DNA from: Bernardetiaceae bacterium
GTDB taxonomy: Bacteria > Bacteroidota > Bacteroidia > Cytophagales > Thermoflexibacteraceae
Reading direction: 5' to 3'
NCBI GenBank assembly: GCA_025057115.1
Contig: JANWWZ010000013.1
Span: forward strand, 1 to 64,000
Length of the DNA stretch: 64,000 bases
Positions 1 through 64,000 of this stretch are shown here, in pieces. Below the pieces are notes generated by a model that was not told the origin of the DNA, ran no database searches, and worked only from the letters and a program-made list of their open reading frames with translations. Positions within the stretch are counted from its first letter, which is position 1; every line of letters starts with the position of its first letter. The position numbers and the translations under genes are program-made.

Positions 1-253
<253 letters not shown>

Positions 254-355
254 AAAGCTTTCTTACCTTATCCTGCGCGCCTACCTTGTCAATGAACGCA
301 ATGCCACTGGTACTAACACGTACTAGTGACCTTGTAACTAACTACAATCAAGCTG

Positions 356-386
356 CAAATATATAGCTTGCACTTTAATTTTGCAA
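356..386 (-). promoter_or_regulatory. Predicted 16S rRNA promoter, Bacteroidota type
   Basis: On the minus strand, TTG (386-384) is followed after exactly 20 bases by TATATTTG (363-356). This matches the Bacteroidota housekeeping consensus of a -33 TTTG/TTG and a -7 TAnnTTTG. It lies about 100 bases upstream of the 16S 5' end, leaving a normal rRNA leader. No start site has been mapped; the call rests on motif, spacing and position. Confidence 0.6.
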
Positions 387-515
387 CTCTTAGTTAGTTT
401 TTAATGAACGTTGTGTAAGTCCCAAACGGGCTGCAAATTTGGAAACGCTTTGGATAATTTGCAATAGCTGGTCAATAAATTTTTTTTCTCTGCTTACAAG
501 AGCTTGTTTTTCAGG

Positions 516-1142
516 CTAAAAATTTTCTTTCAAGGGTGGCATTTGGTTCCAGCGGTTAATAATGTATACGATGGAAGGGTAAGTATTAGCCAGCATTTTA
601 GCTCTTTCTGATGGGTCCACCCATTTGACTTTGGTGATGTCCTCCTCGGATTGAGGTCGCATGTTGGAATCATCAAGGCATATCATTTCATACCAAGTGG
701 TTTTTTTGAGGGTGTTGATTTTGTTTTGAATATAAGTGTGCCATACACTACCTATTTTACGGGTGAGCTTCGCCTTTACCCCGCATTCCTCCCATACCTC
801 TCGCAACGCAGCTAATTTTTTGTCTTCTCCTTTGTCGATCTTTCCCTTCGGTAAGTCCCATTTGCCAAGTCTCTTGATAAACAAAATTTGATTGCCTTTC
901 ACCACTAGCCCTCCTGCCGCATACACAACGTTAAAATGCTGTTGAATGAGTGCCTTGAGTTCTTGATAATTGCTGCTAATAAAGTTGTATTGCATGGCTT
1001 TGTGAACATGCGCATTGGTTACCTCGTTGTAGAGATTTATGATTTCTTCCACGTGAGAAATTGGTAAAGAAATCCCTTCCGTTGGCAAAGGCTCATCAGG
1101 CTTGACTAGATTAAAAAGCACATTGTTGACAAAAATCTTCAT
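516..1142 (-). CDS. Nudix hydrolase family protein
   Basis: This 208-residue protein has a complete Nudix box at residues 100-122: G100, E106, then REVWEECGV with R114, E115, E118, E119 and G121 all in register. Such enzymes hydrolyse nucleoside diphosphates linked to another moiety using Mg2+. Residues 1-70 form an extension ahead of the Nudix fold, and WDLPKGKID at 95-103 is the usual lead-in. The substrate cannot be told from sequence; proteins of this layout in Bacteroidota are usually annotated only as Nudix or NTP pyrophosphohydrolase. It is a single gene, transcribed toward the 16S promoter region and divergent from ahcY. Confidence 0.9.
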   Translation of the reverse strand: MKIFVNNVLFNLVKPDEPLPTEGISLPISHVEEIINLYNEVTNAHVHKAMQYNFISSNYQELKALIQQHFNVVYAAGGLVVKGNQILFIKRLGKWDLPKGKIDKGEDKKLAALREVWEECGVKAKLTRKIGSVWHTYIQNKINTLKKTTWYEMICLDDSNMRPQSEEDITKVKWVDPSERAKMLANTYPSIVYIINRWNQMPPLKENF

Positions 1143-1369
1143 TGGTATAAGAAGTTACTTGTGCAAGTTACAATACTTGTAGTTAGGCTTATGCACGAAA
1201 TGATATGTGCTCTTTGAAAATTTTGTAAAAGGTTCAACTACCTTGCCAACACTGCATTTGCATTTCTCTTTTGTCATCGAGCTTTCTCAAAGCTATGACA
1301 AGGGCATACTTGAAAAATTTTTAGACTCTGCTTAAGGTTTGAAATGCCCTACAAATCAAGGCAGGAGTT

Positions 1370-1377
1370 TATCTTTG
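1370..1377 (+). promoter_or_regulatory. Candidate -7 element for ahcY
   Basis: TATCTTTG matches TAnnTTTG exactly and sits 26 bases before the ATG at 1404, the start preferred on alignment grounds. The nearest TTTG upstream (1338-1341) is 28 bases away, longer than the usual spacing, so the -33 half is weak. If used, it would exclude the longer reading frame beginning at 1344. Confidence 0.35.
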
Positions 1378-1403
1378 CAAATGGAGATTTGTATTTGCGA
1401 AAA

Positions 1404-2714
1404 ATGGTAGAAACTACATACTTGCCTTACAAGGTAAAAGACATTAAGCTGGCAGAATGGGGTCGGAAAGAAATTCGGCTGGCGGAAGCGGAAATGCCTG
1501 GATTGATGGCTCTGCGCAAGCTATACGGAGAAAGTAAACCGCTCAAAGGCGCGCGAATTGCAGGCTGCCTTCATATGACAATTCAAACTGCAGTACTTAT
1601 CGAAACACTCATCGAACTGGGAGCAGAAGTAACTTGGTCTTCTTGCAATATTTTCTCCACGCAAGACCATGCCGCTGCTGCTATGGCTGCCGCAGGAGTT
1701 TCTGTATATGCATGGAAGGGAGAAACCCAAGAAGAATTTGAATGGTGTATAGAACAAACGCTATTCTTTGGTCCGGAGCGCAAGCCTTTGAACATGATTT
1801 TGGACGATGGCGGGGATTTGACTAACATGGTACTAGATCGCTATCCTGAACTAGTAAAAGGCATTCGTGGCATCTCAGAGGAAACTACTACAGGAGTGCA
1901 TCGACTCTATGAACGGATGAAAAAAGGCACCTTGCCAATTCCAGCCATTAACGTAAATGATTCGGTCACCAAATCTAAGTTTGATAATAAATATGGCTGC
2001 CGCGAGTCTTGCGTGGATGCCATTCGTCGGGCTACAGATATTATGATCGCAGGTAAAGTGGCAGTAGTAGCAGGGTACGGCGATGTGGGTAAGGGATCAG
2101 CTGCTTCCCTTAGAGGAGCAGGAGCGCGTGTAATAGTAACAGAAATCGATCCCATTTGCGCTCTGCAGGCAGCAATGGATGGCTATGAAGTTCGCCGCAT
2201 GAAAGATGCTATCAAAATAGCTGACATCGTAGTAACTGCTACAGGAAACATTGGCATTGTGCGCGAAGAACACTTCCGCGCAGCTAAGGACAAAGCCATT
2301 ATTTGCAACATCGGACACTTTGATACTGAAATCGATATGGCTTGGCTCAACAAGCACTACGGTCATACGCGCACAGAAATTAAACCGCAAGTAGATTTGT
2401 ATAACATCGATGGAAAAGAAATTATCATATTAGCAGAAGGAAGGCTAGTAAACTTAGGTTGCGGCACAGGTCATCCTTCCTTTGTTATGTCCACCTCTTT
2501 TACCAACCAAGTGCTTGCACAAATAGAACTTTGGACCAATGGTCACAAGTACGAAAACAAAGTTTACACATTGCCTAAGCACCTAGATGAAATGGTAGCC
2601 CGCCTACATCTTGAAAAAATAGGTGCTGAATTAGACGAACTATCACCAGAACAAGCTGCTTATATTGGGGTGGATGTCAAAGGACCTTATAAGCCAGATT
2701 ATTATCGCTACTGA
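1404..2714 (+). CDS. ahcY: Adenosylhomocysteinase (S-adenosylhomocysteine hydrolase)
   Basis: This enzyme reversibly cleaves S-adenosylhomocysteine to adenosine and homocysteine, relieving inhibition of methyltransferases. In the longer frame from 1344 (456 aa), the NAD-binding GYGDVGKG lies at 244-251. The substrate region [17 protein letters not shown] and the C-terminal half, including the PDYYRY end, are those of the family. The start at 1404 is preferred because homologues begin near [16 protein letters not shown], the first 20 residues of the longer frame have no family counterpart, and a TAnnTTTG element lies inside them. The predicted product is then 436 aa, normal for bacteria. It is transcribed alone and followed by a strong terminator. 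Confidence 0.96.
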
Positions 2715-2751
2715 CAGTAGATATCAGCGCATGCCAAGCAAATAATGAAAC

Positions 2752-2787
2752 AAAGGCCATCTTTTCCGTTTAAGATGGCCTTTGTTA
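2752..2787 (+). terminator. Rho-independent terminator after ahcY
   Basis: A perfect 12-bp stem (AAAGGCCATCTT paired with AAGATGGCCTTT) around an 8-base loop is followed by TTTGTTATTA. It lies 37 bases after the ahcY stop and just before the transporter gene. Confidence 0.8.
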
Positions 2788-2809
2788 TTAGTTAAAACAT
2801 TTTGACACC

Positions 2810-3802
2810 ATGAAACAGACCATGAAGAACTCAAAGCAAAAATTCTATTTACAGCAAGTAATAGGCGCGCTGATGGTGATGATAGGTGCTGTGGGTTTTG
2901 CTTCTAAAGCTATCATTGCTAAGTTGATGTACCGCTGCGGAGTGGATACTACATCTATGCTAACCCTGCGGATGCTATTTTCCTTGCCTTTTTTCATGGC
3001 CATAGTTGCTTATTCTCACAGTCGCGTACAGTTTACTTCACAAGACAAATGGCTTATCCCACTGATGGCATTGATAGGATATTATCTCTCTAGCTTGCTA
3101 GACTTTTGGGGACTGCAGTATGTAAGTGCTGGACTGGAGAGACTTATTTTGTTCATCTATCCTACTATTGTGGTAGTGCTATCTGCTTGGTGGTTTAAAA
3201 AGAAAATGTTTAGGCGCCATTATCTTGCGTTGGGATTTACTTACATGGGAATTGCTATTGCTCTTGCTCATGATTTTTCCATCAATGGCAATCTTTTCTG
3301 GCTTGGTGCAGGATTGATTTTCTTGGCTGCTTTTACTTACTCGTTGTATCTCATCATCAGCGGTAGATTGATACCTCGCCTTGGATCAGTGGTGTATATT
3401 TCTTACGTTATGCTCTTTGCCAGCATACCTATTTTTGTTCAATATGGGATAGCGCAGCCAGGTAGCTTATGGCGATTTGATAAGTCTGTTTACCAGCTTA
3501 GCATATGGATGGCAATAGCCTCTACGGTAGCACCTGCCCTGCTAACAAGCGAAGGCATTCGGCGCATAGGGGCAGCCAATACAGCGATCGTCGGTAGTAT
3601 TGGACCCGTTGCTACGATATTTCTTGCTTATGTTTTTCTCGATGAGCCCATTTCCTGGTGGCAATTGATGGGTACTGTGTTAGTACTAGTAGGAGTGTTA
3701 ATGATCACTTTACCTCGGCCTGAGGTGCGGCGGAGCCATTTTGCCGACAATGGATATGTAAAAGAAAAAAGACAACTTTGCCAGCATGAACTAAACGCAT
3801 GA
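2810..3802 (+). CDS. EamA/DMT-family transporter
   Basis: This 330-residue inner-membrane protein has about ten hydrophobic segments arranged as two similar halves (roughly residues 18-150 and 160-300). This is the pattern of EamA drug/metabolite transporters. The second half carries the typical [19 protein letters not shown] and [12 protein letters not shown] segments. The C-terminal ~25 residues are hydrophilic and cytoplasmic. The stop lies 4 bases before panB, suggesting co-transcription; a link to pantothenate precursors is conceivable but not shown. The substrate is unknown. Confidence 0.88.
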
Positions 3803-3806
3803 AGGC

Positions 3807-4631
3807 ATGTCGGTACACAAAAGCAGCGAGTTAAAGCGAGTAACTACTCATCGACTCATGGAAATGAAACAGCGTGGTGAAAAAATTGCCATGCTTACTG
3901 CTTATGATTACTCAATGGCAAAAATTATTGACAGTGCTGGCATGGATGTAATTTTAGTAGGCGATTCTGCTTCTAATGTAATGGCAGGGCATGAAACTAC
4001 CTTACCCATGAGTTTAGATGAAATGATTTACCATGCTTCTGCAGTAATTCGAGCTGTGAAAAGAGCCTTTGTAGTAGTGGACATGCCTTTTGGAACCTAT
4101 CAAGGCAATTCTCGGCTAGCCCTCAAATCAGCTATTAGAATCATGAAAGAATCAGGAGCGCATGCTGTTAAGATGGAAGGAGGAGAGGAAATCCGCGAAT
4201 CTGTTATGCGTGTCCTTAGTGCTGGCATTCCAGTAATGGGGCATTTAGGACTTACTCCACAGTCTATTTACAAGTTTGGTACTTATTCTGTGAGGGCTAA
4301 GCAAGAAGCTGAAGCCCAAAAGTTGCTCAACGATGCGCGCTTGTTAGAACAATGCGGTTGCTTTGGGCTAGTAGTAGAAAAAATTCCAGCTTCATTGGGC
4401 AAAAAAGTTGCTGAAATGCTTAAAATTCCAGTCATTGGCATTGGAGCAGGTCCTTATGTAGATGGTCAAGTGCTTGTAGTGCATGATATGCTGGGCATTA
4501 CTACTGAATTTCGCCCTCGTTTTCTCCGCCGCTATGCCGACTTACACGGCATTATGATGCAAGCCTTCTGCCGATATATCGAAGATGTTAAAAATGTGGA
4601 CTTTCCCAATGAATCGGAAAGCTATGAATAA
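3807..4631 (+). CDS. panB: 3-methyl-2-oxobutanoate hydroxymethyltransferase
   Basis: PanB catalyses the first committed step to pantothenate: transfer of a hydroxymethyl group from 5,10-methylene-THF to 2-oxoisovalerate, giving ketopantoate. The 274-residue length is normal. Recognisable blocks are [19 protein letters not shown], the metal-binding [50 protein letters not shown] and [21 protein letters not shown]. It sits between the EamA transporter (4-base gap) and a small membrane protein whose start overlaps its last codons. No panC or panD is in the window. Confidence 0.96.
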
Positions 4632-4863
4632 AAAGACCGTCGTTGCTTTTACTAGTATAGCAATTTTGGTCTTGATGCAAGTAGTACAAACTTTGTTAAA
4701 GTTGATGAATTTGTATCACTTTTCTGCCATTTGCTTAATAGTTTCTGGGGTGGTTGCAATGCTAACGGGGTGGGCTCTGCAAGTCAGACCATGGGTAACA
4801 ATTTTAACAAGTCTCATAGGTATTGTTTTTGGCATACTCAAGTTATTCATAGTTTGGAACTAA
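4624..4863 (+). CDS. Small hydrophobic membrane protein
   Basis: This 79-residue protein begins [11 protein letters not shown] at an ATG overlapping the last codons of panB, which implies translational coupling. It consists of three hydrophobic segments (about residues 4-20, 27-47 and 51-75) and little else, so it is an integral membrane protein. In-frame upstream ATGs at 4585 and 4609 fall deeper inside panB and are less likely. I do not recognise a family; it may be a Bacteroidota-specific DUF. Confidence 0.6.
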
Positions 4864-4886
4864 CCTTAACGAAGCATTTTGGTTGA

Positions 4887-4908
4887 GAGGCATTAAAGAG
4901 GCATTAAA
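4887..4908. repeat. Short perfect tandem repeat over the manC stop codon
   Basis: The 11-base unit GAGGCATTAAA occurs twice in direct succession. The second copy contains the manC stop codon (TAA on the minus strand at 4906-4904). The duplicate copy provides another in-frame or near-frame TAA just beyond the stop. Probably replication slippage. Confidence 0.6.
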
Positions 4909-5986
4909 GAAATTCTGCTCCTTTTTTTTTGCGCACATCTTCTAGTATTTGTTTAATTTCTTGTTCATGGTCTTTGTGGCAAATGAGTAGTACATTGTCG
5001 TGCTCTACGACTATGTAGTTATTTAATCCATGGGTTACTACCAAGCGGGTGGGAGAGGAAGAATTGACAAGGGTATTAAAAGTTTGATAAGTGAGCACAT
5101 TGCCGATGAGCACGTTGCCATGATTGTCGTGGGGCAGGTGTTCGTAAAAAGATTTCCATGTACCCAAGTCAGACCAACCTAAGTTGCAAGGCACTACATA
5201 CACATTGTTGGCGTGTTCCATGACGCCGTAGTCGATAGAGATATTTCGGCAGCGCTCGTAAGCCCAATGTACTGCGTGCGGTTCTTCGGGAGTATAAAAC
5301 TTGGGAGCAATGATTTCAAAAACTTCGTGCATTTCAGGCAAGTGGTTGTAAAAGGCATTAATTAAAGTTTGCACATGCCAGATAAATATTCCTGCATTCC
5401 ATAGATAGTCGCCGCTGTCTAAAAATGCTTGTGCAAGTTCTGCATTGGGTTTTTCAGTGAAGGTTCTCACCTTATAAACCCCTTCAGTGAGCAATTTTTC
5501 CTCCATGTTGATATATCCATAGCCCGTATCAGGACGGGTAGGAGTAATGCCTAAGGTGATGATAGCCTGATACTGGTCTGCTGCTTGAAGGGCAGTGAGA
5601 GCAGCCTGTTCAAAAGCCTCTTGATAAAGAATAACATGGTCAGAAGGGGCAACTAAAATCACCGCTCCAGGATCTTTTTGAGCAATTTTAAATCCACCAT
5701 AGGCAATACAAGGAGCAGTATTACGCATAAAGGGTTCTAAAAGAATTTGCTCTTGTGAAAACAAGGGCAACTGCTCACGGACAAGCGAACCATATACTTG
5801 ATTGGTCACCACGTAAATATTTTCCAAGGGGCAAATGTTGTGGAAGCGCTTGACTGTGGTTTGCAAAAGAGTTTCGCCTATGCCTAAAATATCTTGAAAT
5901 TGCTTGGGACGCTCCACACGGCTGTGCGGCCACAAACGCGTACCTAAGCCGCCGGCCATAATCAGTACATAATAACGAGAGTTCAT
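4904..5986 (-). CDS. manC: Mannose-1-phosphate guanylyltransferase
   Basis: This enzyme makes GDP-mannose from mannose-1-phosphate and GTP, feeding envelope polysaccharide and lipid-linked mannose. The nucleotidyltransferase signature AGGLGTRLWP is at residues 11-20, followed by RPKQF (26-30). Downstream are DTGYGYI, FTEKPNAE, WNAGIFIW and WSDLGTWKSFYEHLP. At 360 residues it is the short monofunctional form without the phosphomannose isomerase domain of bifunctional AlgA/ManC. It lies downstream of DUF721 on the same strand with a 79-base gap. A dolichol-phosphate-mannose-synthase-like enzyme at 55.8 kb could use its product. Confidence 0.93.
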   Translation of the reverse strand: MNSRYYVLIMAGGLGTRLWPHSRVERPKQFQDILGIGETLLQTTVKRFHNICPLENIYVVTNQVYGSLVREQLPLFSQEQILLEPFMRNTAPCIAYGGFKIAQKDPGAVILVAPSDHVILYQEAFEQAALTALQAADQYQAIITLGITPTRPDTGYGYINMEEKLLTEGVYKVRTFTEKPNAELAQAFLDSGDYLWNAGIFIWHVQTLINAFYNHLPEMHEVFEIIAPKFYTPEEPHAVHWAYERCRNISIDYGVMEHANNVYVVPCNLGWSDLGTWKSFYEHLPHDNHGNVLIGNVLTYQTFNTLVNSSSPTRLVVTHGLNNYIVVEHDNVLLICHKDHEQEIKQILEDVRKKKGAEFL

Positions 5987-6065
5987 CGGTTGGAATATGT
6001 AAATTTTCTGGACTAATAGTGTATCGTTTAGTTAAATTGCAAAATAAATACGGGCAACTAAAAAT

Positions 6066-6377
6066 TTACCTGACTACTATTTCCTCTATGCGCGCTGCAC
6101 GAGAGTCGATTTTTTTGAGCTGTTTTAGCAAATCATCGCGCTGCATGGCGATTTCGGCGCGCAAGGAGGGAAAAGCAACCTTTATCACAAGACAATTTTT
6201 GTAAACCGATATGTTTTCTATGTAATTTTTCCATGTATGAGGTAACAGCTTGCGGAAAGCATTGACTATCTGGACTGCTTCATATTTTTCAGACAGCCCG
6301 TAAGCATTCATCATTTGGCTAATTACCTCTTGCAAAGGCAAAACTTCTGACCGACGAGTGGAATCGAACTTATGCAC
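6066..6377 (-). CDS. DUF721 domain protein (DciA-like)
   Basis: A 103-residue protein with the DUF721 pattern: an N-terminal helix with RSEVLPLQEVISQMMNAYGL, then a compact domain with KLLPHTWKNY, YKNCLVIKVAFPSLRAEIAMQRDDLLKQL. Actinobacterial and proteobacterial relatives (DciA) load the replicative helicase; whether short Bacteroidota members do this is not established. It follows the PSP1-like gene by 91 bases on the same strand, with manC next. Confidence 0.8.
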   Translation of the reverse strand: MHKFDSTRRSEVLPLQEVISQMMNAYGLSEKYEAVQIVNAFRKLLPHTWKNYIENISVYKNCLVIKVAFPSLRAEIAMQRDDLLKQLKKIDSRAARIEEIVVR

Positions 6378-6468
6378 GGCTCAATATGTTGCAGTTAAGG
6401 CGATAAATTTAAGTATTTCAATTGAGATGAAATTGCCCTAGCAAACATAGGGCTGCACAGTTTTTTGT

Positions 6469-7872
6469 TTAGTGTTTGTTTTTGTGATCACTGCTTTTTC
6501 CTGAGTTTGGCTTGCGCTTCTTTTTGGCTTTGCTGCGCAGGAGGCGTTTTTGTTGTAACTTCAAGAGCTTAGCCTGATTATTCTCAGTTTCGCTTTGCTG
6601 TAGTGGTTCTTTTTGAGCTACTTTAGGCTTGCTCGATGGACCATGATTGGCTACTGCACTTGCTTTTTTCTTGCGCTTTTTCTTTTTAGGAGTTGGTGTA
6701 CTTTCAATGGGAGTTGGTTCAGGGGATGTTGTAGTAGGTATTTCTTCTTCTTTTTTTTCTTGAATCTCTTCTTTTTCTTCACTTTCTACGGTCCACACGC
6801 TACTTAAGACAGGATCGGGAAGTATGTCACTAGAGGTAGCAGGAGCTTCCTCTTGCTCTAAGAGAGATTCTACTACGATGCCTTTTTCATTGAGTTCTAT
6901 AATGTGCCTTACTCTTTCCGCAGAGAGGGGGTACCACGTACTCTCTGCGTTGTAACTAAACCACATAATTTTTTTAAAGATGTCGGTTTTTTGCAAATGC
7001 GCTTCCCCGCGAGCCGTTTGCAAGGGTTTTTCTACTTTGGGGATATCTACTAAGGCGTCGAGGTAGGTTTCTAACTCGTAATTAAGGCAGCATTTGAGCC
7101 TACCACACTGTCCGGAAAGTTTGCTAGGATTGAGAGAGAGATTTTGATAGCGAGCAGCAGCCGTGGAAACGCTTTTAAACTCCGTAAGCCAAGTAGAACA
7201 GCACAACTCGCGCCCGCAGACGCCAATGCCGCCAAGACGGCTAGCTTCGTGGCGTAGGCTAATTTGCCTCATCTCTACGCGAATTCTGAACTCGCTTGCA
7301 AGTACTTTAATCAGTTCGCGAAAATCGACGCGGTCATCTGCGGAGTAGTAGAAAGTAGCTTTGGTATTATCTGCTTGAAATTCCACATCAGAGAGTTTCA
7401 TTTCTAGCCCCATTTCTTCGATAATTTCTCTGGTGCGATACAGGGTAGGCATCTCGCGTTTCTGTGCTTCAGCAAATTTTTCTAAGTCCTTTTGTGTAGC
7501 AATTCGCAAGATATGCCTAATCTCTGAGGTATCTTTAATCTTCTTTTTTAGCATTTGCAAACGCACCAGTTCGCCCTGAAGACTCACATAGCCGATGTGA
7601 TAACCGCCACTTGCTGATTCGACTACAACTGCCTCGCCAGTGGTCAGGTGTAGCCCTTGAGCGTTGCGGAAAAATTCTTTTTTACTGCCTTTAAAGCGCA
7701 CTTCTACAATGTCGCACCGCTGAAAGGCAGGAGGCTCCATATTGCTTAGCCAGTCAAATACGTTGAGTTTATTACAACCAGAAGTACCACAGGCGCCATT
7801 ATTGCGGCAGCCAGCTACCTTTCCTTTTTGAAGTGTACCGCAACCCCCACTGGCGCAATTGCCACAACCCAT
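6469..7872 (-). CDS. PSP1 domain protein (RicT/YaaT-like)
   Basis: The 467-residue protein contains the PSP1 C-terminal domain of YaaT/RicT, with FYYSADDRVDFRELIKVLAS, RVEMRQISLRHEASRLGGIG, CGRELCCSTWL and GQCGRLKCCLNYE clearly recognisable (about residues 172-267). RicT of Bacillus belongs to the RicAFT complex affecting mRNA processing and carries Fe-S clusters. The N-terminus here is cysteine-rich (C3, C6, C11, C22, C28, C33), besides the cysteines of the core. The last ~90 residues are a low-complexity Lys/Glu/Pro/Thr tail ending in basic residues, probably disordered and possibly nucleic-acid binding. No RicA or RicF homologue is visible. Same strand as DUF721 and manC. Confidence 0.85.
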   Translation of the reverse strand: MGCGNCASGGCGTLQKGKVAGCRNNGACGTSGCNKLNVFDWLSNMEPPAFQRCDIVEVRFKGSKKEFFRNAQGLHLTTGEAVVVESASGGYHIGYVSLQGELVRLQMLKKKIKDTSEIRHILRIATQKDLEKFAEAQKREMPTLYRTREIIEEMGLEMKLSDVEFQADNTKATFYYSADDRVDFRELIKVLASEFRIRVEMRQISLRHEASRLGGIGVCGRELCCSTWLTEFKSVSTAAARYQNLSLNPSKLSGQCGRLKCCLNYELETYLDALVDIPKVEKPLQTARGEAHLQKTDIFKKIMWFSYNAESTWYPLSAERVRHIIELNEKGIVVESLLEQEEAPATSSDILPDPVLSSVWTVESEEKEEIQEKKEEEIPTTTSPEPTPIESTPTPKKKKRKKKASAVANHGPSSKPKVAQKEPLQQSETENNQAKLLKLQQKRLLRSKAKKKRKPNSGKSSDHKNKH

Positions 7873-7934
7873 ATCAATATCTTGCCAAATGATTATTTTT
7901 CACTTCGAGGTTTAAAGGTATTTAATTTGTCAGT

Positions 7935-10199
7935 TTGTTGCTAATGTTACATGCTATTTTCTACTCCTTTCCCATTCAACTGATACTTTTTCAACTGCGG
8001 CGAAATGTATTACTGCTTTCCCCATGGGTAGTATTACTAGGCATTGTAGCAGGGCGCTGGGCAGATGAGCTAAGTATTCCCTACTTGTTTTTGTCTCCAG
8101 AGTACTTGGGCAAGTCAGGGGGAGTTGCTATGCTGCTAGTGGGAATTGCTACAGGGATCTTCATTATGTCTTTTCACATTACAGCGTACATTTTTGCTGT
8201 TAACAAGTTTGGCTTTTTGAACGTATTGCCAAGACCAATGGCGCTATTTTGTGTCAATAACGGTTTTTTACCCCTGATTTTCAACGTTTTGTACTTAATT
8301 GCCACAGTGCGCTACCAGTTGCTGGAAGAACTCATGCCTCCTTGGAAGGTGGGGGTTAATTTATGTTTATTCCTAGTGGGGCAACTAGTAATAGTGGCAG
8401 TGTTTTTTGTTTACTTCCGAGTTACTGGACAAGCACTTTTTGAAAAACTTACTTGGCAAATGGATCAACAACTGCGCAGAAAGAAACTAATGCGCCCCCT
8501 AGCTTTGCAACGACTGCGCAGTATTCGCAAAAGAGATACCAAATACCACGTAGAGTATTATATCGACTTTCCTTTTGTCATTAAGCAACTCCATGAAATA
8601 CCTCACATCTTGCCTTGGCAATCAAAAGAGTTATTTGACTCCAACCAGTTCAATGCACTGGTGCTAGAATTGTCCTTGTTTGCTCTCATCATTGCCATAG
8701 GTACGATGCGAGACAATCCCATCTTTCAAATTCCTGCTGCAGCGAGCGTGTTACTGCTATTGGCTATGATTACAATGGCTGTCGGAGCAGTTACTTACTG
8801 GTTAAAACAATGGGCTTGGGGCGTGACCGTATTGGCACTGTTGCTTTTTAGTAGTTTTACTACTGATGATGGAAACAATCCTTACTACCGCGCCTTCGGT
8901 CTTAATTACGATAGCATACGGGCAGAGTATAGCACCAAGCGGCTGGAACAGCTAAGCAATGATGCATATTACGCAGCCGATGTAGCACACACAATTGGCA
9001 TACTAGAGCGATGGCGCGCTAAATTTCCTGCCGAGCAAAACCCTAAAATGATTTTAATTTCCACCAGTGGAGGCGGACAAAGAGCAGCCGTTTGGACCTT
9101 GCGGTGTCTTCAGGCGCTAGACAGCATATTTAATGGTCGCATCATGCAGCATACTACCCTTATCACGGGAGCGTCAGGCGGCATGATAGGAGCTGCTTAT
9201 TACCGCGAAATATACCGCAGATATTTAGAAGGACAACTTCAGTCCCCTTGTGCGAATACCTACTTAGAAAATCTAGCAAAAGATAGACTTAACCCTCTGC
9301 TGCTATCTTGGCTTGTGAGTGATTTAATATTGCCTTTTCGACAAGTGCGGCAAGAAAAGCCACTTTCTTTTAAAGATCGAGGGGATGCTTTTGAGCAAAA
9401 ACTCAATGCTGATTTACAAGGCTGGCTGGATAAACCACTCATTGCCTACCGACAAGAAGAACAAGAAGCAAAAATTCCCATGCTGATTATTGCTGCCTCT
9501 GTAGTGAATGATGGTCGCAGGTTGTACTTTTCACCTCAACCGATTTCTTATATGACCAATGCGGCTCCCTTTGCTCGCCGCGCTCTTCGCACGCGGATAA
9601 GAGGCATCGAATTTATGCGTTTCTTTAAGCATCAAAGAGCGGACAGCCTTCGGATATTAACCGCTTTGCGCATGAATGCTACTTTCCCTTACATCATGCC
9701 CAATGTACTTTTACCTTCTGTCCCTGCTATGGAAGTAGTAGATGCGGGTCTATCAGACAATTTTGGCGTCAATGACGCCATCCTTTTTTTGTACACATTC
9801 CGCGAGTGGATAGCACGCCACACTTCTGGAGTAATTTTGATTCGCATACGCGACTCACCCAAAGCCCGAGAAATTACATCTTACAAAAGTCACTCCCTTT
9901 TGTTTAGGCTATTCACCCCTATAGAACATTTTTTAAGCAACCTATATTTTCTACAGGATGGGCGCAACGACCTGGCTATAGAATTTGCCAAAGGTTGGTT
10001 TAAAAATGACTTGCAAACAGTAGATTTTGAGTACAATCCTAGCTACCTAGACAAGAATCAGTTAGACACATTGGGAAATGTGCGCAAAGCTCCTTTGAGC
10101 TGGCGACTTACTGCTCGCGAATTAGAAGGAATTCGCACAATGATTTACGCTCCAGAAAACCAGAGTGCTATACGAAAACTAAAAGGATACTTTAAATGA
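7935..10199 (+). CDS. Membrane-anchored patatin-like phospholipase
   Basis: A 754-residue protein in two parts. Residues 1-310 contain about seven hydrophobic segments in two groups (roughly 15-160 and 243-308). Residues 370-750 are a patatin/cPLA2 lipase domain. Catalytic elements are the oxyanion loop SGGGQRA (378-384), the nucleophile elbow GASGG (412-416, Ser414), and the Asp of VVDAGLSDNFG near 614. Patatins hydrolyse acyl esters of phospholipids with a Ser-Asp dyad, here presumably at the inner membrane. DAG replaces the common DGG but keeps the Asp. It is divergent from the PSP1 gene and appears monocistronic. The membrane portion is not a family I recognise. Confidence 0.82.
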   Translation: MLLMLHAIFYSFPIQLILFQLRRNVLLLSPWVVLLGIVAGRWADELSIPYLFLSPEYLGKSGGVAMLLVGIATGIFIMSFHITAYIFAVNKFGFLNVLPRPMALFCVNNGFLPLIFNVLYLIATVRYQLLEELMPPWKVGVNLCLFLVGQLVIVAVFFVYFRVTGQALFEKLTWQMDQQLRRKKLMRPLALQRLRSIRKRDTKYHVEYYIDFPFVIKQLHEIPHILPWQSKELFDSNQFNALVLELSLFALIIAIGTMRDNPIFQIPAAASVLLLLAMITMAVGAVTYWLKQWAWGVTVLALLLFSSFTTDDGNNPYYRAFGLNYDSIRAEYSTKRLEQLSNDAYYAADVAHTIGILERWRAKFPAEQNPKMILISTSGGGQRAAVWTLRCLQALDSIFNGRIMQHTTLITGASGGMIGAAYYREIYRRYLEGQLQSPCANTYLENLAKDRLNPLLLSWLVSDLILPFRQVRQEKPLSFKDRGDAFEQKLNADLQGWLDKPLIAYRQEEQEAKIPMLIIAASVVNDGRRLYFSPQPISYMTNAAPFARRALRTRIRGIEFMRFFKHQRADSLRILTALRMNATFPYIMPNVLLPSVPAMEVVDAGLSDNFGVNDAILFLYTFREWIARHTSGVILIRIRDSPKAREITSYKSHSLLFRLFTPIEHFLSNLYFLQDGRNDLAIEFAKGWFKNDLQTVDFEYNPSYLDKNQLDTLGNVRKAPLSWRLTARELEGIRTMIYAPENQSAIRKLKGYFK

Positions 10200-10294
10200 A
10201 TACTTTGAAAAATAGTTGTACGAAGCACAGTCCGCAGGTTCTTTCAACCATCTATCACTATTACTCTACAAATCAAACAGCTGGAAGGTGTTTA

Positions 10295-10930
10295 CTACTG
10301 AATGCGAAACCCCGCTCCACCAAAAGTAGCAGAAATAATAATAGCTGAAGGTTGATAGCTCTCTATGCGAGTTAGCTTTAAGCCGTCGTTGCGCTTCCAT
10401 GAACTACTTAGCAGGCTCGTCCATGCACTTATCCGCAACCCAATTTGGAACCCCCCTATTTTTTTCTCATCTTTTGGTGAAAAGACAACATGTTGCAGCA
10501 AGTGCAAAGTAGCTCCTACCATTACTCCATTTGAACTAATGTGATTAGATTTATTAGGACCCGCTTGCACATTAGTTCCTCTTCCACCTAGTAGCAAGGT
10601 AGCATGCAACTGCGTGGTAGGTTTAGATAACACATCATAGCCGAACTCAAATCCACCACCGCCATGTATGATGAGTGTATCGCCTTTGGAATTGCTGAGC
10701 ATAACAGCACCGCTGCCGCCGAGAATCAGCCGATTAAGATAGCTGTAACCTCCACCCCCTAAGTTGAACACAGATGTAGAAAATTGAGTAGGAGTACTTA
10801 GCGCTTGATTAATTCCCGTAGTAGTAACCCATCCATAGCCAATTTTAAAGTAACCACCTCCGCCAAAGCGTTGAGCATAGCAAGCAAAGCAAGAACAACA
10901 AAGAAGAAAGGTGAAATTAAACAGTTTCAT
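10295..10930 (-). CDS. Secreted glycine-rich protein, possible small outer-membrane barrel
   Basis: A 211-residue protein with a clear signal peptide (MKLFNFTFLLCCSCFACYAQ, likely cleaved after about residue 19). The mature part is rich in glycine and alternating hydrophobic/polar strands (GGGGYFKIGYGW, GGGGYSYLNRLILGGSGAV, IHGGGGFEFGYDV, ATLLLGGRG, FQIGLRISAW). It ends in a strand with aromatic and hydrophobic residues. This pattern suggests a small outer-membrane beta-barrel, but no family is recognised. It stands alone between patatin (convergent) and the TPR gene (same strand, 102-base gap). Confidence 0.65.
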   Translation of the reverse strand: MKLFNFTFLLCCSCFACYAQRFGGGGYFKIGYGWVTTTGINQALSTPTQFSTSVFNLGGGGYSYLNRLILGGSGAVMLSNSKGDTLIIHGGGGFEFGYDVLSKPTTQLHATLLLGGRGTNVQAGPNKSNHISSNGVMVGATLHLLQHVVFSPKDEKKIGGFQIGLRISAWTSLLSSSWKRNDGLKLTRIESYQPSAIIISATFGGAGFRIQ

Positions 10931-11032
10931 ATGCTCTTAACTTGGAGATGCTACCAAGGTAGCTATTACTCCGCTAATATGTAAACGAATTAGGTTGGCA
11001 TATAGAGGACTTCACCGTGACTTTACGGGAAG

Positions 11033-11767
11033 TTAATATTGACCACATTTTTCATAAAACAGGTCTCTAGCTTCGGGCATGCCTAAATCGATGGCTTTTT
11101 GCAGGTATTCGCATGCTTGAGGGTTGTTTTTTGACTGGGGAGGTAGTTTAGCATACAAAATGAGTCCCAGCATGTAGTAAGCCCGTGCATAGTCGGGGGA
11201 AAGGGTAATGCATTTTTGCAGGTCTGTTAGAGCTTTGTCTAGATCTTTTAAAGCAATGTAGCTTTGAGCACGATTGTAAAAAATATTGCGGTCGTTGTTA
11301 TTCATTTCAGCAGCGCGACTAAAGTCAGCAATAGCTTCTTGATGCCTTCCGAGAGCTGCTAAGGTCGCTCCTCGATTCAAGTAAATTTGATAAACATTTG
11401 CATTCAGCTCTAAAGCCCGGTTAAAATCTTTGAGGGCTTCCTCTGGCATCCCTATTTGCCAAAATGCGTTGCCACGGTTGTAAAAATACTTGTAGTTTTG
11501 ATTATCTATTTTAATTGCCTGATTAAAACAAGCTATCGCCGAGTCGATTTGGTGAGTTTCCATATAGGCATAGCCTAGCATGTTGAGAACTTCGGCATTC
11601 TGGAGGGATTTTCTTCGAGGAGCTAGCAAGGCAATTACATTGCTATACTCTTGTCTTTTTAGCATCTCGCGCGCCTTGACGGTTAATTGTTCATCTGCTT
11701 TCTGACAACTTATTAGCACTAACAACCAACTAAGCAATTGACTACACTGGATTACATTGGTTTTCAT
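11033..11767 (-). CDS. TPR-repeat lipoprotein
   Basis: A 244-residue protein with a signal peptide ending in the lipobox LISC, so Cys21 is probably lipidated. Five or so tetratricopeptide repeats follow from about residue 37 to 215, with typical AYxxxGxxxxALxxFxxAIxLxPxxxxxY patterns. These repeats mediate protein-protein contacts, presumably in the periplasm or at a membrane surface. Its ATG overlaps the topA stop (ATGA), indicating translational coupling, although no functional tie to topoisomerase is obvious. Confidence 0.85.
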   Translation of the reverse strand: MKTNVIQCSQLLSWLLVLISCQKADEQLTVKAREMLKRQEYSNVIALLAPRRKSLQNAEVLNMLGYAYMETHQIDSAIACFNQAIKIDNQNYKYFYNRGNAFWQIGMPEEALKDFNRALELNANVYQIYLNRGATLAALGRHQEAIADFSRAAEMNNNDRNIFYNRAQSYIALKDLDKALTDLQKCITLSPDYARAYYMLGLILYAKLPPQSKNNPQACEYLQKAIDLGMPEARDLFYEKCGQY

Positions 11768-14319
11768 TTCTTTTTGCTTGTAGTTTTAGTGGTTGATGTT
11801 TTAGAAGGGGTTGCTTGTGAAGTCTTTGATTGTTGAGGTGGTTGTTTGTTTGTTTCAGCTTGTATGATTGCTTTTACTTCTTCATAAGAGAGCAAGGTTG
11901 GGTCCGTTCCCTTAGGGAGACGCAATTGTTGCTTGCCCACTTCAATGTAAGGTCCCCACCGGCCATTGACAATGCGCACACTTGCATCTTCTGCAAAAGT
12001 TTTAATAACTTTCTCCACATCTGCTTGGCGTTTTTTCTCTATTACTTGGCATGCTTCTTCCAAAGTAATTGTAAGGGGGTCTAAATTTTTAGGAAGGGAG
12101 AAAAATTGATTGTCGTAGCTTAGATAAGGACCAAACCTTCCAATGGAGGCTAGTACAGGCTTATTTTCTATCAACCCTATTTGACGCGGCAGTTTGAAAA
12201 GCTCAAGAGCTTCCTCTAAAGTAATTTTTTCAGGGGACTGACCTTTGCGCAAACTAGCATACTGAGGTTTTTGACCATCTTCTTCATTCCCTAGCTGAAC
12301 GTAAGGACCGTATTTTCCTACGCGCACTGTTACTTCTTTTCCACTTTCGGGGTGGTAGCCTAGTAAACGTCCTTCTCGAGGAGTAGAAAGCAACTCTAAT
12401 GCTTCTTCTAATGTAATAGTTTCTATGAACTGACCTTTGCGCAAGCTAGCATACTGAGGCTTTTGACCGTTTTCTTCACTGCCCAACTGGACATAAGGAC
12501 CATACTTACCCAAACGCGCAAACACTTCTTTGCCTGTAACGGGGTCGGTGCCTAGCTTGCGCACTACAGAAGCACGGTCAGCATTGAGTTCAGTTTGTTC
12601 TACTTGTCGATGAAAGCCCTTATAAAAATTTTCTATCATTTTTTGCCATTGCGTTTTGCCTTCTGCTATTTGGTCAAAGGCTTGTTCTACTTTGGCAGTG
12701 AAGGAGTAATCAATGATATTGGGGAAATGAGCTACTAAAAAATCGTTCACTTGCATGGCCAGGTCAGTAGGGAAAAGTTTCATGTTTTCAGCGCCAAAGG
12801 TTTCTGTTTTAGTTTCTTTGGTGATTTGTCCATTTTGTAGGGTCATTTCTATGAAATGGCGCTGCTTCCCTTCCCTAGATTCTTTTACTACATAGCCGCG
12901 CTCTTGAATGGTAGAAATGGTAGGAGCGTAAGTAGAAGGTCTGCCGATACCTAATTCTTCTAATTTTTTGACTAAACTCGCTTCTGTATAACGAGCAGGA
13001 GGACGGCTAAAGCGCTGAGTAGCTTTGAAATGCTTTAAGTTCAGTACCTGACCTACCTGCAAAGGAGGTAGCATAGTTTTTTGTTCTTCGTCTTCTTCTT
13101 CGCCAGCGAACTCTAGGTAAACTTTTAGAAATCCATCGAATAGAATGACTTCACCGCTGGCTTCTAATATTTCTGCAGTGGTGGAAATGCCGATGCTAGC
13201 TATGGTGCGTTCTAGTTGGGCATCTGCCATTTGCGAAGCAATAGCGCGTTTCCAAATCAGTTCGTAAAGCCGTTGTTCATTGCGGTCATCCCCAGCAATT
13301 TTGCGCGAAAAATCTGTAGGACGGATGGCTTCATGGGCTTCTTGGGCTGTTTCTGATTTAGTTTTATAGCGGCGCGGTTGGTGGTATTTTTCTCCAAATT
13401 CACTTTTGATTGCTCTACCTGCTGCCTCTATTGCTTCTTCAGAGAGATTGACTGAGTCGGTGCGCATGTAGGAGATATAACCTGCTTCATAGAGTTTCTG
13501 GGCTAGCCGCATGGTTTGCGCCACGCTAAACTTGAGTTTGTTGCTAGCTTCTTGCTGTAGAGTAGAGGTAGTAAAAGGAGCGGGAGGAGACTTTTTGGCT
13601 GGTTTTTTCTCCAGGTTGGCAATTTGAAAGGTAGCTCCCAGACAGCGCCTCAAAAAAGCCTCTGCTTCTGCTTCGGTAGGGAGGCGATGGGGAAGCTCGG
13701 CTTTGAGTTCCTTGCCTTTGTCAAGCAAAAAGACCGCTGTGATTTTGTAATCTGACTCGGGAACGAAGCGAATAATTTCTCGTTCGCGTTCTACAATAAG
13801 CCGCACAGCAACTGATTGAACGCGTCCTGCAGAAAGACCAGATTTAATTTTTTTCCATAAAATAGGGGAGAGTTCAAAGCCTACAAGGCGGTCTAGGATT
13901 CGTCGAGCTTGCTGGGAGTTGACCAAATCCATGTCAATATTACGCGGTTGCTGAATGGCTTTTTGAATAGCTGACTTTGTAATTTCGCGAAACACGATGC
14001 GCCGCGTATCTTTCTGATTGAGGTTGAGGGTTTCGTACAAGTGCCAAGAGATGGCTTCTCCTTCGCGGTCATCGTCGGTAGCCAGCCAAATCACTTCGGA
14101 ATTTTTTGCCAGTTTACTTAGTTCAGCAACAATTTCGCGCTTGTCTTCCAGAATTTCGTAACGCGGAGTAAAGTTGTTGGTTATGTCAATTGCATCATCT
14201 GTTTTAGGTAAATCGCGGACGTGTCCGTAGCTAGATTTAACAACGTATTCCTTGCCCAAATATCCTTCTATTGTCTTAGCCTTTGCAGGCGACTCCACTA
14301 TTACCAAGTTTTTTGGCAT
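11764..14319 (-). CDS. topA: DNA topoisomerase I (type IA)
   Basis: This enzyme relaxes negative supercoils by transient single-strand cleavage. The Toprim acidic motif TDDDREGE is at residues 81-88 and the catalytic tyrosine is Tyr284 in YISYMRTDSV. GLSAGRVQSVAVRLIVERE and LGIGRPSTYAPTI are also present. After the catalytic core (about residue 590) the protein lacks the four-Cys zinc fingers of the E. coli enzyme. Instead it has Topo_C_Rpt repeats with G+(Y/W)GPY motifs, two of them nearly identical. It ends in a Lys/Thr/Ser/Gln-rich basic tail. The length of 851 residues is normal for Bacteroidota. It begins 54 bases after the dehydratase gene on the same strand. Confidence 0.96.
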   Translation of the reverse strand: MPKNLVIVESPAKAKTIEGYLGKEYVVKSSYGHVRDLPKTDDAIDITNNFTPRYEILEDKREIVAELSKLAKNSEVIWLATDDDREGEAISWHLYETLNLNQKDTRRIVFREITKSAIQKAIQQPRNIDMDLVNSQQARRILDRLVGFELSPILWKKIKSGLSAGRVQSVAVRLIVEREREIIRFVPESDYKITAVFLLDKGKELKAELPHRLPTEAEAEAFLRRCLGATFQIANLEKKPAKKSPPAPFTTSTLQQEASNKLKFSVAQTMRLAQKLYEAGYISYMRTDSVNLSEEAIEAAGRAIKSEFGEKYHQPRRYKTKSETAQEAHEAIRPTDFSRKIAGDDRNEQRLYELIWKRAIASQMADAQLERTIASIGISTTAEILEASGEVILFDGFLKVYLEFAGEEEDEEQKTMLPPLQVGQVLNLKHFKATQRFSRPPARYTEASLVKKLEELGIGRPSTYAPTISTIQERGYVVKESREGKQRHFIEMTLQNGQITKETKTETFGAENMKLFPTDLAMQVNDFLVAHFPNIIDYSFTAKVEQAFDQIAEGKTQWQKMIENFYKGFHRQVEQTELNADRASVVRKLGTDPVTGKEVFARLGKYGPYVQLGSEENGQKPQYASLRKGQFIETITLEEALELLSTPREGRLLGYHPESGKEVTVRVGKYGPYVQLGNEEDGQKPQYASLRKGQSPEKITLEEALELFKLPRQIGLIENKPVLASIGRFGPYLSYDNQFFSLPKNLDPLTITLEEACQVIEKKRQADVEKVIKTFAEDASVRIVNGRWGPYIEVGKQQLRLPKGTDPTLLSYEEVKAIIQAETNKQPPQQSKTSQATPSKTSTTKTTSKKK
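12170..12555 (-). repeat. Recent tandem duplication inside topA (2 x 192 bases)
   Basis: Two consecutive 64-residue Topo_C_Rpt units share long near-identical runs: GKYGPYVQLG, then (S/N)EE(N/D)GQKPQYASLRKGQ, then TLEEALEL. The GKYGPYVQLG codons lie at about 12511-12482 and 12319-12290, exactly 192 bases apart, and the DNA is still clearly similar. The flanking Topo_C_Rpt units are much more diverged, so this pair arose more recently. Outer limits are approximate. Confidence 0.75.
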
Positions 14320-14373
14320 GTCTGAGGTTGATTGGCTAACGTTTATTAAGCAAACGCAGAAACGTTTTGTTTG

Positions 14374-16260
14374 TTACAAAAATTTTTGTGAAAAAACGGC
14401 GGCAAATTTAGGATTGGTGCTACAAAATTCTGGCACCAGTTGTGTCATAAACCTTACAATCTCTATACTTTCCCCGCCGCTGGTTGCTAGATGACGAAGG
14501 ATTTCCAACATGCCGCGCAGCTCTGGCATATTTATCCAGCTAACATTTTTAGCAATGCGGATTTTTTCGTGATAAGTAGGTAAGGTATTTTCTTTTTGTA
14601 GCAACAATTCTTCAACGAGCTTTTCTCCTGGACGCAAGCCTGTAAAGACGATAGAAATATCTTTTTCAGGTTGCAAGCCTGCCAGCAAGATCATTTTACG
14701 GGCAAGGTCTAGAATGCGCACTGGTTTTCCCATGTCAAAAAGAAAAATTTCAGCGTGCTTGCCTATAGCACCCGCTTCTAAAATGAGTTGAGCTGCTTCG
14801 TGAATGGTCATAAAATAGCGCACCACATCAGGAGAAGTTACTGTAACAGGTCCGCCTGCTTGGATTTGTTTTTTGAAACGCGGAACCACTGATCCATCCG
14901 AGCCTAGCACGTTGCCGAAGCGCGTAATAGCAAAGGCGGTTGAAGAACCTTGCGCATGAAGGGCTTGGATGTAGAGCTCGGCAATGCGCTTAGAAGCTCC
15001 CATCACATTGGTAGGATTGACTGCCTTGTCAGTAGAAACTAAAATAAATTTCTCGGCTTGGTATTCTACCGCCGCATCCGCTACGTATTGAGTTCCCAGC
15101 ACATTAACCTTAATTGCTTCAGCAGGATGGTTTTCTAACATGGGGACGTGCTTATAAGCAGCAGCATGTAAGATTACTTCAGGGCGGTAAGTGCTAAAAA
15201 TGTGCTTAATGCGCTTTTGGTCAGTAATATCCGCCAAAATTGGGAAGGCATGGGGAAAACCTTCCTCTTCTTCTATAGCCAAATGTAACTCGTGCAATGG
15301 GGATTCAGCCTTGTCCAACAAGAGCAATTGGCGTGGTTGTAGGCGAGCCAACTGGCGACACAACTCCCTTCCAATAGAGCCAGCAGCACCAGTAACCAAA
15401 ATAGTTCTGCCGCTAAACGTTGCTCTTACGTGAGGCGACTCCATGGAAATCGGCTCCCGTTCCAGCAATTCCTCAATATGAATGTTTTCTAATTGCATGG
15501 GATCGAAACTACCTTCATACCATTTCTTCAAAGAAGGCACCTTCACAACGGGGATTCCAGCCTCTATGCACCAATCTACAAAGGTTTGACGGCGCTGCGG
15601 TGAAAGATGATGAATGGCAATGACTGCTTTCTGCACTTTGTTTTTGCGCACAATGTCTTTAAAATGTTCAGCTACGTGAAAAATGCGCACTCCTTCAATG
15701 GTTTTGCCGCTTTTTTTAGGGTCGTCGTCGAAAAATGCAACTACTTTGTAAGAAAGACCAGGAGCTTGCTCTAAGACGTGTTTCGTTATCAATCCAGCAG
15801 CGCCAGCGCCAAAAATCAACAAACGGATAGGATTTTTTTCTCCTTTGTCGTTTTCTGTGGCAAGGTAGTGCAATACTAAGCGATATCCAGCCAACGTAGT
15901 CAAAGAAAGAATGAAATAAGCTAGCACAAATGCCACCCTTAACGGATACCACAAAAACCAACTAAGCAATAATAAACTAGCATCGGCAAAAGCCAGAGCT
16001 ATAGCAAGCCTTAATAAATCGCGCAGATGAATGAAACGCAACAAAAAAGTGTACGTTTTCAAGCCAAAAAAAGCACTTATTCTCAAAAGTATAGAAATTG
16101 CCAGCAGCTGGGGTAGGATTGTCTTTTCTAAGTCATAGCTTTGAGTAAGCATTAAGGCAATAGGCAAGGCGCCTGCTCCTAAAAGCAAGTCAGTTGTAAA
16201 TATGAGCAGTTTATTAAGAGTAGCCCGATTAAAGTATTGGTGAAGTTTTCGGATTACCAT
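14374..16260 (-). CDS. Membrane-bound UDP-sugar 4,6-dehydratase (PglF/WbpM/CapD family)
   Basis: The 628-residue protein has four transmembrane segments (about residues 17-125), then a first nucleotide-binding domain (IFGAGAAG, 149-156). The catalytic extended-SDR domain starts with ILVTGAAGSIGREL (287-300). AAYKHVPMLENHP and STDKAVNPTNVMGASKR follow; Met replaces the usual Tyr of YxxxK, as in PglF and WbpM. These enzymes convert UDP-GlcNAc to a 4-keto-6-deoxy sugar, the first step toward bacillosamine- or FucNAc-type sugars in glycans. The start overlaps the GH31 stop by 7 bases. No partner aminotransferase or glycosyltransferase cluster is adjacent. Confidence 0.9.
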   Translation of the reverse strand: MVIRKLHQYFNRATLNKLLIFTTDLLLGAGALPIALMLTQSYDLEKTILPQLLAISILLRISAFFGLKTYTFLLRFIHLRDLLRLAIALAFADASLLLLSWFLWYPLRVAFVLAYFILSLTTLAGYRLVLHYLATENDKGEKNPIRLLIFGAGAAGLITKHVLEQAPGLSYKVVAFFDDDPKKSGKTIEGVRIFHVAEHFKDIVRKNKVQKAVIAIHHLSPQRRQTFVDWCIEAGIPVVKVPSLKKWYEGSFDPMQLENIHIEELLEREPISMESPHVRATFSGRTILVTGAAGSIGRELCRQLARLQPRQLLLLDKAESPLHELHLAIEEEEGFPHAFPILADITDQKRIKHIFSTYRPEVILHAAAYKHVPMLENHPAEAIKVNVLGTQYVADAAVEYQAEKFILVSTDKAVNPTNVMGASKRIAELYIQALHAQGSSTAFAITRFGNVLGSDGSVVPRFKKQIQAGGPVTVTSPDVVRYFMTIHEAAQLILEAGAIGKHAEIFLFDMGKPVRILDLARKMILLAGLQPEKDISIVFTGLRPGEKLVEELLLQKENTLPTYHEKIRIAKNVSWINMPELRGMLEILRHLATSGGESIEIVRFMTQLVPEFCSTNPKFAAVFSQKFL

Positions 16261-18665
16261 TCTACGATTATTCGCTGAGAAATAAGAGGAATAATTGCAG
16301 TGAGCACGCGTTGTTTGACTTGTAGAACAGGTTTTCCCAACGGATCAAAATTAGGCAGCGGAGCCAACAGCGCTATTTCTTCTGTTATCAACTTTGTTGG
16401 CTGTCCATTGATTTGGATGGAATTTTTGTCGAAAAGTTCATTGAAGCCATGCAAAATTAGCTTGAGTGCAGTAAAAGAAGACGGATAATTTCCTTGAGCG
16501 GCTTCCAAAATTAGCCTGCGAGCAGGACCTTGATACACAATTACTCGGCGGTAAAAAATGCCTTTTTCGTAGTTATAACTTTCTCCATCGTCCTCATAGA
16601 AAACAAAATCGCTACTTTCTGTATGATAATACACGTGCAGGTAAAGGGTTCCGTCGTGAGGTTGTTGCACATGCTGCACAATGCTTTGCATGGGAATAAT
16701 GGCACCTGCTTTAACAAATACTGGCAAGAACTCCAATGGACTTTCTACTAATATTTCGCAGTTGCCTTCATAAGTTGAGTCGTTGTATAAATAAAACCAT
16801 TTTCCAGGCGGCAGAAAGACTTTTGTCATGTATTGATTAGAGGGAGTAGGGCACACCATCAAAAAGGGACCGAAAAAGTATTGATTTTGATAGGCTGGTA
16901 AATAGACTCTATCCTCGTAAGGATGTTCTAAAGCCAAGGTACGAGCAATGGGCAACCCATTTTGAGAGGCTTGGTAAAAAAGCGAATAAAGATAAGGCAA
17001 CAACTGATATCGCAAGTTGATATAATTGCGCGCAATAGCTTCTACTTCTTCGCCAAAACTCCAAGGCTCTTGGCTAGGGGTATTAATCATGGTATGGCAT
17101 CGGAAAAACGGCATAAAGGCACCTTGTGCAATCCAGCGGGCAAAAAGTGCTGGCGTAGGTACTCCTATAAATCCGCCTATGTCGCAACCTGCGAAAGGTA
17201 CCCCTGCCAGACCGATGCTGCAAATCATGCGTGCACTAAGTAGCATGTGTTCATCGGAAGAGGTATTGTCGCCTGTCCAAAGAGCGGCATACCGCTGAAT
17301 GCCGGCATAGGCTGCTCGCGTGAGCACGAAAGGGCGCTTTCCTTTCATGAGTGTTTTAACTCCTTCGCAGGTTGCTCGCGCCATTTGCATGCCGTATACA
17401 TTGCGCGCTTTTCTGGCGGTGGCCATTTGTCCTTCGTAGTTAAACTCTACTAAGTCTGGGAGTTTTTGTCCCCAGGTAGCGGGTTCGTTCATGTCGTTCC
17501 AGAAACCCTCTACGCCGCCAGTGACGTAGTCAGCAAATTTTTCTCCCCACCACTGGCGAACGTTAGGATTAGTGAAATCGGGAAAATGGCACCATCCTGG
17601 CCACACCTGAGCGCAGTAAGGCGAACCATCGGGGTATTTTACGAATACTTCTCGAGCCATTCCCTCTTCATAGGGGGAGTAGCCTTGTTCAACTTTGATG
17701 CCTGGATCGCAAATTACCACTACGTGGAAGCCCATCTTTTGCAGTTGTGCAATTAACTTGGCTGGATGAGGAAAGCGCTCAGAGTCCCAAGTGAAAATTT
17801 TGTAGCCTTCCATGTAGTGAATATCCAAGTGGATTGCATCAGCAGGAATTTGCTTACTTCGGAACGTCTGCGCCAAAAGGAGCACTTGCTCTTCTGGGTA
17901 GTAACTATACCGACTTTGGTGCAAACCAAGACTCCACTTAGGAGGCAGCGGCATCGTACCAGTTAGACGGCAGTAGGCTTTGATTATGTCTGCTACTGTT
18001 GTACCAGCAAAGAAATAGTAATTCATTGGACCTTCTTCCACAGTGAAGGAGGCAAATCGGTGGTTGGAAGCACCAAAATTAAAATGAGATTTCACTGGGC
18101 TGTCCATAAAGATGCCGTAACAGCGGTGGGACTCGGGCAATATGCCAATATAAAAAGGCAAGGTAGCATACAACGGATCGCTTTCAGTGCCGTAGCCGAA
18201 GAAATCGGTATTCCAGTGAGTAAATCCACTGCCGCGCCGATCTAAGTTACCAGTTTTTTCTCCTAGTCCGATAAATCTTTCTCTGGGTTGTAGTTTTTTA
18301 TACACCGTTGTTTGAGTACCAATCCAAGAGATTCCAAAAGCAGGTTCATCTTCGTTGAGCAGGGTGCCTGTAGCATCATAAAATTTGAGCCGCACAGGAT
18401 TTTTTTGCACTTGTAGGTGTATTTGTTCAGTGGATAATTGAAGGCTCTCTGCGGTTTCTGACCATTTTAGATCAAAAGGGGAACGTTGCTGCTCGATGAC
18501 GGCATAAGAAAAAAATTCTCGCTCTTGTGGAGATTGCCATGCCTGCAGACGAACAGTATCAGCAGCAATAAACTCTATTTGAAGGCTACCAAAGTCTGTA
18601 ATGATGCTAGCGCCTTCAGGGCTGCGTTCTAATGCTACCAAATTGCCAAGAGATTTGCTGCGCAT
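16254..18665 (-). CDS. Glycoside hydrolase family 31 (alpha-glucosidase type)
   Basis: An 803-residue GH31 enzyme with the nucleophile Asp391 in GFWNDMNEP and the acid/base Asp465 in WTGDNTSSDEHM. Other family marks are FIGLGEKTGNLDRRG (131-145), the N-terminal galactose-mutarotase-like domain with a DUF5110-like C-terminal part, and FFRCHTMINTPSQEPWSFG. Likely activity is exo-hydrolysis of alpha-glucosides such as maltose or glycogen-derived oligosaccharides. There is no signal peptide, so it is probably cytoplasmic. It is the first gene of the leftward cluster with dehydratase, topA and TPR gene. The exact substrate cannot be read from sequence. Confidence 0.93.
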   Translation of the reverse strand: MRSKSLGNLVALERSPEGASIITDFGSLQIEFIAADTVRLQAWQSPQEREFFSYAVIEQQRSPFDLKWSETAESLQLSTEQIHLQVQKNPVRLKFYDATGTLLNEDEPAFGISWIGTQTTVYKKLQPRERFIGLGEKTGNLDRRGSGFTHWNTDFFGYGTESDPLYATLPFYIGILPESHRCYGIFMDSPVKSHFNFGASNHRFASFTVEEGPMNYYFFAGTTVADIIKAYCRLTGTMPLPPKWSLGLHQSRYSYYPEEQVLLLAQTFRSKQIPADAIHLDIHYMEGYKIFTWDSERFPHPAKLIAQLQKMGFHVVVICDPGIKVEQGYSPYEEGMAREVFVKYPDGSPYCAQVWPGWCHFPDFTNPNVRQWWGEKFADYVTGGVEGFWNDMNEPATWGQKLPDLVEFNYEGQMATARKARNVYGMQMARATCEGVKTLMKGKRPFVLTRAAYAGIQRYAALWTGDNTSSDEHMLLSARMICSIGLAGVPFAGCDIGGFIGVPTPALFARWIAQGAFMPFFRCHTMINTPSQEPWSFGEEVEAIARNYINLRYQLLPYLYSLFYQASQNGLPIARTLALEHPYEDRVYLPAYQNQYFFGPFLMVCPTPSNQYMTKVFLPPGKWFYLYNDSTYEGNCEILVESPLEFLPVFVKAGAIIPMQSIVQHVQQPHDGTLYLHVYYHTESSDFVFYEDDGESYNYEKGIFYRRVIVYQGPARRLILEAAQGNYPSSFTALKLILHGFNELFDKNSIQINGQPTKLITEEIALLAPLPNFDPLGKPVLQVKQRVLTAIIPLISQRIIVEW

Positions 18666-18795
18666 GTAAAAATTGCTTTTTGGGTTAGTGAACTACTATA
18701 GTGACAGTTGCAAAATATGAAATAGTTGGCTGAAGGTCAAAAATAGTCGTGGTTAATCGCAGGGTCAGCATCATGCAGGGCGAGCAACTTTTTGC

Positions 18796-18830
18796 AAAAC
18801 AAAAAGAGCAACTAGCTTATAAGTTGCGCT
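18796..18830 (-). terminator. Rho-independent terminator (minus strand)
   Basis: Read leftward, AGCGCAACT pairs with AGTTGCTCT (8 of 9 positions) around an 8-base loop and is followed by TTTTTGTTTTGC. It lies about 80 bases beyond the stop of the repeat protein at 18911-20146. Confidence 0.65.
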
Positions 18831-18910
18831 AGATGCTCTGAGGCAATTACGTAAAGAGGATTTAAAAAATCAAATGCTGACGCAACCTGCTACAAAGAGA
18901 CTTTTAAGGA

Positions 18911-20146
18911 TTACTGCTTTATGTCGCCATTTTTTGAAACCTTTACTACTAAATGATCAGTGGTTTCGCTTTCGGTGTATCCTGCAATAACAAAATCACC
19001 GTTGAGGTCTTCTGCAATGCCGTAAGCTCGTTGGTCTCCAGGGCCGCCAATGGATTTTCTCCAAAGTGTTCTACCTTGATCGTCTAACAACATGACTAAT
19101 GCATTATTTCCTTCTTTGCTGGTATTTTCGTTATTCTCATCAGGAACGAAAATATCAATGTATCCTGCAATAGCTATTTTTCCCTCTTTAGTAACGGTTA
19201 AGTCGAGAGCCTCATCAGTGCTAGTGGTGCCAGTAACCATTTCCCAGAGTTTATTTCCTTTGGCATCTACTTTTAATACCCATATATCATGACTTCCTTC
19301 TTTGGCAAAAGAGTAAGTATAACCTGCCATGACAAAACCACCGTCAGGAGTTTGACCAATAGTATTGGCTTGCTCACCTATTCTGCCACCATAGGTTTGC
19401 TCCCAAAGTTTCATGCCTTCTTTGTCCAACGCTACTAGCCAGAAATTCCACGTAACTTTAGCTTGATAACGCACTTCCTTACTCCCTGCTATCATGAAAC
19501 CACCTTCTTTATTAGTTATTACTTTGGCTCCTATTTCACTGGTGGGAGGCAATCCTAGTTCTCTTTTCCACAGAAGCTCGCCTTTTTCATTCATTTTGAT
19601 GAGCACTGCATCAGACTTGCCAGTATTGATTTTGGTGACATTGGCAAGGATGATAAAACTGCCATCTTCTAATTGCAGTACGGAACGACCTTCATCAATG
19701 CTGTCATCCTCGCCGTAGATTTTAGCCCATTGGCGTTCTCCGTTTTTATCTATCTTGACAACCCATATATCTTTCATATCTGCACCACCGCCATAGGAAT
19801 CAGAAGAACCCACTACTAAAAAACCGCCGTCGCGTGTTTCACATAAAGCAAATGCTTCCTCTGTTTCCTGACCGCCGTAATTTTTATCCCATACAACGGA
19901 GCCATTATAATCGAGCTTGACTACGTTAAAATTCATATCTAGCGCATTAGTGCCATATGAATTTGATCTACCTGCTACTACGACTCCATTCCCTGATTTG
20001 AGGGCTACAATGTCAGCAGAAGCATCGTAATTTTTGCCACCAAAGACTTTGTAAAAAGCAGTAAGGTGGTGAGGACTGTACCACAAAACACTCCACCAGT
20101 AAGGTCCGGCGAGCAGCATCCAAAGAAGTAGAACAAACGGCTTCAT
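18911..20146 (-). CDS. Secreted beta-propeller-like repeat protein
   Basis: This 411-residue protein (start at MKPFVLLLW, chosen because it gives a clean N-terminal hydrophobic segment) consists of about seven repeats of ~50 residues. Each follows the pattern D(x)A..(x)dGG(f/y)(v/i)(v/i)AG(y/s)(t/s)...D(i/a)WVVK(l/i)D..G..lW(x)k.yGG. Such proteins are common in Bacteroidota and are predicted to fold as beta-propellers resembling quinoprotein/kelch domains, in the periplasm or at the cell surface. No catalytic residues or C-terminal secretion domain are seen. An in-frame ATG at 20221 would add 25 residues but weakens the signal. It is divergent from the pdeM remnant. Confidence 0.7.
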   Translation of the reverse strand: MKPFVLLLWMLLAGPYWWSVLWYSPHHLTAFYKVFGGKNYDASADIVALKSGNGVVVAGRSNSYGTNALDMNFNVVKLDYNGSVVWDKNYGGQETEEAFALCETRDGGFLVVGSSDSYGGGADMKDIWVVKIDKNGERQWAKIYGEDDSIDEGRSVLQLEDGSFIILANVTKINTGKSDAVLIKMNEKGELLWKRELGLPPTSEIGAKVITNKEGGFMIAGSKEVRYQAKVTWNFWLVALDKEGMKLWEQTYGGRIGEQANTIGQTPDGGFVMAGYTYSFAKEGSHDIWVLKVDAKGNKLWEMVTGTTSTDEALDLTVTKEGKIAIAGYIDIFVPDENNENTSKEGNNALVMLLDDQGRTLWRKSIGGPGDQRAYGIAEDLNGDFVIAGYTESETTDHLVVKVSKNGDIKQ

Positions 20147-20237
20147 AAGGAAATCAATAAAACTTATTAATTTACATAATGAAATATCAAAAAGAATATT
20201 GTGCAGATGTGATAATTTCACGCATCCTACCGCAAAA

Positions 20238-20887
20238 ATGGTGTCAAAATCCCTAACATACTCATTTTTAGGTCAAAACTTTCAGTTGTTGCCTCAGAAA
20301 GCTCTTTTTTGGCAAGAAAAGCAGATGCTTATTCTTACTGATATTCATCTTGGCAACGCAGGTCACATGCGCAAGTTTGGCATTGCTATGCCTTTGCAAC
20401 TGCACCAACATGATCTGGCAACACTAGAAGAGCTCATTGAGTACTACCATCCAGCCACTGTAATTATTCTCGATGATTTGTTTCACAGCCAATGGAACGC
20501 TCAATGGACTCTGTTAACCCAATGGCTTGAAAGATTTAAGTACCTTCAATGGTTACTAGTTTGTGGTAATTGCGATGTTTTACCTAAACAACTCTATTGC
20601 CCTACTTGTAAGTGGTTGGCAATCAGCGGGAAATATTTTCCTTTGTCTTTACTCATAAGCCTGTTTCGCCTTCTGAGCGGACTTATAACATCAGCGGGCA
20701 CTTACACCCCGCAGTAGAGTTAAAGGGACGCGGTAAACAGCGCGTAACCTCGCCTTGTTTTTACTTCGGAGCAAATAAGGCTACATTACCAACCTTTGGG
20801 AAATTTACAGGTTGTTCTATTATCAAACCTCAGGACAATGATGTGGTATTTGTGGTAAGTGGTAGTTCTGTGATTGGGGTCAGCTGA
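20238..20887 (+). pseudogene. pdeM: Frameshifted metallophosphoesterase, PdeM family
   Basis: Two overlapping frames together spell one ~216-residue PdeM-like protein (ligase-associated DNA-repair phosphoesterase family). The first frame (from ATG 20238) gives LTDIHLGN, LDDLFHS and CGNCD. The second, from about 20637 to 20887, gives FVFTHKP, SGHLHPAVELKGRGKQR, PCFYFGANKATLPTFGKFTG and DNDVVFVV. Adding one T to the TTTT at 20636-20639 would join them as GKYFSFVFTHKP. Two family residues are also changed: the usual GD before LFHS is DD, and GNHD has become GNCD. The usual neighbours (LigD-type ligase and DEXH helicase) are absent. A real pseudogene is favoured, but a homopolymer sequencing error is possible for the frameshift. 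Confidence 0.72.
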
Positions 20888-20908
20888 ATGGGTTATTTTT
20901 GCGCAAGT

Positions 20909-22609
20909 ATGAACCGCCAGGTAAGAAAGTGGGAAGACTTGTTGCAATGGACAGCAGTTGCACTAGGACTTTTATGCCTTAACTTGTTTATAAGCAAGTT
21001 TTTTATTAGAGTTGATCTGACCCAAGACAAGCGTTATTCCATTGCACCAGGAACGCGCTCATTACTGGAGAATTTAAAAAGCAATATTTATGTAGAAATT
21101 TATCTGGAAGGGGAGCTCAATGCTGGTTTTAGAAGGCTTCAAGCAGCTATTAAACAAACCTTAGAAGAGTTTAACGCTTATAGCAATGGAAGGGTACAAT
21201 TTCGCTTTGTCAATCCTGAAACGGCCAAGAATGCAGAACAACGGGCTGCTTTTCAACGCCAGTTAGTTAACGCTGGCATCCAGCCTACTAATTTGTTTGA
21301 AACCACTTCCGATGGCAAGCGAATTCAAAAAATTATCTTTCCTGGAGCTATTGTCCGTGCAGGGACGCGGCAAGGAGCTGTTAATTTTCTCAAAGGCAAC
21401 CTTGCTGCTACCGCTCAAGAGCGTTTAAATCAATCAGTAGAAGGAGTAGAGTTTGAACTAGCAAGTGCTATTAAAAAAGTAACTCAGCAGCACAAACCGC
21501 GCATTGCCCTCATTCAAGGACATGGCGAGTTAAAGAGTCCCCTTATTGGCGACTTAAAAACAAGTTTAGAGGAATTTTTTGTTGTAGAAGAGGTAATGCT
21601 CAGCAATGACAGTGCCCTTGCAAACTATCAAGTAGCTGTAATCATTCAACCTACTAGACGCTACACAGAAGAAGAAAAATTTCGGTTAGATCAGTTCATC
21701 ATGGGCGGGGGAAAAGCACTTTTTATGGTTGACATGGTGCAAATGAACTTGGACAGTATTGCCATCAACGGAGCATACGCCTTTGGTTACGATTTGAATT
21801 TAGAGGACATGCTTTTTCGCTACGGCGTGCGCGTGAATATGAATCTAGTGCAAGATTTGCAAATGGGTACTATTGTGGTCAATGTAGGTCAATTTGGAAA
21901 TGCGCCTAATTTGCAGCCTGTTCCTTGGCCCTATTACGTGTTGGCGAATCAGTTTGGAAAGCACCCTATTACGCGCAACCTCAATGCAATTTATACCAAA
22001 TTTGTCAGCAGCATTGATACGGTAAAATCCAAAGGTCAAGTGCGCAAAATACCGCTTGTAATGACCAATCAATATTCGCGCATTCGCCGAGCCCCTACTA
22101 TAGTAAGCCTCGAAGAACTGAAGGCAGATACTGACCCCGAAAAATTTACTCAAAGCCATATTCCCATTGCTTACCTGTTAGAGGGCAAGTTTCATTCTCT
22201 GTTTCGCAACCGCTTTGCCCCTGAAGGTATTAGTCAACAAGCTCACATCATCCAAGAAAGCGTTCCTACACAGATAGCTGTTATAGGAGATGGCGATGTA
22301 GCTGTAAACGAACTAGACCGACGTACCAAACAACCCCTACCTTTGGGATTTGACCCCATCACCAAGCAAACCTTCTCAAACAAGGAACTTATTCTAAATA
22401 CCTTGCTCTACTTCACTGATAAGAATGGCTTATTGGAAGCTCGCCTGAAGGAAGTAAAGCTACGACCATTGGACAAAGTGCGCGTGGGAGAGGAAAAAAT
22501 TTTTTGGCAAAGTTTAAATTTACTTCTGCCTTTGTTAATCACTTTCTTGTTAGGGGGAGCGTGGTACTATATTCGCCAAAAGCGCTATGCAAAGCAAACA
22601 CTTGATTGA
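20909..22609 (+). CDS. gldG: Gliding motility ABC-transporter-associated protein GldG
   Basis: About 566 residues, with one N-terminal transmembrane segment followed by the GldG signature IRVDLTQDKRYSIAPGTRSLLENL. A long periplasmic ABC-type_uncharacterised domain follows (RIALIQGHGELKSPLIGDL, GGKALFMVDMVQ, AVIGDGDVAVNE), and there is a C-terminal transmembrane segment (LLPLLITFLLGGAWYYI). GldG works with GldF and the ATPase GldA in gliding of Bacteroidota. The start at 20909 is preferred to 20888 (which directly abuts the preceding stop), since homologues begin just before the EDLLQ region. gldF is not adjacent, which is unusual. Confidence 0.9.
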   Translation: MNRQVRKWEDLLQWTAVALGLLCLNLFISKFFIRVDLTQDKRYSIAPGTRSLLENLKSNIYVEIYLEGELNAGFRRLQAAIKQTLEEFNAYSNGRVQFRFVNPETAKNAEQRAAFQRQLVNAGIQPTNLFETTSDGKRIQKIIFPGAIVRAGTRQGAVNFLKGNLAATAQERLNQSVEGVEFELASAIKKVTQQHKPRIALIQGHGELKSPLIGDLKTSLEEFFVVEEVMLSNDSALANYQVAVIIQPTRRYTEEEKFRLDQFIMGGGKALFMVDMVQMNLDSIAINGAYAFGYDLNLEDMLFRYGVRVNMNLVQDLQMGTIVVNVGQFGNAPNLQPVPWPYYVLANQFGKHPITRNLNAIYTKFVSSIDTVKSKGQVRKIPLVMTNQYSRIRRAPTIVSLEELKADTDPEKFTQSHIPIAYLLEGKFHSLFRNRFAPEGISQQAHIIQESVPTQIAVIGDGDVAVNELDRRTKQPLPLGFDPITKQTFSNKELILNTLLYFTDKNGLLEARLKEVKLRPLDKVRVGEEKIFWQSLNLLLPLLITFLLGGAWYYIRQKRYAKQTLD

Positions 22610-23750
22610 TTACATCTTTATAGGGCTGTTGGTGCTCTTGAATTGGCGGTGTTTACCCGTAAGCGAGAAAGAATCCATGCCGCCTTTGCCCAATGAAAGC
22701 AATACAGATGTTGAAAAAAAAATCAACTATCTTTCAAAGATCATTCAAAATAATCAAGCAAATGCAGAAGTATTTTACCAGCGCGCAGCATTAAATCTTT
22801 CCATTGGCAAAGAAAATCTTGCATTGGCTGACATAGACCGAGCTCTCACTTTGAAGAGCGATCAAGCCGAGTATTACTACCTCAAAGCATTGGCTTTAGA
22901 CCAAAAAGGTGATTTCGCCAATGCGCTTGCTGCTGCACGCAAAGCGCAGCTACTGGAACAGCAAGAGGGAATTCTACCTTCGCCTACTAGCTTTCAATTC
23001 ATAGGCAAGTTATACTACCTTCAGAAAGATACTGCCCAAGCGCGTCGCTATTTAGTAGCAGCCCAGCAAGCCTTTCCCGACCATGCAGAAATATATTACT
23101 ACTTGGGTTTGCTAGGAAAAGATGCTGGTGATTCTGCCCGTGCAGTGGGATTTTTGAAAAAAGCAATAGAACTGCAACCTAATTACCCTGAAGTGTACTT
23201 GAGCCTTATCGACTTTTACAAAAAACGAGGCAACAAAAGGCAAGCAATTGCAGCAGCTGCCCAAGCAGTGGAATCCTGTCCCAATCAGCCCAAACTGATG
23301 GAAATATATGCTGACTTATTAATCACCAACCAAGAGCGAGAGGCTCTAGCAATCCAATGGTACCGCCGAGCAGCTGACATGTGGACCGATAACTGGCGTT
23401 TGCACTACATTGTAGGCATGTACTACTATCGCAAGCAAGTCTACAGAGAAGCAGAGAAGTACCTAAAAACAGCCTTAGCTAACAAACCTGATCTAGAAAA
23501 GGCTCTCTACAGTTTAGGCATGATATACGAATATCAGCAACATAACTTGCCCGAAGCATTAGCACAATACGAAAAAGCTGCCCAGATTACTCCCTACGAT
23601 ACAACGGTAACTTACTCTGTCAGGCGCGTAAAAAGGAAAATTGCTTACGAAGAATACAAAAAATCACCTCAATATTTCCTTGACCAGATGCGCAAGCGCA
23701 AGCAAGAAGAAGCAGCTGGCGCACTTGAACAACCAGACGACCAAGATTGA
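22587..23750 (+). CDS. TPR-repeat envelope protein
   Basis: A 387-residue protein with an N-terminal hydrophobic segment (about residues 9-20) ending in a Cys at 22; the residues before it (NWRC) are a poor lipobox, so lipidation is uncertain. Residues 45-350 carry about eight tetratricopeptide repeats (AEVFYQRAALNLSIGKENLALADIDRAL pattern and successors). The C-terminus is charged (KRKQEEAAGALEQPDDQD). Its ATG lies 23 bases inside the end of gldG, indicating coupled expression with gldG. A role near the gliding apparatus is possible but is inferred only from position. Confidence 0.8.
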   Translation: MQSKHLIDYIFIGLLVLLNWRCLPVSEKESMPPLPNESNTDVEKKINYLSKIIQNNQANAEVFYQRAALNLSIGKENLALADIDRALTLKSDQAEYYYLKALALDQKGDFANALAAARKAQLLEQQEGILPSPTSFQFIGKLYYLQKDTAQARRYLVAAQQAFPDHAEIYYYLGLLGKDAGDSARAVGFLKKAIELQPNYPEVYLSLIDFYKKRGNKRQAIAAAAQAVESCPNQPKLMEIYADLLITNQEREALAIQWYRRAADMWTDNWRLHYIVGMYYYRKQVYREAEKYLKTALANKPDLEKALYSLGMIYEYQQHNLPEALAQYEKAAQITPYDTTVTYSVRRVKRKIAYEEYKKSPQYFLDQMRKRKQEEAAGALEQPDDQD

Positions 23751-23789
23751 GTTATTATTGTCAATATTTGGCAAATTTGTAAACGTTAT

Positions 23790-25028
23790 ATGATTTATTA
23801 TGAAAGTTTTGAGCTAAAAAATGGTTTGCGCGTAATAGTACACCAAGATGAGCAAGTGCCTACGGTGGCTATAAACGTACTTTACAACGTAGGTTCACGC
23901 GATGAACACCCCGATAAAACTGGTTTTGCACACTTGTTTGAACATCTCATGTTCAGTGGCTCTGCCCATGTGCCGCAGTATGACGCTGTTTTGCAAAGAG
24001 CAGGCGGAGAATGCAATGCTTTCACCAATGCAGATCTAACCAGCTATTACCTCATATTACCTGCTCAAAATGCAGAAATCGGCTTTTGGCTTGAGTCGGA
24101 CCGCATGTTATCTTTAAATTTTAACCCTCACGCGCTGGAAACTCAGCGCAAAGTAGTCATTGAAGAATATAAACAACGCTACTTAAACCAACCTTATGGA
24201 GATGTATGGCTGCGTCTTCTCCCTATGGCTTACAAAGTCCATCCTTATCGCTGGCCCACTATTGGAAGAGATATCTCTCACATCGAGAAAGCCACTTTAG
24301 AAGACGTAAAAGAGTTTTTCTTCAAATATTACCGACCTAACAACGCTATTTTATCAGTGGCAGGTAACATAAGTCTTGAGCAAGTTAAATGCTTTGCTGA
24401 CAAATGGTTTGGGTCAATACCTGCAGGTGGGATTCCAGTGCGAAACTTGCCTTCCGAGCCATCACAAACTCAATCTCGTAGCCAATGGGTTCAAGCCAAA
24501 GTGCCTGCCAATGCTATTTACAAGGTTTGGCATATGTGCAACCGCCTCCATCCTGATTATTATGCTACCAGTTTATTAAGCGATATTTTAGGGCGCGGAA
24601 AGTCCTCTAGATTGCATCGCTTCTTGGTAGAGCAAGAGCGCTTGTTAGTTTCTGTAAGCGCCGGCATTTCAGGCACCATAGACGAAGGTCTTTTTACTGT
24701 CTCTGCTAAATTGGCTCAAGGGGTAAGCCTTGAGCAAGCAGAAAGGGCTATTGAGGAAGTCATTAGCCGATTGCAAGAGGATTTGTCCGAAAATGAACTG
24801 CAAAAAGTGAAAAATAAAGCAGAGTCCACGTTGGCATTTGGCGAAATGGAAGTCCTTAGCCGTGCTATTGGCTTGGCTTATGCCACCTTGCTGGGAGATA
24901 CTGATCTGGTCAATCAACAAGGTCGCAAAATTCAAGCAGTGAGCAAGGAAGATATCCTCCGTGTTGCCAGGCAGTTATTCAAGCCAGAAAATTGTTCTAC
25001 TTTATACTATCAAGCTATGCTAAATTAG
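23790..25028 (+). CDS. M16 family zinc metallopeptidase
   Basis: A 412-residue pitrilysin/processing-peptidase-type protein. The inverted zinc motif HLFEH is at residues 48-52, and the third ligand is in VVIEEYKQR about 75 residues later, as in active M16 B-type enzymes. The inactive-like second domain (about 190-410) follows. There is no signal peptide, so it could be cytoplasmic, as in many single-chain M16B proteins; partners often form heterodimers with an inactive subunit, and none is adjacent. It follows the TPR gene by 39 bases. Confidence 0.93.
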   Translation: MIYYESFELKNGLRVIVHQDEQVPTVAINVLYNVGSRDEHPDKTGFAHLFEHLMFSGSAHVPQYDAVLQRAGGECNAFTNADLTSYYLILPAQNAEIGFWLESDRMLSLNFNPHALETQRKVVIEEYKQRYLNQPYGDVWLRLLPMAYKVHPYRWPTIGRDISHIEKATLEDVKEFFFKYYRPNNAILSVAGNISLEQVKCFADKWFGSIPAGGIPVRNLPSEPSQTQSRSQWVQAKVPANAIYKVWHMCNRLHPDYYATSLLSDILGRGKSSRLHRFLVEQERLLVSVSAGISGTIDEGLFTVSAKLAQGVSLEQAERAIEEVISRLQEDLSENELQKVKNKAESTLAFGEMEVLSRAIGLAYATLLGDTDLVNQQGRKIQAVSKEDILRVARQLFKPENCSTLYYQAMLN

Positions 25029-25077
25029 TTTTTGGCTTATCAATTGCACAAGTATTGCAAAAAGTTAGGTTGCAACT

Positions 25078-25578
25078 ATGAGAAAAACCAATGTATTGAG
25101 CTTGTTAGGTATTTTGCTAATTTGCACGGCTTGTCCGTATCAATCGGCTGTACCAGTGGACGAACCCAACCAGCCTGTAAAAGAAGAGTGGCTAGGAAAG
25201 TGGAAGACAGATGTCAATGCCAAGGATTTCTATGAAGTTACCAAACTAGGCGACAATATTTATCAGATTGTTGAACACACTTACAAGGTAGAAGGTGCGA
25301 TAGAACGCAAAACATACATAGCCCACACCTCAGCAGTAGGCGATATGACTTTCTTGAATGTAAAAATGACCCGCCAAGGTGCAAGCGTAGTGCCTAATTC
25401 TGATTTTTTAATTTTCAAAATAAAAAGTGCAGAGGGCAAAAAGATTACCTTGCTGCCCGTTACTGAAAATGTAAGAGAAAAATTTGACAATTCTGCAGAG
25501 CTCCGCAATTTTATTCTTGAAAATGACAAACTGAGCTTTTTCTACGAGAAAGAAACCGTTTACACAAAGGTAGACTAA
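25078..25578 (+). CDS. Small putative lipoprotein
   Basis: A 166-residue protein with a signal sequence (LSLLGILLICTAC) and Cys19 in the lipidation position, so it is probably a lipoprotein. The rest is a compact domain of beta-strand character with WLGKWKTDVNAKDFYEVTKLGDNIYQIVEHT, reminiscent of lipocalin-like folds, but I recognise no family. It closes the rightward cluster starting at gldG and is followed by a terminator. Confidence 0.75.
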   Translation: MRKTNVLSLLGILLICTACPYQSAVPVDEPNQPVKEEWLGKWKTDVNAKDFYEVTKLGDNIYQIVEHTYKVEGAIERKTYIAHTSAVGDMTFLNVKMTRQGASVVPNSDFLIFKIKSAEGKKITLLPVTENVREKFDNSAELRNFILENDKLSFFYEKETVYTKVD

Positions 25579-25582
25579 CACC

Positions 25583-25620
25583 AAGGCGCTTGGGTTTCGG
25601 CTCAAGCGCCTTAGCTTTGT
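25583..25620 (+). terminator. Rho-independent terminator
   Basis: AAGGCGCTTG pairs perfectly with CAAGCGCCTT around a 10-base loop, followed by AGCTTTGTTC. It lies 4 bases after the lipoprotein stop. The U-tract is weak. Confidence 0.65.
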
Positions 25621-25836
25621 TCATATAAATCACATAACTGTTGGTCGGAACGCGAAATAACAAAAACAACTCACTAGGTCTAGCTTGGAAGGCTCATTCG
25701 GTACCTGCTAATCAGTTTGGGCAATAAGCCTGAGAAATACTCATCACTAACCAAACATTTGACGAGGTTTTTCAAGAGATGTTGCAAAATGGAGTACGAA
25801 AAGCAACAGAGTGTGCCCTGCCTTCAAAGCACTCGC

Positions 25837-26655
25837 TTAGACAGCGACATTATTCTCGCGCAAGGCTTCGTTGAGTGATGTTTTCAAATCGGTGCTTTCT
25901 TTGCGCTTGCCGATGATCAGTGCACAGCCTACTTGATACTCTCCGGCGGGAAATTTTTTGCTGTAGCTGCCTGGCACTACTACAGCACGGTCTGGTACAT
26001 AACCGCGATATTCTACAGGTTCACTTCCCGTTACGTCAATAATTCGAGAAGAACCCGTAATTACTACATTAGCCCCTAAAACCGCTTGCTTTCCGATGCG
26101 AGCTCCTTCTACAATAATGCATCGCGAGCCAATAAAAGCACCGTCTTCTACAATAACTGGGCTGGCTTGTACCGGTTCTAATACGCCTCCAATACCCACG
26201 CCACCACTGATATGTACGTCCTTCCCTATTTGAGCACAGCTGCCTACAGTAGCCCAAGTGTCTATCATCGTGCCACTATCTACATAAGCTCCTATATTGA
26301 CATAAGAAGGCATCATAATTACTCCTTTATTAATAAAAGCCCCGTAGCGTGCAATGGCATGCGGCACTACTCGCACTCCTAATTTGGCGTATCCTTTTTT
26401 GAGGCGCATCTTGTCGTGGAATTCCAAAGGACCTATTTCAATAGTTTCCATCTGGCGAATGGGGAAATAAAGAATTACTGCCTTTTTTATCCATTGGTTT
26501 ACCTGCCAGGAGCCGTCGGGTAATGGCTGCGCTACACGTAAGCGTCCCTTGTCTAGCTCCTCGATAATATACTCAATAGCCTGAATGGTTTCGGTTTGTT
26601 TGAGCAGTTGGCGATCGTTCCAAGCAGCCTCAATAATGTTTTGCAAATTGGTCAT
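25837..26655 (-). CDS. dapD: 2,3,4,5-tetrahydropyridine-2,6-dicarboxylate N-succinyltransferase
   Basis: DapD succinylates tetrahydrodipicolinate with succinyl-CoA in the succinylase route to meso-diaminopimelate and lysine. The 272 residues show an N-terminal helical domain, then hexapeptide repeats of the left-handed beta-helix (GVIMMPSYVNIGAYVDSGTM, ATVGSCAQIGKDVHISGGVG, EDGAFIGSRCIIVEGARIGK). The family block MRLKKGYAKLGVRVVPHAIARYGAFI is also present. It is downstream of tgt on the same strand (65-base gap). No other dap gene is in the window. Confidence 0.96.
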   Translation of the reverse strand: MTNLQNIIEAAWNDRQLLKQTETIQAIEYIIEELDKGRLRVAQPLPDGSWQVNQWIKKAVILYFPIRQMETIEIGPLEFHDKMRLKKGYAKLGVRVVPHAIARYGAFINKGVIMMPSYVNIGAYVDSGTMIDTWATVGSCAQIGKDVHISGGVGIGGVLEPVQASPVIVEDGAFIGSRCIIVEGARIGKQAVLGANVVITGSSRIIDVTGSEPVEYRGYVPDRAVVVPGSYSKKFPAGEYQVGCALIIGKRKESTDLKTSLNEALRENNVAV

Positions 26656-26720
26656 GTTGATACAGATTTACTTATCAATATTACCGCAGGATTGCAAAAA
26701 TGCTACTGGATGCCCAATTT

Positions 26721-27860
26721 TTACAAGCGGCGGCTTACTTTTTCCACCATTTCTTTTTTCCACGGTCCAAATGTTCCAGCAAGGATGTGCTGCCGTGCTT
26801 GCTCTACAAGCCAGAGGTAAAAGCTCAAATTTTGGAGGCTGGCGATTTGCCCACCAAGCATTTCTCCTGCGATAATCAGATGGCGTAAATAAGCTTTGGT
26901 GTAAAAAGTATTTACATAGCCACCTATTTGAGGGTCAATAGGAGAGAAGTCATTCTTCCACTTCTCGTTTTTGATGTTAATAATGCCTTCTGAAGTAAAT
27001 AGCATGCCGTTGCGACCGTTGCGCGTAGGCATTACACAATCGAACATATCTACTCCTAGAGCAATGCATTCTAGAATATTGGCAGGTGTGCCTACGCCCA
27101 TTAAGTATCGAGGTTTGTCCTTGGGCAATAGCTGGCATACTAAAGCAGTCATCTCATACATTTGTTCTGTGGGTTCGCCGACGGAAAGCCCACCGATGGC
27201 GTTGCCTTCGCGCTGATGAGAGGCAATTTCCTCTGCTGAGATGCGGCGTAAGTCAGGATACACACTTCCTTGTACTATAGGAAAGAGAGTTTGCTCGTAA
27301 TGATAGCGGGGCTGAGTATTGTCAAAATGCTTAATGCAGCGCTTTAGCCATCGATGAGTAAGCTCCATAGATTTTTTTGCATAACTATACTCGCATGGAT
27401 AAGGCGGGCAATCATCAAAAGCCATGATGATATCAGCTCCAATTACGCGCTGTATGTCGATTACCCTTTCAGGTGTAAATAAATGCCTTGAACCATCTAT
27501 GTGAGATTGAAAAGTAACGCCTTCCTCAGTGATTTTGCGCTTATCAGCTAAAGAAAATACCTGATAGCCCCCACTATCTGTAAGAATGGGCTTTTTCCAA
27601 CCATTGAAGCGATGCAGCCCACCTGCCTGCTCTAAAATAGTTAGCCCAGGACGCAAGTAAAGATGATAGGTATTTCCCAAAATAATTTGGGCTTTAATAT
27701 CTTGCTCTAGCTCGCGGATATGAATAGCTTTTACCGTGCCCACAGTTCCAACGGGCATAAAAATAGGTGTTTGAATAACGCCGTGGTCAGTGGTAATTTT
27801 CCCTGCACGGGCGGCAGTAGTAATGTCAGTAGCTTCTAGTTCAAAAGAAAGGCGCGGCAT
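26721..27860 (-). CDS. tgt: tRNA-guanine transglycosylase
   Basis: Exchanges guanine-34 of GUN-anticodon tRNAs for a queuine precursor. The 379-residue product begins MPRLSFELEATD; a longer frame from 28043 runs through a terminator and has no family similarity. Core motifs are intact: VGTVGTVKAI, ILGNTYHLYLRPG, LTDSGGYQVFSL, IMAFDDCPPYP, GLSVGEP, LMGVGTPANILE and FDCVMPTRNGRNG with the catalytic Asp. Oddly, the zinc site (CxCxxC plus a later His in the E. coli type) is absent: the aligned segment reads DPQIGGYVNTFYTKAYLRHL and the His position is Gln in SLQNL. It lies between the peptidase and dapD genes. Confidence 0.94.
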   Translation of the reverse strand: MPRLSFELEATDITTAARAGKITTDHGVIQTPIFMPVGTVGTVKAIHIRELEQDIKAQIILGNTYHLYLRPGLTILEQAGGLHRFNGWKKPILTDSGGYQVFSLADKRKITEEGVTFQSHIDGSRHLFTPERVIDIQRVIGADIIMAFDDCPPYPCEYSYAKKSMELTHRWLKRCIKHFDNTQPRYHYEQTLFPIVQGSVYPDLRRISAEEIASHQREGNAIGGLSVGEPTEQMYEMTALVCQLLPKDKPRYLMGVGTPANILECIALGVDMFDCVMPTRNGRNGMLFTSEGIINIKNEKWKNDFSPIDPQIGGYVNTFYTKAYLRHLIIAGEMLGGQIASLQNLSFYLWLVEQARQHILAGTFGPWKKEMVEKVSRRL

Positions 27861-27883
27861 AGGGCAAAAAACGGGCACAAAAT

Positions 27884-27923
27884 TAAAAACCCTCAAAGAC
27901 TCTTGGGTTTCTTTGAGGGTTTT
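27884..27923 (-). terminator. Rho-independent terminator (minus strand)
   Basis: AAAACCCTCAAAG pairs with CTTTGAGGGTTTT around a 12-base loop. Read leftward it is followed by TTTTTAATTTTG. It separates the zinc peptidase gene from tgt and argues against the long tgt frame. Confidence 0.75.
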
Positions 27924-27949
27924 GAAAAGGAAGGTATTAAGTAAAGAAT

Positions 27950-28624
27950 TTAGTCTTCGCTTCTGCCTAGAAGAATCAAGATGTAGTGAACCAGCGTAGC
28001 TATTGAGCCCAATGCAGCCACTACATAGGTCATAGCCGCCCACCAGAGAGCATTTTTTGCCATGCCGTACTCTGAGCGATCTACTACACGTGCATTAAAC
28101 AACCACTCAACTGCTCGACGGCTCGCATCGAACTCTACAGGTAAAGTAATAAGGCTGAACAAGGTAATCAGTGCAAATAATCCAATTCCGATAATAAGCG
28201 GCAGCGGCGTTAATTCTATTAAGAAAACTCCCGCTAACAGAATCCAGCTAATCCAACTAGAGGCAACACTCACCACAGGCACTAATGCTGAACGCATTTG
28301 CAAAAAACTATATGCGGTAGCGTGTTGTATAGCATGACCTGTTTCGTGGGCTGCTACGGCTGCGGCAGCCGCATTGCGCCCATAAAATACCTCTTCGCTT
28401 AAGTTTATTGTTTTATCGGCAGGGTTATAATGGTCAGTCAATTGTCCAGGAATACAAGTAACTTCTACGTCGTAGATTCTATTGTCGCGTAGCATTTTGA
28501 GAGCTACCTCAGCACCGCTCAACCCTGAGCTCAGCGGAGTCATGGAATAAGTGCGAAACTTGCTTCTTAAAATAGCTTGTATTGCCCAACTTGCTGCCAA
28601 GATAATTAAAGAAAGCAGTAGCAT
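27950..28624 (-). CDS. Membrane zinc metallopeptidase, YugP family
   Basis: A 224-residue protein with an N-terminal transmembrane segment, the zinc motif HETGH at residues 93-97 and further hydrophobic segments (about 110-165 and 195-218). Block SGLSGAEVALKMLRDNRI and DHYNPADKTINLSEEVFYGRNAAAAAVAAHETGHAIQ match the YugP/Zn_peptidase_2 family. PVEFDASRRAVEWL is the usual downstream segment. Its cellular substrate is unknown. It ends at a terminator before tgt; the flippase-like gene is 58 bases upstream on the same strand. Confidence 0.9.
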   Translation of the reverse strand: MLLLSLIILAASWAIQAILRSKFRTYSMTPLSSGLSGAEVALKMLRDNRIYDVEVTCIPGQLTDHYNPADKTINLSEEVFYGRNAAAAAVAAHETGHAIQHATAYSFLQMRSALVPVVSVASSWISWILLAGVFLIELTPLPLIIGIGLFALITLFSLITLPVEFDASRRAVEWLFNARVVDRSEYGMAKNALWWAAMTYVVAALGSIATLVHYILILLGRSED

Positions 28625-28682
28625 AACTTATGCACCGTTATAGTTTACCGTAATATTACTCCATACAAATCAAATGCACAAG

Positions 28683-29705
28683 TCAACGCTGCGCCATTTT
28701 GACAGATTCGCCAAAAGGTTTAAAAAAATTGCTTAGTGCTAAAGCAATTAACCCAAACCCTATAAACATTACCACTTGCGTGCTGTGGGCGATAAAAGCA
28801 AACTCTTGTGCTGCTACTTGAGATATGCCATAAGCTGCCAAAGTGGCAGTAATAAGCAAATGATATACTCCAATTCCACCTTGTACTGGTGCAACAACGC
28901 TAATCCCACTCATCATAAGGATGGCTAACGCGCAGTGCCAGTCTAAATTTTCGGTAGCGGGCATGGCAAAAAAGAGTACGTAAGAAGTTAAATAGTAACA
29001 CGTCCACATAAAGGCGGTGTGTAGAAAAAATGCAAAGCGTTGAGCAGGCGAAAGTTTCAATACCGATAGCATTCCATCTTTTAACCCCTTGAGAAAGCCG
29101 ACGATGCGCTGGGTCCAAAGCAATTGCTTCCAGTAAGAGCGCGTAAAATACAAGCCCGCTACCACCCCTACCATTATCAAAACTACTGCAACCAACAACA
29201 AACTCCTGTCGGAAATAGAGTTAGGTGAGCCTTGAGTAGTAAAAATTTTTGTAAGAAATTCACCGATACGGTCAAATTCTATCCAAAGAGAAAGCAAAGT
29301 AAAAATCGCCAGCAAAAGCATGTCAAAGATGCGCTCAGTGATAACCGCTCCAAAGGCTACTTGAAAAGGAATGCCTTTCATTCGCTGCAGGGCGGCGCAG
29401 CGCGTTACTTCACCCATTCGCGGCACTACTAAGTTGGCTAAATAGCCTATCATCACAGCTATTAACGAAGGCATTGTACCTGCTTTATATCCCAAAGGAC
29501 GCAACATTATTGCCCAACGAATGCCACGGCTCCAATGAGAAAGCATGGAGATTCCAATGGAAGCAGCTATCCACTCCCAACGAGCCTGCGAAATATTGCG
29601 CCATAACTGATTAAAATCCTGATTGCGATATAACCACCAAAACAATCCAACAGCAATAGCAAAAGTGAGCGAGTACTTTAATGCCGCAAAGGCTTTAGAT
29701 TTCAT
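28683..29705 (-). CDS. Flippase-like / LPG synthase transmembrane-domain protein
   Basis: A 340-residue polytopic protein with about eight transmembrane segments. It matches the UPF0104/YbhN family (LPG_synthase_TM): the N-terminal WWLYRNQDFNQLWRNISQARWEW, then SRGIRWAIMLRPLG, NLVVPRMGEVTRCAALQR, and GISVVAPVQGGIGVYHLLI. The domain was first described in MprF, but standalone members like this lack the soluble aminoacyltransferase and their function is unproven; lipid translocation is suspected. Confidence 0.85.
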   Translation of the reverse strand: MKSKAFAALKYSLTFAIAVGLFWWLYRNQDFNQLWRNISQARWEWIAASIGISMLSHWSRGIRWAIMLRPLGYKAGTMPSLIAVMIGYLANLVVPRMGEVTRCAALQRMKGIPFQVAFGAVITERIFDMLLLAIFTLLSLWIEFDRIGEFLTKIFTTQGSPNSISDRSLLLVAVVLIMVGVVAGLYFTRSYWKQLLWTQRIVGFLKGLKDGMLSVLKLSPAQRFAFFLHTAFMWTCYYLTSYVLFFAMPATENLDWHCALAILMMSGISVVAPVQGGIGVYHLLITATLAAYGISQVAAQEFAFIAHSTQVVMFIGFGLIALALSNFFKPFGESVKMAQR

Positions 29706-29797
29706 TGTTAGCTACTGATAAAAAGTCGAGCAAAATTGGAAAAGATTGCAATATGTTTTATTTACTCACAAGAAAAATGCCCCTTTGCGCTAGCTTT

Positions 29798-30535
29798 TTA
29801 CTTTTGGCAGTAGCAATACTTGAATGAGTTACCAGCAGCCATACAGCGGCAGAAAGCTAATAAGCCAGCTTGCCCACGTTCTTGATACCATTGTTTTACT
29901 TCATGGCGTGCCGTAAGGTAATTTAGATAGGTGTGATGTGGATTACTAAAAAACTCTCTATTAGTGGAGAGAGATTGTAGGTCAGGGGCGTATGTGCCGT
30001 TATGTGTTAAAATGTGCCATTCTTCTTCTGCATGAGGAAAACGGTAGTCTACTAACATGGCAAGCCCTTCATCAAACCAGGCAGGGAGTTGAAAAGTGCG
30101 GCTACACCATCCGATGCGCTCAAGTAGCTCAGCGTGGCAAAGTTCGTGGGCAAGTACATCGGAGTTAATTCCTTCAGGCTCTAAAACAATGTATGCTCCT
30201 GTAATAGCTAAGTGCGTCAATCCTGTGCGGGCATTGGGTGCGCCAAAGTAGCGGATGGTTTCTATGTTGTGTCCAGCGATGATAACAGGCTTGGCTTGTT
30301 GGGTACCAAAAAACTGCTCAACGCGCTTCTGAGCAGTTGTTAGACAAGTAAGTAAGCAGTCTTGCAAAACTGTGGGCATTTGAGGAGTTACATATATTCT
30401 TGGCGCAATTTGCTTCATCTTTTGACTGTCGACGTTCAAGCATCGGAAGTATTCTGGACGAATAATAGCGTATATACCCAGCGCTACTATCAGCACTAGA
30501 AGGAATAGCAAACTTATTTGCAGTAGCCACTTCAA
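29798..30535 (-). CDS. Membrane-anchored gluzincin metalloprotease
   Basis: A 245-residue protein with an N-terminal membrane anchor (residues 5-26) and an extracytoplasmic domain. The zinc motif HELCH is at 130-134 and the Glu ligand in AWFDEGLAML at 156; both lie in the arrangement of gluzincins (peptidase MA-like). The start is TTG, and its TTGA overlaps the TGA of waaA, so the two are translationally coupled. Several cysteines occur in the exported part, including a CYC near the C-terminus. Substrate unknown. Confidence 0.75.
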   Translation of the reverse strand: MKWLLQISLLFLLVLIVALGIYAIIRPEYFRCLNVDSQKMKQIAPRIYVTPQMPTVLQDCLLTCLTTAQKRVEQFFGTQQAKPVIIAGHNIETIRYFGAPNARTGLTHLAITGAYIVLEPEGINSDVLAHELCHAELLERIGWCSRTFQLPAWFDEGLAMLVDYRFPHAEEEWHILTHNGTYAPDLQSLSTNREFFSNPHHTYLNYLTARHEVKQWYQERGQAGLLAFCRCMAAGNSFKYCYCQK

Positions 30536-31797
30536 TGCTGCTTGAAGTCTAGATATTTGCTAATGCTTGTCAGTATCTTTTTAGTAGCTCCTTTATTGCG
30601 TTGTATGTAAGCAGAACATGCCTCGGAGGCGTGTTGCCATGCTTGTTTATGGGTCAATAGTTGTTTGACAATCTGGGTAAATTCACCTGGGCGAGCTATG
30701 ATGAAAGCCCCTCCTTTTGCTAATAATTCCACCGCTTCTGGAAATTGACTGTAATTCCGATTGCCAAACACTACAGGAACTCCGAAAGCAGCAGGCTCTA
30801 AAATGTTGTGCAATCCATTGCCGAAAGCCCCTCCTACGTAAGCCAAGTTGCCGTAAATGTACAAACGATTTAGCATGCCAATATTGTCAATCAGTAAGCA
30901 TCGGGCACCATACAAATTCTCATCAAGATGACTTGTTACCTGAGAATAACGAAGCGTTTTGAACAATTTACAATCTTGCTCAATTCTTTGAAGCAGTTTC
31001 TCGCTAATTTCATGAGGCGCAATAATAAACTTGCACCATCCTAATAGTTGTTTTACGTCCTGCTGAATAATGTGCCAGTCCTCTGACCAAAGGCTTCCAA
31101 TAACAATGGTATTGTTTCCATAAGCAAAATGAGCGGCGATGCTCACAGGGGCGGCAGTTTCTGCAATATATGCTACTCTATCTATGCGCGTATCCCCTGA
31201 AACATGTACCTGGCGCACGCCGATGCCAGCTAAAAGATGTCGCGAAGATTCATTTTGTACATGTATCTCGCGAAAATAATGCAGCATTTGCCTGTAGAAA
31301 CCTCCATAAGGCTTAAAAAATAACTGCTGACGACGAAAAACAGCCGAAAATAATATCACGGGTATATTTCGTCGGTGGAGTTCCCTAAGATAATAATACC
31401 AAAACTCGTATCTGACAAAAAAAACAATGGCAGGTTTGACGAGAGCAACAATTCTCTGTGCTTGCTTAGGGGAATCTAAAGGAAGATAAAGTACCCAGTT
31501 GGCATGTTCGTAGCGCTGGTGCAACTGATAGCCACTAGGGGAGAAAAACGTTAGCAGGACTTTGTATTTAGGATAGCGTTGGCGAAATTGTTCTATTAGA
31601 GTTCTACCTTGTTCAAACTCTCCTACCGAAGCGCAGTGAAACCAAGCAATAGGAGAATCCTCATGCGCGAAAAGGTTTTCCCAGCGTGGGGCTTGTTCTC
31701 GGCGCCCTGCAAGAAAAGCAGCCGCTTTAGCATTAAATAAAGCAGCGATGCGCAAGCCTATTCGATAAAGCAATAAAAACAGATTGTATAGCAACAA
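30532..31797 (-). CDS. waaA: 3-deoxy-D-manno-octulosonic acid (KDO) transferase
   Basis: WaaA/KdtA transfers KDO from CMP-KDO to lipid A precursor at the inner membrane. The 421 residues have an N-terminal membrane-associated segment, the catalytic region FHCASVGEFEQGRTLIE, LLTFFSPSGYQ and LYLPLDSPKQAQRIV. The C-terminal GT-B half has VIGSLWSEDW, APHEISEKLLQRIE, YVGGAFGNGLHNILEPAAFGVPVVFG. It shows that the organism makes KDO, relevant to the KdsC-like gene at 61.7 kb. It overlaps the gluzincin gene downstream and is divergent from DUF1573. Confidence 0.94.
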   Translation of the reverse strand: MLLYNLFLLLYRIGLRIAALFNAKAAAFLAGRREQAPRWENLFAHEDSPIAWFHCASVGEFEQGRTLIEQFRQRYPKYKVLLTFFSPSGYQLHQRYEHANWVLYLPLDSPKQAQRIVALVKPAIVFFVRYEFWYYYLRELHRRNIPVILFSAVFRRQQLFFKPYGGFYRQMLHYFREIHVQNESSRHLLAGIGVRQVHVSGDTRIDRVAYIAETAAPVSIAAHFAYGNNTIVIGSLWSEDWHIIQQDVKQLLGWCKFIIAPHEISEKLLQRIEQDCKLFKTLRYSQVTSHLDENLYGARCLLIDNIGMLNRLYIYGNLAYVGGAFGNGLHNILEPAAFGVPVVFGNRNYSQFPEAVELLAKGGAFIIARPGEFTQIVKQLLTHKQAWQHASEACSAYIQRNKGATKKILTSISKYLDFKQH

Positions 31798-31814
31798 AGG
31801 GAAAAGTAACTTTG
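31783..31814 (+). promoter_or_regulatory. Predicted promoter for DUF1573-pth
   Basis: TTG (31783-31785), a 21-base spacer and TAACTTTG (31807-31814) match the Bacteroidota promoter pattern. It would give a leader of about 45 bases to the ATG at 31868. It overlaps the first codons of the divergent waaA. Confidence 0.5.
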
Positions 31815-31867
31815 TAGCATTGCAAAATTAGTGCGAGACCTCAAACTACAATAGCCATTACACTGCT

Positions 31868-32368
31868 ATGAAACAACTACTTAGGATATGCCTTGTAGCA
31901 CTAGTAAGTGCTTGTGCAAACCAAGAGCAGAAACAATCAGCTGTAGAGCAGCCTGCTGCAGTAAACGCCTCTTTGGATACCATCAAGACAGATAGCACTA
32001 CAGCACCTAAGGTAGCAGAAGAAAATTACGCTCAATTTAAATTTGAAACCCAAGAATACAATTTCGGCAAAATACAACAAGGCAAAAAAGTGCGCTATAC
32101 TTATAAGTTTACTAACGTAGGTAAGGTGCCTTTAGTAATTTCTCACGTGCAACCTCAATGTGGCTGTACGGCAGCTAGCTATACCAAGGATCCCGTTCCA
32201 CCAGGCGGACAGGGCGAAATTACTTTAGAATTCGACAGTCAGGGCAGGGAAGGGCAGCAAAATAAAATTACTACCGTGTACGCCAATGTACCTGGAGGCA
32301 ACGTACTACTAACTATGACCGGGCTGGTGGAAGTATTGCCCGACGGACGCCCAGTGCGCAAAAATTGA
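31868..32368 (+). CDS. DUF1573 lipoprotein
   Basis: A 166-residue protein with signal peptide and lipobox (LVSAC, Cys16). A Ser/Thr/Ala/Gln-rich linker follows, and then a DUF1573 Ig-like domain from about residue 55: FGKIQQGKKVRYTYKFTNVG, PLVISHVQPQCGCTAASY, PPGGQGEITLEFDSQGREG. It is typical of Bacteroidota envelope proteins; no biochemical role is established. The stop codon overlaps the region just before pth, so the two form a short operon. Confidence 0.88.
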   Translation: MKQLLRICLVALVSACANQEQKQSAVEQPAAVNASLDTIKTDSTTAPKVAEENYAQFKFETQEYNFGKIQQGKKVRYTYKFTNVGKVPLVISHVQPQCGCTAASYTKDPVPPGGQGEITLEFDSQGREGQQNKITTVYANVPGGNVLLTMTGLVEVLPDGRPVRKN

Positions 32369-32373
32369 AATTC

Positions 32374-32931
32374 ATGAAATACCTCATAGTAGGGCTAGGC
32401 AACATAGGGGAACAGTATCACCAAACCCGACACAATATCGGATTTATGATCCTTGAAGCCCTCGCACAAAGTTTCCAAGCTACTTTTTCTCTTAATAAGT
32501 TGGCATACACAAGTGAAGTTCGGTACAAGGGCTGCATCCTCTGGCTAATCAAGCCCACTACTTACATGAACTTGAGCGGCAAAGCCGTAAATTACTGGCT
32601 CAAACAGCAAGAAATACCGTTGGAAAATCTTTTAGTGGTAGTAGATGACGTTCACTTGCCTTTCGGCAAAATGAGGTTGCGCGCTGGGGGTAGTAGCGCT
32701 GGTCATAATGGACTCAAAGACATTGAAGCTAAATTAGGCACACAGCAATATCCCCGCTTGCGCTTCGGCATCGGTAATGACTATCCCAAAGGAAGGCAAG
32801 TAGAATACGTATTGAGCAAGTTTACCCCAGAACAGCTCAACGAGATGCCATCTCTTTTGCAAAAAGCACAAGAAATTATTTTATCCTTTTGTACCGTTGG
32901 CATTGTGCAAACTATGAACTTGTATAATTAA
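32374..32931 (+). CDS. pth: Peptidyl-tRNA hydrolase
   Basis: Pth releases peptides from peptidyl-tRNA that drops off ribosomes. The 185 residues (from ATG 32374) contain LIVGLGNIGEQYHQTRHNIGF with the catalytic His and Asn. KPTTYMNLSGKAV, VVVDDVHLPFGKMRLRAGG with the catalytic Asp, and GHNGLKDIEAKLGTQQYPRLRFGIG follow. A TTG nine bases upstream would overlap the DUF1573 stop and is a less likely start. The genes are separated by only 5 bases. Confidence 0.96.
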   Translation: MKYLIVGLGNIGEQYHQTRHNIGFMILEALAQSFQATFSLNKLAYTSEVRYKGCILWLIKPTTYMNLSGKAVNYWLKQQEIPLENLLVVVDDVHLPFGKMRLRAGGSSAGHNGLKDIEAKLGTQQYPRLRFGIGNDYPKGRQVEYVLSKFTPEQLNEMPSLLQKAQEIILSFCTVGIVQTMNLYN

Positions 32932-33028
32932 TCATTACTCAGGAGAAAGCTGCGTTTGATGCCTGCAACATCAAAAGTGATGTGCTTATTTGCAAGCTAT
33001 CAAATAGTAGTTGAAGTGATTGGAGTTG

Positions 33029-33036
33029 TAAATTTG
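33029..33036 (+). promoter_or_regulatory. Candidate -7 element for hemN
   Basis: TAAATTTG matches TAnnTTTG exactly, 24 bases before the hemN ATG. The best upstream TTG (33011-33013) is 15 bases away, shorter than ideal. Confidence 0.35.
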
Positions 33037-33060
33037 TATTAACTCGACAATCAAACTGCA

Positions 33061-34425
33061 ATGAATATTGCTGAACTTCAAGATTTATTGCATCACTATG
33101 ATGTGCCTTTGCCGCGCTACACTAGCTATCCGACCGTCCCCTATTGGAATAATGCTACTTTTTCACCTTGGGCGTGGAAACAGCTAGTACAACAGCGTTT
33201 TGAAGCAGAAGAAAAAATAATTTGCCTTTACATACACCTGCCTTTTTGCGAGGAACTTTGTACCTATTGTGCTTGTAATAAACGCATTACCAAAAATCAC
33301 GCTGTGGAAGAGCCTTATTTGCACAGTGTGTTGAAAGAGTGGGAGATGTATTTACAACTCTTTGGCAGCCAGCCCATCATAAAAGAAATTCACTTAGGAG
33401 GAGGCACGCCTACTTTCTTTTCGCCTAAAAACTTGCGCTTCTTGATTGAAAGCATCTTGCAACAGGCACAGAAAGCACCCGAACACGAGTTTAGCGTAGA
33501 AGTTCACCCTAATTACACTACTTATGAACACTTATATGCTTTGCGCAGCGTCGGCTTTAACCGCATCAGTCTAGGCGTACAGGATTTTGACCCCAAGGTG
33601 CAATACGTTATTAATCGTTTGCAAAGTTTTCAGCAAACTGAGCAGGTAGTTTCCTGGGCGCGGCAGCTTGGTTACGAAAGTGTAAACATAGATTTAGTGT
33701 ATGGGCTGCCTTGGCAAAGGCTTCAAAGCATAGAACTGACTATCAACCAGATAGCCTTACTTAAACCCGACCGCATTGCATTTTACTCCTACGCGCACGT
33801 GCCGTGGAAGAGCAAAGCCCAGCGCCGCTATACTGACGAAGACGTCCCTAAGGCACAAGAAAAAATTAGCCTCTATAGCTTGGGTTATCAATTGCTTACA
33901 AACTTAGGTTACATTCCCATAGGAATGGATCATTTTGCCCTTCCTTCTGACAAACTTTTCCAAGCTTATCGCAAAGGGCAATTGCACCGCAATTTTATGG
34001 GATATACTACCACAAACCATAAGTTAATTATTGGTCTGGGCATGTCTTCTATCAGTGATGCTTGGAACGCATTTGCTCAAAACGATAAAACCGTAGAGGG
34101 TTATGAATATGCTATTGCTCAGGGGGAGTTACCCCTTGTTAGCGGGCATTTACTCACACAAGAAGATTTGCAACTTCGCCAAATAATTCTACAACTCATG
34201 TGCAGAGATACAGCAAGGTTTCACTATCAGGATTTTGAGCCAGATTTTGCAGCACATGTATGGGCTCAACTAAAACGCCTTGCTGCTGACGAACTCGTAT
34301 TACTAGAAGGGGAACAAGTAAAAGTATTGCCCAAAGGAAAACTGCTCATTCGCCATGTATGTGCTGCTTTTGATGCTTACCTATATCGCCATGCCAGAAA
34401 AGCACAGTTTAGTAAGGCTATTTAA
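33061..34425 (+). CDS. hemN: Oxygen-independent coproporphyrinogen III oxidase
   Basis: This radical-SAM enzyme converts coproporphyrinogen III to protoporphyrinogen IX in heme synthesis without oxygen. The 454-residue protein has the HemN N-terminal block PRYTSYPTVPYW, which separates true HemN from HemW. The cluster-binding cysteines are C63, C67 and C70 in PFCEELCTYCAC, followed by EIHLGGGTPTF, RISLGVQDFDPKVQ and NIDLVYGLPWQ. The length is normal for HemN. hemE of the same pathway lies at 43.3 kb. Its stop is 3 bases from a small convergent gene. Confidence 0.95.
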   Translation: MNIAELQDLLHHYDVPLPRYTSYPTVPYWNNATFSPWAWKQLVQQRFEAEEKIICLYIHLPFCEELCTYCACNKRITKNHAVEEPYLHSVLKEWEMYLQLFGSQPIIKEIHLGGGTPTFFSPKNLRFLIESILQQAQKAPEHEFSVEVHPNYTTYEHLYALRSVGFNRISLGVQDFDPKVQYVINRLQSFQQTEQVVSWARQLGYESVNIDLVYGLPWQRLQSIELTINQIALLKPDRIAFYSYAHVPWKSKAQRRYTDEDVPKAQEKISLYSLGYQLLTNLGYIPIGMDHFALPSDKLFQAYRKGQLHRNFMGYTTTNHKLIIGLGMSSISDAWNAFAQNDKTVEGYEYAIAQGELPLVSGHLLTQEDLQLRQIILQLMCRDTARFHYQDFEPDFAAHVWAQLKRLAADELVLLEGEQVKVLPKGKLLIRHVCAAFDAYLYRHARKAQFSKAI

Positions 34426-34430
34426 GTCGC

Positions 34431-34649
34431 TCAATCTCTTAATTGCACTGTGTCTATTGCCATGCGTTGGCGTGGTTTAGAAAACGGAGCAGGAGCGGTA
34501 GGCAAAATTTCGCCTTCGCTACTGAAATTGGGAGTAACCACTGAAATAGAAGTCTCTTGGTATCCCCTTTCAGGAAGAACTATCATGGTAAATAATGCCA
34601 AATCGGCTATTAGAAAAAACAGAGACAGCCGAAATCCTAGATTCCGCAT
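34431..34649 (-). CDS. Small single-pass membrane protein
   Basis: A possible 72-residue protein with an N-terminal membrane segment (FRLSLFFLIADLALFTMIVL, residues 6-25) followed by a polar tail rich in Pro, Ser and Thr. The membrane segment argues for the minus strand over the basic, featureless frame on the plus strand. It is convergent with hemN. I recognise no family. Confidence 0.45.
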   Translation of the reverse strand: MRNLGFRLSLFFLIADLALFTMIVLPERGYQETSISVVTPNFSSEGEILPTAPAPFSKPRQRMAIDTVQLRD

Positions 34650-34744
34650 CTAACTAAGGGGTAAATTTCACTTGCATATACATAACGCATAAAATGGCTT
34701 AATCGCTTACCACTTGCATAGTTTTTTGCATAGCTTTGCAAGGA

Positions 34745-36730
34745 ATGAGGGAATATTTCGCAATCTGGCAGGCAATAAGCTGTTGCTTGAAATGCCTCAT
34801 TGTAGGCAAAATAGTCGCATCTCTCTCTCTATTTATCGTTTCTACCGCTCAAGGGCAGGATCCTACCAGTAGTCGGGCTTCTTCTAAAAAAGACTCCATT
34901 CAGTACGGTCCTCATACAACGCGCTACTACCATTGGCATACGCTTTATTACAACCGAACCGATACTCTTTACATGGACACTGTTTATACCGATAGACATC
35001 GGTATAATCTGGTGCAGCGCCATGGTAATACGTGGCAAGATTTGGGCGTATTCGGCACAGCAGCGCAACCTATTTTTTTCCGCGAGCCTGAGCAGATTGG
35101 TACGAGGTTGGGTCATTACTCTTTTAGCGCTTATCGCCTCCAGCGCGATGAAGTTCGCTATTACGATAGCTACTCGCCTGTTACTGACATTGATCATATT
35201 CAAGGGGGTAAAGGACGCACGCGCCTTAGAGTTACTCATGCTCGCAGCATTACCCCCGACTTAAGCGCTGCTTTGTTCTTTCAGCGACAAGAAGCTAATA
35301 GCATCCTGGGCAGGGTATCTCGCCGCAACGACCCTATGCTAACAGGAGAAAATTACGGAGCAATGGTGCGGTATTTTTTGCCTAATCTGCGCTACAAACT
35401 CCTTGCCCATTTCATTTATTCTGCTCATACCGTGCAAGAAAATGGCGGGTACTCTACTGACCAACTCGTTCCTCCTACCTCACAAGCTCTTGCAAGGATC
35501 AACCCGCAACAGTTAGCTTATACTTTGCAAAATGCACTTAATAGGGAAAAAGTACGCACCTTTCACCTTTACCAAGAATACCGCTTAGATTCCTTAGGTC
35601 GCAAGCAGGTACAAGTATTTCACCAACTTGAGTGGCTCCAGCAAGGCAATGAATACATCGATGAAAATCCAAGAGCCAACTTAGAAACTTTTTATCGAAA
35701 ATTAGCTATTGATTTAAGCAGGTTTCGCGGTCAGCAACTTAGTTATGTTACTGATTATGAGCAAATAGATAATCGCGCAGGCATCAAAGGGCAATGGAAT
35801 CAATGGCAGTACTGGACCTACTTGCGCAGCCGAGTTTATGGTTTTCGCGCTGCTTATACAGATGTTAGTACACTGGGCGACTCCCTCCGCCGTCTTTCTA
35901 TTGCTCCTGAGTGGTTTGCTGGACTAACTTCTTTCGTTCCTTTATTCAAACACCACCAAATACAAACCGATGCTGAAGTCCAGCTGCCTTTGAAAGACTA
36001 TCGCCTAAAGATTATTTACCATAACAAATGGTTCAAAAGCACTTTGTCGCGCACTGCATTCAGCCCTGATCTTACGCAAAAGCATGTATTCGGGAGTTTC
36101 TTCTACTGGAACAACACCCAATTTGAACGCACCCTTGCTGACCGATTGACTATAGAAACCGCCTTCTTCCCCATTCCCTCTTTGAAAAAGTATCTATCCC
36201 TTTCCTACTTTGCTGGCATTGATAAGATCCAAAGCATGGTTTATTACGATACAGCGGGCATTGCACGACAAAGTACCCAATTGGTTCAATTGCTGCATGC
36301 GGGTTGTAATCTAAAAGCCCAATGGCAGTACTGGCATTGGCACACCCAGTTGCGCTATAGCCAAAATATTGGTGCCGATGTTTTTCGAGTCCCTTTACTG
36401 CTTATTAATTCGCAGCTGTTTTTGCAGAAAAAGTTTTTTAATGACGAGCTAGATGGTCAAATAGGATTGGATTTTCACTGGAAGTCCGCTTTTTACGCCA
36501 ATGCTTACATGCCCGCTACAAGCCAATTCATTCTCAATGATCGCTATCTAACAGACGGTTTCCCCGTGCTTGACGCCTTTTTTAATTTTAAAATTAGTCG
36601 AGCACTACTTTTTGTAAAAGTAACTAACCTGTTGCAAGACATTGCAGGTAAAGCATATTTCAACACGCCCCGCTACTATGCACAGCCTCGTTCACTGGAG
36701 ATAGGGGTCCGTTGGTTATTTTTTGACTGA
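34745..36730 (+). CDS. Putative outer-membrane porin (Porin_10-type)
   Basis: About 661 residues, with an N-terminal signal-like hydrophobic stretch (KIVASLSLFIVSTAQG) then a Ser-rich linker. A long region dominated by alternating aromatic/hydrophobic strands follows, as in outer-membrane barrels. The block SYSPVTDIDHIQGGKGRTRL and ARSITPDLSAALFFQRQEA resembles the Bacteroidota putative porin family PF14121. The C-terminus GVRWLFFD ends in an aromatic-rich strand. The ATG at 34745 is preferred over an upstream TTG. What it transports is unknown; it is convergent with the susCD pair. Confidence 0.72.
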   Translation: MREYFAIWQAISCCLKCLIVGKIVASLSLFIVSTAQGQDPTSSRASSKKDSIQYGPHTTRYYHWHTLYYNRTDTLYMDTVYTDRHRYNLVQRHGNTWQDLGVFGTAAQPIFFREPEQIGTRLGHYSFSAYRLQRDEVRYYDSYSPVTDIDHIQGGKGRTRLRVTHARSITPDLSAALFFQRQEANSILGRVSRRNDPMLTGENYGAMVRYFLPNLRYKLLAHFIYSAHTVQENGGYSTDQLVPPTSQALARINPQQLAYTLQNALNREKVRTFHLYQEYRLDSLGRKQVQVFHQLEWLQQGNEYIDENPRANLETFYRKLAIDLSRFRGQQLSYVTDYEQIDNRAGIKGQWNQWQYWTYLRSRVYGFRAAYTDVSTLGDSLRRLSIAPEWFAGLTSFVPLFKHHQIQTDAEVQLPLKDYRLKIIYHNKWFKSTLSRTAFSPDLTQKHVFGSFFYWNNTQFERTLADRLTIETAFFPIPSLKKYLSLSYFAGIDKIQSMVYYDTAGIARQSTQLVQLLHAGCNLKAQWQYWHWHTQLRYSQNIGADVFRVPLLLINSQLFLQKKFFNDELDGQIGLDFHWKSAFYANAYMPATSQFILNDRYLTDGFPVLDAFFNFKISRALLFVKVTNLLQDIAGKAYFNTPRYYAQPRSLEIGVRWLFFD

Positions 36731-36795
36731 AACACACTTTACAGCTATAAACTGCAGTAAAATTGCTCCTGCTATCTCTTGCCTGACTTTTAAAT

Positions 36796-36849
36796 AAAAA
36801 ATCGCCAGAGCTCTGTAATTAGCTGTATCTCAGAACTCTGGCGGGTTTT
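36796..36849. terminator. Bidirectional terminator between porin and susD
   Basis: CGCCAGAGCTCTG pairs with CAGAACTCTGGCG (12 of 13) around a 15-base loop. Rightward it is followed by GGTTTTAG, leftward by ATTTTTTATTT. It can end both the porin transcript and the susC-susD transcript; the leftward side has the stronger U-tract. Confidence 0.75.
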
Positions 36850-36889
36850 AGTATTGCCTTAATCGAGAGAGTGGGGCTTTTGTATGCCG

Positions 36890-38194
36890 TTAGTTGGCAG
36901 GATCTGGAGGCGTGTTAGGGTTATTATCTCGTTCAGTGAAAGGATAGGGATAAAAATTGCGATTTCGCTCCGCATTAGGGGCATTAGGTCCAGGGCGCCC
37001 AAACCGCCGATTATCTTCTAGCCGCAGACCAGTTAGATAAAGTTCAATGCAGCGATTGCGATAAATTTCGGTTAAAATATCTGCTTGAGTCATAGGACCA
37101 CTGTAAGGTGGTAAGCCAGCTCCTACGCCAAAGACATCCTGCGAAGGCGTCTTTGTGCGCACTCGATTGAGCTCTGTTACCGCTTCTTGTAATCGATTTT
37201 GCCGAGCAAGGACTTCCGCCCGAATTAAAATCATTTCCCCTGGCAAATAAAGTGGAATAGGTGTATCGTCAGCTAAGAAAAAGCCGCGTCCGCGTGGTGG
37301 AACGGCTGAAGTAATGTAAAACGGCACCCGCTGATCGTTAGGCTCAGGAGCAAGTGCTACAGGAAGTCCCAAATTAGTTTGGGCTTCATGTACGTTGTTA
37401 GTTACAAAAGAAGTGCGAAAAATGGGATTTTGAGAAACGTTGTCAAATACAAACCGAGAGCGAGAAGTAAGAGAAACGCGTCCTGCAGCATCAAAAGCCT
37501 GTTGTAATCTGCCGAGCATCAAATTATAGCGAGCAGCTAAAGCGTTGAGGGCGTTGGGCAAGTCAATATCATTTCCTACTACGTTAGTAAAAGCGGCTGG
37601 AATAGGGTTATTCCCCAGCAAAGCCACTCCCTCTTCGCACAACTTTACTGCTGCTTCCAGTACCGCATTTCGGTTGCTAAAAGTAGCATTTTTGCCTGTA
37701 GTAATAGGTGCTTGTTCCCAGAAAGTAGCCATCCAACCTAGTGCGAGTGCCTTGTAAAGGTGAGCATGAGCTTGTACAGCAGCAGCGGTAGCTCTATCTG
37801 GAATGTTGCGTATGTTAGCAATGATGCGGTCGCAGTCGGCATTGAGAAGGTTGAGATTTTGCCACATGTTAATAATAACTGGATTAAGCCCATTGACGTT
37901 ATCGCGGCCATTAGCAAGAGCAGCAATATCGGCATTACCTGCATTGACTACGCGCAATTCATTGGTAGCCAAGCCAGAGGTAGTAATTACAGTATAAAGA
38001 GGACTAGCTCCACCGATAGTATAGCGGCGGCGCAATCCATTAGAAAAAGCTAGTAAGCCCGAAGTGCTGTTTAATACTGCATCTTCGGTGGCCGCATTCG
38101 GGTTTGCATAGTCCAGCTTGCAGGAAGGGATGAGCACTGAAATGACAAGCAAGCTGCAGAAGAAAGTCTTGGGAATATGTAAGAAGTTGTTCAT
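36890..38194 (-). CDS. SusD/RagB-family outer-membrane lipoprotein
   Basis: A 434-residue lipoprotein (signal peptide ending in VLIPSC, Cys25) of the SusD family. It has the N-terminal SusD-like segment (LDYANPNAATEDAVLNSTSGLLAFSNGLRRRYT), helices of the TPR core, and the RagB C-terminal part with IPLYLPGEMILIRAEVLARQNRLQEAVTELNRVRTKTP and ILTEIYRNRCIELYLTGLRLEDNRRFG. It caps the SusC channel and binds a nutrient, glycan or peptide. It is somewhat shorter than usual (around 500). It follows susC by 27 bases, and no degradative enzymes are linked. Confidence 0.93.
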   Translation of the reverse strand: MNNFLHIPKTFFCSLLVISVLIPSCKLDYANPNAATEDAVLNSTSGLLAFSNGLRRRYTIGGASPLYTVITTSGLATNELRVVNAGNADIAALANGRDNVNGLNPVIINMWQNLNLLNADCDRIIANIRNIPDRATAAAVQAHAHLYKALALGWMATFWEQAPITTGKNATFSNRNAVLEAAVKLCEEGVALLGNNPIPAAFTNVVGNDIDLPNALNALAARYNLMLGRLQQAFDAAGRVSLTSRSRFVFDNVSQNPIFRTSFVTNNVHEAQTNLGLPVALAPEPNDQRVPFYITSAVPPRGRGFFLADDTPIPLYLPGEMILIRAEVLARQNRLQEAVTELNRVRTKTPSQDVFGVGAGLPPYSGPMTQADILTEIYRNRCIELYLTGLRLEDNRRFGRPGPNAPNAERNRNFYPYPFTERDNNPNTPPDPAN

Positions 38195-38221
38195 AAGACC
38201 AGTCCAGTTTTGGGTGAGTAA

Positions 38222-41200
38222 TTAAAATTGAGCAGAAAGAGTAAATTGGAAAGTGCGAGGAATCGGCACGGTGCCAAAATCATCTCCGCGAATCCGGTTG
38301 CTTTGTCCTCCAGCATTTACTTCAGGGTCAAATCCAGGATAGTTGTCCCATGAAATCAAATTACGTCCTGAAATGCCAACAGTGAGGTTATTCATGCCTA
38401 GTGCTTTGGGAGCAAGTGCGTAGGAAAGAGCAATTTCGCGCAGTTTTACAAATGAGCCGTCCTTTATCATCTCTTCTCGGATCCGTTCTCCGCCAAAACC
38501 TCCTACGATGCTTACCCAACCACGAGGCAACTCCCCACGCAATTCTTTCTCTGCTAAGGGACCGATACCTACATTATTGGCGGTAGTCCAGTTAAGGCAA
38601 TTAACTTGAAAACCTTGTACTGCATCGAACAATACGCGGAAGTTGAAATTTCGCCATGTAACTTCGCTGGAGAGGGAAGCGATATAGCGCGGATTAGGAT
38701 CGCCTAAAACGCGGTTGACTAATGGACCAGTGGGCTGACCTTCTGCATTGCGTCCTGTGCGTTCAGGTTGAGGAAGTCCAGCGGGTAGAGTAACCCCTCC
38801 AATGGTTTGCGGGCGATTAGTTAGCAGCAATGAACCATCTGGATTGCGTGCATATGCTGTTCCATAAAATACACCTAACGGATAGCCATTGACAGCACTG
38901 CTCATGCGATTGGGATCTGTTGAAAAGCGAATCACCTCTTGTGGAATGTTTACCCGATTGCGGTTGCGGTTGTAGATAAACGTAGCATTCCAGCTCCAGT
39001 CTTTGTTGCGAAGGATATTAGCACGCAGGGCAAGTTCTATGCCTTTGTTAGTCATGCTACCGATGTTAGCATTGATGGAGGCTCCTCCTTCTGAAGGGGC
39101 AATAGTGCGCTCCAGTAGCAGATCGCGCACTTCTTTGTTGTACCAAGTAAACTCTATCCCAAAACGATTATCTATAAAGTAAAGATCAGTTCCAATTTCA
39201 AGTTCGGCTTGGCGTTCTGGTTTTACATCTGGGTTTCCTAACACATTGCTGCGGACAAGGGATTGCCGTCCTACCAGTTGTACGGGAATCATGTTGCTGA
39301 AGCGGTCATAAGGTCCGATGCCCGTTAAATTTCCCGACTCACCATAGGCAGTGCGTAGCTTAAAGGTGCTTAATTTTTGAGCAAAGGCAGCATTTTTCCA
39401 AAAATCCATTTCCGAAACAACTAAATTGGCAGAAGCCTTTGGAAAAAACTGCCAACGGCTATTAGGTCCAAATACAGAAGAAGCATCCACGCGCCCTGCA
39501 GCAGTAATAAACAGAAACTCATTATAATTAAAGGTTTGTTGCAGAAAATAGCCTTGAATGCTTCGCTGCGTGCGCACTTCGGTAGTTGGAGTAAACAAAT
39601 TAGTTGCCCCGCTTACAGTTTCTACAAAAGGCACTAGATCGCGCCCTTGAGCTTGTGAGAAATTGCTTTGGTCGTATTGCCAGGTAGCTCCCAACTGAGT
39701 AGTGGACTTGAGTTTGTTGCTAATATCTGCCTGATAGCTAATATTCAAGTCATTGTTTAGTTGAAGCACTTGGGCAGTGGCATTGGCGGCATAGCCATCG
39801 GGAAACAAACCTGCAGTAACGCCAGGATAAGCAATGCGTGGAAAGTAGTTTTGTCCCAGCTGAGTATAAGTATCGATGCCGAAAATGTAATCGATCCCCA
39901 CGCCTTTCAATGGAGCTAAATTGAGTTGAAAGTCTCCGATGGTGCGGTTGGTTTGGTTGGTTTGCTTGAGGTCTTCAATCACGCTCAAGGGATTAATGCG
40001 AATGGGTTCTACAGGCAATAAATTGCCGTTGGCATCTCTTTCGCGAAGGTTATAAACGTTATCTGTAATAAACACGGAATTTACGGGGCTATTAAAGGTA
40101 TTGGGGTCTGGTTTTTCATTGGCAAAGCTGCGAGCATAGTTCAAACCTGCGGAAAATTTTGCCCAATCGGTTAGTTTTTGATCGATGCGCAGCCTTCCTG
40201 TGAAGCGCTCAAAATCTGTGTTGCGCACAATGCCTTGATTTTTAAAGTAAGTAACGGAGAAAAAGTACTTTGTTTCTTCCTTGCCCCCAGATACTGAAAC
40301 GTAATTATCCGTGCCCAATGCTGTTTGAAAAATGTCTTTCCAGTAATTGTAGCGAGTTACAGGGACTTTGTCGGTAAATAGTCGATTGAAAAGTAGCAAC
40401 ATGGTAAGCCGCTGATCATTGCCGAACCCTGTGCGAGTTACTGGAGGACCAAAGCGCTCTGGATGCGTGTTAAGAGGAAATTCTTTGCGCAGTTGGCTAA
40501 TCATCAAAGAAGTGGAAAAAGTAATCTTAGGCTTGCCAGCACTGCCGCGCTTGGTGAAAATTTGAATAACTCCGTTATTAGCTCGCGAGCCGTAAATAGC
40601 GGCTGCAGCAGCTCCGTTAAGCACTTCAATTCGCTCAATGTCGTTAGGATTAATGTCGATCAGGCGGTTTTGACCAGGTTGGAAGTCGCTATTGCCGCTA
40701 ATATTGACTGCTAAATTGCTTACGTTATTGGTATTATTATTGACGATAACGCCATCGATAATGTAAAGTGGTTCGGAGGAAGAATTAATAGAACTTGCCC
40801 CGCGCAAACGGATAGAAACCCCTCCTGCAGGATCCCCTGAGTTTTGCATGATTTGAGCGCCAGCAATTTTTCCCTGCAAAGCCGCTGAAAGGCTAGGGGT
40901 TCCAACTTGCTGCATTTGTTTTGCCGAAATAGTATGAATAGAGTTGCCTAACTGTTTTTTACTAGTGGCAATAGAAGTTCCCGTTACTACTACCTCTTCC
41001 AGTCCAATAAAATCTTCTCGCAGAGAAACATCAAGGTTGATAGTAGTAGAGCTACCCAGTGAAATTTTCTGCTCACGGCGAGCATATCCTACAAAGCTAA
41101 TGACTAAAGTGTACTCTCCTGAAGCAACGTCTACGCTCAAATTAAATTTTCCTTCTGCGTCAGTAATAGTACCTGTAGAAGTACCTCTTAACTGGACATT

Positions 41201-41365
41201 TGCACCTATCAGTGGTTCTCCTGTTCCAACATCAGTTACGCGACCAGTAATCTTGTAGTTTTGCACTTGTGCAAGGGCAGGTAGGCTGATTGCAAGCAAA
41301 TAGCTTAGCACTAAATACCATCGCTTGGGCGAGGCAGTGCTATAAAGGCAACAGTGTTTCATCAT
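38222..41365 (-). CDS. SusC/RagA-family TonB-linked outer-membrane protein
   Basis: A 1047-residue TonB-dependent transporter with signal peptide and the SusC-specific N-terminal carboxypeptidase-regulatory-like domain (about 37-120, ITGRVTDVGTGEPLIGANVQLRGTSTGTITD). The plug domain contains EEVVVTGT and PLYIIDGVIVNNN, with IYGSRANNGVIQIFTKRG, and the C-terminal barrel ends in FTLSAQF with terminal Phe. It imports a large ligand across the outer membrane with its SusD partner, powered by TonB. There is no adjacent sigma/anti-sigma or glycosidase gene, so the substrate is unclear. It is divergent from the GH3 gene. Confidence 0.95.
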   Translation of the reverse strand: MMKHCCLYSTASPKRWYLVLSYLLAISLPALAQVQNYKITGRVTDVGTGEPLIGANVQLRGTSTGTITDAEGKFNLSVDVASGEYTLVISFVGYARREQKISLGSSTTINLDVSLREDFIGLEEVVVTGTSIATSKKQLGNSIHTISAKQMQQVGTPSLSAALQGKIAGAQIMQNSGDPAGGVSIRLRGASSINSSSEPLYIIDGVIVNNNTNNVSNLAVNISGNSDFQPGQNRLIDINPNDIERIEVLNGAAAAAIYGSRANNGVIQIFTKRGSAGKPKITFSTSLMISQLRKEFPLNTHPERFGPPVTRTGFGNDQRLTMLLLFNRLFTDKVPVTRYNYWKDIFQTALGTDNYVSVSGGKEETKYFFSVTYFKNQGIVRNTDFERFTGRLRIDQKLTDWAKFSAGLNYARSFANEKPDPNTFNSPVNSVFITDNVYNLRERDANGNLLPVEPIRINPLSVIEDLKQTNQTNRTIGDFQLNLAPLKGVGIDYIFGIDTYTQLGQNYFPRIAYPGVTAGLFPDGYAANATAQVLQLNNDLNISYQADISNKLKSTTQLGATWQYDQSNFSQAQGRDLVPFVETVSGATNLFTPTTEVRTQRSIQGYFLQQTFNYNEFLFITAAGRVDASSVFGPNSRWQFFPKASANLVVSEMDFWKNAAFAQKLSTFKLRTAYGESGNLTGIGPYDRFSNMIPVQLVGRQSLVRSNVLGNPDVKPERQAELEIGTDLYFIDNRFGIEFTWYNKEVRDLLLERTIAPSEGGASINANIGSMTNKGIELALRANILRNKDWSWNATFIYNRNRNRVNIPQEVIRFSTDPNRMSSAVNGYPLGVFYGTAYARNPDGSLLLTNRPQTIGGVTLPAGLPQPERTGRNAEGQPTGPLVNRVLGDPNPRYIASLSSEVTWRNFNFRVLFDAVQGFQVNCLNWTTANNVGIGPLAEKELRGELPRGWVSIVGGFGGERIREEMIKDGSFVKLREIALSYALAPKALGMNNLTVGISGRNLISWDNYPGFDPEVNAGGQSNRIRGDDFGTVPIPRTFQFTLSAQF

Positions 41366-41387
41366 AGTTAAGCTGATTAACTACTAC

Positions 41388-41395
41388 CAAACCTA
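41388..41395 (-). promoter_or_regulatory. Candidate -7 element for susC
   Basis: On the minus strand TAGGTTTG matches TAnnTTTG, about 22 bases before the susC ATG. No clear TTG lies 20 bases further upstream, so only half the promoter is supported. Confidence 0.3.
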
Positions 41396-41543
41396 CGTTA
41401 ATTTTCGGTTTTCTGAAATGCCCCCCCTGTATAAAAATTTTGCACCTTAGTGCTGCTTTCTAACTGAAAAAATTTTTAATTGGCGCAGTAACTGCCTTTT
41501 CAAGGCAGTAGTATCGGTCAACTAACTTAGCTCTGGCTTTGCA

Positions 41544-43274
41544 ATGAAATGGCTATTATTTGGCATTTTGTTCTTGTGGCTATGTATTTCTATCACCACT
41601 ATAACTGAACGGACATTATGCAAGCCCGAAAATCACGTCTCCCATCAGCAAAGATGGGTGGACAGCCTGCTCCAAACTATGACCGACGACCAGAAAATTG
41701 GTCAGTTATTGATGGTAGCAGCCTATTCAAATCGCGATGAGGCTCATTACAAAGAAATAGAGCGGCTCATTACCGACTATCACATCGGTGGGCTTATCTT
41801 TTTTCAGGGTGGACCTGCTAGGCAAGCCATTTTGACTAATCGCTATCAGCGCCTTGCTAAAATTCCTTTGCTCATTTCTATCGATGCGGAATGGGGGTTA
41901 GGCATGCGCTTGGATAGCACTATCAGTTTTCCCAGAGCAATGACCTTAGGCGCCATCGGGAATAATCAACTAATTTATCAAATGGGGGCAGAAATAGCTC
42001 GCCAGTGTAAAAGGCTTGGCATCCATGTCAATTTTGCTCCTGTGGCTGATGTAAATGTAAACCCTGCCAATCCTGTCATTGGGCTTCGCTCTTTTGGAGA
42101 AAACAAAGAATTAGTAACAGAAAAAGCTCTTGCCTACATGCAAGGTTTGCAACAGCATGGCATTATTGCTACGGCTAAGCATTTTCCTGGTCATGGCGAT
42201 ACAGACACCGACTCTCATTATGCCTTGCCAGTGATCAAGCACACTCGCCAGCGGATAGAGGAAATCGAGCTATATCCCTTTAGCAAATTAATTCAAAACG
42301 GTGTGATGAGCCTCATGGTAGCCCATCTTAACTTGCCCGAATACGACCCAGATCCTAAAAAACCTGCTACTCTTTCCAGTACTATTGTCTCAAATTTACT
42401 GCGCCGCCAAATGGGATTCACAGGGCTTATTTTTACTGATGCCCTAAACATGAAGGGCGTAGCTGCTAACTATCCTGCTGGAGAGGCAGATTGGTTGGCT
42501 CTCAAGGCTGGCAACGATTGCTTGCTGTTTCCTATGGATGTACCCTTGGCGGTAACTAAAATAAAAGAAGCAATTTCCAAAGGAGAAATTGCAATGGAGC
42601 AAATAGAGGAGCGAGTAAAAAGAATTCTAATGGCAAAATATTTTGCAGGATTAAGCCACTATCGCCCTATTCCCCTTGAAAACCTTTATCAAGACCTCAA
42701 TTCCTCACAAGCTAAAGCACTCTGCCTCCAACTCTACGAGCAAGCCATCACTGTTGTGCGCAATAAGAATAATCTAATTCCTTTTAAAAAAGAGCGGCAA
42801 CTCTCTTTTGCCTCTGTGGTCATTGGAGAAAAGGCAGGTAACTCCTTCCAACTTACTTTGGAGAAATATGCGCCTTTTGAGCATTTTCAAGTAAGTAAAT
42901 CAGCAAATAAGAGGGATTACGAAGGGTTGTTGCCCAAGCTAAGAAACAAGAAAATAGTAATTGTAGGGCTAATGGAGTTGAGCACCACTAAGGAGGTAAA
43001 AGACAACTACGGCATTTCGCAGGCAAGTTTGGATTTTATAACAAAGCTGTCTCAATTCACTAAAGTGATACCCGTTGTATTTGGCAATCCATACAGTTTA
43101 AAATTTTTTAGCGATGCACCATATTTAGTGTGCGCCTATGAAAATAATTCCGAAGTGCAAACGGCAGCAGCAAAAGTGCTTTTTGGAGCGGTAAACTCCA
43201 ACGCAAAGCTACCTGTAAGTGCTTCGCCTACTATAAAAGCGGGAGATGGCTTTCCAGTGTTGGGCATGCCATAA
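41544..43274 (+). CDS. Glycoside hydrolase family 3, beta-N-acetylhexosaminidase type
   Basis: A 576-residue exported protein (N-terminal signal or anchor, residues 4-20). The GH3 catalytic domain has the NagZ-like motif KHFPGHGDTDTDSH (212-225) that supplies the His/Asp pair, and the nucleophile Asp is in IFTDALNMKGV (about 303). A GH3_C-like domain follows and the protein stops just after LPVSASPTIKAGDGF. Probable role is cleavage of terminal beta-GlcNAc, for example in peptidoglycan turnover. In many Bacteroidota this sequence continues into a beta-lactamase-like serine hydrolase domain, absent here. Confidence 0.9.
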   Translation: MKWLLFGILFLWLCISITTITERTLCKPENHVSHQQRWVDSLLQTMTDDQKIGQLLMVAAYSNRDEAHYKEIERLITDYHIGGLIFFQGGPARQAILTNRYQRLAKIPLLISIDAEWGLGMRLDSTISFPRAMTLGAIGNNQLIYQMGAEIARQCKRLGIHVNFAPVADVNVNPANPVIGLRSFGENKELVTEKALAYMQGLQQHGIIATAKHFPGHGDTDTDSHYALPVIKHTRQRIEEIELYPFSKLIQNGVMSLMVAHLNLPEYDPDPKKPATLSSTIVSNLLRRQMGFTGLIFTDALNMKGVAANYPAGEADWLALKAGNDCLLFPMDVPLAVTKIKEAISKGEIAMEQIEERVKRILMAKYFAGLSHYRPIPLENLYQDLNSSQAKALCLQLYEQAITVVRNKNNLIPFKKERQLSFASVVIGEKAGNSFQLTLEKYAPFEHFQVSKSANKRDYEGLLPKLRNKKIVIVGLMELSTTKEVKDNYGISQASLDFITKLSQFTKVIPVVFGNPYSLKFFSDAPYLVCAYENNSEVQTAAAKVLFGAVNSNAKLPVSASPTIKAGDGFPVLGMP

Positions 43275-43340
43275 AAAAGTCAAAGCACCAGGCTACAGAA
43301 TCAGTTCAGCTGTATAAAGTTGTCTTGTGGGAAGGCAAGA

Positions 43341-44363
43341 TTAAGCCCAATTTTTTACCGTATCGATAAAACATCGCACATGGTCAGGAGGAGTATCGGG
43401 ATAGACTCCATGACCTAGATTAGCAATATATCGCTGGGGACCGAATGCTGCTATCATTTGGCGCGTTTCTTTTCGGATGGTATCAAAATCGGCGTAGAGG
43501 GCACAAGGGTCTAGATTGCCTTGCAATGTTTTGGCGTAGTGGGTTTGTCGCCGCGCTGTTTGTGGGTCTATGGTCCAGTCTAAGCCAATGACTTGACAAG
43601 GCAGTTGTGCAAAATCCTCAAGAGCAAAAAAAGCACCTTTGGCAAATAATATCAAGGGGACTTCGGTAATGGCATCGCAGATTTGAGCAAGGTAAGGCAA
43701 GGAAAAAACGCGGTATTGCGTTGGTGAAAGAATGCCTGCCCAAGAGTCGAAGATTTGTACTATATCAACCCCCGCTGCAATTTGCATTTTCAAATAAGCA
43801 ATTGTGCTAGCGGTGATCATTTGTAACAATTGGTGAGCAAGAGCTGGTTGCTGGTAGAGGACTTGTTTGGCTTTGGAGAAAGTTTTAGAGCCACTGCCTT
43901 CGGTCATGTAAGCAAATATGGTAAAGGGGGCTCCAGCAAAACCGATTAAGGGCACTCGCTGCCGCAATTCGCGTTTTGCAAGCCGAATAGCTTCAGCTAC
44001 ATATGCCAAGTCTGAATCAACATTTGCCAAATGAATTTTTTGCAAATCTTGCTCTGAGCGAATAGGAGTAGCCAACCAAGGACCTCGTTTTTCAACCATT
44101 TCATAAGGCAAGCCCATTGCTTCAGGGATCACTAGGATATCGGAAAAAATAATAGCTGCATCTACGCCTAACAGTTCTACTGGCTGTAAAGTAACTTCCG
44201 CTGCTAGGTGCGGTGTAGTAACTAACTCTTTAAAATCTTTAAGCCTGTCTCTAATGGCGCGATATTCGGGCAGGATGCGTCCTGCTTGTCGCATTAGCCA
44301 AACAGGGGGACGCTTTACTTGTTCGCCGCGAGCAGCTTGCAGTAGCAAATCGTTTTGGAGCAT
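43341..44363 (-). CDS. hemE: Uroporphyrinogen decarboxylase
   Basis: HemE decarboxylates uroporphyrinogen III to coproporphyrinogen III. The 340-residue protein starts [14 protein letters not shown]; a longer frame from 44462 overlaps tsaD and lacks family similarity. Signatures are [57 protein letters not shown] and [11 protein letters not shown]. It is the last gene of the rbfA-to-hemE run, 79 bases after tsaD. HemN, which acts on its product, is encoded at 33 kb. Confidence 0.96.
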
Positions 44364-44442
44364 ACTGTAACGGTAAAGTGCAAAAGTAGCAGCCAAGCAG
44401 GATTTTGAGCAATGGAAATTCACCAATGCAGTGCATGGGTTT

Positions 44443-45450
44443 CTAGAATTCCATCCTTGCAAGTGGAGTTACTTGTGGAGAGGAGAATTCACCAGCCAAA
44501 TATTTGTAGTAAGCTGTGATGGCAATCATAGCAGCGTTGTCGGTGCAGTATTCAAATTTTGGAATATATACTTGCCAGCCTTCTTGCTCTCCTAGTTGGC
44601 TTAATTGTTTGCGCAACTGACTATTAGCTGCTACGCCTCCTGCTATAGCAATATGGCTAATTTTCATTTGGCGAGCAGCTTTGCGCAGCTTTTTTAGCAG
44701 AATATCCACTAAAGTATATTGAATAGAGGCGCACAAATCAGCTAAGTTTTCAGCAATGAAGTTGGGGTTTTGCTGCTGTTGTTCTTGCAAGAAGTACAAA
44801 AAAGCGGTTTTGATGCCACTAAACGAGTAATTCAATCCTGGGATGGCTACTTCAGGAAATGCAAATCGATAGGGATTGCCTTCTTGAGCATACTTGTCAA
44901 TTAAGGGTCCTCCTGGATAGGGCAAGCCTAACATTTTCGCAGCTTTGTCGAAGGCTTCTCCTACGGCATCGTCCTGCGTTTGACCAATGATGCGCATTTT
45001 TAAATAGTCTTCTACATAGACAATTTGGGTATGTCCGCCGCTGACAGTCAGGCAGAGAAAAGGAAAAGGAGGTTTAGGGTCTTCAATAAAGTGCGCCAGC
45101 ACATGAGCTTGCATATGATGCACTTCTATAAGGGGAATTTTTCGGGCTAGCGCTAATCCTTTGGCAAAAGAGACTCCTACTAGCAACGAGCCTAGCAAGC
45201 CTGGACCGCGCGTAAAGGCTATGGCATTAATTTGGTCTATCCTGGTGCCAGCACGTTCAAGGGCAGTGGCAACTACAGGCACAATATGTTGCTGATGAGC
45301 ACGCGAGGCGAGTTCAGGCACTACACCGCCGTATTGCACATGCACTTGTTGGTTGGCTATCACGTTGCTCAGCAATTTGCCATCTTTCAAAACAGCGGCA
45401 GCAGTCTCGTCACAGGAAGATTCTATAGCCAGAATAACAATCGAGCTCAC
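44443..45450 (-). CDS. tsaD: tRNA N6-threonylcarbamoyladenosine transferase
   Basis: TsaD transfers threonylcarbamoyl to A37 of ANN-decoding tRNAs, with TsaB and TsaE. The 335-residue product starts at a GTG overlapping the gmk stop (GTGA), and homologues begin at [15 protein letters not shown]. Signatures include [26 protein letters not shown] with metal-binding His residues, [30 protein letters not shown] and [14 protein letters not shown]. An ATG 7 codons upstream is possible but would overlap gmk further. Confidence 0.96.
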
Positions 45451-46040
45451 TTTAAAACCATAGTTTGGCACTTGCTTATAAAATACTCAAACAACTCTTC
45501 TGCTTCTTTGAGTGCGGTTGGTAAGGAGTCGTTGACTAGGATAAAGTCAAACTTATCGGCATATTGCATTTCGCGGCGAGCTTTTTCTAGCCTTTCACGG
45601 CGTTTTTCTTCTGACTCGGTGTTTCTTTGAAGGAGTCGTTTTTCTAGTTCTTCGAGGGAGGGAGCTTTGACAAAAATGGCAAGGGCAAGATCTCTATAGT
45701 GTCGTTTAATGTTAAGTCCTCCTACTACGTCCACGTCAAAAATCACGTGTTTGCCATTTTGCCGAAGCGTTTCTACTTCGCTTTTAAGAGTGCCGTAAAA
45801 AACTCCTTTGTAAACCTGTTCATATTCCAGAAATTCGCCGGCGGCAGCGCGGCGTTGAAATTCTTCTAAGCTAATGAAATAGTAGTCTTTTCCGTCGATT
45901 TCGTGGGGTCTTTTAGGTCGGGTGGTAGCCGAAACAGAAAATGCTAGTTTTTCAGGGTATTTTGCAAGCAGATGCCGTACAATAGTAGTTTTTCCTGCCC
46001 CAGAAGGAGCAGAAAAAATGATCAACTTGCTAACCGTCAT
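45447..46040 (-). CDS. gmk: Guanylate kinase
   Basis: Gmk phosphorylates GMP to GDP. The 197-residue product starts MTVSKLIIFSAPSGAGKT, giving the P-loop in its normal place at residues 10-18; a longer frame from 46133 would overlap the anti-sigma gene. GMP-binding segments SATTRPKRPHEIDGKDYYFIS, FLEYEQVYKGVFYGTLKS and IFDVDVVGGLNIK are present. It lies 10 bases after the anti-sigma gene and overlaps tsaD. Confidence 0.96.
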   Translation of the reverse strand: MTVSKLIIFSAPSGAGKTTIVRHLLAKYPEKLAFSVSATTRPKRPHEIDGKDYYFISLEEFQRRAAAGEFLEYEQVYKGVFYGTLKSEVETLRQNGKHVIFDVDVVGGLNIKRHYRDLALAIFVKAPSLEELEKRLLQRNTESEEKRRERLEKARREMQYADKFDFILVNDSLPTALKEAEELFEYFISKCQTMVLK

Positions 46041-46050
46041 AAATGGGCAT

Positions 46051-46308
46051 TTAAGTTTTAGAAACGGAAAAATAGCTTTGTATTTGTTGCTGAATAGCAA
46101 GGAGGAGATCTTGTGGAGGCTGCTGGCGTACAAAGCGCTTTTTGATAAACTCTTTTATGGCGTTTTCTTGCTCATACAGCAACCGACAGTTAGGGCAGCT
46201 ATTGATTTGGGATTGAAAAAATGCTTTCTGGTTTTCATCTGCCTCTCCGTCTAGAACTAATGGAAGAATTTCCTTAAAGAGAACCTTATTAGAATCTTGG
46301 CTGCTCAT
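46051..46308 (-). CDS. Anti-sigma factor-like small protein with reduced zinc motif
   Basis: An 85-residue protein directly downstream (18-base gap) of an ECF sigma gene. It resembles short cytoplasmic zinc-type anti-sigma factors: a helix, then INSCPNCRLLYEQE followed by a long helix. The usual HxxxCxxC motif is reduced: C38 and C41 are present but residue 34 is Gln, not His. There is no transmembrane segment, so any anchor is lacking. It most likely binds the neighbouring sigma factor; whether it binds zinc is doubtful. Confidence 0.75.
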   Translation of the reverse strand: MSSQDSNKVLFKEILPLVLDGEADENQKAFFQSQINSCPNCRLLYEQENAIKEFIKKRFVRQQPPQDLLLAIQQQIQSYFSVSKT

Positions 46309-46326
46309 AGGCGCTGAAAGTTAGGT

Positions 46327-46917
46327 TTACGAATTATTTACATAGCCCATTTTGCGGGCATAGTCGCTTAGCTTTTGTTTTAATAAGGTACGTGCTCGGT
46401 GCAATCGCGAACGCACTGTACCAATGGGAATGTCTAGTATTTTAGACATCTCTTCGTAAGTAAATCCTTCCAAATCACATAAAATAATTACAGTTCGGAA
46501 ATCTACCGCCAAGGAGTTAATCGCGTTAGTTACCTCATCCCCAATTAAATCTTGCACTGCCTCAGAACGCAAATCTATGGTAATATCTTCATCTACTTCA
46601 TCGGAATTATAGGTGCTTTCTATTTCGTGATAGTCTATTTTAGGCGGCTCTTTAGATTTTTTCCGAAACTCGTTAATGAACGTGTTCTTCATTATCTTAA
46701 ACAACCATGCCTTGGCATTAGTTCCTTCGGTGAAGGAATTGATAAAACGGAAGGCTTTTAGGTAAGTATCTTGTACTAAGTCTTTGGCGGCATCTTCATC
46801 AAGAGTAAGTTTATAAGCAAAATTGTACATTGCATCGATATGCGGCACAAACTCACGGTTGAAAAGTTGTAGGTTTTCTTCTTCCGATCGGTGAATAGGA
46901 GGCGCGTTGATCATCAC
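46327..46917 (-). CDS. ECF-type RNA polymerase sigma factor
   Basis: A 196-residue sigma-70 family protein with region 2 (FNREFVPHIDAMYNFAYKL, AAKDLVQDTYLKAFRFI, NAKAWLFKIMKNTFINEFRK) and region 4 with helix-turn-helix (FRTVIILCDLEGFTYEEMSKIL, GTVRSRLHRARTLLKQKL). An acidic linker joins the two. The layout resembles SigR/RpoE-like stress sigma factors paired with a small zinc-type anti-sigma, as here. It is embedded in a run of essential genes (rbfA upstream; gmk, tsaD and hemE downstream). Confidence 0.94.
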   Translation of the reverse strand: MMINAPPIHRSEEENLQLFNREFVPHIDAMYNFAYKLTLDEDAAKDLVQDTYLKAFRFINSFTEGTNAKAWLFKIMKNTFINEFRKKSKEPPKIDYHEIESTYNSDEVDEDITIDLRSEAVQDLIGDEVTNAINSLAVDFRTVIILCDLEGFTYEEMSKILDIPIGTVRSRLHRARTLLKQKLSDYARKMGYVNNS

Positions 46918-46952
46918 TAAGGCGTTTTTTGCTAATATAAAAAAACTCGTTC

Positions 46953-48374
46953 TTATTGTATGTCTTTTTTATAGAATAACATCGGATATTGTTTGTCGGG
47001 AGCGTACCACTGGCGAAGAATTTGCAATTTTTCAAAAAGTTGAATAGCATCTCTTTCAGGAGAAGGACAGATGATTAGCTCAGGCATGTCTTTGATAATA
47101 TTCACGTACACGGCTTGCGTAGTAGTATACTGGTCAAGTTGTTGCAAATGCCGAGCAGCAAGCAGTAGGTTTAAGTAAGGCGTTGCTAATTTTCTACCGT
47201 AGTAGTACTGCCACTGATCACTTAGCACAAGAATTCTCTCTGCGGGTCGAGGCAAGGGCAACGGTTGGGAAGGTAGCAAGTAACTGTATTGCAAAGAGGG
47301 AGGAAAGGCGGATTGTTTGGCAAGCGTTAGCCAGCTTACTGCAGGCAAGCTAATTACAAGCAAAATAGCAAGCAAGTCAGTAGTCCAATGTTTTCTCAAC
47401 AGCAAAAAGTAATGAGCAAGGAAAAATGAATAAGGCACAGCAAGGAGCATGAAACTGTATCCTGAAAAACCTTGTGAGAATAAACCAGCAGCAATTGCCA
47501 CTAATAATACCCATAAGAGCATAAGGCGATGCGTAAGCTGTTGAAAATTGACAAAAGCGCCGCTACTAGCATAAGTTTTAACTACTGCTGAAAAGAATGA
47601 AGTAGCTGGCAATGCCATCAACAGCAATACCAAATTGCCACTGAGTACAAAGCGCTCTGGCAGAAAAAGCGATAGCCAGAAGTTGTAAACAAAATCTTCT
47701 AAGGCATCAACGTAATAGTAGTAAGTTAGAGGTAGCAAAGGGACGAATAGCATTCCCAATACTATTATGACAAATTCTCTGTAGGAGAAGCTGCGTATTA
47801 ACGGCAGTGAAACAAACACAAAAAGGATGAAAATAATTGCTGGATAATAAAACAAAGCAGCTGTTGCTGTATAAGCACCAATAACAAATAAATTTTCGTT
47901 AGTAACTTGGTCGCGCAGGTGGAGCAAAGAATTCAGCAGAAGCAGAAGCAAAGTAACGCTTAGCAGTTGGGGAGAGAGAGTAGCTGTTTCAAAGCTCGTC
48001 AAGGCAAAGAGGCAGTAAAAAAGAGCAGGAAGGTAATTTTTTTCATTGTAGAGGTTGTGTTGTAGGGCAATGTAATTAAAAATAACTGCTTGCAAGGCTA
48101 CTATTGCCATTCCGATAAGCTGATAAGTCAGCGGCTGGCTGCCGAAAAGCAAATGCACCAACCAGAAAAAACCTGCTGAAAGAGGAGGGGTATTGTCCCA
48201 AATGTCGGCATACATGGTTTTTCCCTCTGCCATGTGATGACCCACTAAGCCACAGAACACCTCCATGCCAGTAATTGGCAGGTAGTTATAAAACAAAGCT
48301 AGTCGGAGTAAGAAAAATATCACTACTACCAGCAATAAACGCAGCGGATCAGTAACGCGCAGTAAGGCGATCAC
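46953..48374 (-). CDS. Polytopic membrane protein, GT-C-like
   Basis: A 473-residue integral membrane protein with roughly eleven hydrophobic segments and a soluble C-terminal domain (about residues 360-473). The segment GMEVFCGLVGHHMAEGKTMYADIWDNTPPLSAGFFW (first loop) has the layout of GT-C glycosyltransferases, where an acidic first loop is followed by a Gly-Lys-x-x-Tyr-x-Asp pattern. I cannot assign a family or substrate. It sits 15 bases after rbfA and 35 bases before the sigma gene. Confidence 0.65.
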   Translation of the reverse strand: MIALLRVTDPLRLLLVVVIFFLLRLALFYNYLPITGMEVFCGLVGHHMAEGKTMYADIWDNTPPLSAGFFWLVHLLFGSQPLTYQLIGMAIVALQAVIFNYIALQHNLYNEKNYLPALFYCLFALTSFETATLSPQLLSVTLLLLLLNSLLHLRDQVTNENLFVIGAYTATAALFYYPAIIFILFVFVSLPLIRSFSYREFVIIVLGMLFVPLLPLTYYYYVDALEDFVYNFWLSLFLPERFVLSGNLVLLLMALPATSFFSAVVKTYASSGAFVNFQQLTHRLMLLWVLLVAIAAGLFSQGFSGYSFMLLAVPYSFFLAHYFLLLRKHWTTDLLAILLVISLPAVSWLTLAKQSAFPPSLQYSYLLPSQPLPLPRPAERILVLSDQWQYYYGRKLATPYLNLLLAARHLQQLDQYTTTQAVYVNIIKDMPELIICPSPERDAIQLFEKLQILRQWYAPDKQYPMLFYKKDIQ

Positions 48375-48389
48375 TGGAGTAGATGAGCT

Positions 48390-48776
48390 TTAGTTTTCTT
48401 CTTCAAAATTATCTTCAGGAGGGGCAGGTGGAATGTTAAGGCTAGTTAATAGCTTGTTGATTCGCTCTGCTTCTTGACCAGTATCGTCTATGTAAAAATG
48501 AAGTTCGGGAATAATGCGCACTTGATGGCGGATCCGACAAGCAAGCTCTTGGCGAATTTGCTTAGTATTTTGCCGAATTAATTCCATTTTTTCATTTTTT
48601 CCACGGTCTGGCAAAAAGCTTACGTAAACTCTTGCAATACTTAAATCAGCCGTTACCCGTACAATAGTAACAGTTACCAGGTGGTTACCCGTAAGTTCTT
48701 TTAATTCTTTTTGAAAAATATCACTTAGCTCCTTTTGCAATAGACGGGCAACCTTGCGCTGGCGGGTCGATTCCAT
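48390..48776 (-). CDS. rbfA: Ribosome-binding factor A
   Basis: RbfA binds the 30S subunit and assists 16S 5'-end maturation. The 128-residue protein has the KH-like fold pattern: STRQRKVARLLQKELSDIF, LVTVTIVRVTADLSIARVYVSFLP, RIRHQVRIIPELHFYIDDTGQEAERINKLL. An acidic tail follows. It heads the leftward operon and has a promoter-like site just upstream. Confidence 0.93.
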   Translation of the reverse strand: MESTRQRKVARLLQKELSDIFQKELKELTGNHLVTVTIVRVTADLSIARVYVSFLPDRGKNEKMELIRQNTKQIRQELACRIRHQVRIIPELHFYIDDTGQEAERINKLLTSLNIPPAPPEDNFEEEN

Positions 48777-48798
48777 AAATTTACTTTTAACTTAGTTA

Positions 48799-48827
48799 CA
48801 AAAGTACAGCATTTTCATTAACTCAAA
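48799..48827 (-). promoter_or_regulatory. Predicted promoter for the rbfA operon
   Basis: On the minus strand, TTTG (48827-48824), a 17-base spacer and TACTTTTG (48806-48799) match the Bacteroidota pattern, with spacing slightly short. It lies 23 bases before the rbfA ATG, in the gap shared with the divergent ceramidase gene. Confidence 0.45.
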
Positions 48828-48834
48828 CAATAAC

Positions 48835-50409
48835 ATGAGAACAAACCGCTACTTTCGGCGCATTTTGTTACCAGTCGTGGCAATTATTTGCATTGTATTG
48901 CTATGGGCTTTTTTCAACAGCCGAGACCGCACTCCGAAGTACCAGCTAGCCTTGCGGATCGATCCGCCAGAGGTGCCCTCCTTGAAGGTAGGTTTTGCTA
49001 AGGTAAACATTACACCCCAGCTACTTGACCGCTGGAAAGATGCCAATGGCGATGCGCAATTTGACCAAAGCGACGGAGACTCTTGGGAAGATGTAAACAA
49101 AAATGGTCGCTTCGACGCAGTCTGGATGGCAGGATTTCAACATAAAAAACCTGCTCAAGGCATTCATGATTCTCTCTGGGCGCGCTGCGTTGTAATAGAC
49201 GACGGCAAAACGCGCATTGCCTTGGTTGCCCTAGACCTGATTGGAATAGGGCATGATGAAGTAGTTACGATTCGCCAACACATTCCTGATGCTGTAGGAA
49301 TTACTTACGCTATTATCACTTCGACTCATACTCATCACGGTCCAGATGTTATTGGACTATGGGGGCAAAATAGATTTTTCAGCGGAGTTGATTTTGACTA
49401 TGTTCAAACAGTGCGCCAAGCTACTGTAAAAGCTATCCAGATGGCTGCTGAGCGTTTGCGACCGGCTCTTTTGCAATTGGCTACTGATTCGGTTTATGCT
49501 ATTTCAATGGTTGCCGACACGCGTTTGCCCCAAGTGCGCGATAAATATTTGCACATCATTCGGGCTGTTGATGCACAGGCAGATACCACTTTAGGAACCC
49601 TACTGTGTTGGAGTAACCATCCCGAAACTCTTTGGAGTGGTAACTTGCTCATTAGCTCGGATTTTGCTCATTATTGGCGGCATTACGTGGAAAATGGAAT
49701 TTACCACAACGACAGCCTCCTTGTCAAAGGGTTAGGTGGCATAGCGATTTTTTTTACAGGAGCAATCGGTGGATTGATGACTACTCACCCCGAAGTAGCT
49801 ATTCAAGATCCCTTTACTGGCAAGTTGGTTACTCATGGCTCTCCTGAAAAGATAGAAGCCCAAGGCAAGCAATTAGCCTTAATTACACTGCGTGCCTTAG
49901 ACAGCGCTGCTGGTTCAAAAGAAAACTACTTACAAAACGCGGGAATTACCCTCCGAGCTAAAACCATAGAGTTGCCCTTGTACAATAAGTATTACAAATT
50001 AGCAGTAGCCTTAGGGGTAATTGATCGAGGCTACAGCCGTTGGAGTCATTTTCGCACAGAAGTAGCGTACTTAGAAATAGGAAAAGCTATCAGTTTTTTG
50101 TGCGTGCCAGGGGAAATATATCCAGAAATTATAGACGGAGGAATAGAATCTCCTGAAGGGCAAGATTTTTCACTGGCGCCGCAAGAAATTCCGCCTTTGC
50201 GCACCCTGATGAAAGGAAAGCAACGGATTATTTTAGGGCTTGCCAACGATGAAATTGGTTATATCATTCCTAAAAGTCAGTGGGATGCAGATGCCCCCTA
50301 CACCTACGGCTATCAGCAAGCACCTTATGGTGAAATAAATTCCACTGGACCAGAAACTGCTCCGCTATTGCACCGAGCTTTGAAAGAAGTAATTACAGGA
50401 GTGAAGTAA
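48835..50409 (+). CDS. Neutral/alkaline ceramidase-like protein
   Basis: A 524-residue protein with an N-terminal membrane anchor (residues 9-26) and an exported domain related to the neutral ceramidase N-terminal domain. FAKVNITP, the zinc-site THTHHGPDVIGLWG, and CWSNHPETLWSGN are recognisable, and the CVPGEIYPE region matches the family's C-terminal part. An insert near residues 60-90 carries Asp/Asn-rich calcium-loop-like runs (DANGDAQFDQSDGD, DVNKNGRFD). Neutral ceramidases hydrolyse N-acyl sphingosine; the specificity of this divergent type is unproven. Divergent from the rbfA operon. Confidence 0.82.
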   Translation: MRTNRYFRRILLPVVAIICIVLLWAFFNSRDRTPKYQLALRIDPPEVPSLKVGFAKVNITPQLLDRWKDANGDAQFDQSDGDSWEDVNKNGRFDAVWMAGFQHKKPAQGIHDSLWARCVVIDDGKTRIALVALDLIGIGHDEVVTIRQHIPDAVGITYAIITSTHTHHGPDVIGLWGQNRFFSGVDFDYVQTVRQATVKAIQMAAERLRPALLQLATDSVYAISMVADTRLPQVRDKYLHIIRAVDAQADTTLGTLLCWSNHPETLWSGNLLISSDFAHYWRHYVENGIYHNDSLLVKGLGGIAIFFTGAIGGLMTTHPEVAIQDPFTGKLVTHGSPEKIEAQGKQLALITLRALDSAAGSKENYLQNAGITLRAKTIELPLYNKYYKLAVALGVIDRGYSRWSHFRTEVAYLEIGKAISFLCVPGEIYPEIIDGGIESPEGQDFSLAPQEIPPLRTLMKGKQRIILGLANDEIGYIIPKSQWDADAPYTYGYQQAPYGEINSTGPETAPLLHRALKEVITGVK

Positions 50410-50645
50410 AGTTGAATTTACTTTGCATGAGCTGCGAAAAAGAATAGCTGTTGTGTAAGATTAAATAATTGATTATCAATCAAATAGCCCAACCCAGTTC
50501 GCGGGGGAAAAGTTTGCAAACAAGCTTTCAATTACTTAATTTTGCAGTTGTGTTTTTTGACAAATGGCAATTTGCTTGCCCTTTTGTTATTGATTAGGTA
50601 GCTATCAAATAGCTCATTATCAGCGGTTTACGCTTTAACTTAACA

Positions 50646-51797
50646 ATGGTTGTACCTACTTTGAAAGCTATGTTGCTTCATTGGCGTTATTGGAAAACAT
50701 TTGTCCGAAGTCGTTTTCTCCCCTTATTAATCTTTTGTGCTAGCGTTAGTTGTATATTAGTTTTCAACATACCTCCTACGGCAATCAAGTGGTCTGTTGT
50801 GGTTGGGTTGTTTCAGTCGGCTATTCACACTGCTTTTGCACATGCTGTGCCTGCCACCATTACTCGACAAAAATGGTGGCAGTTGCTTTTTATGCCGCGT
50901 CCTGTGATTTCTCTGGCCGGTTTAATGTTACTACTGGCTGGATTTTCAGTATCCATCGTAGTGAAAGTGCTTTACTGGTCAGAGTTAACCACGTTTTTGT
51001 CAGTGGCTTATGCACTCGTGGGGTTTGGAGCGGGTGCTTCTGCAGCTAATTTAGTGGCAGGCTTGTTGTTCGGTAGGGGTTTACAACCATCGCCTTCCGT
51101 TTTCAAGATCGATACAGAGTTAGTACAAATTTTCGCTGCCTCTCTTGTGGCTACTTGTTTTCTTGGAATTACGCTCATTCCCTCTTCCAGTACTCAAAAA
51201 ACGATGCTGGTTACTTATGCCCCCGTTTTAATGCCTTTGATATATGCCATTGGTAGCGTCATTTTAGCTTTGTTGCTGACCTATGTTGCAGAAAACGGTA
51301 ATAAACTGCTACACTGGGCAAGTGAAATGGGTGCTCTTGCTGCGTTGTTGCTGTGGACTAGATGGCTTGTAAGTACCTTCATGCCTGTTTTTTGGGTAAA
51401 AAATGGCAAGGAGTACAGCGCAGAAGAATTTACCTATTTGTGGCAACTATCCATTTTGATTGGCTATCTCACCAGTAAGGTAGAAAAAGCATATCAAATA
51501 GCAGCTAAGCGGTATGCTGACTATTTCTCAAATACCTCTGCATGGTACCTTTATAATGTGCACTACTTCATGAGCTTTCTACCTACGGTGGGAATGCTGG
51601 TAGCTTTTATTTATGGCTACTTCAAGGGTGGTTTATATGGCACGGGGATTTCCGTGCTAGGAATTGCGTCTTTTTTTAGAACGGGAAGCACAAGTATTCA
51701 CTACTCATTATTTGGCAAATATTTGTTCAAATCTCAAAGGTCAGCAGTTACTGGCAGGGTGCCCAAATCCAGCTATCCAGCAATTAACTCATATTGA
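50646..51797 (+). CDS. Polytopic membrane protein resembling a truncated membrane pyrophosphatase
   Basis: A 383-residue integral membrane protein with about nine hydrophobic segments. Several stretches recall membrane-bound proton/sodium pyrophosphatases (HppA): VGFGAGASAANLVAG resembles GFGLGASSIALF, ASLVATCFLG resembles SIIATMALG, VLMPLIYAIGSVILALLLTY resembles the following helix, and GLYGTGISVLGIASF resembles GLYGIALAAVGML. The catalytic acidic loops (DxxxxxxxKxE, DNVGD, final DNAKK/GD) have no counterpart, and HppA is nearly twice as long. If related, it is catalytically dead. Otherwise the family is unknown. It overlaps the convergent helicase gene by 14 bases. Confidence 0.5.
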   Translation: MVVPTLKAMLLHWRYWKTFVRSRFLPLLIFCASVSCILVFNIPPTAIKWSVVVGLFQSAIHTAFAHAVPATITRQKWWQLLFMPRPVISLAGLMLLLAGFSVSIVVKVLYWSELTTFLSVAYALVGFGAGASAANLVAGLLFGRGLQPSPSVFKIDTELVQIFAASLVATCFLGITLIPSSSTQKTMLVTYAPVLMPLIYAIGSVILALLLTYVAENGNKLLHWASEMGALAALLLWTRWLVSTFMPVFWVKNGKEYSAEEFTYLWQLSILIGYLTSKVEKAYQIAAKRYADYFSNTSAWYLYNVHYFMSFLPTVGMLVAFIYGYFKGGLYGTGISVLGIASFFRTGSTSIHYSLFGKYLFKSQRSAVTGRVPKSSYPAINSY

Positions 51798-54700
51798 ATG
51801 TTGAGCCTTTCCACCAATTTCTACTAAATGCAAACTCTAGTTGCCAGCCTTTGTGCTTGAAGTGCAAAGGCTGCAAAGCAAATATATCTCTTGCTGAAAT
51901 GGCTCTAAGCATATTGAAATCGTCTGTCAGAATGAGTTTGGTAGGATTTCCTTGAGGGTCAATAGCTATTAAGTCTGCAAAAGGAAAGCCGTTTTGCAAG
52001 TGCTTAGCAGTTTTTTGCAAGCAAGCAGCAAGTGTGTTTTCTGTTACTGGTTCGGCAGTAGCTTTTTGCAGCTCAAATTTTCCCGATGCTACTGAATAGG
52101 CGTATTGCAGATAAGCTCGCAATAGATGGGGACCTGGATGAGTGGCTTGATGGGTTTGCAACTGCTGGGGGTAAATACTACTTACGATGATTATTTTTTC
52201 GCGAGCGCGAGTAATGGCTACATTCAGCCGATTTTCTCCCTTGGACTGGTTAAGACTTCCAAAATGCAACTGAAATTTTCCAGAAGAAGAAGGGGCATAC
52301 CCAATTGAAAAAATAATGCAGTCGCGTTCATCGCCCTGCACATTTTCTATGTTTTTGACAAATAACGAGGGAGGAATGACCAAACCACTTTGCTCCAGTA
52401 AATCTAATATCAATTCCTGTTGGTGGACGTTAAAAGTAATGATGCCTATGGTTTTGGTTGGTTCTTGCTCAAGTTGGTTGGATACAATTTGCAACACCTT
52501 TTCAGCTTCAATTCGGTTGGTTTGTTTTTCCCATATCCCCTCTACCTTGACAAAGTGAATAGGTTTACTGTTAGGCTGCCAGTCGTGCCGGTAAGGCAGG
52601 AGTTGCAGCTTATTTTGGTAAAAGTGTTGATTCGAAAAATGAATTAGCTCAGGATAGCGGCTTCGGTAATGTTTTGTGAGTATTACTTGAGGCAAGTATC
52701 GCTTCCCTAGATCCAGTAGCGATTCTATTTCTAACTCTGGAGCTACTTCTTCTTCTGGACTGATTACTTCCCAGCGCAGGCGATATAAATCAAAAGGAGG
52801 AAGTTGTTTATCGTCTCCTACAATTACTACTTGCTTTCCCCTGTACATGGCTGGAATGCCCTTTTCGGCAAAACACTGAGAAGCCTCGTCGAACACTACT
52901 ATATCAAAAAGCGTTTGCATAGGAAACAATGCCGAAGCAGATTCAGGCGAGACCAACCAGCAAGGTATCAAGTTGGCTAACTCCTCCCAGTGGACAGAAA
53001 TTAATTTGCGCAAAGACCATATGTTGCGCTTTTTACTCACTTGGTGCAGTAGATTGCGATAGCTTACCAAATGATGCAAGCGATTGTATTCCAAGTTACT
53101 AAAAGCGCGTTCCCATGCTCGCCATCGGGCAATGGGCAAACTAAGTTGCTCTTTTTCTACGAGGAGTTCTTGTAGCTCTGAAGCAGCTTGCAACAATGCC
53201 TCGCTGCTTGCTTTGCGCAGAATAGGGAAGCATTCTTCTAAATACAGTAGCCAAGAAATTCTCCAGGAGTTGTCGAAAATAGATACCCAGCTATCGGGAT
53301 TGTCTGGTTTGTAAGCAGATAGCAGATTTATAGCCTCTTGTTCGTTGTGGTTCAACTGCAATTGGAGGGTGTCTATTGCGCATAAGTCTTCAAAAAGTGC
53401 CTCTAACTGCTCTGCCATCAAAGATGCCTTTTCAGGCGATTGCCAGAGCAATTCTTGCTGGGCAGGAGTAAGGCAGCTGCTCCATTTACTTTGCCATGCA
53501 ATCAGGTGCCGAAATATTTCTGCCATTTGTTGCAATTGTTCTGGAAGGGAGTACCATTCTGTAGTGGAAATATCAAAGTCCTTTAGCCAATTTGAAGAGA
53601 AATTTTTCCAGCTGTCAAGTAACTGACAGTACTGGCGAGTGCGTTCAAAAAAAATTTCCCAATTGTGAAAATTCCAATCAGTGGGATAGGGCAGAAAAGG
53701 CAAAGCTCGTTCTAATTCTTCCTTTATTTGGCAAGCCTTCCGATAAGCGGCAATTTTATGGAGTAATGCCGTAGCACCGTGAGTTGAACGTGGTAAATGG
53801 TGCAGGAGGAGCCATTGGTGAATTTGCTTTTTACTGGTAGAGAACAACCACTTGATTTTACCTAACCCGTGTTGTTGATCGCGCAAGTAGGCTTGCAGCA
53901 GTTGGGTAGCAATGGGAATCTCACCTGCAGACAAATGCCATTGCTGAATTGGGCGCAATGCAGTAAGGAGAGCAGTTGCTTTCTGTAGAAAATCCTCAGG
54001 CAAGAGAGCATCGTTTGCTTCTAACCATTGCAGGGCTACTGCGTTGTATTGTTGCCAGCGAGCGCATTTTGCAAAAGGTAATAAACGAATCTTAATTTCT
54101 TCTACTGAATGGCATAAATGAAAAACTTCTTGCCATGTTTTATTGGCAAATTGTTTAGTAAGCGGACAATTTCTAAGTGTTTCTTTAAGAGCGGCAACCT
54201 GGTGGGGCACTTCTTTCAGTAAAGTGGTGAATTGATGCAGGTCAGCGATGTTTTTACCAGCGAAGGAAAACCGTTCTCGCCAAAGAGATTCAGGAGCTTG
54301 TGTACGGCGGGCATATGCTACGTAGCGCTGCAGCCATGGCAAAAATCTTGCTGCTTGTTGAGCGTCAAAATAACTGCGCAGCTGCTGGTTAAAAATTACA
54401 TAAGGCTGGCAGGGAGAACTAGTAAGGTAGAGCGTTTTGGCGCTAATACCGCACAGACTTTCATCGTAAAGGGCTCGTCTAAATTCTTCTAGTTCTTCTT
54501 CTAATGCTGCAATGCGTCTGGAAATTGCAACAAAACGCCTTTCATGCTGTAAAATGCTGATATCAATTTGCTGGCGATGTTTTTGTTGCACTTGTTGTAT
54601 CTGAGCAGCTATATGGCTGTAAATCCGTGGACGATCTTGTTGAAAATCATGCACAAGGGCGGCAAAGAGGTGTAGTTCCTTCTCCTGTAAGCGCTGATAA

Positions 54701-55734
54701 ACTACATCTAAAGCAGCTTTTTTTTGGCAAACTACCAGTAGGCGCTTACCAGATGAAATAGCATCAGCAATTAAATTGACTATCAACTGGGATTTGCCCG
54801 TACCTGGAGGACCTTGTACTACTAATGACTGCCCGCTCTTAACAAGTTGCAAGGCTTGGTATTGTGCCGCGTCTACTGGGTAAGGAGTTATCAATTCTTC
54901 CTCCTTTGGAGAGCGAAAGGTTGTATTTTTGTTAAAAAAATCTTCTAAGTCTAAAATATGGTTGTCGGCCAGTAGCGCATCGTAATCAGGGGCAAGGTAG
55001 GAATCTGCTTGGGGGAACTGACCTAGCACCGCCTCGGGCATGAGCTTTAGTCTGCCTGTGGCAGTAGTTAATTCTAATTCTCTCTTGGTAAATGTTTGAA
55101 AAGGCAACAGTTGGCTGCTAAAATTATCTGCATTGAAGTGCAATTCTAACCCTGAGTTGTTGATAAGGTGATAAAGTTGAGTTAAAAAGACCAGCACATC
55201 TTCGGCAGGAGGGTGGAAAGTCCATTCGTTGAGTAATTCGTTGAGAGGTTGTTCGTTGTGATGAGCATATGCAAGAAGAAAAGTTTTGTTGAATGTTACG
55301 GGTATATCAGGGCGGGGTTGAATTATCCAATTGTTTCGCTCAATAGTTAGCTGCACGGGAAACAACAACAAGGGACAGCGGACCAATACCTCATTGTTAA
55401 ATCTGCCTTGTATAAAAGGGTAGCCTATGCAGAGATGTTCCGCGCCTTGTTCTTCTAAGAGCATTTCAGTGGTGCGCTGGAGTTGTTTGAGTTGATAACT
55501 AAGGCGATTGCTAGCCGCATCCCAAGCATCCGTCACAGGACAGACCACTATGCGGTTTTTTCCTGTTACCAGTTGCGAAAGGATTTCAAAAGGCGGTTTG
55601 CCGGCTGCGAAATTGAGTTGATGGAGATCTACCTGTTGCCCTGCATAAAGCCGCAACAATAGCAAAGAGCGATTATTGCTTGAAAGATTAGTAAGGCGTT
55701 GTTTAAAAACTTGCAATAACCTTTTGATAGCCAC
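51784..55734 (-). CDS. Superfamily 1 helicase, COG1112/DUF4011 type
   Basis: A 1316-residue protein. Residues 9-28 (VFKQRLTNLSSNNRSLLLLR) resemble the DUF4011 N-terminal motif. Helicase motif I GPPGTGKS is at 308-315, a long helical insert (about 385-900) follows, motif II is VVFDEASQC, motif III GDDKQLPPF, then TKHYRSR and motif VI LNVAITRAREKI. The last ~70 residues (FADLIAIDPQGNPTKLILTDD, ARD, GWQLEFAFSRNWWKG) look like the MTES_1575-type nuclease domain found at the end of this family, but without a convincing catalytic Glu-x-Asp. Some COG1112 helicases belong to phage-defence systems; here the neighbours are housekeeping genes. Confidence 0.88.
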   Translation of the reverse strand: MAIKRLLQVFKQRLTNLSSNNRSLLLLRLYAGQQVDLHQLNFAAGKPPFEILSQLVTGKNRIVVCPVTDAWDAASNRLSYQLKQLQRTTEMLLEEQGAEHLCIGYPFIQGRFNNEVLVRCPLLLFPVQLTIERNNWIIQPRPDIPVTFNKTFLLAYAHHNEQPLNELLNEWTFHPPAEDVLVFLTQLYHLINNSGLELHFNADNFSSQLLPFQTFTKRELELTTATGRLKLMPEAVLGQFPQADSYLAPDYDALLADNHILDLEDFFNKNTTFRSPKEEELITPYPVDAAQYQALQLVKSGQSLVVQGPPGTGKSQLIVNLIADAISSGKRLLVVCQKKAALDVVYQRLQEKELHLFAALVHDFQQDRPRIYSHIAAQIQQVQQKHRQQIDISILQHERRFVAISRRIAALEEELEEFRRALYDESLCGISAKTLYLTSSPCQPYVIFNQQLRSYFDAQQAARFLPWLQRYVAYARRTQAPESLWRERFSFAGKNIADLHQFTTLLKEVPHQVAALKETLRNCPLTKQFANKTWQEVFHLCHSVEEIKIRLLPFAKCARWQQYNAVALQWLEANDALLPEDFLQKATALLTALRPIQQWHLSAGEIPIATQLLQAYLRDQQHGLGKIKWLFSTSKKQIHQWLLLHHLPRSTHGATALLHKIAAYRKACQIKEELERALPFLPYPTDWNFHNWEIFFERTRQYCQLLDSWKNFSSNWLKDFDISTTEWYSLPEQLQQMAEIFRHLIAWQSKWSSCLTPAQQELLWQSPEKASLMAEQLEALFEDLCAIDTLQLQLNHNEQEAINLLSAYKPDNPDSWVSIFDNSWRISWLLYLEECFPILRKASSEALLQAASELQELLVEKEQLSLPIARWRAWERAFSNLEYNRLHHLVSYRNLLHQVSKKRNIWSLRKLISVHWEELANLIPCWLVSPESASALFPMQTLFDIVVFDEASQCFAEKGIPAMYRGKQVVIVGDDKQLPPFDLYRLRWEVISPEEEVAPELEIESLLDLGKRYLPQVILTKHYRSRYPELIHFSNQHFYQNKLQLLPYRHDWQPNSKPIHFVKVEGIWEKQTNRIEAEKVLQIVSNQLEQEPTKTIGIITFNVHQQELILDLLEQSGLVIPPSLFVKNIENVQGDERDCIIFSIGYAPSSSGKFQLHFGSLNQSKGENRLNVAITRAREKIIIVSSIYPQQLQTHQATHPGPHLLRAYLQYAYSVASGKFELQKATAEPVTENTLAACLQKTAKHLQNGFPFADLIAIDPQGNPTKLILTDDFNMLRAISARDIFALQPLHFKHKGWQLEFAFSRNWWKGSTFNMS

Positions 55735-55776
55735 TTTGGGTAATTCTTTCAGTAGCTTCCTTGACCGAAAGGTACT

Positions 55777-56574
55777 TTAGGGCGAATTCACTTCGTTATT
55801 TTGAGGGCAAAAGTATTGAGCCATCTCGTTTTTGGTGTAGTCTTTTCTATGATAGGTGCGGAACCAACTGTTGATTTTTATTTGCAGTACGCCAAAAAAG
55901 GCTTCGCGGAAAATTTTGGTGGACATTTTGGACTCGCCTTTTTCGCGATCCTTGAAAATAATAGGCACTTCCTTGATCTTAAAGCCCAATTTCCAAGCGT
56001 TAAACTTCATTTCGATTTGGAAAGCGTAGCCTATGAAGCGAATGCGGTCTAAATCGATATTTTCCAGTACGGTGCGGCGATAGCATTTAAAACCTGCAGT
56101 GGTATCCATAATAGGCATGCCAGTAACTAATCTTACGTAAGTACTGGCAAAATACGACATGAGCACCCTGCCGATGGGCCAGTTAATAACTGTAACACCA
56201 TTGATGTAACGAGAGCCTATAGCAAGGTCGTAACCCTCATATGCACAAGCGTGATAGAGACGCGGAATATCTGCAGGATTGTGAGAAAAATCGGCATCCA
56301 TTTCAAAAATGTATTCGTAATGGCGTGCAAGGGCGTACTTAAATCCATGAATGTATGCCGTTCCAAGCCCTAGTTTGCCTTTTCGCTCTTGTAGGTGCAA
56401 CCTTCCTGGAAATTCTATTTGTAGCAATTTTACTTTTTCCGCCGTGCCATCAGGGGAGCCATCGTCTATAATCAGCAAGTCAGGTTGAAAACTTAGCCCC
56501 ATGATGGCCCGAACCATGGGCTCTATATTGTCAATTTCGTTGTAAGTAGGAATGATAATCAGCGAGTCAGACAC
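55777..56574 (-). CDS. Family 2 glycosyltransferase, dolichol/polyprenol-phosphate mannosyltransferase type
   Basis: A 265-residue GT-A enzyme of the DPM1 type: IIPTYNEIDNIEPMV, IIDDGSPDGTAEKV, the metal-binding EMDADFSHNPADIP, and AIGSRYINGVTVINWP. TAGFKCYRR and the amphipathic C-terminal part follow. It would transfer mannose (from GDP-mannose) or another sugar to a polyprenyl phosphate at the membrane. There is no C-terminal transmembrane domain. GDP-mannose could come from ManC at 4.9 kb. Between DUF3276 and the helicase on the same strand. Confidence 0.92.
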   Translation of the reverse strand: MSDSLIIIPTYNEIDNIEPMVRAIMGLSFQPDLLIIDDGSPDGTAEKVKLLQIEFPGRLHLQERKGKLGLGTAYIHGFKYALARHYEYIFEMDADFSHNPADIPRLYHACAYEGYDLAIGSRYINGVTVINWPIGRVLMSYFASTYVRLVTGMPIMDTTAGFKCYRRTVLENIDLDRIRFIGYAFQIEMKFNAWKLGFKIKEVPIIFKDREKGESKMSTKIFREAFFGVLQIKINSWFRTYHRKDYTKNEMAQYFCPQNNEVNSP

Positions 56575-56656
56575 GTTCTTGGCAATTTTTGATGTGAAAG
56601 AAAAACAGTTCTGGCAATATATGCCGAACTGTTAAGCATGTTTATTGCTCAAAGGA

Positions 56657-57019
56657 TTAATCCCACTTGAGCCCTTCTTCTGGAAAACCATCGAAGGACT
56701 CTTCTACTTCATTGTGCTCAAACTGACTAAAATCCACATCGGGCATTAAATCGTTCTTAATGCGCTCTATAGCTTGATTTAAAGCCTCAGTGAACTTGAA
56801 GAAATCTTCTTTGTAGAGGAAAATTTTGTGCTTGTCGAACACGAAACCGTTGGGTGTTAAACGTCTTTTGCTCTCGGTAATGGTAATGTAGTAGTCATTG
56901 CCACGAGTGGATCGGATGTCGAAAAAGTAGGTTCTTTTTCCAGCCCTAATGCGTTGAGAGTAGATTTCTCCGCTTTCTTTAAACTCTTCCACGTTCCGAT
57001 TAATTTGGTTTGCAGTCAA
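56657..57019 (-). CDS. DUF3276 / PUR-alpha-like nucleic-acid-binding protein
   Basis: A 120-residue protein of the Bacteroidota/spirochaete PUR family. GEIYSQRIRAGKRTYFFDIRSTRGNDYYITITESKRR forms the beta sheet, and FVFDKHKIFLYKEDFFKFTEALNQAIERI the following strand and helix. Borrelia BpuR of this family binds DNA and RNA. An acidic C-terminal tail is typical. It opens a leftward set with the GT2 and helicase genes and overlaps nothing of DoxX in its real reading frame. Confidence 0.9.
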   Translation of the reverse strand: MTANQINRNVEEFKESGEIYSQRIRAGKRTYFFDIRSTRGNDYYITITESKRRLTPNGFVFDKHKIFLYKEDFFKFTEALNQAIERIKNDLMPDVDFSQFEHNEVEESFDGFPEEGLKWD

Positions 57020-57099
57020 AGTTAGGATTTTATTGCGTTATACAAAAAAATGAAGGCAAAAAAGTCCATCTGTTAGTTTTTTTCTTCAACTTCAGTCCC

Positions 57100-57489
57100 A
57101 TGAAGAGGGAATGGAAAGGGATTCGGCGGCATATTTTCCGCACCTTGTTAGCATCTTTTTTAGTACTTGCGGGCATTAATCACTTTGTCATGCCAGAATT
57201 TTACTATCCGTTAATTCCAGATTATCTGCCTTTTCCGGCGTGGATCAACGGCATAGCAGGAATTTCAGAGATAGGATTAGGCTCGTTACTTTTAATAGCT
57301 CCTCTGCGCCGATGGGCAGTAGGAGGCATTATTGCTATGTTGATCGCTTTTGTGCCAGCTCATATTTACTTCATTCAAATAGGCGCTTGTGTGGAAAATG
57401 GTTTATGTGTGCCCCTATGGGTAGCATGGGTGCGTTTAATACTGATTCATCCGCTACTAATTGCTTGGGCATGGTATGTGCGCAAGTGA
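57100..57489 (+). CDS. DoxX-like membrane protein
   Basis: A 129-residue protein with four transmembrane segments. It begins MKREWKGIRRHIFRTLLASFLVLAGINHFVMPEFYYPLIPDYLP, characteristic of DoxX-like family members (AGINHFxxPxFY). GISEIGLGSLLLIAPLRRWA follows. The function is not established. A longer frame from 57010 is not supported by the family. The stop lies 3 bases from the convergent hutH stop. Confidence 0.85.
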   Translation: MKREWKGIRRHIFRTLLASFLVLAGINHFVMPEFYYPLIPDYLPFPAWINGIAGISEIGLGSLLLIAPLRRWAVGGIIAMLIAFVPAHIYFIQIGACVENGLCVPLWVAWVRLILIHPLLIAWAWYVRK

Positions 57490-57492
57490 TAA

Positions 57493-59052
57493 CTAAAACG
57501 AAAACAAGTCTTCCCAAGGACTGGCTAAAGGAATGCCGTGAAGAGTAGCTGCTTCCTGGGTAGCGCGTACAAGCATTTTTTGACGCACTAGAGCTTGTGC
57601 TTGCAAAATATCATTGTAAAATAAGCGGTCGTTTTCTGCATGGTCTATTCGGCTGCGCACCAGTTCGTGGCATGCTTCTAACAAAGGCGTAGATCGCAAT
57701 GGACGGCGAAAATCAAATGCTTGCGCAGCACAAAGCAATTCAATAGCTAAAATGTTCTCTAAATTTTCAATTACTTGTAAAGCCTTGCGAGCACTGATGC
57801 TGCCCATGCTCACATGGTCTTCCTGACCTAAAGAAGTAGGAATGCTATCAGCACTTGCTGGAAAACACAACGACTTATTTTCACTCACTAGCGCAGCAGC
57901 AGTATATTGCGGAATCATAAAACCTGAATTAATGCCCGTGTTGCGCATCAAAAGTTTTGGCAAACCTGCAGGTCCTTCTAGCAGTAAGTAAGTGCGTCTT
58001 TCTGAAATATTTCCTAGCTCGGCTGCGGCTAGGGTGGCGTAGTCTAAGGGCAAGGCTAGTAGCTGTCCATGAAAATTGCCTCCGCTAACAGCTTGTTTAT
58101 TGTCCAAAATAATTGGATTATCGGTAACAGAATTAATTTCAGTGATGACTAAATCTTTCAAATGCAGCCAAGCATTCCGCGAAGCACCATGTACTTGAGG
58201 CATGCAGCGAATGGAGTAGGGGTCTTGCACTCTTCCACAATGAGCATGAGAAGCCACCATAGGGGAATCTTTAAGCAGGGTGCGCAATCGATAAGCAACG
58301 TGTTGGGCTCCAATGAAGGCACGCAATTGGTGCAACTGCTCTTCAAAAGGGCTTACGGACCCTAGAGCACCTTCTAAAGTCATAGCACCGATGATATCTG
58401 CATTTTCTAGACAGTTATGTAGCCTTTCTAGTACTTTGACGGCATGAGCGGCAATAAATTGCGTACCGTTGATCAATGCCAATCCTTCTTTGGCTTGCAA
58501 CTGCAACGGTGCAAGTTGCATTATTTGCAGCCATTCTTCGGCAGGGATGGTTTTTCCTTTCCAAAGCACATGACCCAGTCCTATTAAAGGCAAAAACAAG
58601 TGAGCCAGAGGCGCCAAATCTCCTGATGCGCCTACAGAGCCTTGTGAAGGAACTACTGGAATGGCTTCTTGATCGATGTGCAATAAAATCCGCTCTATCA
58701 CTTGCATGGAAACCCCTGAAAAACCCATAGCAAGGGAATGAGCTTTTAAAACCAACATTAACTTAACTATCTCAGCAGGCAAGGGACTGCCTACTCCTAC
58801 GCTATGGCTGCGCAGTAGATTAAATTGTAACAAAGCAGTTTGCTGAGGGGAAATAATGGTAGTACAAAGCGGACCCAATCCAGTATTAACGCCGTACACC
58901 GCTTGCTGTCCCATTGCCATCTGTTGTATAGCTCGATGGCAGGCTTCTATCTTTTCACCAGCAGTAGGGGAAATGATTCCTTTGCGCACCCCTGCTGCAA
59001 TTTCTAAGGCAATAGAGGGCGTTAGAGTATCTTCACCAAAGCGAAATAACAT
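57493..59052 (-). CDS. hutH: Histidine ammonia-lyase (or related aromatic amino acid lyase)
   Basis: HutH eliminates ammonia from histidine to give urocanate. The 519-residue product contains Tyr53 in YGVNTGLGPL and the ASG triad at 142-144 (GSVGASGDLAPLAH) that cyclises to the MIO cofactor. RVQDPYSIRCMPQVHGASR, NPIILDNKQAVSGGNFHGQ, and the QEDHVSMGSISARK region are present. No other hut genes are linked, so histidine use as a nutrient is not proven, and a related lyase (Phe or Tyr) cannot be fully excluded. The start MLFRFGED is preferred to an ATG seven codons upstream. Confidence 0.94.
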   Translation of the reverse strand: MLFRFGEDTLTPSIALEIAAGVRKGIISPTAGEKIEACHRAIQQMAMGQQAVYGVNTGLGPLCTTIISPQQTALLQFNLLRSHSVGVGSPLPAEIVKLMLVLKAHSLAMGFSGVSMQVIERILLHIDQEAIPVVPSQGSVGASGDLAPLAHLFLPLIGLGHVLWKGKTIPAEEWLQIMQLAPLQLQAKEGLALINGTQFIAAHAVKVLERLHNCLENADIIGAMTLEGALGSVSPFEEQLHQLRAFIGAQHVAYRLRTLLKDSPMVASHAHCGRVQDPYSIRCMPQVHGASRNAWLHLKDLVITEINSVTDNPIILDNKQAVSGGNFHGQLLALPLDYATLAAAELGNISERRTYLLLEGPAGLPKLLMRNTGINSGFMIPQYTAAALVSENKSLCFPASADSIPTSLGQEDHVSMGSISARKALQVIENLENILAIELLCAAQAFDFRRPLRSTPLLEACHELVRSRIDHAENDRLFYNDILQAQALVRQKMLVRATQEAATLHGIPLASPWEDLFSF

Positions 59053-59118
59053 AGCGAATTTAATGTTTAACAAGAGAAAAAAGTTGGCAAAAATAGGCTC
59101 AAAACCAGAAAGAGAGGC

Positions 59119-59126
59119 TAAATTTG
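59119..59126 (+). promoter_or_regulatory. Candidate -7 element for the small basic protein
   Basis: TAAATTTG matches TAnnTTTG exactly, 27 bases before the small gene's ATG. No TTG lies at the right distance upstream. Confidence 0.3.
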
Positions 59127-59153
59127 CAACTCATTGAAAAATGAGGTGTTATC

Positions 59154-59312
59154 ATGGCTATTACTAGACTTAAGCGAAAAGATCGCCGCAATGCAAGCAA
59201 TGCAAAAAGGCGCATCGCGAATATTAAACTACTTACTAAATTGCCACCCATCAAAAAAGTGGACATAGAAGCTATCAAAGCATCGTTTGCAGCGAAGAAA
59301 GCCCAACAATGA
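59154..59312 (+). CDS. Small basic protein (52 residues)
   Basis: An ATG at 59154 opens a 52-codon frame beginning MAITRLKRKDRRNASNAKRR and rich in Lys, Arg and Ala. It later has PPIKKVDIEAIKASFAAKKA. A promoter-like element lies just before it and a strong terminator 7 bases after it, so this is a short complete transcription unit. The sequence resembles a small basic protein conserved in Bacteroidota whose function I do not know; an RNA- or ribosome-binding role fits its composition. Confidence 0.7.
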   Translation: MAITRLKRKDRRNASNAKRRIANIKLLTKLPPIKKVDIEAIKASFAAKKAQQ

Positions 59313-59319
59313 AAACACT

Positions 59320-59344
59320 CCCGACAAAGTTGTCGGGTTTTTTT
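59320..59344 (+). terminator. Rho-independent terminator
   Basis: CCCGACA pairs with TGTCGGG around a 4-base loop (AAGT) and is followed by seven T residues. It lies 7 bases after the small basic gene. Confidence 0.85.
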
Positions 59345-59405
59345 GTCATTTCTCTCTTGCTCGCCAAATTGATTCTTCATTAGCACTATTTTCTAACTTT
59401 ACAAG

Positions 59406-60194
59406 GTGAGAAAGGTTGTTTACAATGGGCTCAATGGCATTGGCAAGGCAGGGCGAGTCGGAAATGTGTTTCTAATCTTACTCATTTGTGCAAATGCTGT
59501 AGTAATTGTATTAGAGTCCGAGCCAGCACTTAAAGAAACTTATGGCAATTTTTTTCACTACTTTGACTTGTGTTCAGTAGCCTTATTTTCCGCAGAGTAC
59601 CTCTTGCGCCTTTGGACTGTGGTAGAAAATCCCACCTATCGCCATCCCTTTTTTGGTAGGGTGCGCTACTTGGTTACTCCCATAGCAATCATAGATTTGC
59701 TTGCTGTATTGCCTTTCTACCTGCACCTGACCAATTTGTTCGACTTGCGCATATTGCGCATTTTGAGGGTATTAAGTATTTTCCGACTTTTTAAGATTAT
59801 GCGCTATATGAGGGCTTTAAGCCTAATTACCAAAGTGCTAAGGGAACGCAAAGAAGGGTTAATCATTTCCACCATTTTGATGTTTTTCATGCTTTTGATT
59901 ACCTCCGCTTTGATGTATTACGTAGAACATCAAGTCCAACCCGAAAAGTTTTCTAGCATTCTTCGCACCATGTGGTGGGGTATTATAACTTTAACTACTG
60001 TTGGGTATGGAGACATGTACCCCATCACAGGCTTAGGCAAATTACTAGGAGGACTGATTGCCGTCATTGGTGTAGGGCTTTTTGCCTTGCCAGCGGGTCT
60101 GATAGCCTCAGGCTTTTCAGAAGAGCTTAGCAAAGTTGCTGATAGGAAAAAAATCACATGCCCTCATTGTGGCAAAGAAATTATAATTGAATAA
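59406..60194 (+). CDS. Voltage-gated potassium channel
   Basis: A 262-residue six-transmembrane channel subunit. S1-S3 occupy roughly residues 20-105; an arginine-patterned S4 (LRILRILRVLSIFRLFKIMRYMR) covers about 114-136; and the selectivity filter TTVGYGD is at 197-203, before the inner helix. The start is GTG; no better ATG fits. After the last helix comes a short cytoplasmic tail ending in CPHCGKEIIIE, a single CxxC pair. The protein should conduct K+ across the inner membrane as a tetramer. Confidence 0.93.
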   Translation: MRKVVYNGLNGIGKAGRVGNVFLILLICANAVVIVLESEPALKETYGNFFHYFDLCSVALFSAEYLLRLWTVVENPTYRHPFFGRVRYLVTPIAIIDLLAVLPFYLHLTNLFDLRILRILRVLSIFRLFKIMRYMRALSLITKVLRERKEGLIISTILMFFMLLITSALMYYVEHQVQPEKFSSILRTMWWGIITLTTVGYGDMYPITGLGKLLGGLIAVIGVGLFALPAGLIASGFSEELSKVADRKKITCPHCGKEIIIE

Positions 60195-60691
60195 CCTCCG
60201 AAACTTATTGCCAGCTCAAGAGAGACGCTTACGCTATTGCCTAATTTTTATAAAGTCATTTTTTGCCGTTGTTCGCCTCTTTACGAATGCTGCGCTTTGT
60301 TCATGTCTTGAAAGACAACCCAACAGCATGGCTGCGAGCATTTTCTTTGGAAAGAGTAAAATATAATTGCGCTTTTTCGGTTCATTCTTACTTTTTGCGC
60401 TTTTAATCCAAGGAGTTGTTTGTAACAGCTAGGAGAGGAAAACTCTACACCAAGCCGAGTTGGCTAAAAAATCAACAAAAGACATGTTAAACTTACGCGT
60501 GAAAAAAATATTGAAAATTGGTTTTGATGTGCAAATTTTTGGCAGTTGGAGCTTTGGCGACAAAATGAAAAATTGCATTCAACTTTTGTCAATCAAAATT
60601 TATAATGCCCGTGATTTTCTGCTCCATTGTGCATTTGCTATAACTTTGCCGACCTCAGCGTAGTCTGTTCCAACACAAGAAAAGGCGAACG
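60195..60691. other. Intergenic region without a recognised gene (about 500 bases)
   Basis: Between the channel and transaldolase genes. The only open frame of note (about 67 codons from a non-ATG start near 60460) has no family resemblance and overlaps the candidate promoter at 60641. No tRNA, riboswitch, strong hairpin or repeat was seen. AT-rich stretches around 60355-60400 and 60590-60610 may be regulatory. Confidence 0.5.
60641..60648 (+). promoter_or_regulatory. Candidate -7 element for the transaldolase-CBS gene
   Basis: TAACTTTG matches TAnnTTTG, 43 bases before the ATG at 60692. The upstream partner is weak (ATTTTC near 60614). Confidence 0.4.
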
Positions 60692-61705
60692 ATGGAACTT
60701 TATTTAGATTCTGTTGATTTTCGGGAGATTGAACAAGCAATGAAACTGGGCTTCGTAGCTGGACTGACTACCACGCCCACCTTTATGCATCGCGAAGGTA
60801 TTACCGATATTGACGGTACCATTTTGAAACTCTCGCGCATGGTGCCTATTCTTCAGGTGGAAGCTCTTGGAGAAACGGCAGATGCTATTTGTGCAGAAGC
60901 TAAACGCCTGCTGTCATTGGGTTTAGATCCTCAAAAAACGGTTTTCAAAATTCCCGTTTCTCTTGAGGGCGTGACTGCTTGCAAACGTCTCACAACTGAA
61001 GGGATTAGAGTCAATATTCATTTAGTGTATACCCTACAGCAGGCTTACATGGCAATGGCTGCTGGGGCTACTTACATTTGTCCTCTCGTAGGGCGGCTTC
61101 AGGATCAAGGTCATGACGCGCTAGCGCTCATAGAGCAGTGCGTAAAAGCTGTTAATTATTATGGCTATAGCTCTAAGATTATGTTTTCCTCTGTTCGGCA
61201 CGCCGAGCATGTGCGCAATGCCATCAACTTAGGCGTTCATGCTTGTACTGTGCCGTGGAAGGTGATGAAGGCACTTACAGAAAACAACTTCACTACCTTA
61301 GGAACGCAACAATTTATAGAACATACCAAACTTATTACCTTGCGGGTAAAAGATATCATGAACGGAGAAAATCCAATAGTGCAAGCCCATCAAACGGTAA
61401 TGGAAGCATTAGTAGTGATGACAAAAGCAGGATTTGGCGCAGTTACGGTAGTGAATGAGGATGGCACGGTAAAAGGAGTGTTCACTGATGGCGATTTGCG
61501 TCGCACTCTAGAGCGCGGCGAGGATATTTTGCACAAAAAAATGAGCGAACTTTCCTATAAACAACCCATCACCATTGCCCCGCAAGCTCTTTTATTCGAA
61601 GCAGCCGAAATGTTTAAAAAAACACAAGTGGACACTATTGTAGTGGCTGACAACAACCGACCTTTAGGAATGATTGACGTGCAAGATATTGTAAAACTGA
61701 GCTAA
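60692..61705 (+). CDS. Transaldolase-fold protein fused to a CBS domain pair
   Basis: A 337-residue fusion. Residues 1-215 are a small transaldolase/fructose-6-phosphate-aldolase-like barrel: MELYLDSVDFREIEQAM, GLTTTPTFM, the Schiff-base lysine Lys86 in VFKIPVS, and GATYICPLVGRLQDQGHD. Residues 219-337 are two CBS motifs. The first contains GVFTDGDLRR (262-271), and the layout closely follows the CBS pair of KdsD/KpsF arabinose-5-phosphate isomerases, where it follows an SIS domain. Barrel-plus-CBS is unusual. The next gene, 21 bases on, is KdsC-like, so a role in ulosonic-acid or pentose-phosphate metabolism is inferred. Confidence 0.85.
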   Translation: MELYLDSVDFREIEQAMKLGFVAGLTTTPTFMHREGITDIDGTILKLSRMVPILQVEALGETADAICAEAKRLLSLGLDPQKTVFKIPVSLEGVTACKRLTTEGIRVNIHLVYTLQQAYMAMAAGATYICPLVGRLQDQGHDALALIEQCVKAVNYYGYSSKIMFSSVRHAEHVRNAINLGVHACTVPWKVMKALTENNFTTLGTQQFIEHTKLITLRVKDIMNGENPIVQAHQTVMEALVVMTKAGFGAVTVVNEDGTVKGVFTDGDLRRTLERGEDILHKKMSELSYKQPITIAPQALLFEAAEMFKKTQVDTIVVADNNRPLGMIDVQDIVKLS

Positions 61706-61726
61706 CCCCGTATCGGTTTATGATGC

Positions 61727-62440
61727 ATGTTGCTTGAAGAAGTAGTTAAGTTGTTCGAAGCACTTGGAGGAGAGTTTTTCACTTGTCCCCAAGTGATACA
61801 AAGCCGTATTACTCAGCTCAAGGCCGTCATTTTTGATTGGGATGGCGTATTTAACAGCGGCACAAAGAGCAAGGAAATCGGCAGTTCCTTTGCAGAGCCC
61901 GATGCAGCAGGCACTAACTATCTTCGGTTAGGTTTATGGCTGCTTACTGGCGTTATGCCTAAAGTATTTATCATCACGGGTGAATACAATCTTTCGGCTT
62001 TTCAGTTAGCTCAACGCGAGCATTTTAATGGAGTTTGTTTTCGCTTTACTGAAAAAATGAAGGCATTGGAATGGCTTTCTCACTGCGAAAGCATCGCTCC
62101 TCAGACAACAGCTTTTGTCTTTGACGATGTGCTAGATCTGGCAATAGCCTCTACGTGTGTCTTGCGAATCATGGTAAGGCGAAGAGCTAGTCCATTGCTT
62201 GCTGCTTATGTAAAGCAAAACCATCTTGCTGATTACATAACTGGTTGCATGGGAGGAGAGCATGCTGTGCGGGAAACCTGTGAGTTAATTTTGGGACTCG
62301 GCAACTGCTATGAAAAAGTGCTCTACCACCGAATCAACTATTCAGAGCAATATCAACAGTTTTTAAGCGCCAAAAAATCCATCGTGCCGCGCTTTTTTAC
62401 TTGGCAGTGCGACAAAGTACAAGAAGTATTCCCCACCTAG
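61727..62440 (+). CDS. HAD phosphatase, KdsC-like
   Basis: A 237-residue HAD hydrolase. Motif I is AVIFDWDGVFNSG (Asp37, Asp39), motif II FIITGE (Thr84), motif III a Lys near 110, and motif IV VFDDVLDLAIA (Asp133, Asp134). The C-terminal HAVRETCELILGLG matches the conserved end of KdsC (KDO-8-phosphate phosphatase) and related NeuA-linked phosphatases. It is larger than KdsC (~170-190) because of an N-terminal ~30 residues and a C-terminal extension. Probably co-transcribed with the transaldolase-CBS gene. Its stop overlaps that of tatC (convergent) by 4 bases. Confidence 0.82.
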   Translation: MLLEEVVKLFEALGGEFFTCPQVIQSRITQLKAVIFDWDGVFNSGTKSKEIGSSFAEPDAAGTNYLRLGLWLLTGVMPKVFIITGEYNLSAFQLAQREHFNGVCFRFTEKMKALEWLSHCESIAPQTTAFVFDDVLDLAIASTCVLRIMVRRRASPLLAAYVKQNHLADYITGCMGGEHAVRETCELILGLGNCYEKVLYHRINYSEQYQQFLSAKKSIVPRFFTWQCDKVQEVFPT

Positions 62441-63291
62441 TCTTGCCATTGGTCTAAGGGAGTGGTGGGGTAGTTGCTCGAAGTAGGTTTTTTTTCCTGT
62501 AGTGCTTCTGCTTGGCGATTGCGCTTTTCTACCAAAGCCACTACTCCTATGCTAATTTCATAAAGCAACATCAATGGCAAAGCAATTAATATTTGACTAA
62601 TTACGTCAGGAGGAGTAATTACCGCAGCGATGATGAGCACAATTACGATGGCATGGCGGCGATAGTGGCGCATAAAACTTGCCGAAAGCAAACCTATTTT
62701 AGCAAAGAAATACGCCACCATCGGCAGTTGGAACATCAATCCCGTGCCTAGGACTAATGTTGTAAGGGTGGATATGTAGGAAATAATATCAAACTCGTTG
62801 GAAATAGAAGGGTCCAACTGATAATTGGCCAGAAATTGAATAGAAAGCGGAGCAACGACGTAATATCCGAATAATATTCCTAGCAAAAACAGCAAAGAAA
62901 CGAAAAAAGTAGCTCCACGAGCAACTCTCCGTTCGTTAGGGTAAAGACCTGGCTTGACAAAGCGCCAAATTTCCCAAAAGGCGTAAGGAAATGCACAAAT
63001 TAACCCAATCACAACAGAAGAGAGCAAGTGCATGGTAAATTGCCCTGTCATTTGCCGACTTTGGAGCTTAAAGTTGATTTTTTCGATGCAAGTGGCTTTT
63101 GAAAGACTACATAGCAGGCGATAAGTAGGAAAATCTACCTTAGAAGGTCCTAAAATCAGCTTGCCATACACAAAGTCTTTAGATACAAAGGCCAGGATTG
63201 CAAAAACAGCCACCGAGGCAATGGCGCGAATTAAATGCCAGCGCAATTCCTCGAGGTGGTCCAAAAATGACATCTCTTTTTCATCAATCAT
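62437..63291 (-). CDS. tatC: Sec-independent protein translocase subunit TatC
   Basis: TatC is the signal-peptide receptor of the twin-arginine export system. The 284-residue protein has MSFLDHLEELRWHLIRAI at the N-terminus, six membrane segments, and conserved FPYAFWEIWRFVKPGLYPNER. An unusually long first periplasmic loop lies at about residues 50-80, as often in Bacteroidota. The C-terminal tail is hydrophilic. The start ATG overlaps the ileS stop (ATGA). tatA is not in the window. Confidence 0.95.
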   Translation of the reverse strand: MIDEKEMSFLDHLEELRWHLIRAIASVAVFAILAFVSKDFVYGKLILGPSKVDFPTYRLLCSLSKATCIEKINFKLQSRQMTGQFTMHLLSSVVIGLICAFPYAFWEIWRFVKPGLYPNERRVARGATFFVSLLFLLGILFGYYVVAPLSIQFLANYQLDPSISNEFDIISYISTLTTLVLGTGLMFQLPMVAYFFAKIGLLSASFMRHYRRHAIVIVLIIAAVITPPDVISQILIALPLMLLYEISIGVVALVEKRNRQAEALQEKKPTSSNYPTTPLDQWQD

Positions 63292-64000
63292 GCTTTAGAA
63301 ATGCTTATAGGGGTCATGAATTCGTCTATTTCATAGCTTGCTATTCCATTTATGTTATCGGAAAGTTCAATGGAAAGAGCTTGCGTCTCTGCTTTGATGT
63401 ATTGACCGAATTCTGCTATTGCTTCGTTTATTAGCCGTTGGTGGTTTCCTATTATTACGTGGATTTTATCTTGCACATCTAATCCTGCTTCTTTGCGCAA
63501 ATTTTGAATGCGGTTGACCAGGTCGCGGGCAATGCCTTCCTTGCGCAAAGTGGGCGTAATAGTAACATCCAGCGCTACGGTAATGCCTTGCTGAGTAGCG
63601 GACGCCCAGCCTGGAATATCCGCCGATTCGATCAAAGTATCATCAGGGGTGAGAATAATTTCTCCTACCTCGGTGGAAATGGTCATTTGTCCAGCTTTTT
63701 GGAAAGCAGTAATGTCACTGGTTTGCATTGTTGCCAGGTGTTCTTGGATGGCTTTCATTTGCTTTCCTAGACCTCTTTTTGCCAGCACAGAGAAATTAGG
63801 TTTGATTTTCTTGGTTACTAATCCTTCAGCATCATCTATAAACTCGATGCTTTTGACATTAGTTTCCGCCATAATCAAATCACTTACCTGGCGCACGTAC
63901 TCTTTAAAGGTATGGCTAAGAGCAGGCAAGAGCATTTTTTGCAACGGCAATCGAACGCGGAGTTTTTTCTCTTTTCGGATAGAGTGAGCTAGAGAACAAA
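63288..64000 (-). CDS. ileS: Isoleucyl-tRNA synthetase, C-terminal part (runs off the right edge)
   Basis: The open frame continues to the window edge, reading SLAHSIRKEKKLRVRLPLQKML at its upstream end, the conserved IleRS segment after the anticodon-binding domain. The C-terminal half has VKSIEFIDD, FSVLAKRGLGKQMKAIQEHL, ALDVTITPTLRKEGIARDLVNRIQNLRKEAGLDVQDKI, typical of the Bacteroidota/eukaryote-like IleRS C-terminal region. About 236 codons are visible. It is coupled to tatC by an ATGA overlap. Confidence 0.93.
   Translation of the reverse strand, partial: CSLAHSIRKEKKLRVRLPLQKMLLPALSHTFKEYVRQVSDLIMAETNVKSIEFIDDAEGLVTKKIKPNFSVLAKRGLGKQMKAIQEHLATMQTSDITAFQKAGQMTISTEVGEIILTPDDTLIESADIPGWASATQQGITVALDVTITPTLRKEGIARDLVNRIQNLRKEAGLDVQDKIHVIIGNHQRLINEAIAEFGQYIKAETQALSIELSDNINGIASYEIDEFMTPISISKA

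Follow-up and report, generated by a model that had tools for sequence, protein, structure and literature searches.

A transaldolase-family barrel joined to a KdsD-type CBS pair, a candidate source of arabinose-5-phosphate for Kdo synthesis in Bacteroidota

The fusion gene and its neighbours

The window analysed here, a stretch of 64,000 nucleotides from a Bernardetiaceae bacterium, carries near its end a gene whose product joins a transaldolase/fructose-6-phosphate aldolase (FSA) barrel to a pair of CBS domains, followed 21 bases downstream by the gene of a HAD-type phosphatase. The features considered below, with positions given in the window, are as follows:

30532..31797, minus strand: predicted waaA, Kdo transferase (PF04413, 8.4e-43; NCBIfam WaaA models in the 1e-40 range, below cut-off)
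60692..61705, plus strand: gene of the FSA-CBS fusion (337 aa), proposed to form arabinose-5-phosphate in place of KdsD (domain profiles, full-length conservation)
60692..61333, plus strand: transaldolase/FSA barrel domain, aa 1-214
60773..60775, plus strand: codon of Thr28, a position held by Asn in transaldolases and FSA (alignment)
60947..60949, plus strand: codon of Lys86, the Schiff-base lysine
61019..61021, plus strand: codon of His110, a position held by Thr in transaldolases and FSA (alignment)
61334..61696, plus strand: KdsD-type CBS pair, aa 215-335
61727..62440, plus strand: divergent KdsC-like HAD phosphatase, 237 aa

The initial annotation had described a transaldolase-type barrel attached to the CBS pair of KdsD, with its catalytic lysine kept, and profile and structure searches agree with this description. 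The barrel matches Pfam TAL_FSA over aa 3-202 (PF00923, 1.1e-34; 120.6 bits against a cut-off of 27), two CBS domains lie C-terminal to it (Pfam, 2.6e-20), and a Pfam search of the protein for a SIS domain gave no match. The CBS pair is nearest to KdsD and KpsF, with 77 and 76 bits to the respective NCBIfam models against 44 for the next non-KdsD CBS family, the alignment of TIGR00393 being limited to model positions 153-267; among solved structures, its top matches are the arabinose-5-phosphate isomerases 4o9k (65.7 bits), 3k2v (59.1) and 3fna (57.7), and the next CBS chain scores 35.4 bits. The protein misses the NCBIfam FSA equivalog cut-off (TIGR00875; 152.8 against 245.95 bits). Its AlphaFold model (mean pLDDT 88.8, pTM 0.63) is matched by TalC-type transaldolases (1vpx, Z 28.9, rmsd 1.8 over 210 residues) and by FsaA (Z 27.1), in alignments that took in barrel residues 1-218, the CBS part being judged by sequence. 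The fusion is no chance join: relatives from many genera keep it at full length with 58-87% identity.

The active site was compared with those of FsaA, three TalC-type structures and the TalC paralogue of the same genome. Lys86 aligns to FsaA Lys85, and the fusions keep Asp6, Arg135 and Ser167 along with it, as well as the transaldolase residues Glu57 and Asn108. Four positions are changed, in FsaA numbering Asn28 to Thr, Thr109 to His, Ala/Ser129 to Cys and Tyr/Phe131 to Leu. Across 47 fusion homologues, Thr28, His110 and Leu132 are invariant, as are Lys86 and Asp6, and position 130 is nearly always Cys (Thr in L080); the Asn and Thr that mark the FSA/TalC functional family at FsaA positions 28 and 109 are absent from all 47. 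By comparison with established transaldolase structures, we place the changed residues (Thr28, His110, Cys130 and Leu132) in the wall of the donor pocket and at the site that holds the catalytic water. On our reading, they would adapt the donor site to two carbons instead of three, with the phosphate-binding residues for the acceptor left in place.

The neighbouring HAD protein was expected to resemble KdsC, and a weak but real similarity is found (NF007019, 1.6e-11, below cut-off; 3n07, 6.5e-9). The HAD motifs FDWDGVF, IITG, K110 and FDDVLD are conserved, and the AlphaFold model of the protein finds its best structural matches in KdsC/YrbI (e.g. 3nrj, 4.2e-12). Since it falls below both curated KdsC cut-offs (44.2 against 208 bits and 27.6 against 106.95 bits), the protein is classed as divergent KdsC-like and not as KdsC; compared with KdsC (YrbI), it shares the fold, the motifs and the company of kdsA, but is longer (about 235 aa against 160-190), with 24-27% identity in structural alignment.

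The predicted waaA, present as had been noted, shows that Kdo is used in this organism, and is not linked to the fusion here. Upstream of the fusion, 59406-60194 encodes a voltage-gated type ion channel (Ion_trans) whose tail may be a zinc ribbon (weak matches); nothing suggests that it belongs to the Kdo gene set.

Gene order and distribution across genomes

In the source genome, a kdsA over the curated cut-off was found on contig C5, a different contig from that of the fusion, and a search of the same genome for a SIS-CBS KdsD, the check that the initial annotation had called for, found none; a search for free SIS isomerases returned only GlmS, a 339-aa PGI/PMI-like protein and a MurQ-like protein, all named from their sequences. 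A scan of named genomes gave at least 546 contig stretches encoding relatives of the fusion, 80 of which, matching the query nearly end to end, were kept as loci. The fusion is directly preceded by kdsA in 54 of these 80 and directly followed by the HAD gene in 60, so that the linkage of fusion and HAD gene first seen in the window recurs widely, and the gaps are mostly below 105 bases on the kdsA side and below 200 on the HAD side. The gene orders include kdsA-fusion-HAD, kdnA-kdnB-kdsA-fusion-HAD-kdsB and waaA-kdsB-kdsA-fusion-HAD. The last of these, on contigs labelled Desulfobacteraceae or Deltaproteobacteria (metagenome bins, in which the gene order is more certain than the host names), is an almost complete Kdo operon in which the fusion occupies the expected place of kdsD.

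Upstream of kdsA, about one in three of the loci (L063-L142; e.g. L073 4852-7132) carries homologues of kdnA and kdnB, recognized by their similarity to the solved enzymes (2.6e-126 and 6.3e-127). Other loci have small genes inserted between kdsA and the fusion, either a toxin-antitoxin-like pair made up of an 85-aa partner and a PIN-domain protein (PF13470; L084 7309-7976, L091, L105, L124 4866-5533, L134, L135 and L139) or a 23S-rRNA-intervening-sequence protein (PF05635; L106 7516-7884, also L095, L107 and L110).

The distribution of the fusion is complementary to that of KdsD. Among 59 relatives, the fusion is present in 25 genomes and a full-length KdsD in 25, with no overlap. A larger sample at the level of the order (242 genomes, with at least 90% completeness requested) holds the fusion in 62, a SIS-CBS KdsD in 149 and kdsA in 210, and the 210 kdsA-bearing genomes divide into 60 with the fusion only, 146 with KdsD only, two with both and two with neither. 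Thus 208 of the 210 have one gene or the other, and only one genome of the sample has either without kdsA. The exclusion within kdsA-bearing genomes gives a Fisher p of 1.6e-47 when shared ancestry is ignored and p = 0.008 with one pair per family, a partial correction for ancestry; both states occur within eight families and at least two genera (g46 and g206), in which fusion genomes and KdsD genomes stand side by side, the g206 fusion genome G443 carrying its fusion within a kdsA-fusion-HAD-kdsB cassette. In a phylum-wide sample, the fusion was found in 5 of 296 genomes.

The four exceptional genomes can be described individually. The two with both genes (G363 and G373) also have two kdsA genes each, one in a kdsA-fusion-HAD cassette and a second that shares its stretch with kdsD. 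Both genomes with neither gene can be explained. In one (G391), kdsA is of the fusion-linked type and lies 151 bases from a contig end, so that a neighbouring fusion could have been lost in assembly. In the other (G498), a KdsD-type SIS gene without CBS domains, which narrowly misses the threshold applied (TIGR00393, 2e-53), forms a single cluster with kdsA and a KdsC-like gene (L158 1007-2911), a third arrangement of the Kdo pathway.

A natural exchange of the two genes is seen around KdsA itself. Fusion-linked KdsA forms a long-branch clade of its own (branch 1.62, SH-aLRT 100) and still passes the KdsA equivalog cut-off. The genomes of genus g34 have KdsD and lack the fusion, and their KdsA nests inside the fusion-linked clade, where it groups (SH-aLRT 99) with a genus of the same family that bears the fusion; in G039, a member of g34, a kdnA-kdnB-kdsA-HAD-kdsB cassette stands without the fusion, and KdsD is encoded elsewhere in the genome. 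That the same KdsA lineage works with either gene argues that the fusion and KdsD deliver the same compound, arabinose-5-phosphate (A5P). In KdsA encoded at fusion loci (such as L067 7131-7976, of Thermonema rossianum, and L150 5933-6805), KH replaces the KK of the NVKKGQF motif, and THSLQ-PN is exchanged for THSIRKYGIP. Genome G484 (L163, L170) has, beside its fusion-clade KdsA, another KdsA that is very divergent, with a branch length of 2.1 and a score of 281 bits that falls short of the cut-off.

The HAD gene follows a different pattern. It replaces canonical KdsC in most fusion genomes, a KdsC over the cut-off being missing from nearly all of them, with G021 and G028 as exceptions; fusion genome G037 encodes a near-canonical KdsC (102 bits) in the absence of the HAD gene, and KdsD genomes G031 and G046 have the HAD gene and lack canonical KdsC. 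As it is present in KdsD genomes G031, G039 and G046 and absent from fusion genome G037, a part in the A5P step was ruled out for the HAD protein. This refines the earlier proposal: the gene, KdsC-like as noted there, is best read as the probable KdsC of this lineage, independent of the A5P step.

The proposed reaction and its alternatives

Taken together, these patterns suggest that the fusion very probably supplies the A5P for Kdo biosynthesis in this lineage, as a non-orthologous stand-in for KdsD. Its product is most likely that of KdsD, given the exclusion between the two genes, the kdsA-fusion-HAD cassettes and a genus in which the cassette lacks the fusion and KdsD is present. The initial annotation had envisaged a route to a pentose- or ulosonic-acid phosphate with an aldolase in place of the isomerase. 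This proposal is supported, and of the findings that it had named as able to refute it, two were looked for and not borne out: fusion and HAD gene are commonly linked, and the CBS pair clearly aligns better to KdsD than to unrelated CBS proteins. The pentose phosphate, most likely A5P, is retained, and a remodelled ulosonate is set aside.

How A5P would be made is less firmly indicated, and we lean, by a modest degree, towards aldol addition of glycolaldehyde to D-glyceraldehyde-3-phosphate. The only disconnection by which an aldolase can make A5P is between C2 of glycolaldehyde and C1 of glyceraldehyde-3-phosphate, and the stereochemistry of the new centre is the same as in fructose-6-phosphate. 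In vitro, E. coli FsaA and FsaB reportedly favour glycolaldehyde as the donor and glyceraldehyde-3-phosphate as the acceptor, with A5P as the product (PMC6298115), and an engineered pathway uses FsaA as an 'A5P aldolase' (PMC9947464). That a transaldolase can hold A5P covalently is seen in the crystal structure 3upb. We infer that this chemistry carries over to the fusion, but it counts against the inference that four active-site positions differ from those of enzymes of known activity. With its architecture, conserved residues, gene linkage and exclusion with KdsD observed, the substrate, product, direction and regulation that we infer for the enzyme would be these: Lys86 would form an imine/enamine with glycolaldehyde, the enamine would attack D-glyceraldehyde-3-phosphate held by Arg135, Ser167 and Arg169, and the product D-arabinose-5-phosphate would pass to KdsA. 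A donor pocket of Thr28, His110, Cys130 and Leu132 would suit the two-carbon donor better than dihydroxyacetone, feedback from the pathway would act through the CBS pair as in KdsD, and the HAD neighbour would take the phosphate off Kdo-8-phosphate.

The separation of kdsA and fusion on different contigs of the source genome counts against the proposal. The weak point of the aldol route is its glycolaldehyde supply, as the fusion has no linked gene for making this compound. A search of the space between kdsA and the fusion met only the PIN-domain protein with its small partner or the 23S-rRNA-intervening-sequence protein, and the Fe-dependent dehydrogenase next to kdsA was rejected as a candidate on being recognized as KdnB, of Kdo8N synthesis. 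Two alternatives would keep A5P as the product and dispense with free glycolaldehyde. Ribose-5-phosphate, the C2 epimer of A5P, might be bound as an imine on Lys86, deprotonated at C2 and reprotonated on the other face (His110/Glu57) to release A5P, or the same result might be reached by retro-aldol cleavage and re-addition with glycolaldehyde staying bound. The new invariant His, placed where transaldolases have a Thr that helps to hold the catalytic water, and the transaldolase crystal structure 3upb, with covalently bound A5P, are in keeping with such an epimerase, but no family member of this activity is known, and the invariance of Asp6, which serves C-C bond chemistry in transaldolases, argues mildly for retained C-C chemistry; we regard epimerisation as unlikely. 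Two-carbon transfer from a donor aldose to glyceraldehyde-3-phosphate, a C2 analogue of the transaldolase reaction, would likewise follow the logic of the family, but on stereochemical grounds its donors would need a C2/C3 configuration found in uncommon metabolites such as threose-4-phosphate and altrose-6-phosphate, which makes this course very improbable. Isomerisation of ribulose-5-phosphate through a Schiff base was ruled out on chemical grounds, as it would run into amino-sugar dead ends.

Other readings would take the fusion out of A5P supply. It could have the usual activity of a transaldolase or fructose-6-phosphate aldolase, brought under CBS regulation and merely co-transcribed with Kdo genes, as the shared fold and catalytic lysine would allow; against this stand the separate, normal TalC encoded by the source genome and by nearly all fusion-bearing relatives, the changes at normally constant active-site residues and the shortfall at the FSA equivalog cut-off, and the exclusion with KdsD would be left unexplained, so that little probability remains for it. 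Synthesis of a different ulosonic acid by the cassette, with another aldose phosphate passing from the fusion to a divergent KdsA, would account for the long branch and the clade-specific residues of fusion-linked KdsA. This is the most doubtful reading, and highly improbable, in view of the score of these KdsA proteins over the equivalog cut-off, the company that the same KdsA type keeps with KdsD in genus g34 and the presence of kdsB, waaA and the Kdo-specific kdnA/kdnB in the same operons.

Relation to known systems and biological meaning

With KdsD/KpsF/GutQ, the fusion shares a homologous C-terminal CBS pair, the same phyletic slot, in that kdsA needs either gene, and the same proposed product, but it carries an unrelated class-I aldolase barrel for catalysis instead of SIS, and its proposed substrates are glycolaldehyde and glyceraldehyde-3-phosphate (or ribose-5-phosphate) where KdsD takes ribulose-5-phosphate. 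FsaA/FsaB and the TalC-type enzymes have the same fold, catalytic lysine, Asp6 and phosphate-site residues; the fusion differs from them in the added CBS pair, the neighbourhood of Kdo genes and the Thr/His/Cys/Leu set at positions 28/109/129/131, and FsaA has no assigned role in Kdo synthesis. The loci with kdnA and kdnB upstream of kdsA resemble the Kdo8N operon of Shewanella, in which KdnB starts Kdo8N synthesis (PMC5125639), but add the fusion and the HAD gene and lie mostly in Bacteroidota; the position of kdnA/kdnB directly upstream of kdsA in many of these bacteria suggests, as a separate observation, that amino-Kdo is widespread in the phylum. The synthetic A5P-dependent assimilation of glycolaldehyde relies on the same proposed reaction, performed there by FsaA (PMC9947464), but is engineered and run catabolically, whereas the fusion would be natural and biosynthetic.

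A literature search, which reached few subscription papers, found no report of an FSA-CBS fusion or of a natural A5P aldolase. What appears to be new is the non-orthologous replacement of a committed Kdo enzyme and, possibly, a new natural enzyme activity. Evenly balanced, in our estimation, is the broader proposal that a pentose phosphate is naturally made de novo, in that glycolaldehyde and glyceraldehyde-3-phosphate would give A5P, hundreds of Bacteroidota and some Desulfobacterota would make their Kdo without ribulose-5-phosphate, glycolaldehyde would be a genuine biosynthetic precursor and Kdo feedback would act through a captured CBS pair.

Judged from their genomes, many Bacteroidota appear to make A5P, the building block of Kdo, itself an essential sugar of the outer membrane, with an aldolase mounted on the regulatory tail of the isomerase in place of the isomerase itself. 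If true, this would fill a pathway hole in these genomes and give a natural role to a reaction that FsaA performs in the laboratory, and it would raise the question of the cellular source of glycolaldehyde, or of the existence of a Schiff-base epimerase. It would also bear on metabolic models and on claims about drug targets in the Kdo pathway. The poor affinity of FsaA for glycolaldehyde has been named as a limit in assimilation engineering (PMC9947464), and an A5P aldolase evolved for the job would serve that purpose.
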